Part shown: positions 1 through 32,073 of the stretch, one piece after another
Position numbering within the stretch: position 1 is the stretch's first letter
Layout of the letters: every line of letters starts with the position of its first letter
NCBI GenBank assembly: GCA_937944405.1
Contig: CALDYR010000086.1
Span: 1-32,073, forward strand
DNA: 32,073 nt
Direction of reading: 5' to 3'
Origin: an uncultured Pirellulaceae bacterium
GTDB lineage: Bacteria; Planctomycetota; Planctomycetia; Pirellulales; Pirellulaceae
Made by a program: the position numbers and the translations under genes
The notes under the pieces: model-generated
Seen by the model: the letters and a program-made list of their open reading frames with translations, nothing else
Databases searched by the model: none
What the model was told of the DNA's origin: nothing

Positions 1-694
1 CGGGAAGAAAACGTGGACCTATCCATCAGCAACGCGCGATGGCAATGTGCTGGATGATGGAACGATCATCCTGACGCTCAAGCAGTCCAAGAAAAAATAT
101 CCCGGCGGTGCAGTCGTCAAAGTCGCTCCCGGTGGAAGTGAGACGCTGATCTACAAAGGCACGCAATCCGAAGTCAACAGCGCCCACCCAACGCAGGACG
201 GGACTTACGTAATTACAGAAGCCGGTGACAAACCGAGGCTGTTAGAGGTCGATGAAGAGGGCAAAATCTCGGTCGAATTTCCGTTGATTTGCCAAACAGA
301 GAACCATCACCTTGAAACCCGCATGGCGCGGAAGCTTAGCGATGGCACGTACCTTGCGCCCCACTGGTTGGATTTCGTGGTGGTCCATTATGACAAGGAC
401 GGAACCGTCCTCAAGAAATTTGATACCACCGTCGATGGCGATCCAGACCGCAAAACTCATGCATGGCCATTCACCGGAATTTGAACCGGCAATGGCCACA
501 CGCTGGTGACATGCACCAACGGTTACCGCGTCGTTGAATTTGATACCGATGGCAAGGTTGTGTGGACGCTAACCAATGCGATGGACCTTGGGGACAGACT
601 GGCGCGGGAAAATCGCTGGCTTGAAAACTCCAAACTCATGAATCCGCTATCCCTAGATATGTTTGGTGTGAAGGATCTGCAATCAATCCCATGA
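1..694 (+). pseudogene. Decaying beta-propeller (PQQ/ASST-like repeat) protein, 5' end outside window
   Basis: Reading from base 2 gives an open frame with propeller-blade motifs such as YPGGAVVKV, SEVNSAHP, EAGDKPRLLEVD and HHLETRMARKL, typical of planctomycete secreted beta-propeller proteins. The frame is broken by TGA at 482-484. The same frame then continues with family-like sequence (NGHTLVTCTNGYRVVEFD, then KVVWTLTN) to a stop at 692-694. Relatives I remember have arginine after FTGI, so CGA to TGA is a plausible single change. After about base 575 the similarity fades: NPLSLDMFGVKDLQ only faintly resembles the usual CGVQRLPNGN blade, and the C-terminus is missing. This argues for real decay rather than one base error. 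Selenocysteine is unlikely because no Cys or redox motif lies there. The start is beyond the left edge. Confidence 0.75.
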
Positions 695-755
695 CACTCT
701 GTGGATCCGCTGGTGAGGTGCTGGTGCCTTTGGCATTTTCGGAGGCCGAGGTCTT

Positions 756-1148
756 TTATCGGTCGTTAAGCACTTCAGGCAGGGCATCCCTTTGGGGGAC
801 AAACTGCATCGAAACGGAATTAACACAGTGGCGCGTGTTCTTTACCGTCATGCCTTCGCCCTCAAAGACATGACCGAGATGCCCTTGGCAGTGGTTGCAG
901 ACAATTTCGATCCGACGTCCGTCAGCATCGGGAACGCGTTTGACGGCGTCGCCAATTTGGTCGTCAAAACTGGGCCAGCCACAGCCCGACGAAAATTTGC
1001 TGGACGATTCATACAACGGCGCGTTGCAACGCCGGCATAGATAGGTTCCATCGTCCTTGCAATCATTGAGAGCACCGGTGCCTGGCCGTTCAGTGCCTTT
1101 GTTGACGATGATGTGGGTTTCTTCGGCGTCAAGTTCGTTGTAGGGCAT
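756..1148 (-). CDS. msrB: Peptide-methionine (R)-S-oxide reductase MsrB
   Basis: Reduces methionine-R-sulfoxide in oxidised proteins, with thioredoxin as the usual reductant. It is a 130-residue single-domain SelR/MsrB protein. Zinc is held by C38/C41 and C84/C87. The substrate-site block CGWPSF is at 56-61 and includes the likely resolving Cys56. HCQGHLGHVF follows the second zinc pair, and the catalytic Cys108 sits in TRHCVNS. A clear Shine-Dalgarno AAGGA lies 7 nt before the ATG. It is the last gene of the minus-strand chaperone cluster, 47 bp after the zinc ribbon gene, which fits repair of oxidised proteins alongside refolding. Catalytic Cys is used, not selenocysteine. The family call is firm. 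Confidence 0.95.
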   Translation of the reverse strand: MPYNELDAEETHIIVNKGTERPGTGALNDCKDDGTYLCRRCNAPLYESSSKFSSGCGWPSFDDQIGDAVKRVPDADGRRIEIVCNHCQGHLGHVFEGEGMTVKNTRHCVNSVSMQFVPQRDALPEVLNDR

Positions 1149-1195
1149 CGTTGGTCCTTCGATGAGAGTGCGCGTTTAGGCATCCGATTGAGCTT

Positions 1196-1492
1196 TTAGT
1201 CTTTCGGTTTCTTTGACGCAGGTTTGGGTTCCGATTTCTTTTCCGATTTGCTTCCTGAGTTAGACTGGGATTTTTCCTTGTCGGCCTTGGCGGCTTTTTT
1301 ATAGGAATCGCTGCGATAGTCGGTTTCGTAGAATCCGGACCCTTTGAACATGACCGCGGCGCCTGTTCCAAACAGTCGGCGGGCTTTCTTCTTTTTGCAC
1401 TCGGGGCACTGTTTGATCGCGTCTTCGATCATGCGTTGGAACATTTCCCATTCATGTCCGCAAGCATCGCACTGGTAATCATAATTTGGCAT
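1196..1492 (-). CDS. FmdB-family zinc ribbon protein
   Basis: A 98-residue protein beginning with the FmdB/CxxC_CxxC_SSSS regulatory-type zinc ribbon: MPNYDYQCDACGHEWE, with metal ligands C8/C11 and C28/C31. A low-complexity, lysine/serine-rich basic tail occupies residues 65-98. The family is widespread and its molecular role is not settled; the name comes from a formamidase-regulatory gene. Its Shine-Dalgarno AGGTGA lies next to the grpE stop codon, and only 11 bp separate the genes, so translation is probably coupled to grpE. Whether it acts as a stress-linked regulator or an RNA/protein-binding factor cannot be told from the sequence. Confidence 0.88.
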   Translation of the reverse strand: MPNYDYQCDACGHEWEMFQRMIEDAIKQCPECKKKKARRLFGTGAAVMFKGSGFYETDYRSDSYKKAAKADKEKSQSNSGSKSEKKSEPKPASKKPKD

Positions 1493-1503
1493 ATTTCACC
1501 TGA

Positions 1504-2106
1504 CTAATTCTTTTCACTACCGGTCGAAACGAAGACTTGGCTGGGTCTGAGCACGCGCTGGTGCAATTGGAACCCTGCCCGCAGGTCTTGCATGACGATG
1601 TTGGCTTCGAACTCTTCACTGGGCTGCATCTGCAAGGCCTGGTGGAGATTGGGATCGAAAGATTCGCCCGTGGCGACAATCTTTTTGCATCCGTGTTTCT
1701 CCAGTGTCGCCGTGATTTGCTGAGTCACTAATTTCACGCCGTCAGCCAAACCGGTTCCGTTTTGATCGTTTTCATAAGATTCAATCGCGCGTCCCAGATT
1801 GTCGACCGCTTCGAGAATGTCAGTCATCAGGCCGCTGGATGCGTACTTAATTTTCTCTTGCGATTCACGCAAGTTCCGTCGACGAAAGTTATCCAGTTCC
1901 GCATGCGCCAGAAGCACCTGTTTTTCAGCGTCGGCTAACTTTTGTTTCAGTTCGGTCGTTTCATCAATTTTGTCGACCGCTGGGCCATCATCGACAATCG
2001 CGTCAATTTCGTCAGCGGTGGGGAGTTCTACTGGTGATTCTTGTACGTCGGCGTTTCGTGGTGTGCCGTCGTTTGAGGGTTGGGGATCGTTGGGTTCGTT
2101 TGTCAT
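1504..2106 (-). CDS. grpE: GrpE nucleotide exchange factor for DnaK
   Basis: Releases ADP from DnaK in the Hsp70 cycle. The 200-residue protein has an acidic, disordered N-terminus (about 1-60), a long charged coiled-coil helix (about 60-110, with LAHAELDNFRRRNLRE) and the C-terminal GrpE beta domain containing GESFDPNLHQALQ and VLRPSQVFVS. I place the start at the ATG at 2106 because AGGAAGG lies 7-8 nt upstream. An in-frame ATG five codons earlier would place this Shine-Dalgarno inside the gene. It lies 75 bp after dnaJ and 11 bp before fmdB, inside the chaperone operon. dnaK itself is not in the window. Confidence 0.95.
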   Translation of the reverse strand: MTNEPNDPQPSNDGTPRNADVQESPVELPTADEIDAIVDDGPAVDKIDETTELKQKLADAEKQVLLAHAELDNFRRRNLRESQEKIKYASSGLMTDILEAVDNLGRAIESYENDQNGTGLADGVKLVTQQITATLEKHGCKKIVATGESFDPNLHQALQMQPSEEFEANIVMQDLRAGFQLHQRVLRPSQVFVSTGSEKN

Positions 2107-2181
2107 TTTGCCTTCCTGCATCTAATCAACTTGGGGGGCTTGGTGCGTTCATTAACCATTGAATTCGCAAGTCGATCGGTG

Positions 2182-3306
2182 TTAACTTGCTTCTGTGGCC
2201 GCAAAATAATCGGTTATGCGTTGAAGAAAATTCTTCTGTTCTGGCAACACGTTCGTTTTTTCCAGTTCCGCTAATTTACGCAGTAATTCTTCTTGCTCTT
2301 TGCCCAGTTTTTTGGGTGTTTCGATGTAAGTTTGCACCAACAGATCGCCTTTGCGTCCTCCGCGCGGGTCGGGCATACCGCGTTCCGCGAGTTTCAGCAC
2401 ATCGCCCGATTGGGTGCCGCGGGCGATCTTGATTGTGTCGGGGCCATCGAGTGTGGGGACTTCGATTTGCGCTCCTAGAGCCGCTTGGGTGTAGGAGATG
2501 GGCATTTGCAAAATCAAATCGCGCCCATCACGGTGGAATAACTTATGTTTGCGAACGTTGATGAAACAATAGCAGTCGCCGTTGGGACCGCCACTGCCAC
2601 TGGCTTCACCCTCACCTGAAAGGCGGACTTGCATGCCGTCATCGATGCCGGCGGGGATTTGAACTTCTAATTCGACTTCGCGGTTGACTTGCCCTTGGCC
2701 CCGGCAATCGCCGCAGGGATCGACAATGATTTTGCCGGCACCTCGGCAAATGGGACACGTCGTTTGCACTCGTAGAATTCCCGCCGACTGGAGGACTTGT
2801 CCTCGGCCGCCGCATTGTTGGCAGCCTTGGGGTTTGCTGCCGGGTTTACTGCCGCTGCCGTCGCAGGTGTCGCAGGTGTGGCGTTTTTCGAAGCTGATCG
2901 TTTTTTCTACACCGCGCGATGCCTCTTCCAAGGTCAACGTCATTTGGATCTGGATATCGCTGCCTCGGCGAGTTCGATTTCCTCGTCCGAAGAGATCTCC
3001 AAACCCTCCCCCACCGCCTCCAAACATTTCTCCAAAGGCGGCAAAAATATCTTCGGCAGAACCAAATTGGCTGCTGCCGCCTTCGACGCCTGCGAACCCG
3101 TGGCGGTCGTATCGCGCTCGTTTTTCGCTGTCGCTGAGCACTTCGTAGGCTTCGGCGGCCTGTTTAAAGTTTTTGCTGGCTTCTTCGTCGCCGGGGTTGC
3201 TGTCAGGGTGAAATTTAACTGCCAGTTTACGATAGGCCTTCGCGATGTCGCGTTCGGAGGAATCCCGATTGACTTTGAGGATTTCGTAATAGCAAACTTT
3301 GGCCAT
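2182..3306 (-). CDS. dnaJ: Chaperone protein DnaJ (type I Hsp40)
   Basis: A co-chaperone that delivers clients to DnaK and stimulates its ATPase. The 374 residues show the full type I layout: a J domain (about 4-70) with the HPD tripeptide at 33-35, a Gly/Phe-rich linker (about 76-112), and four CxxCxGxG zinc repeats ([32 protein letters not shown]). The C-terminal substrate domain has [12 protein letters not shown] near its end. The open frame runs upstream to 3420, but the J domain starts directly at the ATG at 3306, so the extra N-terminus is not believed. A 185-bp gap with a hairpin at 3445-3467 separates it from groEL2, so a separate promoter is possible. Confidence 0.95.
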
Positions 3307-3444
3307 GGTAGGTTCCCGAGAAATCGTTACGTCCGGTCGTCCTGACCGAGCCGGTTTTGAGGGGGATAAGAAATAGGCCACCGGGTCTATGAAGAACGGG
3401 GTGGCCAAATTTCCAATCATTGTTTAATCCCGCAACGCCGCACA

Positions 3445-3467
3445 GCGCTGGCAGTAGTCCGCAGCGC
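3445..3467. repeat. Intergenic stem-loop between groEL2 and dnaJ
   Basis: GCGCTG (3445-3450) pairs with CAGCGC (3462-3467) across an 11-nt loop, inside the 185-bp groEL2-dnaJ gap. There is no U-tract. It could be an mRNA processing or stability element, or chance in GC-rich DNA. Confidence 0.3.
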
Positions 3468-3491
3468 CGTCGTGTTGGCGGTGAAACAGTT

Positions 3492-5111
3492 TTAGTTAAT
3501 CGCACCTTCGACTAAACTTTTCTGTTTATCGTCTTCATCGAAAGTCGACACCATCGCGTCGGTGGTCAATAACAGACCAGCGATGCTACCGGCATTGGCC
3601 AACGCGGTGCGAACAACCTTTACGGGGTCGATGACGCCGGCTTTGTACATGTCGGTATATTGGCCAGTGTAGGCATTAAAACCTTGGTTGGTCGGTTTTT
3701 CAGCCACGGTGTCTGCGACAACCGAACCCGAGATGCCACCGTTGTCGGCGATCTGACGAATTGGAGCATCCAATGCACCGAGCACGATGTCGACGCCGAT
3801 TTTTTCGTCACCTTTGGCGCCTTTGCGGGCTGCTTCGACAGCCTCTTTGCAACGTAACAGCGCCACGCCGCCTCCGGGCAAGATGCCTTCTTCGACTGCC
3901 GCACGGGTTGCGTGCAGGGCGTCTTCGACACGCGCTTTCTTTTGTTTCATGTCAGCTTCAGTTTCTGCACCGACGCTGACCACGGCAACGCCACCAGAAA
4001 GTTTTGCTCGGCGTTCGGACAGTTTCTCTTTGTCGTACTCGCTGTCGGACTGATCGATCTGTTTGCCTAATTGAGCAATACGTGCTTCGATGTCTTTGCG
4101 GGAGCCAGAGCCTTCAACGATCGTCGTCGAACTTTTGTCGACGGTGAGTTTTTTGGCGGTGCCGAGTTGATTGAGTTCGACCTTCTCCAACTGGATGCCA
4201 AGGTCTTCGCTGATCATGGTGCCACCGGTCAGGACGGCAATGTCGCTGAGCATGGCTTTGCGGCGATCGCCGAAGCCGGGGGCTTTGACGGCACAAACGT
4301 TCAGCGTGCCACGCAGTTTATTGACCACCAACAAGGTGAGCGCTTCGGCGTCAACGTCTTCGGCAATGATCAACAAAGGGACCCCTGCTTGACCGACTTT
4401 TTCCAGTACAGGAACCAGAGACGCGATGTTGCTGATTTTCTTTTCGAAGATCAGAACTTTCGCGTTTTCCATCTCGCAAGACATGGAATCAGGGCTGTTG
4501 ATGAAGTAAGGCGAGATATATCCTTTGTCGAACTGCATTCCGTCGACGTACTCGACTGTCGTTTCAGCGGTTTTGCTTTCTTCGACCGTGATGACGCCAT
4601 CTTTTCCGACTTTCTCAAGGGCTTCGGCCAAAAGGCCTCCGATGAAATTGTCGTTATTAGCGCTGATGGCACCGACGTTCGCGATTTCTTCGGTCTTAGA
4701 GACGTTTTTCGACATGCTGTGTAGGTGTTCAACTGCAGCGTTGACGGCGCGGTTAATGCCTCGCCGAACAGCGGTTGGGTTACTACCGGCGACGATATTA
4801 CGAAGACCTTCTTTGAAGATCGCGCGTGCCAACACAGTCGCGGTCGTGGTTCCGTCTCCGGCTAAGTCGGACGTTTTCTGAGCCACTTCAACAACTAGTT
4901 TGGCACCCATGTTTTCGAACCGGTCTTCCAATTCGACTTCTTTGGCGACCGTGACACCGTCTTTGGTGACCGTGGGGCCACCGAAAGATTTGTTTATAAT
5001 GACGTTGCGACCGGTAGGCCCCATGGTGACCGCGACCGCATCGGCAAGTTTATCGATGCCGCGAAGCATCCGCGCCCGGGCATGATCTTCAAAAATTAAT
5101 TGTTTAGCCAC
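3492..5111 (-). CDS. groEL: Chaperonin GroEL, second paralogue (no GGM tail)
   Basis: ATP-driven Hsp60 folding chamber subunit, 539 residues. Nucleotide-site motifs are present: KDGVTVAKE (the Asp52 region), [12 protein letters not shown], and [15 protein letters not shown], which matches the E. coli Asp398 segment exactly. The apical GroES/client face looks standard ([26 protein letters not shown]). The protein ends with an acidic stretch and SLVEGAIN instead of the usual Gly-Gly-Met tail. It starts at GTG, with AAGGAAAG upstream. groES lies 79 bp upstream, so groES-groEL2 looks like a conventional groESL unit, with groEL1 added in front. It is clearly divergent from the other paralogue, so not a recent duplicate. 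Confidence 0.95.
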
Positions 5112-5190
5112 TATGACTTTCCTTATATATTGTTGAAAACGGAAGCGCAGAATGAACTACCACGGTCCGTCGAACTGTTGGTGAAAGCGA

Positions 5191-5487
5191 TTAGACAACC
5201 TTGGCAAGGATATCCGATTCACGCAGGATTTTGACTTCAGTGCCATCGACCTCGATGTCGCTGCCGCCGTATTTTCCAAAAATAACTTCGTCGCCAACGG
5301 TCAGCGAAAGTTCGCCGCGTTCACCGCTGTCCAACAGACGTCCCGGCCCAACAGCAAGGATCGTACCGCGCTGCGGTTTCTCTTGAGCGGCGCCCGGAAG
5401 CACAATGCCGCCTGCGGTGGTTTCTTCGGCAGCCATAGGTTCAACAACGACACGATCGTCTAGTGGTTTGATTTTGATCTTTGCCAT
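5191..5487 (-). CDS. groES: Co-chaperonin GroES
   Basis: Heptameric lid of the GroEL chamber. It is 98 residues, the normal length. The N-terminus KIKPLDDRVVVEP is typical. The mobile loop at about 19-36 carries the hydrophobic tripeptide IVL (28-30) that docks on the GroEL apical domain. The roof/core segment GDEVIFGKYGG and the C-terminal ESDILA motif are also present. Start ATG has AAGGACC upstream. It is the only groES in the window and lies between two groEL genes, so it probably serves both chambers. Confidence 0.97.
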   Translation of the reverse strand: MAKIKIKPLDDRVVVEPMAAEETTAGGIVLPGAAQEKPQRGTILAVGPGRLLDSGERGELSLTVGDEVIFGKYGGSDIEVDGTEVKILRESDILAKVV

Positions 5488-5537
5488 GATAAAGGTCCTT
5501 TATTCTTCGATGTATTAGTTTGTTTTTATGTTTGGGG

Positions 5538-5579
5538 TTGGCTTGGGAAAGCCAAGGCCGGGCAGGTGCTCCCCTGCCC
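5538..5579. promoter_or_regulatory. Tandem hairpins between groEL1 and groES
   Basis: Two adjacent perfect 7-bp stems. One is TTGGCTT/AAGCCAA with a GGGA tetraloop on the plus strand (5538-5555). The other is GGGCAGG/CCTGCCC with a 6-nt loop (5560-5579). On the minus strand they come after the groEL1 stop and before the groES Shine-Dalgarno. No U-tract follows, so they look more like an mRNA processing or stability barrier or attenuator than a full terminator. Confidence 0.5.
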
Positions 5580-5606
5580 TGTGAAAATCGCAACGATGAA
5601 AGTCGT

Positions 5607-8018
<2,412 letters not shown>

Positions 8019-9344
8019 ATGTCACAAGTTATCGATGTTCAGTTGAAAGATATCCTGCTTTCGAACAGTTCATTTGGCCCCAACGAGATTGAGATCATCG
8101 CCGACCGGATCTGCAATGACTATTCCCAATACCCGCAGTTGCGCGAAATCACCCAAGAGCTAGAAGAGCAAACCGAGCGTACCCCCGCGACTTCGGTTCG
8201 GCTTGGTATCTGTCAGTATTTACTGGGCCGTTATAACGATGCCATCCAAACACTCGGCAGCGCCGATGGTGGGGCATTGGCTTACTTCTACCAAGGGCGG
8301 TCGCATTTCTTTTTGAAGAGCAATGACGAAGCGATCAAGTGCTACGAATCAGCAAAAACTGCCGGGTACAACAACGAACTGTGCATGGTCGCGATAGCCG
8401 AGACAAAACGGCAGGCGCGTGATCTTGATGGAGCGATGTTACTTTTAGACGATCTGTTTGGGCCAATCGAGCAAACGGCGGAGTATTTGTACCAACGTGG
8501 CGCCACGATCGCCGCCCGTTGCGATAACCCCGACGAAGTCTGCAAGCTTTACGAACGCGCAGTGGAACTCAATGACTCTCATGCCGGTGCGTTGTTCGGT
8601 TTGGCGTTGGAAAATGACCGACGCGGTAACGACGACAAGGCGCTAGAGCTTTATCAGCGCGCCGTCGCAGTATTCCCATGCAATGTTGGGGCGTTATTGA
8701 ATCTGGGGCTGCTGTACGAAGATCATGACCAGTACGAGCGCGCCGTTCGTTGTTACGATCGCATTTTAGAAACTCACCCCACACATGAACATGCTCGGCT
8801 GTACCGTGCCGATGCGATGGCATCGATGGACGAACAGTACGATCACGACCGCGAAAAACAGAAACAGCAAATCGCCGGCGTGATGAGCATTCCGATCGCT
8901 CAGTTCGAACTGTCGGTGCGTAGCCGTAATTGCCTGCAGAAGATGGGGATCTTGACACTGGGCGATTTGACGAAAGTTTCCGAATTAGAGCTGCTCAATA
9001 GTAAGAACTTCGGGGAAACTTCGTTGGTCGAGATTCGTGAAGTCATGGCCAACAAGGGGTTGATGGTTGGGCAATTCTCACACGAAAAAGGCGACGCCGA
9101 TGAACCTGTCGATGTCAGCCACCTGTCCGAAGACGAACAAGCATTGCTGGATCGTCCGATGTCAGATCTCAATTTGTCGGTACGTGCCCGCAAGTGCATG
9201 ACGCGACTTGGGTTGACGACCATTGGCGAACTTATCCGTAAATCGGCTGATGATTTGTTGGAGTGTAAAAACTTCGGCGTCACCAGCCTGACTGAAGTCC
9301 GTGAAAAACTGACCCAGCAAAGCCTGAAACTACGTGGCGAATAA
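8019..9344 (+). CDS. TPR protein with two RNA polymerase alpha-CTD-like domains
   Basis: A 441-residue soluble protein with no signal peptide. Residues about 55-275 form TPR-type helical repeats (for example 185-250, with ALFGLALENDRRGNDDKALE and ALLNLGLLYEDHDQYERA). Two copies of the RNA polymerase alpha C-terminal domain follow, at about 292-350 and 380-438. Copy 1 keeps the DNA-contact residues of E. coli alpha (Arg265, Asn268, Cys269 in VRSANCL) as R301, N304, C305 in VRSRNCL. It also keeps the NLGKKSLTE loop as NFGETSLVE, although Lys298 becomes Thr. Copy 2 has VRARKCM (Asn268 to Lys) and NFGVTSLTE. An acidic linker (about 352-378) joins them. It is divergently transcribed from the chaperone operon. 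A role as transcription adaptor or DNA-binding scaffold is inference. Confidence 0.85.
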   Translation: MSQVIDVQLKDILLSNSSFGPNEIEIIADRICNDYSQYPQLREITQELEEQTERTPATSVRLGICQYLLGRYNDAIQTLGSADGGALAYFYQGRSHFFLKSNDEAIKCYESAKTAGYNNELCMVAIAETKRQARDLDGAMLLLDDLFGPIEQTAEYLYQRGATIAARCDNPDEVCKLYERAVELNDSHAGALFGLALENDRRGNDDKALELYQRAVAVFPCNVGALLNLGLLYEDHDQYERAVRCYDRILETHPTHEHARLYRADAMASMDEQYDHDREKQKQQIAGVMSIPIAQFELSVRSRNCLQKMGILTLGDLTKVSELELLNSKNFGETSLVEIREVMANKGLMVGQFSHEKGDADEPVDVSHLSEDEQALLDRPMSDLNLSVRARKCMTRLGLTTIGELIRKSADDLLECKNFGVTSLTEVREKLTQQSLKLRGE

Positions 9345-9376
9345 CCTCCGGTAAGGCCCCGCGTCTGTTGAAAATA

Positions 9377-9401
9377 TGGCTGGCCCTGCTTCGGCCAGCC
9401 A
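9377..9401 (+). terminator. Probable terminator hairpin after the TPR/alpha-CTD gene
   Basis: A perfect 9-bp stem, TGGCTGGCC / GGCCAGCCA, with a 7-nt loop, begins 33 nt after the stop codon. A T-rich run appears only about 18-33 nt later, so termination efficiency is uncertain. Confidence 0.55.
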
Positions 9402-9532
9402 GTAACCGGTTCGATTGAGCTTGGTTGTTTTTCGTTCCGGCGAGTTTGCACCGGAGGGGCACGTCTGGAGCGACGGTTTATCTCCCGAGAACTTCTTTTT
9501 AAACGCGTTCGGCGCAGACTTGCGAGAAATCA

Positions 9533-10378
9533 ATGGCATTGAATTTTACGAAAATGCATGGCGCGGGTAACGACTATGTTTACGTCGACTGTTTCAATAA
9601 TTCGATGCCTGAGAATCCGGCGGCGTTGGCGATTGAAGTTGCGGATCGCAATAAGGGCATCGGTGGCGACGGATTAATTCTGATCTGCCCCTCAGATGTC
9701 GCCGATGCACAAATGCGGATGTTCAATGCCGATGGCAGCGAAGCAGAGATGTGCGGCAATGGCCTGCGATGCGTGGCAAAGTATGTATATGATCATCGAA
9801 TTTCCCAAAAGGAACAACTGGCGTTAGAGACCGGTGCGGGAGTACTACAGGTTGCCCTGACGGTTGTCGATGGAAAGGTTGATTCGGTCAAGGTTGACAT
9901 GGGGGAACCAATTCTCGAACCGGATAAGGTGCCTACGACTTTGGTCGGTGACGGTGCGGTAGTGAATGTTCCGTTGGAAGTTGATGGGCGGACCTTCGAG
10001 GTAACCGTCGTTTCGATGGGAAATCCGCACTGTATTATTTATGTCGACAAAGCGACCGATGATTTAGTTCAACGAGTGGGGCCCATGATCGAAACGGACC
10101 CTCGGTTTCCGGCCAAAACCAATGTCGAGTTCATCGAGGTCGTTTCGCCAACGGAGGTCAAACAGCGGACTTGGGAACGCGGTTCAGGAGAAACCCTGGC
10201 TTGCGGGACCGGAGCCAGCGCCGTTTGCGTGGCGGGAGTGTTGACAGGAAGGACCCAGCGCAAACTAACCAATCATTTGCTCGGCGGCACTCTGGTGCTG
10301 GAATGGGTCGAAGCCACCAATCACGTGTTCATGGACGGTCCGGCGACTGAGGTGTTCTCCGGCGTTTGGCGAGGTTGA
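9533..10378 (+). CDS. dapF: Diaminopimelate epimerase DapF
   Basis: Converts LL- to meso-diaminopimelate for lysine and peptidoglycan synthesis, in the cytoplasm, without a cofactor. The 281-residue length is normal. The two catalytic cysteines are visible: Cys74 in [10 protein letters not shown] and Cys224 in [13 protein letters not shown]. The N-terminal signature [13 protein letters not shown] is canonical, as are GIGGDGL and SMGNPHCI. The ATG at 9533 directly precedes the conserved start; its Shine-Dalgarno is weak (GAGA). It is a stand-alone gene between two structured intergenic regions. Presence of dapF agrees with planctomycetes having DAP-type peptidoglycan. Confidence 0.97.
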
Positions 10379-10388
10379 GATTCGCGTC

Positions 10389-10492
10389 GACGGCCATTAC
10401 CGCTATAACCTACGCAAACGTTACGCATTTCAGCTGAAGTACCTGCGTGGTTTGAGGCGTGTGTAGGTTCATATTTGGCTCCAATGGCCGTC
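10389..10492. repeat. Nested inverted repeats forming a ~104-nt foldable element
   Basis: Three nested stems in the dapF to acyltransferase gap. The outer stem is GACGGCCATT (10389-10398) with AATGGCCGTC (10483-10492), a perfect 10 bp. The middle stem is AACCTACGCA (10407-10416) with TGTGTAGGTT (10460-10469), 10 bp with one G-U pair. The inner stem is ACGCA (10423-10427) with TGCGT (10444-10448), and its loop holds the palindrome TTCAGCTGAA (10429-10438). It may be a structured RNA leader or a mobile palindromic unit. No known riboswitch is recognised. Confidence 0.55.
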
Positions 10493-10615
10493 CGTTGTTG
10501 TCGGCATTTTCGGGTAAGTTATTGGAGGCGCGCTGCCTCTCATGGGGCTGAAGGACTGTAGAGCGTGCCGTTTGGTGTTAACGAAGATTCGTTGAAAAAA
10601 CTTTAGCAAGGACGC

Positions 10616-11431
10616 ATGAATATCGTGAGCGGAATTCCGGTGGCAACTCGACAGCAAAAACTACTTGGCAAAGTGAACTCGGTTGTTCTGCCGGGGCTGC
10701 TGGATCTGTTGGACTTGCGAATTTGCCACTACGATCGGAGCGTCGATCCGGCTCGCGCCGAGTACAACCAACACGTCATTTTTTCGTTTTGGCATGAGTA
10801 CATCAGTGTGATTCTTCCACGTTGGGGATACACGCCGCTGACGATTCTTTGTTCTCAACATCGTGATGGCGAATGGGTCAATCAGACCGCGTTGGCGTTG
10901 GGGTTGCGAATCGTGCGGGGAAGTACCTCGCGCGGCGGTTCGTCGGCAATCCGTCAGTTAAAACGAAACAGTAAAACGTCCAGTCTGACGCTGACACCGG
11001 ACGGTCCGCGGGGGCCTCGGCGGGAGATGGCCCTGGGGCCGATTTACTTGGCTTCGTTATTGGGAATGCCGATTGTGCCGTTGGGGATATCGATCTCCAA
11101 TGCGTACCGGTTGAACACGTGGGACAAGTTCGCGTTGCCGCGTCCCACTTCACGTATTCGGATTATCTTTGGGCCGAAAATTCACATTCCACGAAAATCG
11201 ACTCGAGATGAACTCGAAGCGGCACGATCTGGGGTGCAACGATTGATGAACGATCTTTGCGACACCGCCGATGCGTGGGCAGAATCGGGAGAAAGGATGC
11301 TGGGCGAGCAACCCTTCCGCCGTGCCCGCCGCACCAACAGCATCTTGTTCGATTCTGCCGACGCCACCACTGTTGAGGCTCAATCCAAAGGAACGTTTCG
11401 GTTGATCGGTGCAGGTGAAGACGCCGCGTAG
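10616..11431 (+). CDS. DUF374 lysophospholipid acyltransferase-family protein
   Basis: Probable membrane-associated acyltransferase of the LPLAT superfamily, DUF374 branch, often placed near lipid A or outer-membrane lipid genes. In the 271 residues the acyltransferase histidine lies in FSFWHEYIS (His60). The LPLAT block LTPDGPRGPRREM follows at 126-138, and a hydrophobic stretch PIYLASLLGMPIVPLGI follows at 142-158. The last 45 residues, beyond the fold, are rich in Arg, Ala and Ser. The usual HxxxxD motif reads HEYIS here, as in other DUF374 proteins as I recall them. AAGGA precedes the ATG. Acyl donor and acceptor are unknown. Confidence 0.82.
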   Translation: MNIVSGIPVATRQQKLLGKVNSVVLPGLLDLLDLRICHYDRSVDPARAEYNQHVIFSFWHEYISVILPRWGYTPLTILCSQHRDGEWVNQTALALGLRIVRGSTSRGGSSAIRQLKRNSKTSSLTLTPDGPRGPRREMALGPIYLASLLGMPIVPLGISISNAYRLNTWDKFALPRPTSRIRIIFGPKIHIPRKSTRDELEAARSGVQRLMNDLCDTADAWAESGERMLGEQPFRRARRTNSILFDSADATTVEAQSKGTFRLIGAGEDAA

Positions 11432-11751
11432 TTGGTCATTGGGGGGCGGGGCATGGTTTCTTAGGAACGCTGGAAAAACAGCTTGGTGGTTGGGCGACGC
11501 TCGTTTGCACCAGAGTTTTTATGTTGAACCGTTAGCCAACAGACGTATGTGTTTTCAGCGTCACCCAACACATCCCCCTTTGGGTTTGGTTAAACGAAAG
11601 AAAAGCGCTGGCTTTGAACTCCGGACTTACAAAACCCGCGATCCTTAACCGATGTTGAGCCAATTGCCGATGAATGAATTGTGGTTACGGTCGCTGTTTA
11701 TCGGACTGAATTTTAGCGGGGTGAGAGTTTGATTTTCGCGGTGGCGAAAGC
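11432..11751. other. Convergent intergenic region, no gene seen
   Basis: 320 bp between convergent genes. It holds a weak 6-bp hairpin (11563-11568 with 11580-11585) and the terminator-like hairpin near its right end listed separately. Short open frames here have no codon bias or recognisable motif. Confidence 0.5.
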
Positions 11752-11757
11752 TCAAAC
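11727..11757 (-). terminator. Hairpin overlapping the stop codon of the orphan gene
   Basis: On the minus strand GTTTGA (11757-11752, including the TGA stop) pairs with TCAAAC (11732-11727). Inside it TTTCGC pairs with GCGAAA across the loop CACC. The result is 12 paired positions with a small internal loop. There is no U-tract, so it may be a weak terminator or 3'-end stability hairpin. Confidence 0.45.
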
Positions 11758-12306
11758 GCTATAGGGCAATCGCCGAGGAAACGGCAGGTCTTCTTTGGGA
11801 GGAAGACGGAGGTTGTGTTCGACGGCCCAATCAGCGCGCTGCGAATCAGAGGCGTAATATCTCAGCCACGATTCCTCGTCGTCGGGATTGAAGCACTGCC
11901 ATTGCAGCACGTCGCGGCCGGGAAGCTGAACCATTTTCTCTTGGGCCGGTAAGATGTCTCGCGCGATCAAGCAATACAGTTGGCGGTCGGAAAGGTGTCC
12001 GGTTTGCAGCAACGCGATCTTTTTTTCAAACAACAAATGGATCACTCGATCGAGTTCGAGTGCGAGCGTTTGGTCGTCCATCGTTTGATGGGGAACTAAT
12101 TCCATTTCGGGGGAAAACCATTGACTGATCGGCAACACAGGGGCTTTCTCCCAAGCCAACATCGAAGATAGAAATTCGTTTTCGTGGACCGTTGACATGC
12201 GATCTAAATCCACCAAGTAAATGGACTCGTCGAGATACGGTTCCATCTCGTTGCGCAGCTGGGCGTTTTGAATCAGGAGATCAACTTCGGAGACTGACGT
12301 TGCCAT
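11752..12306 (-). CDS. Conserved planctomycete protein of unknown function
   Basis: 184 residues from the ATG at 12306. The frame stays open to an ATG at 12387, but the upstream 27 residues are proline-rich and start with no Shine-Dalgarno, while MATSVSEVDLLIQNAQLRNE looks like the true, ordered N-terminus. No signal peptide, membrane segment or known catalytic motif is seen. The C-terminal third contains LSDRQLYCLIARDILP, then a Trp-rich stretch (LQWQCFNPDDEESWLRYYAS), and it ends in PFPRRLPYSV. Acidic and probably cytoplasmic. I recall similar unnamed proteins in planctomycete genomes, but cannot assign a role. Neighbours give no clear clue. Confidence 0.7.
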   Translation of the reverse strand: MATSVSEVDLLIQNAQLRNEMEPYLDESIYLVDLDRMSTVHENEFLSSMLAWEKAPVLPISQWFSPEMELVPHQTMDDQTLALELDRVIHLLFEKKIALLQTGHLSDRQLYCLIARDILPAQEKMVQLPGRDVLQWQCFNPDDEESWLRYYASDSQRADWAVEHNLRLPPKEDLPFPRRLPYSV

Positions 12307-12693
12307 GCGTTTTGTGGGGGGCGAAATAGGGGGCGAATAGTTCGGCAGATTCACAGCGGAAACAAGTTTTCCTGCGATGTGCCACATGATGAAAATTTAT
12401 CAATCACCAATTTCGAAGCAAGTTTCAACTTTAGCAAATCGACCAAAAACGAGCTTTGTTGTTTGGGTTCGATCTTAGAATCGGATTTGGCGTTAAGGTT
12501 TGACAACAAATTGTGCTGGCACGTCCGATATGTTGCTGGTTGCAGTGGGCATTAGGGGAGTTCGAAGGGTTGCTTGACAACGATTTTGTCTTTGGTGACG
12601 TGGGCTGGCCTGTTTACCGTCGGCTGAACATTGTGTCCGAGACCGTCTCTTAACTTTCGACAGCACCAAAATAATCGACTCGTGCAACAGGAT
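12307..12693. other. Intergenic region upstream of the orphan gene, no convincing gene
   Basis: About 390 bp between two minus-strand genes. A minus-strand frame at about 12550-12660 reads TVNRPAHVTKDKIVVKQPFELP before a stop. That looks faintly protein-like, but it has no start codon or Shine-Dalgarno, so I do not call it. No hairpin or promoter stands out. Confidence 0.4.
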
Positions 12694-13257
12694 TTAGAAA
12701 CCAAGTTCTAACTGCGGGTCTTCGGTTTCGACGCCGTCGGGGTTGAGCTCCTTGTACAGCAGGCTGGGTTGAATACCTTGGTTATTTTGATACTTGCCGC
12801 TGACGTATTCTTTGACTTCGCCTTCTATCTGGTGGTAGAAAATTTGGCAGATCGAAACGCCCGGATAGATTTTTACTGGTTGGACGGCGAACATCTCCAG
12901 CGTCCAGTACCCGGCAAAACCGACGTCACCAAATCCTGCAGTGACATGCACGAACAACCCCAGACGGCCAATCGACGAACGCCCTTCGATCATCGGGACC
13001 AGGTTGTGCGTTTCGGTTCTTTCGACGGTGCGTGCGAGATACAACCGGTTTGGCTCAAGCGTCAGTCCCGTTTTGGGGATTTCGATGTGTTTAACCCGAT
13101 TACTTTTCTTCATGTCCAACACGACCTCTTCGTAGATGAGGGCTTCGTGGTGTAACGTTAAATTGTAGCTGTTGGGGTTAAGGTTCTCTGGCTTAAACGG
13201 GTCAATCTGTATGTCAGTACCGAGTCGTTTTTCGATTTCGCAGCCGGAAAGAATCAT
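12694..13257 (-). CDS. dcd: dCTP deaminase
   Basis: Deaminates dCTP to dUTP, supplying dTMP synthesis; a cytoplasmic trimer of the dUTPase fold. 187 residues from the ATG at 13257, which gives the usual short N-terminus MILSG. The frame runs 24 codons further upstream, but that segment is not family-like. Active-site blocks are visible: GRSSIGRLG at 92-100, HVTAGFGDVGFAGYWTLE at 104-121 with catalytic Glu121, and the C-terminal lid KYQNNQGIQPS at 155-165. Whether it is mono- or bifunctional (dCTP deaminase/dUTPase) cannot be decided by eye. Shine-Dalgarno is weak. Confidence 0.93.
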   Translation of the reverse strand: MILSGCEIEKRLGTDIQIDPFKPENLNPNSYNLTLHHEALIYEEVVLDMKKSNRVKHIEIPKTGLTLEPNRLYLARTVERTETHNLVPMIEGRSSIGRLGLFVHVTAGFGDVGFAGYWTLEMFAVQPVKIYPGVSICQIFYHQIEGEVKEYVSGKYQNNQGIQPSLLYKELNPDGVETEDPQLELGF

Positions 13258-13700
13258 ATCGGTTCTCGGGTTCAGGGGCGTGGTGTCTGACGCAGGTGGG
13301 ATTTTGTGACCGCGCGCCGGTTGTGTCAACCAGCCAAAAATTTAAGCCGGAAAAGTTTTTAAGCTGAAACAGCCGGCTTGGTTGGGGGGCGTCGTGGTTG
13401 GTTTGCTCTATGGGAAATGCAGGAACCAACCTCGAAAGAAGCCGCATTGTTGCCCCCCAAAGCGATTTTGGATTGATAAATCGATCCCTGTCGGTGGCCG
13501 ACGGGGGCGAGCACGATTTATTATGGTGGAAAGGGCGTCAGGGATTGATCGGAGTCGAAATTCTTGAAAGATATGCAATAATATGAAGGTGTTCAAATCT
13601 TCGGCCTGCGATCATGAAACAATGTGGTTTTGCCCAAACCTAAACCCGAACTCGGGCGATGTTTTGAGGCCAGCAGTACAGACTTTAACCGGAAGAAACA
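13258..13700. other. Divergent intergenic region between dcd and the BI-1 gene
   Basis: About 440 bp with no supported gene. AAGCCGG (13344-13350) and CCGGCTT (13373-13379) form a perfect 7-bp inverted repeat around a 22-nt AT-rich loop, 87-122 bp upstream of dcd, which could be an operator or leader hairpin. A poor promoter-like pair (TCGAAA, 18 nt, TAATAT) lies about 110-140 bp before the BI-1 ATG. Neither is strong. Confidence 0.4.
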
Positions 13701-14423
13701 ATGAGTCAAAACCCATACGAATCTCCTTACGTTCCCTTTGGCGATGTGGTGGCCCAAGCGGCTGTCGACGAACGGGCAACCTTTATACGCAACACTTACT
13801 TGCACTTGATCGGCGCGGTGTTTGCTTTCGCGGCGATCAACGGCATCGCGTTGACGTTGTTCAACGAGCAAATCGGACGGTTCGCGGAGACGGTGACCTC
13901 CGGTTATACGTATTTGCTGTTTTTTGGGGCGTTCATGGCCGTGAGCTACATTGCCGACCGATGGGCTCGTAGTGATACCTCACGATCAATGCAGTACCTT
14001 GGTTTGTCATTGTATGTGATTGCCGAAGCGCTTCTGTTTCTGCCGCTACTTTACGCGGCCGACCGGTTCGCACCGGGGGCGATTTCGTCAGCGGGGATTG
14101 TCACCGTGGTGGTGTTCGGTGGTTTGACGTTTGTTGTGTTTTTAACCAAAGCTGATTTCTCCTTTTTGCGATCAGCGCTCTGGGTGGGCGGGTTGGCGGC
14201 GATTGGTTTGTGCGTGGCCAGTATGGTTTTGGGGTTCCAATTGGGAGTTTGGTTTTCGGTTGCGATGATCGTTCTGGCCGCTGGTAGTATCCTCTACAGC
14301 ACGTCGAACGTTCTACACAGCTATCGCACCAACCAATACGTGGCGGCGTCATTGTCACTGTTTGCGTCGGTGGCGTTGTTGTTCTGGTACGTGTTGAGAC
14401 TATTCATGGCGTTCGACGAGTAA
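13701..14423 (+). CDS. Bax inhibitor-1/YccA-family membrane protein
   Basis: An integral inner-membrane protein of 240 residues with about seven hydrophobic helices. They start at about residue 35 (HLIGAVFAFAAINGIAL) and end at about 235. The family (TMBIM/BI-1, including E. coli YccA and YbhL) includes calcium-leak channels and, for YccA, a modulator of the FtsH protease. The C-terminal helices and the short acidic end MAFDE agree with the family. The N-terminus (about 1-25) is soluble and starts SQNPYESP. Start ATG has GGAAG upstream. The next gene starts 7 bp after the stop and encodes a LON substrate-binding domain, so the two are co-transcribed, which makes a link to proteolysis attractive but unproven. 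Confidence 0.88.
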   Translation: MSQNPYESPYVPFGDVVAQAAVDERATFIRNTYLHLIGAVFAFAAINGIALTLFNEQIGRFAETVTSGYTYLLFFGAFMAVSYIADRWARSDTSRSMQYLGLSLYVIAEALLFLPLLYAADRFAPGAISSAGIVTVVVFGGLTFVVFLTKADFSFLRSALWVGGLAAIGLCVASMVLGFQLGVWFSVAMIVLAAGSILYSTSNVLHSYRTNQYVAASLSLFASVALLFWYVLRLFMAFDE

Positions 14424-14430
14424 GGCAAAG

Positions 14431-15132
14431 ATGGCCAAACCTAAAATAGGGCTTCCCGACAGTTTTTCCGGAATCGTGAGGCTATTTCCACTGCCGAATG
14501 TGGTGCTGTTTCCCGGCGTCGTGCAGGCGCTGCACGTTTTCGAACCACGGTACAAGGAAATGGTCCAAGAAGCTATCGCGAGTGATGAATTGATCACGAT
14601 GGCGATGGTGAAGCCCGAACAATTGGTCACCTCGGGCGATCGGCCGGCGTTGTTCGATACCGTTTGCATCGGCAAAATTATGACGCATGCGGAGTTAGAA
14701 GATGGGCGCTATAATTTGCTGTTGGCGGGGGTCCGACGGGCACGGATTTTAGAGGAAGTCAACTTCGAACTCAATTTTCGTAAGGCGCGAGTGGAATTGT
14801 TGGCTGATGACGAAGACGCCGAACCGGCCGATCAACTGCAGGAACTGAGACAGCGGGTCGTTGATCAGTTTTTGCAAATGTTGCCTGCTCAGTCTCATTT
14901 GGATCGCGCTTCACTGGACAGTCTTTTGGAAAGCGATGTTGGGACTGGACAACTGGTGGATTTAATTTGCTATTCCTGTGGTGCGCATCCTCTAGAATTA
15001 CAGCAAGCCCTTGGGATCGACAGCGTCGTCAAACGGGCCGAGTTCATTCTCAAGATTCTGCGCCGGTTGGAGAAACAGGTCCAGTCGCCAGAACCACCAA
15101 GCGAATTTCCACCGAATTTTAGTCTGAATTAG
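14431..15132 (+). CDS. LON substrate-binding-domain protein (no protease domain)
   Basis: 233 residues consisting of the LON N-terminal (PUA-like) substrate-recognition domain plus a helical C-terminal part. Diagnostic is RLFPLPNVVLFPGVVQALHVFEPRYKEM (about residues 12-39), followed by the CIGKIMTHAELEDGRYNLLLAGVRRARI strand region. There is no AAA+ ATPase and no Ser-Lys protease dyad, so it is not a Lon protease. Such stand-alone proteins are common, and their function is not established; adaptor or client recognition is the usual guess. It is 7 bp downstream of the BI-1 gene and clearly in its operon. The selenoprotein gene starts 115 bp downstream. Confidence 0.9.
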   Translation: MAKPKIGLPDSFSGIVRLFPLPNVVLFPGVVQALHVFEPRYKEMVQEAIASDELITMAMVKPEQLVTSGDRPALFDTVCIGKIMTHAELEDGRYNLLLAGVRRARILEEVNFELNFRKARVELLADDEDAEPADQLQELRQRVVDQFLQMLPAQSHLDRASLDSLLESDVGTGQLVDLICYSCGAHPLELQQALGIDSVVKRAEFILKILRRLEKQVQSPEPPSEFPPNFSLN

Positions 15133-15235
15133 TGGCACAACGGCAGGTTGCGTTCTGCCCTATGAAAACTATTTTTTCAGTCTACTTTTTGGAGCACCAC
15201 ACAAATTTCCCAACAACGGTCGGGAATGTTTTTTG

Positions 15236-15242
15236 AAAGGAG
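15236..15242 (+). promoter_or_regulatory. Shine-Dalgarno deciding the selenoprotein start
   Basis: AAAGGAG lies 5 nt before the ATG at 15248. It is one of the better ribosome sites in the window. It marks an ATG whose frame reaches TGA after only ten codons, which supports read-through of that TGA rather than a start downstream. Confidence 0.8.
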
Positions 15243-15247
15243 CTGTT

Positions 15248-15487
15248 ATGAAGATAACAATCGAATACTGCAACGAGTGATTTTTTCTCCCTCAGGCCAC
15301 CAGTTTGGCGGCCGATATCGAGAACGAATTCGGAGTGAAACCCACATTAGTTGCGGGTAGTGGCGGCGTCTACAAAATCACGGCCGACGATAAGGTGCTT
15401 TACTGTAAGCACGATTCTGACGACCAGTTTCCAGCCGAAGGCCAAGTTATTGCTGCGGTCAAAGCCTACCAACAGTCGCTAGATTGA
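15248..15487 (+). CDS. SelW/Rdx-family selenoprotein (in-frame UGA as selenocysteine)
   Basis: Small thioredoxin-like redox protein of the SelW/SelT/SelH (Rdx) family, 79 residues if TGA at 15278-15280 is read as selenocysteine. The product begins MKITIEYCNEU, so the UGA falls exactly on the second redox residue of the family CxxC/CxxU motif (Cys8, Sec11). After the UGA the frame stays open and family-like: FFLPQATSLAADIENEFGV, then a GSGGVYKI strand, KVLYCKHDSD, and the closing FPAEGQVIAAVKAY helix. Typical annotation would either miss it or start at the TTG at 15305. Evidence for decoding is the strong Shine-Dalgarno, intact family sequence on both sides and a SECIS-like hairpin. The alternative is a single nonsense mutation in a Cys codon. 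The sel machinery lies outside the window. Confidence 0.85.
15295..15313 (+). promoter_or_regulatory. Candidate bacterial SECIS hairpin
   Basis: GGCCACC (15295-15301) pairs with GGCGGCC (15307-15313), 6 of 7 pairs with one A-C mismatch, closing the 5-nt loop AGUUU. The loop begins 22 nt after the UGA, inside the 16-37 nt window known for bacterial SECIS elements. It has a G among its first two bases, as SelB recognition usually needs. It lies within the coding sequence, as in bacteria. Confidence 0.65.
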
Positions 15488-15610
15488 TCCGTAACCTGTC
15501 GGAAGAACGATTGAACGAGAGCTACATATTGCTGACCGAAAGATCCGCTCACCCAAGCGATCCAACAAAAGCATGATGCTGAAGTATCAAACGCAAGTTA
15601 GTTGACGTAA

Positions 15611-15669
15611 TCGTAGTGGGATTCGCCAGAGCTCCCCTCAGCCCGGGATTCCGGCGAATTCCACTACGA
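15611..15669. repeat. 59-bp palindromic intergenic element (REP/MITE-like)
   Basis: Left arm TCGTAGTGGGATTCGCC (15611-15627) pairs with right arm GGCGAATTCCACTACGA (15653-15669) over 17 positions with one G-T wobble, around a 25-bp centre. It lies between convergent genes. The sequence type resembles intergenic palindromes I associate with Rhodopirellula-like genomes, but I could not search for copies. Confidence 0.7.
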
Positions 15670-15734
15670 AACAAGGCACCAATCTTATGACCCTTGGTAG
15701 TGCGCTGACAACAGCCCGCCCTGCGGGTTTCACT

Positions 15735-15769
15735 AACAACGAACAACTAACAACGAACAACGAACAACT
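15735..15769. repeat. Five tandem heptamers AACAACG/AACAACT
   Basis: Five consecutive 7-bp units in the order G, T, G, G, T at the last base, ending 5 bp before the xylA stop codon. It is a simple microsatellite that should vary in length between strains. Confidence 0.9.
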
Positions 15770-15774
15770 AACCT

Positions 15775-17085
15775 TTACACAAAACGGTTGATGTAGTTCT
15801 CAAGGAACTCTTGGCGCCCGCTGGTGTTGGGGGCGGCTTCGCCTTTGTTGATCATGTATTGGCTGAGCGATTTGAAGTCATGTTTTCCGGCCTCGATGGC
15901 TTTGCCAACGCCTTGGTCCCAACTTGAGTAACGTTGGTTGACAAATTTTTGCATTCCTTCATCGGCTCGAATCGCGGCTGCTATTTTTAAACCGCGCGCA
16001 AATGCGTCCATGCCGCCAATGTGTGCGTAAAACAAATCGATAGGATCGATGCTTTCGCGCCGCACTTTTGCATCGAAGTTTACGCCACCGGGCCCAATGC
16101 CACCGTGCTTGAGGATTGCCAGCATGCATTGGGTGGTCAGATAAATGTCCGTCGGGAACTGATCGGTGTCCCAGCCTAATAGAAGGTCACCGGTGTTGGC
16201 GTCAATCGATCCAAGGCAATCCTGCGTTCCGGCGTAGTCCAGTTCATGCATCATCGTGTGTCCTGACAGCGTTGCGTGGTTCGTTTCGATGTTCAATTTA
16301 AAACGATCCATCAAACCGTAAGCCCGCAGAAAGTTGATGCATGCTGCGGCGTCGCTATCGTACTGGTGTTTGGTGGGTTCTTTGGGTTTGGGTTCGATCA
16401 GGAATGTTCCCGTGAATCCGATCTCGTCGGCGTAAGCGGTGGCCATGTTCAGAAACTGGCCCAGATGATCCATTTCCCTTTTCATGTCGGTGTTAAAAAG
16501 GTTCATGTAACCTTCACGACCGCCCCAGAACACGTAGTTCTCGCCGCCCAAGCGGAGGGTGACTTCCAGTGCTTTTTTGACTTGAGCGGCGGCGAAGGCA
16601 AACACGTCGGCATTGCAACTGGTCGCGGCGCCGTGCATGTATCGCGGGTGGGAGAACATATTAGCCGTTCCCCACAGTAATTTGATACCGGTGCGTTGTT
16701 GTTCTTCTTCCAGCACGTCGGCGATCTTGTCGAGGTTTTCATGGGTCTGGGCCAGGGTGCTGCCTTCGGGCGCGACGTCGCGATCGTGGAATGCGTAGAA
16801 TGGAGCGCCTAACTTTTCCATGAACTCAAACGCAACGCGTGCCCGGTTGATGGCGTTGTCGAGGCTGGCGGTTCCGTCTTCCCATGGTCGGTTTAGGGTC
16901 GGGGCACCGAAGGGGTCGCTGCCGTTGGCCCGGAAGGTGTGCCAGTAAACGACGCTGAAGCGCAAGTGCTCCTTCATCGTTTTCCCTTCGATGACTTCCT
17001 CGGGATCGTAGTATCGAAAGGCAAGCGGGTTGTCGGAGTTCGGCCCTTCAAATTTGATTTTCGGAACATCAGGGAAGGCTGCCAT
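15775..17085 (-). CDS. xylA: Xylose isomerase
   Basis: Interconverts D-xylose and D-xylulose (also glucose/fructose) with two divalent metals; cytoplasmic tetramer. 436 residues, the length of class II enzymes. Catalytic and metal residues are visible: His100 and Asp103 in [13 protein letters not shown], the [15 protein letters not shown] block with Glu231 and Lys233, Glu267/His270 in [12 protein letters not shown], Asp295 in GSIDANTGD, and Asp306/Asp308 in [17 protein letters not shown] sits 6 nt before the ATG, one of the strongest ribosome sites here. No xylulokinase or xylose transporter is adjacent. A 12-bp palindrome 68 bp upstream may be an operator. Confidence 0.98.
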
Positions 17086-17152
17086 GAGTTTCTCCTTGAG
17101 ATTTACCTAGAATTTTAGTGGTTGCATTTTCGGATTGACGTTGCGTGTTCTT

Positions 17153-17164
17153 AAATTCGAATTT
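17153..17164. promoter_or_regulatory. Possible operator palindrome upstream of xylA
   Basis: AAATTCGAATTT is a perfect 12-bp palindrome 68 bp upstream of the xylA start, in the 276-bp gap before the SDR gene. A repressor or activator site is possible, but no regulator gene is nearby. AT-rich palindromes of this size can occur by chance. Confidence 0.3.
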
Positions 17165-17361
17165 CCACTCGCACGCCCGAGGGGGTTACGGAGAGTTTTC
17201 ATCAAAAAAGTTAACACAGCTTTTTTAAGTTTCACATCGGCGTATGCCGGAATCAACCACCCGCATGATTTTTGATTGCAGCAAAACCGGTTGGCAAAGT
17301 TCCTTGACCGGTGAGGGAAAGTGGAGCTTCGTAAATCATTTGCCAAGCGTCGCCAAGGGAT

Positions 17362-18303
17362 TCAATGTTTGCTGCCGGAGAACTTTTTTAACAAATAATC
17401 GCCCAATCGAGGCGACAACTGAGCCAACGCGAACGCGAGCCGGGCCTTGTTGGGGATCACGATGTCGGCCTTGCGTTTTTCGCAGCCGACGCGGATTTGG
17501 GCCGCAATGGTTTCCGGCGGGATGCCTTTGAGCTTTACGCCCGCCCCCGGTCGGGTGGCTTGAGTGGGCAACTTGGATGCTTCGGCCGAATATCGAACCC
17601 CGGCGTCCGCCCGACGGATGGGCCCGGGACAAACGAAAAGATAATGCACCGACTTTGGTCCTTCCAATCGCAGTTGATGGTGGTAGGCGGCTAACGCGTG
17701 TTTCGACGTTGCGTAGGGGGCCACCCACGGCCAACCCGTTTTCGCCGCCAAAGAACCAATGTTGACTAAGTGGCCGCTGGTCCGATCGAGCTCCGGGAGG
17801 GCGGCCAGACTGCATCGGACTGCGGAAAGAAAGTTGATCTCCATCAACTGTTGGTAATCGGAAACTTGTGCTTGGGTCAATGCAATGCGCAAGGAACGAC
17901 CGACGTTATTGACCCACAGATCAATTTGTCCGTGGCTGCGTTGCACCTCCGCCACCGCCGCGGCGACGCTTGCGTCTTGGGTCACATCGGCAACCACCGC
18001 GCTGACTGCGTCACCGGATTGGTTTAATTCTTCTACGGTCGCGGCGAGTTTGTTTTCATCCCTTGCCAAACAGACAACGCGCGCCCCTTGGCTGGCGAAA
18101 TGCGACGCGATCGCACGGCCTAAACCGCTCGACCCGCCGGTCACGACCGCTACTTTATCAGTCCAATTGGCCTTAGCTGGTTTTACCACAGTTGTTTTCA
18201 CCACATTTGTTTTTTGAGGGCGTGTCTCCCCGGCATCTGATTGTACCCTAACAAGTCGAACCCTCGTTTGGGAAGGCGATTGATAAAGTTTGTCGATTAG
18301 CAT
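17362..18303 (-). CDS. Short-chain dehydrogenase/reductase (SDR)
   Basis: NAD(P)-dependent oxidoreductase with a Rossmann fold, 313 residues from the ATG at 18303. An in-frame TTG at 18378 would add 25 residues but lacks a Shine-Dalgarno. Classical SDR motifs occur in order: cofactor loop TGGSSGLG, the NNVG segment, the catalytic Ser in NIGSLAAKTG and YATSK with the Tyr-Lys pair, then CPGPI. The first ~55 residues before the fold are basic and probably disordered. The C-terminus (about 260-313) is also extended. The substrate cannot be named. It is transcribed toward xylA with a 276-bp gap, so an operon is doubtful. Confidence 0.88.
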   Translation of the reverse strand: MLIDKLYQSPSQTRVRLVRVQSDAGETRPQKTNVVKTTVVKPAKANWTDKVAVVTGGSSGLGRAIASHFASQGARVVCLARDENKLAATVEELNQSGDAVSAVVADVTQDASVAAAVAEVQRSHGQIDLWVNNVGRSLRIALTQAQVSDYQQLMEINFLSAVRCSLAALPELDRTSGHLVNIGSLAAKTGWPWVAPYATSKHALAAYHHQLRLEGPKSVHYLFVCPGPIRRADAGVRYSAEASKLPTQATRPGAGVKLKGIPPETIAAQIRVGCEKRKADIVIPNKARLAFALAQLSPRLGDYLLKKFSGSKH

Positions 18304-18398
18304 GTTTTTTTTGATTGCGGCTAATCTGCGGGCTGCAGGTGTGTCGATGCTATCGAAAGAAACAGGGGGTTTCTGCAAATTTAACTGGATCCAATCAG

Positions 18399-18872
18399 AT
18401 GCAAACTAGCAAAATCAGCGTTCTACCGTCCCGGCGATCTCAGTTTGTTCTGTCGATTTTTTGTTTCATGATCGCTACGGCGACTTCGACGGGATGTTCC
18501 ACATTGCCAGTTAATTCGAACGCTAACCAAATCGTAGATGCGGTCAATCCTGATGTGGCTCAATACCAAGTCAAAATGGAATCGACGTTCGGAGGGGCGA
18601 AAGTCTATCAAGGCAAACTCGAAGGCCCAATGACGATTCAGGACGCTTTGGAGCAATCGGGCGCGATTAAGAAACTGCGAAACATGGACATTGACCTGTT
18701 TCGCAAAGTTGATGGCAGTTATCGCCCATTGCAGATGTCGGCGATCTATGACGCTGGTGGAAAAACCGTTCGACCGGAAACCAATTACGGGCTGCGCCCC
18801 GGCGATAGTATTCTTGTCGGCCCCAAAACAGAGAACTCATTTAGCAAGATCATGGGAACGTTTACCCAATAG
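18399..18872 (+). CDS. Small lipoprotein with SLBB-like C-terminal strand
   Basis: 157 residues from the ATG at 18399. Upstream in-frame codons to 18315 give no plausible signal. Residues 1-33 form a lipoprotein signal: basic SRRSQ, a hydrophobic core FVLSIFCFMIATATS, then STGC with Cys33 as the lipidation site, though Ser at -3 is non-standard. The mature part has DVAQYQVKMEST, LEGPMTIQDALEQSG and NYGLRPGDSILVGP, a pattern reminiscent of SLBB/ubiquitin-like modules of polysaccharide-export proteins. Family assignment is tentative. Probably outer- or cytoplasmic-membrane anchored facing the periplasm. Divergent from the SDR gene with a 95-bp spacer. Confidence 0.7.
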   Translation: MQTSKISVLPSRRSQFVLSIFCFMIATATSTGCSTLPVNSNANQIVDAVNPDVAQYQVKMESTFGGAKVYQGKLEGPMTIQDALEQSGAIKKLRNMDIDLFRKVDGSYRPLQMSAIYDAGGKTVRPETNYGLRPGDSILVGPKTENSFSKIMGTFTQ

Positions 18873-19224
18873 GCTGTGGAAAAGTCCGCCACTTTCTTTT
18901 AAGCGCTTTACGGATGTTAGTAACAGGCTCGAAATCGTATTGGGATTGGCCGGAATTTCTGATGGTTGCGTCCACGGGAACCCGGGAAAATTTCACGACA
19001 TTCACGGGAAAAGCAATCTTTGGGCTCTCGGTGCTTCTCCCCTAGGGCGACTTTAACCACGGGGTTGCTGTGAAATTCAAGTAGTTTTTTTAAAAACGAG
19101 TGCACCGAAAGCGTTATTATAGTTTTCCGTGAGATCTTCTTGCCTCACAGCGCATCGAAATCCTCCGCGTGCTAAAGTGGGGGCTGTCCACCGTAAGTCC
19201 GCATCCATCTAACTCCCGCACACC
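18873..19224. other. Intergenic region before the symporter operon
   Basis: 352 bp with no supported gene. It contains short direct repeats of CACGGGAA (about 18974 and 18994-19011) and the self-complementary CGGGAACCCG. An AT-rich stretch at about 19080-19125 with TTATTATAG may hold a -10 element for the downstream operon, but no matching -35 was found. Confidence 0.4.
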
Positions 19225-19497
19225 GTGAAGAATTCGAAGGACGAAAAACCAAAGGACATGCAGCAGTACTGGCGATCCAATTTAAGGATCGTGGCGGTTC
19301 TGTTATGCGTTTGGTTTGTTGTTGCGTTCTGCATCAGCATTTTTTTCATTGAACCGCTGAACAACTTTTCTGTCGGAGAACTCGGTTTAGGGTTTTGGTT
19401 CGCTCAGCAGGGTTCGATTTTCATCTTCGTGCTATTGGTGTTTGCCTACGCCATTTTAATGGACCGGTTGGACCGCAAATTTGACGTGGACGAATAG
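19225..19497 (+). CDS. Symporter small subunit (DUF4212)
   Basis: 90-residue membrane protein, the small partner of VC_2705-type sodium:solute symporters. The family-typical opening YWRSNLRIVAVLLCVWFVVAF forms TM1. The hallmark LGFWFAQQGSIFIFVLLVFAYA forms TM2, followed by a basic MDRLDRKFDV end. Start is GTG at 19225 with little Shine-Dalgarno; an ATG at 19258 (MQQYW) is possible but would trim the usual soluble leader. The large subunit begins 3 bp after the stop, so the two must be translated together. Confidence 0.92.
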   Translation: MKNSKDEKPKDMQQYWRSNLRIVAVLLCVWFVVAFCISIFFIEPLNNFSVGELGLGFWFAQQGSIFIFVLLVFAYAILMDRLDRKFDVDE

Positions 19498-19500
19498 TAA

Positions 19501-21423
19501 ATGATGCTTTCCAACTTTTCCTTATTGGCTGCCGCTGATCCTGCGCGTGTTTGGACGTGGAGTTTCGTGGCGTTGACTTTCGCGGTTTACCTTTACATCG
19601 GTTGGCGCAGTCGCGTTCAAGATTCCAAAGGCTTTTATGTTGCCGGACAAGGCGTTCCTGCGGTCGCTAACGGAGCCGCAACGGCCGCTGATTGGATGAG
19701 CGCCGCTTCCTTTATCGGCATGGCTGGGTTGATCAGTTTCAAGGGCTCCGATGGGGCCGTCTATTTGATGGGCTGGACCGGCGGGTATGTTTTGTTAGCG
19801 CTGTTACTAGCACCATACTTGCGGAAGTTTGGGCACTATACGGTCCCCGATTTTATTGCCGCCCGCTACTACAGCGAAACGGCGCGGGTGGTTGCGGCGA
19901 TTTGCGCAATCTTCGTTTCCATCACTTACGTGGCCGGCCAAATGAAAGGGGTCGGCATCGTGTTCAGCCGGTTCTTAGAAGTGCCGCTAGAAATCGGGGT
20001 CGTCATTGGGATGTTGATCGTCGGTTTTTTTGCCGTCTTGGGAGGGATGAAAGGTATCACTTGGACCCAAGTGGTCCAGTACTTCGTTCTGATTTTAGCC
20101 TTTCTCATTCCCAGCGTTGCGATTTCAGGGATGCTGACCGATAGCTTTATCCCTCAAATTGGGTTCGCGGCCAGTGACATTTCGCAGAAGCTAAACGATG
20201 TTTTGGTGGATCTTGGCGAAAAGGAATACACGCAACCGTTCAATAGCTTCACTCAATTGAACGTTTTCTGCATCACCGCGGCGCTAATGTTTGGGACTGC
20301 GGGTTTGCCGCACGTGATTGTGCGGTTTTACACTGTTAAAAATGTCCGCGCGGCGCGATATTCGGCGGTATGGGCGATCTTCTTTATTGCGATACTCTAT
20401 ACCACCGCGCCGGCGTTAGGTATGTTTGCTCGTTACAATCTGATGAAAAGCATGCACAATGCGCGGATCGAAAGCATCACCATAGAATCAGGTGGTGCCC
20501 CACAAGTATTTTCTGACTCCCAGGCGGCTGAGAAAGAGCGCCGGCGGTTAGTGGGTGAGGGGATTTCGGTCTTTCCGATTTACGCGTTGGTTTCCACCGA
20601 AGGGGAACCGCTTAACTGGGCCACCCAGTGGCAGCGCACCGGACTGTTGAAGTTCGACGACCTAAACAACGATGGTTCGATCAGTTTGAAACTGATCGAA
20701 CACACAGGCGAAGATGGCCAGGCCACCGTCCAATCTGAACTTGCGAACATCGACAAAGACATCATCGTGCTTTCCACCCCAGAGGTCGCCGGATTGCCAC
20801 CTTGGGTGATCGCGTTGGTCGCTGCGGGCGGGTTGGCGGCGGCGCTTTCGACAGCCGCTGGGTTGCTGTTGGTCATCAGTAGTTCACTAGCGCATGACTT
20901 GTTTGTTCGTTTTGTGACACCTAAAGCGAACGAGAAGCAAAAACTTTTCATTGGTCGGGTTGCGATTGTTTTCGGTATTTTGGTTGCGGGTTATTTTGGA
21001 ATTCACCCACCCGGTTTTGTCGGGGAGGTTGTGGCTTTCGCCTTCGGTTTGGCGGCGGCAAGCTTTTTTCCGGCGATCTTTTTAGGGATCTTTTTCAAAC
21101 GGGCCAACCGCGCCGGTGCTGTAATGGGGATGATTGTCGGGTTGGTGTTTACGTTGGCCTACATCGTGATGGCAACCTCTCATAAGGTGCTGCCTATGTT
21201 CTTTGATGGGCCGCTGCTGACGCCTGACAACTTTCTGCTGGCTGGATGGTTTGGCATCGAACAGGGAATTTCACCCCAAGGCATCGGGGCTGTTGGGATG
21301 CTGTTAAACTTCATCGTGACGATTGCAGTTTCGATGGTCACGCCGCCACCACCCCAAGAGGTGCGCGATTTGGTAGAAAGCGTCCGAATACCACGTGGCA
21401 GCGGTGCAGCGGCCGATCACTAA
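19501..21423 (+). CDS. Sodium:solute symporter large subunit (SSS family, VC_2705-like)
   Basis: Inner-membrane Na+-coupled transporter of 640 residues with about 12-13 helices. SSS hallmarks include the N-terminal FYVAGQGVPAVANGAATAADWMSAASFIGMAG (about 45-74), KGVGIVFSRFLEVP, and the signature GTAGLPHVIVRFYTVKN (264-280). The core is interrupted by a soluble insert at about 312-430, as in the VC_2705 branch. That insert holds an EF-hand-like loop DLNNDGSI (386-393). Substrate is unknown; relatives are annotated as acetate or small carboxylate carriers. Start follows the DUF4212 stop by 3 bp with no Shine-Dalgarno of its own, pointing to coupled translation. Confidence 0.92.
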   Translation: MMLSNFSLLAAADPARVWTWSFVALTFAVYLYIGWRSRVQDSKGFYVAGQGVPAVANGAATAADWMSAASFIGMAGLISFKGSDGAVYLMGWTGGYVLLALLLAPYLRKFGHYTVPDFIAARYYSETARVVAAICAIFVSITYVAGQMKGVGIVFSRFLEVPLEIGVVIGMLIVGFFAVLGGMKGITWTQVVQYFVLILAFLIPSVAISGMLTDSFIPQIGFAASDISQKLNDVLVDLGEKEYTQPFNSFTQLNVFCITAALMFGTAGLPHVIVRFYTVKNVRAARYSAVWAIFFIAILYTTAPALGMFARYNLMKSMHNARIESITIESGGAPQVFSDSQAAEKERRRLVGEGISVFPIYALVSTEGEPLNWATQWQRTGLLKFDDLNNDGSISLKLIEHTGEDGQATVQSELANIDKDIIVLSTPEVAGLPPWVIALVAAGGLAAALSTAAGLLLVISSSLAHDLFVRFVTPKANEKQKLFIGRVAIVFGILVAGYFGIHPPGFVGEVVAFAFGLAAASFFPAIFLGIFFKRANRAGAVMGMIVGLVFTLAYIVMATSHKVLPMFFDGPLLTPDNFLLAGWFGIEQGISPQGIGAVGMLLNFIVTIAVSMVTPPPPQEVRDLVESVRIPRGSGAAADH

Positions 21424-21466
21424 GACACGCCACCGATGTCAATGGATCAGTAATAAGCACCACGGG

Positions 21467-21496
21467 CAACCATGTGCGGTACAACCATGTGCGGTA
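21467..21496. repeat. Perfect 15-bp tandem duplication
   Basis: CAACCATGTGCGGTA occurs twice head to tail (21467-21481 and 21482-21496) between the convergent symporter and DUF1501 genes. It looks like a recent slippage duplication. Confidence 0.9.
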
Positions 21497-21517
21497 GGTC
21501 GCCACTGCCGGTCCATC

Positions 21518-22891
21518 TCAAGCCAGAATATCTTTTGCGACTTTCCCGGCCACGTCGGTCAAACGAAAGTCACGGCCTGCATGGCGATAGGTCAACCGCT
21601 GATGATCCAGGCCCATCAGATGCAGTATCGTCGCGTGCCAGTCATGGGTGTGCATTCTGCCTTCGATCGCGTCGTAGCCATACGAGTCGGTTGCTCCATA
21701 AACGAAGCCGCGTTTCACCCCACCGCCGGCCATGAACGTTGTATACCCCTTGTTATTGTGGTCGCGGCCATCGCCGCCTTGTCCGTGTGGTGTTCGTCCA
21801 AATTCACCTCCCCAAACAACCAACGTGTCCTCCAGCAAGCCTCGGTTTTTAAGATCTCTAATCAGCCCCGCGATCGGTTTGTCGATCTGTGTGCAATGGT
21901 CTTCCATTTCTGATTTTAAGTTATTGTGGTGGTCCCAACCGCTATTGACAACTTCGATGAATCTCACGCCTGATTCCGCCATTCGCCGCGCGAGCAAGCA
22001 GTGTCGTCCAAATTGATCGGTTGCGTTTTCGCCGATCCCGTACATTTTTTTGGTTGCTTCGGTTTCGACGGAAAGGTCGAGCAACTCAGGCAATGTGGTT
22101 TGCATCGTGAACGCCAATTCCATCGACTGGATCATTCCTTCGACTTGGCTTTGGTGGCCAGCGCGTTTGAGTTTGGATTGGTTAAGGGCTTGGATATAAT
22201 CAAGCTGGAGACGTTGCGTTTTGGGGCTCAATTGAGGGTTCTTTATATTGGGCACTGTAAGTGATTGCGTGCCTGCGCGCCGGTCGCGCGCGGTTGTCGC
22301 ACCGATCGAAGTGCCTTGGTAGACCGCCGGAAGAAAGGCGCTGCCGTAGTTCTGAGCTCCCCCGGGGTGGCCCAGCACAATAAACCCGGGCAGGTCTTCG
22401 TTGAGTGTTCCCAAACCATACAAAGACCACGCTCCCAACGAAGGGCGTACAAACTGAGCATTCCCAGTGTGGACCGCGGTGGTGGCTTCGGCGTGATTGG
22501 GTTGATCGCAGTGCATACCTTTGAGCATGCAAAGTTCGTCAGCAACCGATCCAAGATGCGGCAAAAGATTTGACATCCAAATCCCGCTGTCGCCGTGTTG
22601 TTTAAATTTCCATGGCGATCCTAATAACTTAGCCGCTCGATACTTTCCGGCCTTCCCGTTGTCTTTGGAAAGTTGAGGTTTATAGTCGAACATGTCTATC
22701 GTTGATGGGGCGCCACGCATCGACAAAAAGATGACACGCTTTGCTCGCGCTGCGAAGTGCGACTGTTTGGCTGAAAGCGGTGTTTGTGGATTCTCACCAA
22801 GTGCTTTGCCGGTCGCCATGGCTGCAAAGGCTAACGAACCGAAGCAACTTGTAATGGTTTTGAAGGCTGTTCGTCGATCAATATTTTTCAT
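21518..22891 (-). CDS. DUF1501 protein with Tat signal
   Basis: 457 residues from the ATG at 22891; an in-frame TTG at 22909 is less likely. The N-terminus NIDRRTAFKTI carries a twin-arginine motif followed by a hydrophobic stretch ending near ALG, so export by Tat is expected. DUF1501 belongs to the alkaline-phosphatase/sulfatase-like superfamily; recognisable blocks are RVIFLSMRGAPSTIDMFDYKP, FIEVVNSGWDHHNN, DTLVVWGGEFGRTPHGQGGDGRDHN and the closing MHTHDWHATILHLMGLDHQRLTY. Catalytic function is unproven for the family. It lies 86 bp downstream of the PSD1 gene, the usual planctomycete pairing, implying that the two products work together in the periplasm. Confidence 0.93.
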   Translation of the reverse strand: MKNIDRRTAFKTITSCFGSLAFAAMATGKALGENPQTPLSAKQSHFAARAKRVIFLSMRGAPSTIDMFDYKPQLSKDNGKAGKYRAAKLLGSPWKFKQHGDSGIWMSNLLPHLGSVADELCMLKGMHCDQPNHAEATTAVHTGNAQFVRPSLGAWSLYGLGTLNEDLPGFIVLGHPGGAQNYGSAFLPAVYQGTSIGATTARDRRAGTQSLTVPNIKNPQLSPKTQRLQLDYIQALNQSKLKRAGHQSQVEGMIQSMELAFTMQTTLPELLDLSVETEATKKMYGIGENATDQFGRHCLLARRMAESGVRFIEVVNSGWDHHNNLKSEMEDHCTQIDKPIAGLIRDLKNRGLLEDTLVVWGGEFGRTPHGQGGDGRDHNNKGYTTFMAGGGVKRGFVYGATDSYGYDAIEGRMHTHDWHATILHLMGLDHQRLTYRHAGRDFRLTDVAGKVAKDILA

Positions 22892-22950
22892 CTTCAAGCT
22901 CGTTTTCAATGGGGGAAATGCTTCGATCTATTTTGGATTCCATCGCAAAC

Positions 22951-22975
22951 GCTGTTCTGCGGTTCGCAGAACAGC
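22951..22975 (-). terminator. Perfect 11-bp hairpin between PSD1 and DUF1501 genes
   Basis: GCTGTTCTGCG and CGCAGAACAGC pair perfectly over 11 bp with a 3-nt loop, starting 2 nt after the PSD1 stop codon on the minus strand. Only a short GTTT follows, so full termination is doubtful. An attenuator or 3'-end protecting stem inside the operon is more likely. Confidence 0.6.
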
Positions 22976-22977
22976 AA

Positions 22978-25611
22978 TTAGTCAACAATTCTGAACTCTG
23001 CACTGGCCAGCAGCGACTGACAAAGCACAGCCAGGACTTGTTGGTCCTTCGTAAGTTTCAACGCGGGTAATTGCGAATAGGAATCGGATTGCCGTCGCAA
23101 GCGGCGTGGGAAGTCCCCCATTGAATCCTGCGTCCCTTTACGTCGATTTCTACGTCCCTTTGACGTGATATTCTTCCCGGCGCGTTTACCGTCACCGTTA
23201 GCCGATTTATTGTTGTTGCGGTTTTTCCTGACAGTGCGCGACGAACTGTCAGAACGCGAAGGAGCACGTGGGGGTTCCGCGATCACCCGGTATTGATCGA
23301 CGAAATGACGACTGAGTTCAATTTCCCCATCAGTCGCAGGCCGACCGTATATTTCTAAAAAGGCATTACAGATTTGTTCTTTTGTTGTTCTGTGTGTTTG
23401 GGATAACTTGATTGCCATCCTTTGTGACAAATAGGTCACGTAGTCATTGTTCATCAGATATAAAGACTGAGCGGGGACGTTCGTTGTCTCACGTTTGGAT
23501 CTGGTCGAATTGGGGTCGGCAAAATCAAACAGAGCAAGGGCGTCCGGAACGGCGTCCCGCAGGATGGGTAAGTAAACCGATCGGTGTACGTTTAGTTTTT
23601 TGAAAGAATTTTTGTCGATGGTTCTGCCGATCTTAACGTCACCAACTTTCGCAACTTCCGATGCGTAGGGACGATCGGGTTCGAGCAATCCACTGACTGC
23701 GAGCATTGCATCACGCAGCGCTTCGGCGTCCAACTGACGCGCGTTGGTTCGCCAAAACGATCTGTTATCAGGATCAACGTGGTAGTTGTCTTGATGGAAT
23801 GTTGAAGCGCGACGATAGGTTGCGCTCAAGACAATTTCTCGAATCAGCGTCTTGATGGACCAACCATTGGCCATGAATTTGACCGCCAAATTATCAAGTA
23901 GCTCAGGGTTGGATGGTGGCATTGACGACAGTCCCCAATTGTTGGGCGACTCCATGATGGGGGCGCCAAGTAAATGCATCCAAATCCGATTGACCATGAC
24001 TCGGGCGGTCAATGGATTTTCCTTGTTGCCAATCCATTTTGCCAACTCACGACGACCACTGCTTTCTGATTTAATTTTTTCAGACGGAATATCGCTGAGC
24101 ACCTGTAAAAATCCGCGCGAAACGACTTGGGCTTTTTGCTCGACATCGCCCCCCAGTAAAACGTGCGCATCGACTACTTCACGGTCCTGCACTCCCATTG
24201 CATAGGTGTAAGGTTTGCCACGATCATCAACGGTTTTCAGTAGTCCTTGCAGTCGCCCGATCTGGTTGCGTTTTGCTACCATCGTTCTCTGGTCTGGTTT
24301 TTCACCGCCAGCGGAATTGGCGGCCCTGCGTATTGAACGAATTTCATTTTGGATACTGTTAATTTTGTCTTGGATGCCATCAAGTTCTTTTTTTGAAAAC
24401 GATTGCGATGCGGAGACCTTGTCCGCGATTGGCAATTCTAATAGTTTTGTGGATTGATGATTTTGCTGGCCGAAGGTCGTTCCGTATAGCGTTTGAGTGC
24501 TTTTGAAGATTCCTGCGATCGCGTAGTAGTCAACGGTGGGGATCGGGTCGAACTTATGATCGTGGCAACGGGCACATGAAACGGTCAACCCGAGAAAGGC
24601 TTGTGTGGTGGTGTCTATCTGTTCGTCGATTAACTCCATTTCGAAAACACGCGGGTTTCTTTCCCCTTGATCTTTGATGCCGACGGCCAGAAAACCCGTC
24701 GCGATTAGGTTCTCCTGCCATTGCGAGTCTGTTCTGGCGGGCATCAAATCACCGGCGATCTGTTGTTGGATGAATTTGTCGTAGGGCGTGTCTTGGTTGA
24801 ATGCGTCAATCACAAAATCACGGTAACGCCAGGCGTGCGGGTATGTGAAATTTCCATTGCCGCTAGATTCGGCGTATCGGGCAACGTCTAACCAGTGTCT
24901 TCCCCAACGTTCGCCGTATTGAGGGCGCGCTAAAAGTTCATCAACCGTTTGTTGCCACGCGCGATTAGGATCCGAGGTCCAGGCTATCTTAAATGCATTT
25001 ATCTCCTCAACCGATGGTGGTAATCCGATCAGGTCAAAATAGATTCGGCGCAGCAACGTCATCGGTTCCGCCTGTTCGACCGGTTGAGTGCCCGTTGACA
25101 ATCGTTTTTGGTCTACCAAGGCATCGATGGACGATTCAGGATCGCCATTAGGTTTTTGGAAAGCCCAATGCGATTTCCGCGCGTCGACATCGATCAAGGT
25201 TTTGACCTCAATCTCTTTGCGTACCCGGGGGTCGGGGGCTCCCATCTCAAACCACTTCTTAAAATCAGCGATTACGTTATCGGGCAACTGACCCGCCGGC
25301 GGCATCTCGTGATCTTGATAGGTGATCGCCGTCCAAAACGGAGTGGATTGATAACGGTCGACGTCGATCGCAGGACCACTTTCTCCGCCTTGTAACAGAC
25401 CGTCTCGTGAATCAACCAGTAGTCCACCGCGTGTCATGCCGCTGTCGATAGAATGGCATTCGTAACAGTGGCCAATCAGTACTGGTCGGATCTTTGTTTC
25501 GAAGAACTTTTCTTCAGTTGGGGTGATGTTCTCCTGTGCCATTGCAGACTGGACACACAGAAATAACAACACATTGAAGAATATGAGGAATTGCAAAGGT
25601 TTCGATATCAT
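22978..25611 (-). CDS. PSD1 / DUF1549 / DUF1553 planctomycete cytochrome-C-like protein
   Basis: 877 residues, exported by a Sec signal (about 1-25, ending SAMAQ). The planctomycete cytochrome C domain (PSCyt1) at about 30-125 has the heme-binding CYECH (Cys49, Cys52, His53). DUF1549 at about 145-365 has IYFDLIGLPPSVEEI, WGRHWLDVARYAES and a second CxxCH in SCARCHDHKFDPIPTVDYY. DUF1553 (PSD1) at about 520-775 has REIVLSATYRR, RRLDAE-like RQLDAEALRD and PAQSLYLMNNDYV. A long Arg/Lys/Ser/Asn-rich insertion interrupts the C-terminus near 785-845. Biological role is unknown; families like this expand in planctomycetes. It is paired with the DUF1501 gene downstream. Confidence 0.95.
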   Translation of the reverse strand: MISKPLQFLIFFNVLLFLCVQSAMAQENITPTEEKFFETKIRPVLIGHCYECHSIDSGMTRGGLLVDSRDGLLQGGESGPAIDVDRYQSTPFWTAITYQDHEMPPAGQLPDNVIADFKKWFEMGAPDPRVRKEIEVKTLIDVDARKSHWAFQKPNGDPESSIDALVDQKRLSTGTQPVEQAEPMTLLRRIYFDLIGLPPSVEEINAFKIAWTSDPNRAWQQTVDELLARPQYGERWGRHWLDVARYAESSGNGNFTYPHAWRYRDFVIDAFNQDTPYDKFIQQQIAGDLMPARTDSQWQENLIATGFLAVGIKDQGERNPRVFEMELIDEQIDTTTQAFLGLTVSCARCHDHKFDPIPTVDYYAIAGIFKSTQTLYGTTFGQQNHQSTKLLELPIADKVSASQSFSKKELDGIQDKINSIQNEIRSIRRAANSAGGEKPDQRTMVAKRNQIGRLQGLLKTVDDRGKPYTYAMGVQDREVVDAHVLLGGDVEQKAQVVSRGFLQVLSDIPSEKIKSESSGRRELAKWIGNKENPLTARVMVNRIWMHLLGAPIMESPNNWGLSSMPPSNPELLDNLAVKFMANGWSIKTLIREIVLSATYRRASTFHQDNYHVDPDNRSFWRTNARQLDAEALRDAMLAVSGLLEPDRPYASEVAKVGDVKIGRTIDKNSFKKLNVHRSVYLPILRDAVPDALALFDFADPNSTRSKRETTNVPAQSLYLMNNDYVTYLSQRMAIKLSQTHRTTKEQICNAFLEIYGRPATDGEIELSRHFVDQYRVIAEPPRAPSRSDSSSRTVRKNRNNNKSANGDGKRAGKNITSKGRRNRRKGTQDSMGDFPRRLRRQSDSYSQLPALKLTKDQQVLAVLCQSLLASAEFRIVD

Positions 25612-25800
25612 TTTGTGGCCCGTTAAGTCTTAGGAAAAACGTTAGCTGATGACGCTTGACCGGTACTCCGTTACACGGATTTCGACTCTTTTGCGGACAA
25701 TTAGTGGTTTGTGCGCGATTTAGAATTGCAGGCCAAGCATTTCAAGAACCGTTTGGGGCCGACGTGGGGCACGTCATTGTCGCGGCAGTCCGATTAGTGA

Positions 25801-26229
25801 TTACGATCGGTTTTTTCGATCCGTCTTTTTTCGCAATAGTCCGACACTGCTGTCGAAAAATTTTGTTCTGCGCGTGCTTGTTTCGTCTTCGGTTTCAGAT
25901 TTTTGATTCTCTAAATCCGTTTTTAGGGCGATCGTGAAGGGGCATTTCAACACGTCAACGCGGAATTGGATGTAGTCGGCGTGTTGATCATCGAGCACGC
26001 CTAATAGAAAACTTCCCATCTGATCGCGGCTGGGGATGCCGATTTGATTTTGCCGCCAAATGCCGCCAAGGGTATGCTGGCCCGCGCCACGGCGAGCATT
26101 GATTTGAGACAACCGTTTCAGCAATGATTCATCTTCACGAAGTTGCTGTTCCAATGCCCGTGCGCGGTCTGCGTCGAGCGTTTCTTCGATGTAGCAATCA
26201 AGTTCTGCGTCTGAAAATTCCTTTGTCAT
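25801..26229 (-). CDS. Orphan planctomycete protein, possibly anti-sigma-like
   Basis: 142 residues from the ATG at 26229, chosen because AAAGG lies 8 nt upstream; a GTG three codons earlier is also in frame. The N-terminal helix FSDAELDCYIEETLDADRARALEQQLREDESLLKRL resembles the opening helices of anti-sigma/zf-HC2-type proteins. GIPSRDQMGSFLLGVLDDQHADYIQFRV resembles a block I recall from unnamed planctomycete proteins. There, a GCxxC motif follows; here it reads KCPFT, so the second Cys is lost. The C-terminus is charged and disordered. No adjacent sigma factor gene. Function unknown. Confidence 0.6.
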   Translation of the reverse strand: MTKEFSDAELDCYIEETLDADRARALEQQLREDESLLKRLSQINARRGAGQHTLGGIWRQNQIGIPSRDQMGSFLLGVLDDQHADYIQFRVDVLKCPFTIALKTDLENQKSETEDETSTRRTKFFDSSVGLLRKKTDRKNRS

Positions 26230-26528
26230 CGCCGACACCTTTCCGTAGCATTAAACATCAAACCGGTCCGCAGCCTATTGGCCATCTTGTGTCCTGTCTA
26301 CCGATCGTCTCGAAAAGCGTTGCTAATCTCCCACGTCAGAGCGTGCCATGTGAGCGCCGCTAACGGCGGTCGGAGTTTGTAATTCACGGTTGTTCAAATT
26401 TTAGTTTCAGGGTGGCTGGATTCGCCAAAATTCAGGCCAATGCTCAGAACCGGCCGTTATAAAAAAAACGAAGGCCGACGATTCCTGCTGTCCATCTTCC
26501 CCCCCTGATTTTCAATCATGGCAAACTG
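26230..26528. other. Intergenic region, small hairpin and repeat-like fragment
   Basis: 299 bp between two minus-strand orphan genes. CGCCG and CGGCG flank a CTAA loop (about 26355-26369). GGATTCGCCA at 26418-26427 matches the arm of the palindrome at 15611. No coding frame is convincing. Confidence 0.4.
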
Positions 26529-27251
26529 CTAAGTTGTTAGCGGGGTATCGGAATCAAGAAACTGTTGAGCGACACTAGCGACGTCGTGTGCGCTGACTGC
26601 GCTGTTAACGCACAAGGCAAACATACGAGTTCTCCGTATGACGCCTTTCTCCAAAAAATCAGCGTTCAAGCGGCACGTCACTGTCGTTTCCTCGCCGGTG
26701 CGGACCAATTCCATAACCATCAGATCGGTTGGGTAGACTGCTATCGCCACGTGGTGGCCGTTGGGCAATTTCGCCATCATCAGTTGGCACCCCTCACATG
26801 AGTCCTGTTGCTGCCAGTGCAGTTGTCCGACCAATGCGTCTCCCACCGCAGACCAATAGCTCACATCTTGAACACGCAAAGTCGAAACGATCTGCGGGTT
26901 GGGGCGTGTGTTCAGCAAATCCGTTTGCAGCGAATAAATCATTTCCAAAGCAAAAGAGCCGGCCGGTAGGCTTGGAGTCAGCACTCGCCAATATATTTCA
27001 CGGTCGAATTTGTCTCTGTCGGATAGATACCGAGCGATCAAATCGTTGCCACGGACGTAAAGGTCCGCCAGCGCTTGAGCATCGTCTGATGATTCCACTG
27101 AGAACAACGAAACAGCGTCTTTGCCCAGCGTTACCTTTGCACCTGAGTTTGGCGAATCGTTGTCAATGGTCAACTGAAGATCGTGTTGCCCTATCGCCGA
27201 TTGCGTCGATGCGACTGTTCCGGTCAGTTCCCAGACTTGATTTGAGTTCAT
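26529..27251 (-). CDS. Hypothetical protein, cytoplasmic, unknown function
   Basis: 240 residues from the ATG at 27251. No signal peptide or membrane helix. The N-terminal half (about 8-60) alternates strand-like segments, such as ELTGTVASTQS and HDLQLTIDND. A Trp/Gln-rich centre HWQQQDSCEGCQLMMAKLP has a CxxC pair, and the C-terminal half TTVTCRLNADFLEKGVIRRTRMFALCVNS looks beta-rich. Codon pattern and composition match neighbours, so it is probably real. I do not recognise a family. It precedes the anti-sigma-like orphan on the same strand, but a 299-bp gap makes an operon uncertain. Confidence 0.62.
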   Translation of the reverse strand: MNSNQVWELTGTVASTQSAIGQHDLQLTIDNDSPNSGAKVTLGKDAVSLFSVESSDDAQALADLYVRGNDLIARYLSDRDKFDREIYWRVLTPSLPAGSFALEMIYSLQTDLLNTRPNPQIVSTLRVQDVSYWSAVGDALVGQLHWQQQDSCEGCQLMMAKLPNGHHVAIAVYPTDLMVMELVRTGEETTVTCRLNADFLEKGVIRRTRMFALCVNSAVSAHDVASVAQQFLDSDTPLTT

Positions 27252-27775
27252 TGATTATTGTCTGTGAAATGGGGGAGGTTTAATTAAGAATCCGTGTCGG
27301 GGCCGCCACAGTATCGTATCACCATCCACTTTCCAACTCTAGACATTGGCGTATTGAGAAAAGCAAATAAACGTGTTGCTTCGAACCCTGGCCTTGACCG
27401 TGGCAACGGTTTGGGAGTTGCCCCTATTCTCACGTCCCCATTACCCCGGCCCTTGATTCCACCGGCAGTTTGGGGGCGTGGGGAAAGGTCAACGTTGGTG
27501 TTTCGCTTGGTGTTTTTTATGGAGGACGTGAGATCCACTTGATTGCCTTTGACCGACACAATGCGACTAACTCTGGACCGGCCTAGCGCGGTTCGTGCTG
27601 GCGATTTAGAATTGCTTGAACAAGTGACAAATTTAAAATCTTTCACGCCCAATTTTACGTCTTAATATATCGCTCAACCGATGGAGGCTTGTTCTTTGGC
27701 ACCGGTGTGAAGTAAGCTGATAATTGTGAAAATGAAGACCTTATTTCTGACCGCCCTTCTTTCAAAAGTTACTTT
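27252..27775. other. Divergent intergenic region upstream of the IMPase gene
   Basis: 524 bp without a supported gene. A minus-strand frame of 122 codons (27284-27652) exists, but its product is a low-complexity Arg/Pro/Ser mixture with no family resemblance and no Shine-Dalgarno, so it is left out. A good promoter sits at 27696-27724. Confidence 0.5.
27696..27724 (+). promoter_or_regulatory. Sigma70-type promoter of the inositol-phosphatase-family gene
   Basis: TTGGCA (5 of 6) at 27696-27701, a 17-nt spacer and GATAAT (5 of 6) at 27719-27724. This is the best sigma70 match in the window, about 52 bp before the ATG. Confidence 0.6.
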
Positions 27776-28576
27776 ATGAATTTACTGGAATCGGACATCC
27801 GCCGCTTCATCGAAGCCAGTCAAATCGCGGCAAAATTGGGCGGTGAAAAACTTGTGAAGATGATGGGCACGGCAAAGGTCAGCGAAAAAGCCCCGAAGGA
27901 CCTCGTAACCGAAGCCGACTTTGTGTCCCAAGTTGCGATTGAAAATTATCTCTTGGCACAGTTTCCCGACCACATCTTGGTTGGCGAAGAAGACACCGAA
28001 AACAGCGGTGGGCTCGACGACGATAAGTTTTGCTGGGTTGTCGATCCCTTGGACGGCACCATGAATTACGTCCATCAACTGCGTTCGTTCAGCGTTTCGG
28101 TCGCCCTACGTTACCAAGGCGAACTGATCGCAGGAACCGTTTACGATCCGTTGCTCAACGAGTGTTTTTCTGCCGGCAAGGGCATGGGGGCGACCCTCAA
28201 TAACAATCCGATCTCCACCAGCGACTGCCGCGAACCTAACGCAGCGTTGGTCGTTTGCAGTTTCTCCAGCAGCGTTGATCGACACCACCCCGAGGTCGAA
28301 CGTTTTTTGCGAGTCTTAAGTAATACCGCCAGCATCCGCCGGTTGGGGTCGGCGGCGCTGAATTTAAGCTATGTCGCGTGTGGGCGCACCGACGCTTATT
28401 GGGCGACCGGATTGAAATGCTGGGACGTTGCTGCTGGTTTTCTTATTTTGCAAGAGGCCGGGGGGACGCTGGACTGCATCGAAGGCGGTGATTCGGTCGA
28501 TTTCGAAAAACCAAAATTTAGCGCCTCGGCAACCGCTCAACTCAGCCAAAGCTTGCGTGAGTATCTTGTGCTGTAG
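27776..28576 (+). CDS. Inositol monophosphatase-family phosphatase
   Basis: Mg2+-dependent sugar or inositol phosphate phosphatase, 266 residues. Metal and catalytic motifs are complete: GEED at 70-73, WVVDPLDGTMNYVH at 87-100 with Asp90/Asp93, and CWDVAAG at 215-221. The family includes SuhB/IMPase, histidinol-phosphatase HisN and 3'-nucleotide phosphatases, and the sequence alone does not choose between them. SVSVALRYQGELIAGTVYDP is typical of IMPase-like members. ATG is preceded by a weak Shine-Dalgarno but a good promoter lies upstream. Convergent with the exported orphan protein downstream. Confidence 0.93.
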   Translation: MNLLESDIRRFIEASQIAAKLGGEKLVKMMGTAKVSEKAPKDLVTEADFVSQVAIENYLLAQFPDHILVGEEDTENSGGLDDDKFCWVVDPLDGTMNYVHQLRSFSVSVALRYQGELIAGTVYDPLLNECFSAGKGMGATLNNNPISTSDCREPNAALVVCSFSSSVDRHHPEVERFLRVLSNTASIRRLGSAALNLSYVACGRTDAYWATGLKCWDVAAGFLILQEAGGTLDCIEGGDSVDFEKPKFSASATAQLSQSLREYLVL

Positions 28577-28620
28577 GCAATTGGTCCATCAAGCGATTAA
28601 CACAGCCGGTCGGCAAACTT

Positions 28621-29664
28621 TTAATGTCTAAGCAGCGGGCGTTCGTTGGATTGCCGAAGTTTGATCGGAGCGACCTTTAGTGGCGTCAGTGATGTGTACG
28701 TTAGCGCTTTCTCCGCCTCTTCATGTTCGGTGGAGTCGGCTAATTTAATCTCCATACGGCCCACATACTTTAAATAGCTGTCCGCGCCGTCGTAACCCTG
28801 AACTTTTTCGTCCCACTGAGTACGTTTTTGAATGGGTAACCCCTTCTCGAAATCCCAAACGACGTAACCACGCACCAACTTTTGAAGGATTTGAGACCGA
28901 GTTTTTTCGCTGTCGATCGGTGTTAGCACTTCGGTGCGAAAGGAAATGTAGGCGTTGCCTTGTCTGACTTTGAAGAATTGGTAACACCTGCGCGCTTTCA
29001 ATCGTACCGCAGCGCCGAATTCATTAGTGGCTTCGAATTCGGTGGGGACATTCCAGCGATAACCTACCGGGACTTTTTTTGTCGGCAACGCAAGGGTGAT
29101 GTCACCGGCAGAAAAATCGGTTGACACGAAATCCGATTGCCGATCCAGTACGGCTCCTTTGGGAGTGATCGTAATCCTCGATCGCGGTTGGCCCAAACTT
29201 TTCGCGATGCCAGCGTATTCATCAGGTGGATTTTTGCTGTTGCGGCTATCGTATAGTGAAGGTTCGCCTTCGCCAACTTTCTTCCAAGCCTTGATCGCGG
29301 TGATCGTGTTGCGGAAAACCATCTCGCCGGACGATTGGTTAACGTTGTCCACTTCCCAGGAGCTTAGCGTCTCGACCCGAGCCGAAGCCTCTTCGGTCGT
29401 GCCGGCGATTTGCGTTTTGGTAGTCGTGACATGTTCGACCTTCCAGAATAGTTTCTGTTTTTCTTTCAAATCATATTTGAAATCGTATTCCGCTTTGGAA
29501 GCAATCCGTCGGACGGCAGAACTGATCGCGTCACGCGCGTTTTCAGTTTGAGGGGCTGCGAGAGCAAATTCCACCGGTAGCACTCCGACGACGATGGCCA
29601 TCAAAAGGAGAAGGAAGTTCTGTAGGAGGAGTCTTTTCTTCGTGAAGCATCGCATCATGAGCAT
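28621..29664 (-). CDS. Exported protein of unknown function
   Basis: 347 residues with a clear Sec signal peptide: basic TKKR, hydrophobic LLLQNFLLLLMAIVVGVLP, and a probable cut after Ala36 (ALA). The mature part starts with a helix (NARDAISSAVRRIASKAEYDF), then a series of beta-strand-like segments such as LFWKVEHVTTTKTQ and SRITITPKGAVLDRQ, with VPVGYRWNVPTEFEAT and SEKTRSQILQKLVRGYVVWDFEKG further on. This pattern resembles planctomycete periplasmic proteins (DUF6263-like), but I am not certain of the family. Upstream ATG repeats (residues 1, 3 and 4) leave the exact start open. It lies 80 bp upstream of the nadK 3' end, in the same direction. No catalytic motif is seen. Confidence 0.7.
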   Translation of the reverse strand: MLMMRCFTKKRLLLQNFLLLLMAIVVGVLPVEFALAAPQTENARDAISSAVRRIASKAEYDFKYDLKEKQKLFWKVEHVTTTKTQIAGTTEEASARVETLSSWEVDNVNQSSGEMVFRNTITAIKAWKKVGEGEPSLYDSRNSKNPPDEYAGIAKSLGQPRSRITITPKGAVLDRQSDFVSTDFSAGDITLALPTKKVPVGYRWNVPTEFEATNEFGAAVRLKARRCYQFFKVRQGNAYISFRTEVLTPIDSEKTRSQILQKLVRGYVVWDFEKGLPIQKRTQWDEKVQGYDGADSYLKYVGRMEIKLADSTEHEEAEKALTYTSLTPLKVAPIKLRQSNERPLLRH

Positions 29665-29744
29665 CCGTACCGATGAGTTAATTCGCGGCCCAAAGTCTTC
29701 CGCGGAAGACTCCGTTGAATTCTATCTCAAGGCCTGAAACAGAA

Positions 29745-30623
29745 TTACAACCCTTTCTTAAACTGTCCGCCCCAGCCTAATTTCTCTCGGAGCGTCCGAT
29801 AGTAATTATTACCGACAACTTCGATCAATTGAAACACCGATTTGGCACGTTCGATGCGAACCCGATCGGTCGAACAGAGTTTTGCAATAACCTGACCGTC
29901 GAGCACGATCGACGTCGACTCGTTGGGTTTTTGCACAATAAATTCGTAAACACGATCCGCCGTGTCCACCACCGGTCGCACAGTCAAGGTGTGGGGACTG
30001 ATAGGGGAAATCACAAATGCTTGTAAATCTTTTCTCAAAATCGGGCCGCCGGTGGATAGGTTATGTGCCGTCGAACCTACCGGCGTACTGATCAACAGCC
30101 CGTCGCAACTGTAGGTCGTGGCCATTTTGCCGTCGACGTAGAGATCGATTTTCTGAATGTCAAAAGGAGGCCCGCCAAGAATCGCGGCCTCGTTAAGCCC
30201 AATTTTTTCGGCAATTTTTTCGCCATCGCGGAACACTTGGACCTTTAGCATCAAGTGGTCCACGTAGCAGTATTCGTTCTTGACGATCAATGCCAGCGAT
30301 TCCCCTAACCGATCGGCGCTGATGTCAGCGAGAAATCCAAGTTTGCCAAGATTCACGCCCAGCACCGGCATCTGGTGGTTACCGAGACGTTTCGCCGCCC
30401 GCAAAATTGAACCATCACCGCCCAGCACAATGACAAAATCGGCTCCGGTACAGCACAAATCGTCCGAATAATCTTCATCAACGCCCACGATATCGACGTG
30501 CTGTTGGATCGTCGGTTTGAGCGCTTCGATTCGATCGGCCAGATGCGGTCGGTAATCGACGGAGCTGAGCAAATAGACTTTGGGGCGATTTGTCGGTGAG
30601 AAAATGGGTTTATCTTGGTTCAT
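29745..30623 (-). CDS. nadK: NAD kinase
   Basis: Phosphorylates NAD to NADP using ATP or polyphosphate. 292 residues from the ATG at 30623 (a TTG one codon earlier is also in frame). Motifs: GGDGS at 68-72 with the catalytic Asp, NLGKLGFLAD, the NE dinucleotide in GLNEAAI, and TPVGSTAHNLSTGGPI. Length and order match NadK. The start codon lies 3 bp after the TAG of the prepilin-peptidase homologue, so the two genes are co-transcribed and probably translationally coupled. An unusual pairing, with no obvious metabolic link. Confidence 0.97.
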   Translation of the reverse strand: MNQDKPIFSPTNRPKVYLLSSVDYRPHLADRIEALKPTIQQHVDIVGVDEDYSDDLCCTGADFVIVLGGDGSILRAAKRLGNHQMPVLGVNLGKLGFLADISADRLGESLALIVKNEYCYVDHLMLKVQVFRDGEKIAEKIGLNEAAILGGPPFDIQKIDLYVDGKMATTYSCDGLLISTPVGSTAHNLSTGGPILRKDLQAFVISPISPHTLTVRPVVDTADRVYEFIVQKPNESTSIVLDGQVIAKLCSTDRVRIERAKSVFQLIEVVGNNYYRTLREKLGWGGQFKKGL

Positions 30624-30626
30624 CAA

Positions 30627-31775
30627 CTACTCATTCAGCCAAAAGATCATCGGCATTTGCAAACGCCAGAAAAGGAGATGCAGTATTGTAGCAAACATCG
30701 CCACGGCGCTGCTGTTGGAAACCAAAGACAACCATTTCATCGACGGCAACCAGCTGAGAACCGACTTCCCAACCACCCAAAGGGCCAACACTGCGATCGT
30801 CGATTGCCAGCCTAACGCCAATCCAACCAACGCCATTGCAGCGATCAGGCCATAGCCGTTGGGGCCTGTCGTTGTTGGTAGAGTGGTCGGGGAGTCATCG
30901 CGCGATGGCATCTCCTTCAAGAAAATTCTGTTCAATACCCACGCAATCACCCCCGCAGCACTTCCTGCGACAATGCCAATCGCCATTGTGTGCAGTGACG
31001 TGGGGGAAAATATATCCGGCGGCCAATCTGCGATTTCCACCCTCCCCGTGCACCAAGGAACTTGGATCACATGCGCCCAAGTCGATGCGATGGCGATTAA
31101 GAATATCGCAGCGCAAAAAACGACGGATGCAGGGACGCGTTTGTGTTCGGATGCAATCACGGCGAACGTAAACAAACCGCACATCAGCGTGGCATGGTAA
31201 ACGAAGGTGGAAATCAGAAACCAGTTAGGCGTGAAGAGAACAAACTCTATCCCCGCGCGTTGAAGTTCAGGTCGCACTGGCAAGTTCACGCCGCCAAATA
31301 CGACTTCCACCAAAAATAGCAATAGAAACGTCAGGCCCAACAGCAATTCAACAATCAAATAACGAACCGCAATCGGCGCTGCACAGTTTCGACACTGCCC
31401 GTTGTTATTCAACCAACCAAAAATCGGAACATTGTCGTGCAGGGGTAATCTATAATCGCAATGGGGACAGTGGCTGGAACCGAGAATGCTGCGACCGCGG
31501 GGGACTCGCCAGGCCACGACATTGAGAAAGCTGGCGAAGCAACTGCCTAAAAACGTGACCCAAACGTAAACACAGCAGTGCATTGCAATTGTCTGTAGCC
31601 ACTGCATGGTGTCCAGCCATCGCATTAGCGATTCAAAGGAGGAGCCGCTGCGTATCGCGTAATTGGTTAAAAACGGAAACACAAAAAACAGGATCAGCAG
31701 CACCGTGGCGAACATCCAAAGGGCGTACTTCATTAACCAAAAACGATGGCGTGGTGGAGGAGACGAATCAGACAA
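30627..31775 (-). CDS. Prepilin-peptidase (A24) homologue lacking the catalytic aspartates
   Basis: A 382-residue polytopic membrane protein. The N-terminal DiS_P_DiS (methyltransferase) domain is intact: GSCFASFLNVVAWRVPRG then CPHC and CRNC zinc-type pairs with NVPIFGWL. In the C-terminal peptidase part, the motif normally IDLDHxxxPD reads IASEHKRVPA, so the first catalytic Asp is Ala. GxGDVKLLAA reads GPNGYGLIAA, so the second is Gly. Therefore A24 proteolysis is not expected. Start is TTG at 31775; an internal ATG at 31733 is an alternative that keeps all domains. Overlaps no neighbour and leads directly into nadK. No pilin genes are in the window. Confidence 0.8.
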   Translation of the reverse strand: MSDSSPPPRHRFWLMKYALWMFATVLLILFFVFPFLTNYAIRSGSSFESLMRWLDTMQWLQTIAMHCCVYVWVTFLGSCFASFLNVVAWRVPRGRSILGSSHCPHCDYRLPLHDNVPIFGWLNNNGQCRNCAAPIAVRYLIVELLLGLTFLLLFLVEVVFGGVNLPVRPELQRAGIEFVLFTPNWFLISTFVYHATLMCGLFTFAVIASEHKRVPASVVFCAAIFLIAIASTWAHVIQVPWCTGRVEIADWPPDIFSPTSLHTMAIGIVAGSAAGVIAWVLNRIFLKEMPSRDDSPTTLPTTTGPNGYGLIAAMALVGLALGWQSTIAVLALWVVGKSVLSWLPSMKWLSLVSNSSAVAMFATILHLLFWRLQMPMIFWLNE

Positions 31776-31952
31776 TGGAGATTGTTCTTGCGGCGTGGTG
31801 AGAAAAATTTATTCCGCGCTGACCCTTGTGGAGTTCTCCGCGTGCGCTGCACACGGGCCTCAGGATTTGCGCCGGTAGGTCCTCCGTTGGAAAATGCACC
31901 GGCGTTATTCCAGTGTGTGTTTTGGATATTTCAGGTTAGGTGGATTCGCTAG
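31776..31952. other. Region upstream of the A24 homologue, no gene
   Basis: 177 bp of planctomycete-like composition without a supported gene or clear promoter. Its last ~17 bases (31940-31956) match the left arm of the palindrome at 15616-15633 except for one inserted base and one substitution, just where the foreign sequence begins. Confidence 0.45.
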
Positions 31953-32073
31953 AGCTAATGGGTTAATTTGATGTAAATCAAAAATTAATTGTGCTAAGTC
32001 TTCTATAGAATAAATATCATGATGAGGAGGAGGAGAAATCAAAGTAACGCCAGGTTTACAATTTCTTAATTCT
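31953..32073 (-). pseudogene. gltB: Fragment of glutamate synthase GltB, foreign or chimeric
   Basis: Read from 32072 downward the minus strand gives about 40 codons: [36 protein letters not shown], then PLA. This is the highly conserved internal block of the GltB glutamate synthase domain, in the cyanobacterial/plastid version ([22 protein letters not shown]). The next residues [15 protein letters not shown] do not continue the family, so the match stops abruptly at about 31953. The fragment is markedly AT-rich with codons such as TTA, ATT and CAT, unlike the rest of the window. It could be a transferred remnant, but a chimeric assembly join with algal plastid or cyanobacterial DNA is more likely. 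Confidence 0.8.

Follow-up and report, generated by a model that had tools for sequence, protein, structure and literature searches.

A predicted SelW-like selenoprotein gene with an in-frame UGA codon in a Pirellulaceae planctomycete

Results

Gene, reading frame, and surrounding features

The window, which is the whole 32,073-nucleotide stretch of DNA that was analysed, is contig C86 of a draft genome of an uncultured Pirellulaceae planctomycete (3.95 Mb, 161 contigs, 93.4% complete, 1.55% contaminated). A predicted SelW-like (Rdx family) selenoprotein gene occupies 15248..15487 of the + strand and encodes 79 residues, with selenocysteine (Sec) predicted at residue 11. The original prediction had described a Shine-Dalgarno sequence and an ATG at the head of this frame, and both were observed: a Shine-Dalgarno-like AAAGGAG (15236..15242, + strand) can be read directly 5 nt upstream of ATG 15248. 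Translation gave MKITIEYCNE, the UGA codon (15278..15280, + strand), 68 further residues, and a TGA stop at 15485-15487. The UGA is codon 11 and stands at the second active-site residue of a CxxU motif, C8-N-E-U11, the Cys or Sec position to which it had been assigned. An in-frame TTG is present at 15305, as noted at the outset, and a start there would give a 60-residue stump lacking the CxxU site. The first base of this TTG is the third loop base of a bacterial SECIS-like hairpin (15295..15313, + strand; apical loop GUU at 15303-15305). Two conserved neighbours lie upstream on the same strand, a LON substrate-binding domain protein gene (PF02190, 14431..15132) and, before it, a Bax1-I family membrane protein gene (PF01027, 13701..14423).

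Family membership and predicted fold

Proteins of the Rdx/SelW-like family carry CxxC or CxxU after the first strand. The Pfam Rdx model (PF10262) matched residues 2-72 of the window protein at 46.8 bits (gathering score 22.6), covering profile positions 1-73 of 74 and running across the UGA; the 68 downstream residues had earlier been described as family-like. The best NCBIfam match was the equivalog SelTWH_Campy (NF041051), which all 29 members of sequence set A3 matched at E 0.01 or better; the window protein scored 68.3 bits, below the curated cut-off of 88, and was not filed there. The subfamily model CXXU_selWTH (TIGR02174) gave 28.8 bits, also below its curated cut-off (34.2). One A3 member matched a beta-lactamase model (E 0.00094), and this match was taken as chance.

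The AlphaFold model, built from 29 sequences with Sec entered as Cys, had a pLDDT of 93.3 and a pTM of 0.81. Its secondary structure elements were E3-8, H14-28, E33-37, E42-46, E49-53, H54-57, and H66-78, and C8-N-E-U11 was located between strand E3-8 and helix H14-28, where the Rdx family has its CxxC or CxxU. A structure search with this model matched 22 PDB chains with an E of 0.001 or lower, which belong to 2FA8, 2P0G, 2OBK, 2OJL, 2OKA, 3DEX, and 2NPB, and thioredoxins ranked lower among the matches. The entries 2FA8, 2P0G, and 2NPB are titled SelW or SelW-related, and 2OBK is named SelT/selW/selH; 2OJL, 2OKA, and 3DEX have no SelW-type name but match by sequence. A phmmer search against the sequences of solved structures gave six matches at E up to 1, with 3DEX as the best (1.2e-6). 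The bacterial Rdx structures (3DEX, 2OJL, 2OKA, 2FA8, 2OBK, 2P0G) showed the same fold with TM-scores of 0.81-0.86 by query length, and mouse SelW (2NPB) showed it with 0.69. These solved Rdx proteins, 2NPB included, are 18-31% identical to the window protein, and the bacterial ones presumably carry Cys, not Sec. The window protein is predicted to adopt the Rdx thioredoxin-like fold of solved SelW/Rdx proteins. The model and the PDB matches together place the CxxU after strand 1 and before helix 1, an arrangement shared with thioredoxin-fold oxidoreductases.

The UGA codon in related genomes

The relatives searched were 197 genomes of the same genus, family, and order, including the window's own, and 92 of them contained a total of 97 Rdx matches. 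The codon 11 position was TGA in 90 of the 97 matches and Cys in the other seven. In this order, the SelW gene with the UGA is frequent (89 of the 197 genomes) and conserved, and within the window's genus it was found in 24 of 28 genomes. A comparison of TGC/TGT with TGA homologues had been proposed as a check, and it gave close relatives that carry TGA, not Cys. Six of the Cys forms have the motif CRWLxRAxW in common, and L051 is a different Cys form. By eye, two or more types can be told apart among the TGA proteins, one window-like and one marked by the motif YEPxAVSL together with a short insertion. Two matches missed by the regular expression, L056 and L057, were read by hand as a Cys Rdx and a TGA Rdx, respectively. 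L057 (G025:C1:1130594-1130752) is a second, divergent Rdx with TGA at CxxU; its genome has a gene of the window type as well.

Named genomes gave 198 confirmed matches, and the best 80 of these loci all have TGA. The loci were found by a subfamily-typical motif 3′ of the UGA and therefore cannot reveal Cys forms without that motif. Their taxa include Planctomycetota, Acidobacteria, Deltaproteobacteria, Myxococcales, Betaproteobacteria, Krumholzibacteriota, Zixiibacteriota, and others. The 80-locus and 197-genome sets are not independent, because several contigs apparently occur in both. The window frame with its in-frame UGA is real and above chance.

Selenocysteine machinery and other in-frame TGA genes

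Profile searches of the window's genome detected selA (579.8 bits), selB (343.5 bits), and selD (254.4 bits), each over its curated cut-off. The tRNA-Sec gene (selC) scored 66 bits against a cut-off of 47, and ARAGORN gave the anticodon tca. The selA, selB, tRNA-Sec, and selD genes are each on their own contig. The original prediction had asked for these four genes and regarded a genome without selA, selB, or selC as contrary evidence; all four are present, over their cut-offs. A frame of 735 residues (L018, G000:C29) has SelD as its C-terminal part, contains no in-frame TGA, and looks oxidoreductase-like by eye in its N-terminal half.

Four other redox genes of the same genome contain one TGA in frame: a formate dehydrogenase alpha gene (L117, G000:C21:28723-30735) and three AhpC/TSA-fold genes (L119 on C60, L120 on C27, and L125 on C14). 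FdhA matched at 816 bits, and its TGA is followed by HAPTVAGL. The three AhpC/TSA-fold genes are among 17 such matches and showed the contexts W-U-P-F-C, W-U-P-Y-C, and T-U-P-P-C. We take the TGA sites of these four genes to be the usual catalytic positions of their families.

Among the genomes searched, 77 of the 89 that have the TGA gene also have selA over the cut-off, compared with 36 of the 108 that lack the TGA gene (Fisher p 1.3e-14, phylogeny ignored). The genomes with the TGA gene but no selA over the cut-off were G002, G003, G004, G018, G021, G029, G090, G092, G144, G146, G149, and G193. Ten of these 12 are 80-92% complete, and in G021 a selA piece runs to the contig end; G029 (99%) and G193 (96%, 8% contaminated) are harder to explain. 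In 15 genomes, selA and the TGA gene were on one contig. Three of them are single-contig genomes (G025, G046, and G082), with the two genes over 400 kb apart. In the other 12, all drafts, the distance was within 10 kb in ten and about 18 kb in two. In G119 (C236), selA and a TGA SelW-like gene are separated by 124 bp. A selA-selW cluster is possible in the draft genomes.

The hairpin downstream of the UGA

By the bacterial SECIS rule, a hairpin lies directly 3′ of the UGA at a set distance and has GU in its apical loop. The window hairpin taken alone was not unusually stable (z −1.31), with 25 of 200 shuffles equally good, and an A.C mismatch leaves four of its five inner pairs. An Rfam search of 15000-15800 at a permissive threshold gave six matches, all below gathering scores and none a SECIS family. 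The SelW/Rdx selenoprotein reading is supported by family, CxxU motif, conserved UGA, and Sec genes; the folding energy of the window sequence alone does not support the hairpin. As single-sequence folding was not significant, a comparative test was used. Individual 54-nt folds had inconsistent outer stems, with L037, L038, L043, and L044 preferring another fold, and therefore the inner pairs alone were counted.

The sample consisted of 89 TGA loci (L057 left out), corresponding to 84 distinct rows of 36 nt each. Of these rows, 58 form all five inner pairs and 26 do not, compared with a mean of 2.6 and a maximum of 9 in 2000 draws from a synonymous-codon null that pools the codon usage of all the genes and ignores relatedness. 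Pair (20,32) occurred as C-G, U-A, U-G, G-C, A-U, and G-U, and pair (22,30) as U-G, C-G, U-A, and A-U. Of the 84 rows, 58 form pair (19,33), the outermost one, and 62 form pair (21,31). When the helix was slid by 1 to 3 positions in both directions, all five inner pairs formed in 0 of 89 rows.

The apical loop was mostly G-U-(U/C), with GUU or GUC in 78 of the 84 distinct rows. Of the 85 genes that have Ser in the loop, 82 encode it as AGT, a codon that accounts for 34 of 394 Ser codons in the rest of these genes. The Cys-type genes tested (n = 6) had no AGT Ser codon and formed 1-3 of the five pairs. In the rows from named genomes, at least four inner pairs form in 77 of 77 distinct rows (null mean 10.5, maximum 19, 500 draws); these rows were found by the motif 3′ of the UGA, and the hairpin codons (Ser) may have been selected with it. 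The single-sequence evidence is weak and the comparative evidence strong: covariation and synonymous constraint support a hairpin after the UGA that is conserved beyond the protein code and appears to be SECIS-like.

Discussion

Reading of the UGA codon

The locus most probably holds the gene of a small SelW-like oxidoreductase in which the UGA is decoded as Sec via the hairpin, and we give this reading a probability of about 0.96. The SelW/Rdx selenoprotein interpretation first put forward for this DNA is supported and very probably right.

The DNA cannot reveal the amino acid inserted at a UGA, and general reassignment or leaky read-through might place Trp or some other residue there. This is very improbable, since TGA terminates the window gene itself and 5 of 30 genes of the loci examined, and the neighbouring genes match their Pfam families by translation table 11 with no internal stop. 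The presence of tRNA-Sec, SelA, SelB, and SelD, the Cys at this position in the remaining seven Rdx matches, and the SECIS-like hairpin 3′ of the UGA also argue for Sec over such a residue.

The standard code interrupts the frame at the UGA and the genome is a draft, so that a true stop in a recent pseudogene, or a sequencing error, had to be considered. The nearest relative, L021, is 71% identical to the window protein. Over the 68 codons 3′ of the UGA, this comparison gave a dN of 0.18 and a dS of about 1.76 (near saturation). These codons are under purifying selection, with protein constraint throughout. The 10 codons 5′ of the UGA gave a dN of 0.26 and a dS of 0.37, numbers too small to tell. 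The first 12 codons 3′ of the UGA, which contain the hairpin, had a dS of 0.29 over just 8.3 synonymous sites, and the other 56 were saturated; the low value is a hint of RNA-level constraint at the hairpin codons. The intactness of the sequence on both sides of the UGA had been held to argue against decay, and the pattern named as contrary to it was a TGA unique to this gene, with Cys in close relatives and relaxed substitution downstream. Here the TGA is shared with relatives and the downstream codons show purifying selection. The same codon is TGA in nearly all matches from the 197 genomes and, among the best 80 named-genome loci, in many phyla. This conservation in independent assemblies refutes the pseudogene or error explanation, which keeps hardly any probability.

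A start at TTG 15305, which a mechanical gene caller would pick, yielding the protein without an active site, is equally implausible, as the TTG begins inside the loop of the conserved hairpin, TTG or CTG there is explained by base pairing, the start codon lies 10 codons 5′ of the UGA in 28 of 30 loci and 11 in the other two, and the segment 5′ of the UGA is conserved (M1, I5, and C8 invariant and Y7 nearly so across 25 aligned sequences, chosen for reaching residue 1).

Proposed mechanism

For the Sec-containing SelW-like protein, ribosomes would start at ATG 15248, and at UGA 15278 a SelB-tRNA-Sec complex recruited by the hairpin would insert selenocysteine. Translation would end at TGA 15485. 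The predicted fold of the product is thioredoxin-like, as in Rdx proteins, and C8-x-x-U11 would lie in the loop from the first strand to the first helix. The selenol may attack a disulfide, a peroxide, or a glutathionylated substrate; a selenenylsulfide with C8 would form next and would be reduced again by cellular thiols. The protein most likely works by such a selenol/thiol redox cycle and presumably functions as a CxxU oxidoreductase.

Relation to known SelW-like selenoproteins

SelW of Geobacter and Campylobacter was among predictions made in 2005 (PMC1242214). A 2006 survey listed SelW-like with the number 10 and noted that, among organisms containing Sec, Cys homologues of it are very few or absent (PMC1794560). 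SelW-like was the most numerous family of the Global Ocean Sampling survey, with 427 CxxU Sec and 56 Cys forms (PMC2398784). SelW was listed with 35 in a 2016 survey (PMC5029168) and made up 11.3% of the selenoprotein genes in a 2021 marine survey (PMC9402790). The window protein resembles these bacterial selenoproteins (PMC1242214, PMC1794560, PMC2398784) in size, CxxU motif, and scarcity of Cys homologues. It differs in host lineage, as Planctomycetes do not appear to be named as bearers in these reports, supplementary tables aside.

The Campylobacter jejuni SelW on CJnc60 (PMC11955535) is of similar size (80-81 aa), has its UGA read by tRNA-Sec, and was absent from the annotation. Its read-through is supported by Ribo-seq and proteomics and its full-length translation was shown, whereas that of the window protein is predicted. 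Planctomycetes from Porphyra were reported in 2016 to have Sec-insertion genes and several putative selenoproteins, fdhA included (PMC4807772), as is the case for the window's genome. The main text of that paper has 0 occurrences of SelW or Rdx, its candidate table being in the supplement. A search of titles and abstracts found no work on planctomycete SelW, which is weak evidence of absence. The bacterial SelW selenoprotein family itself is known, and what is new is a UGA-bearing member in a little-surveyed lineage. Since the family was already known in bacteria, the finding is an annotation correction and not a new kind of system; mechanical gene callers would delete the active site of the UGA-bearing SelW gene.

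Gene neighbourhood and possible role

Of 30 loci with flanks of up to 1.5 kb (L020-L049), 24 have the LON-domain gene as the immediate same-strand upstream neighbour, and in 21 of these 24 the Bax1-I family gene was also found. The six loci without the LON-domain gene (L031, L039, L040, L041, L047, and L048) belong without exception to other genera of the family, and the gene is present within the same flank in each of the 22 same-genus loci. Two further loci of the genus, L060 and L063, showed part of the LON-domain gene within a 0.5 kb flank. The selW gene may be co-transcribed with these upstream genes.

A Sec-only SelW could tentatively be regarded as the third gene of a conserved Bax1-inhibitor/LON-domain/SelW unit in this lineage, carrying out a selenium-dependent redox step in the quality control of membranes or proteins, although we consider this proposal rather doubtful. 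If it is true, obligate SelW selenoproteins would have a so far unrecognised reservoir in the Pirellulales, comprising two or more Sec subfamilies, some of them near selA. The BI-1/LON-domain/SelW neighbourhood gives a concrete starting point for working out what bacterial SelW does in the cell. Farther away, grpE, dnaJ, two groEL copies, and a SelR-domain (MsrB-type) gene are found 8-14 kb upstream on the other strand, and to assign SelW to the quality control of proteins or membranes during oxidative stress would be a guess from this neighbourhood. The two groEL-type chaperonin genes differ from each other and are adjacent (3492-5111 and 5607-7319, − strand), followed by dnaJ and grpE.
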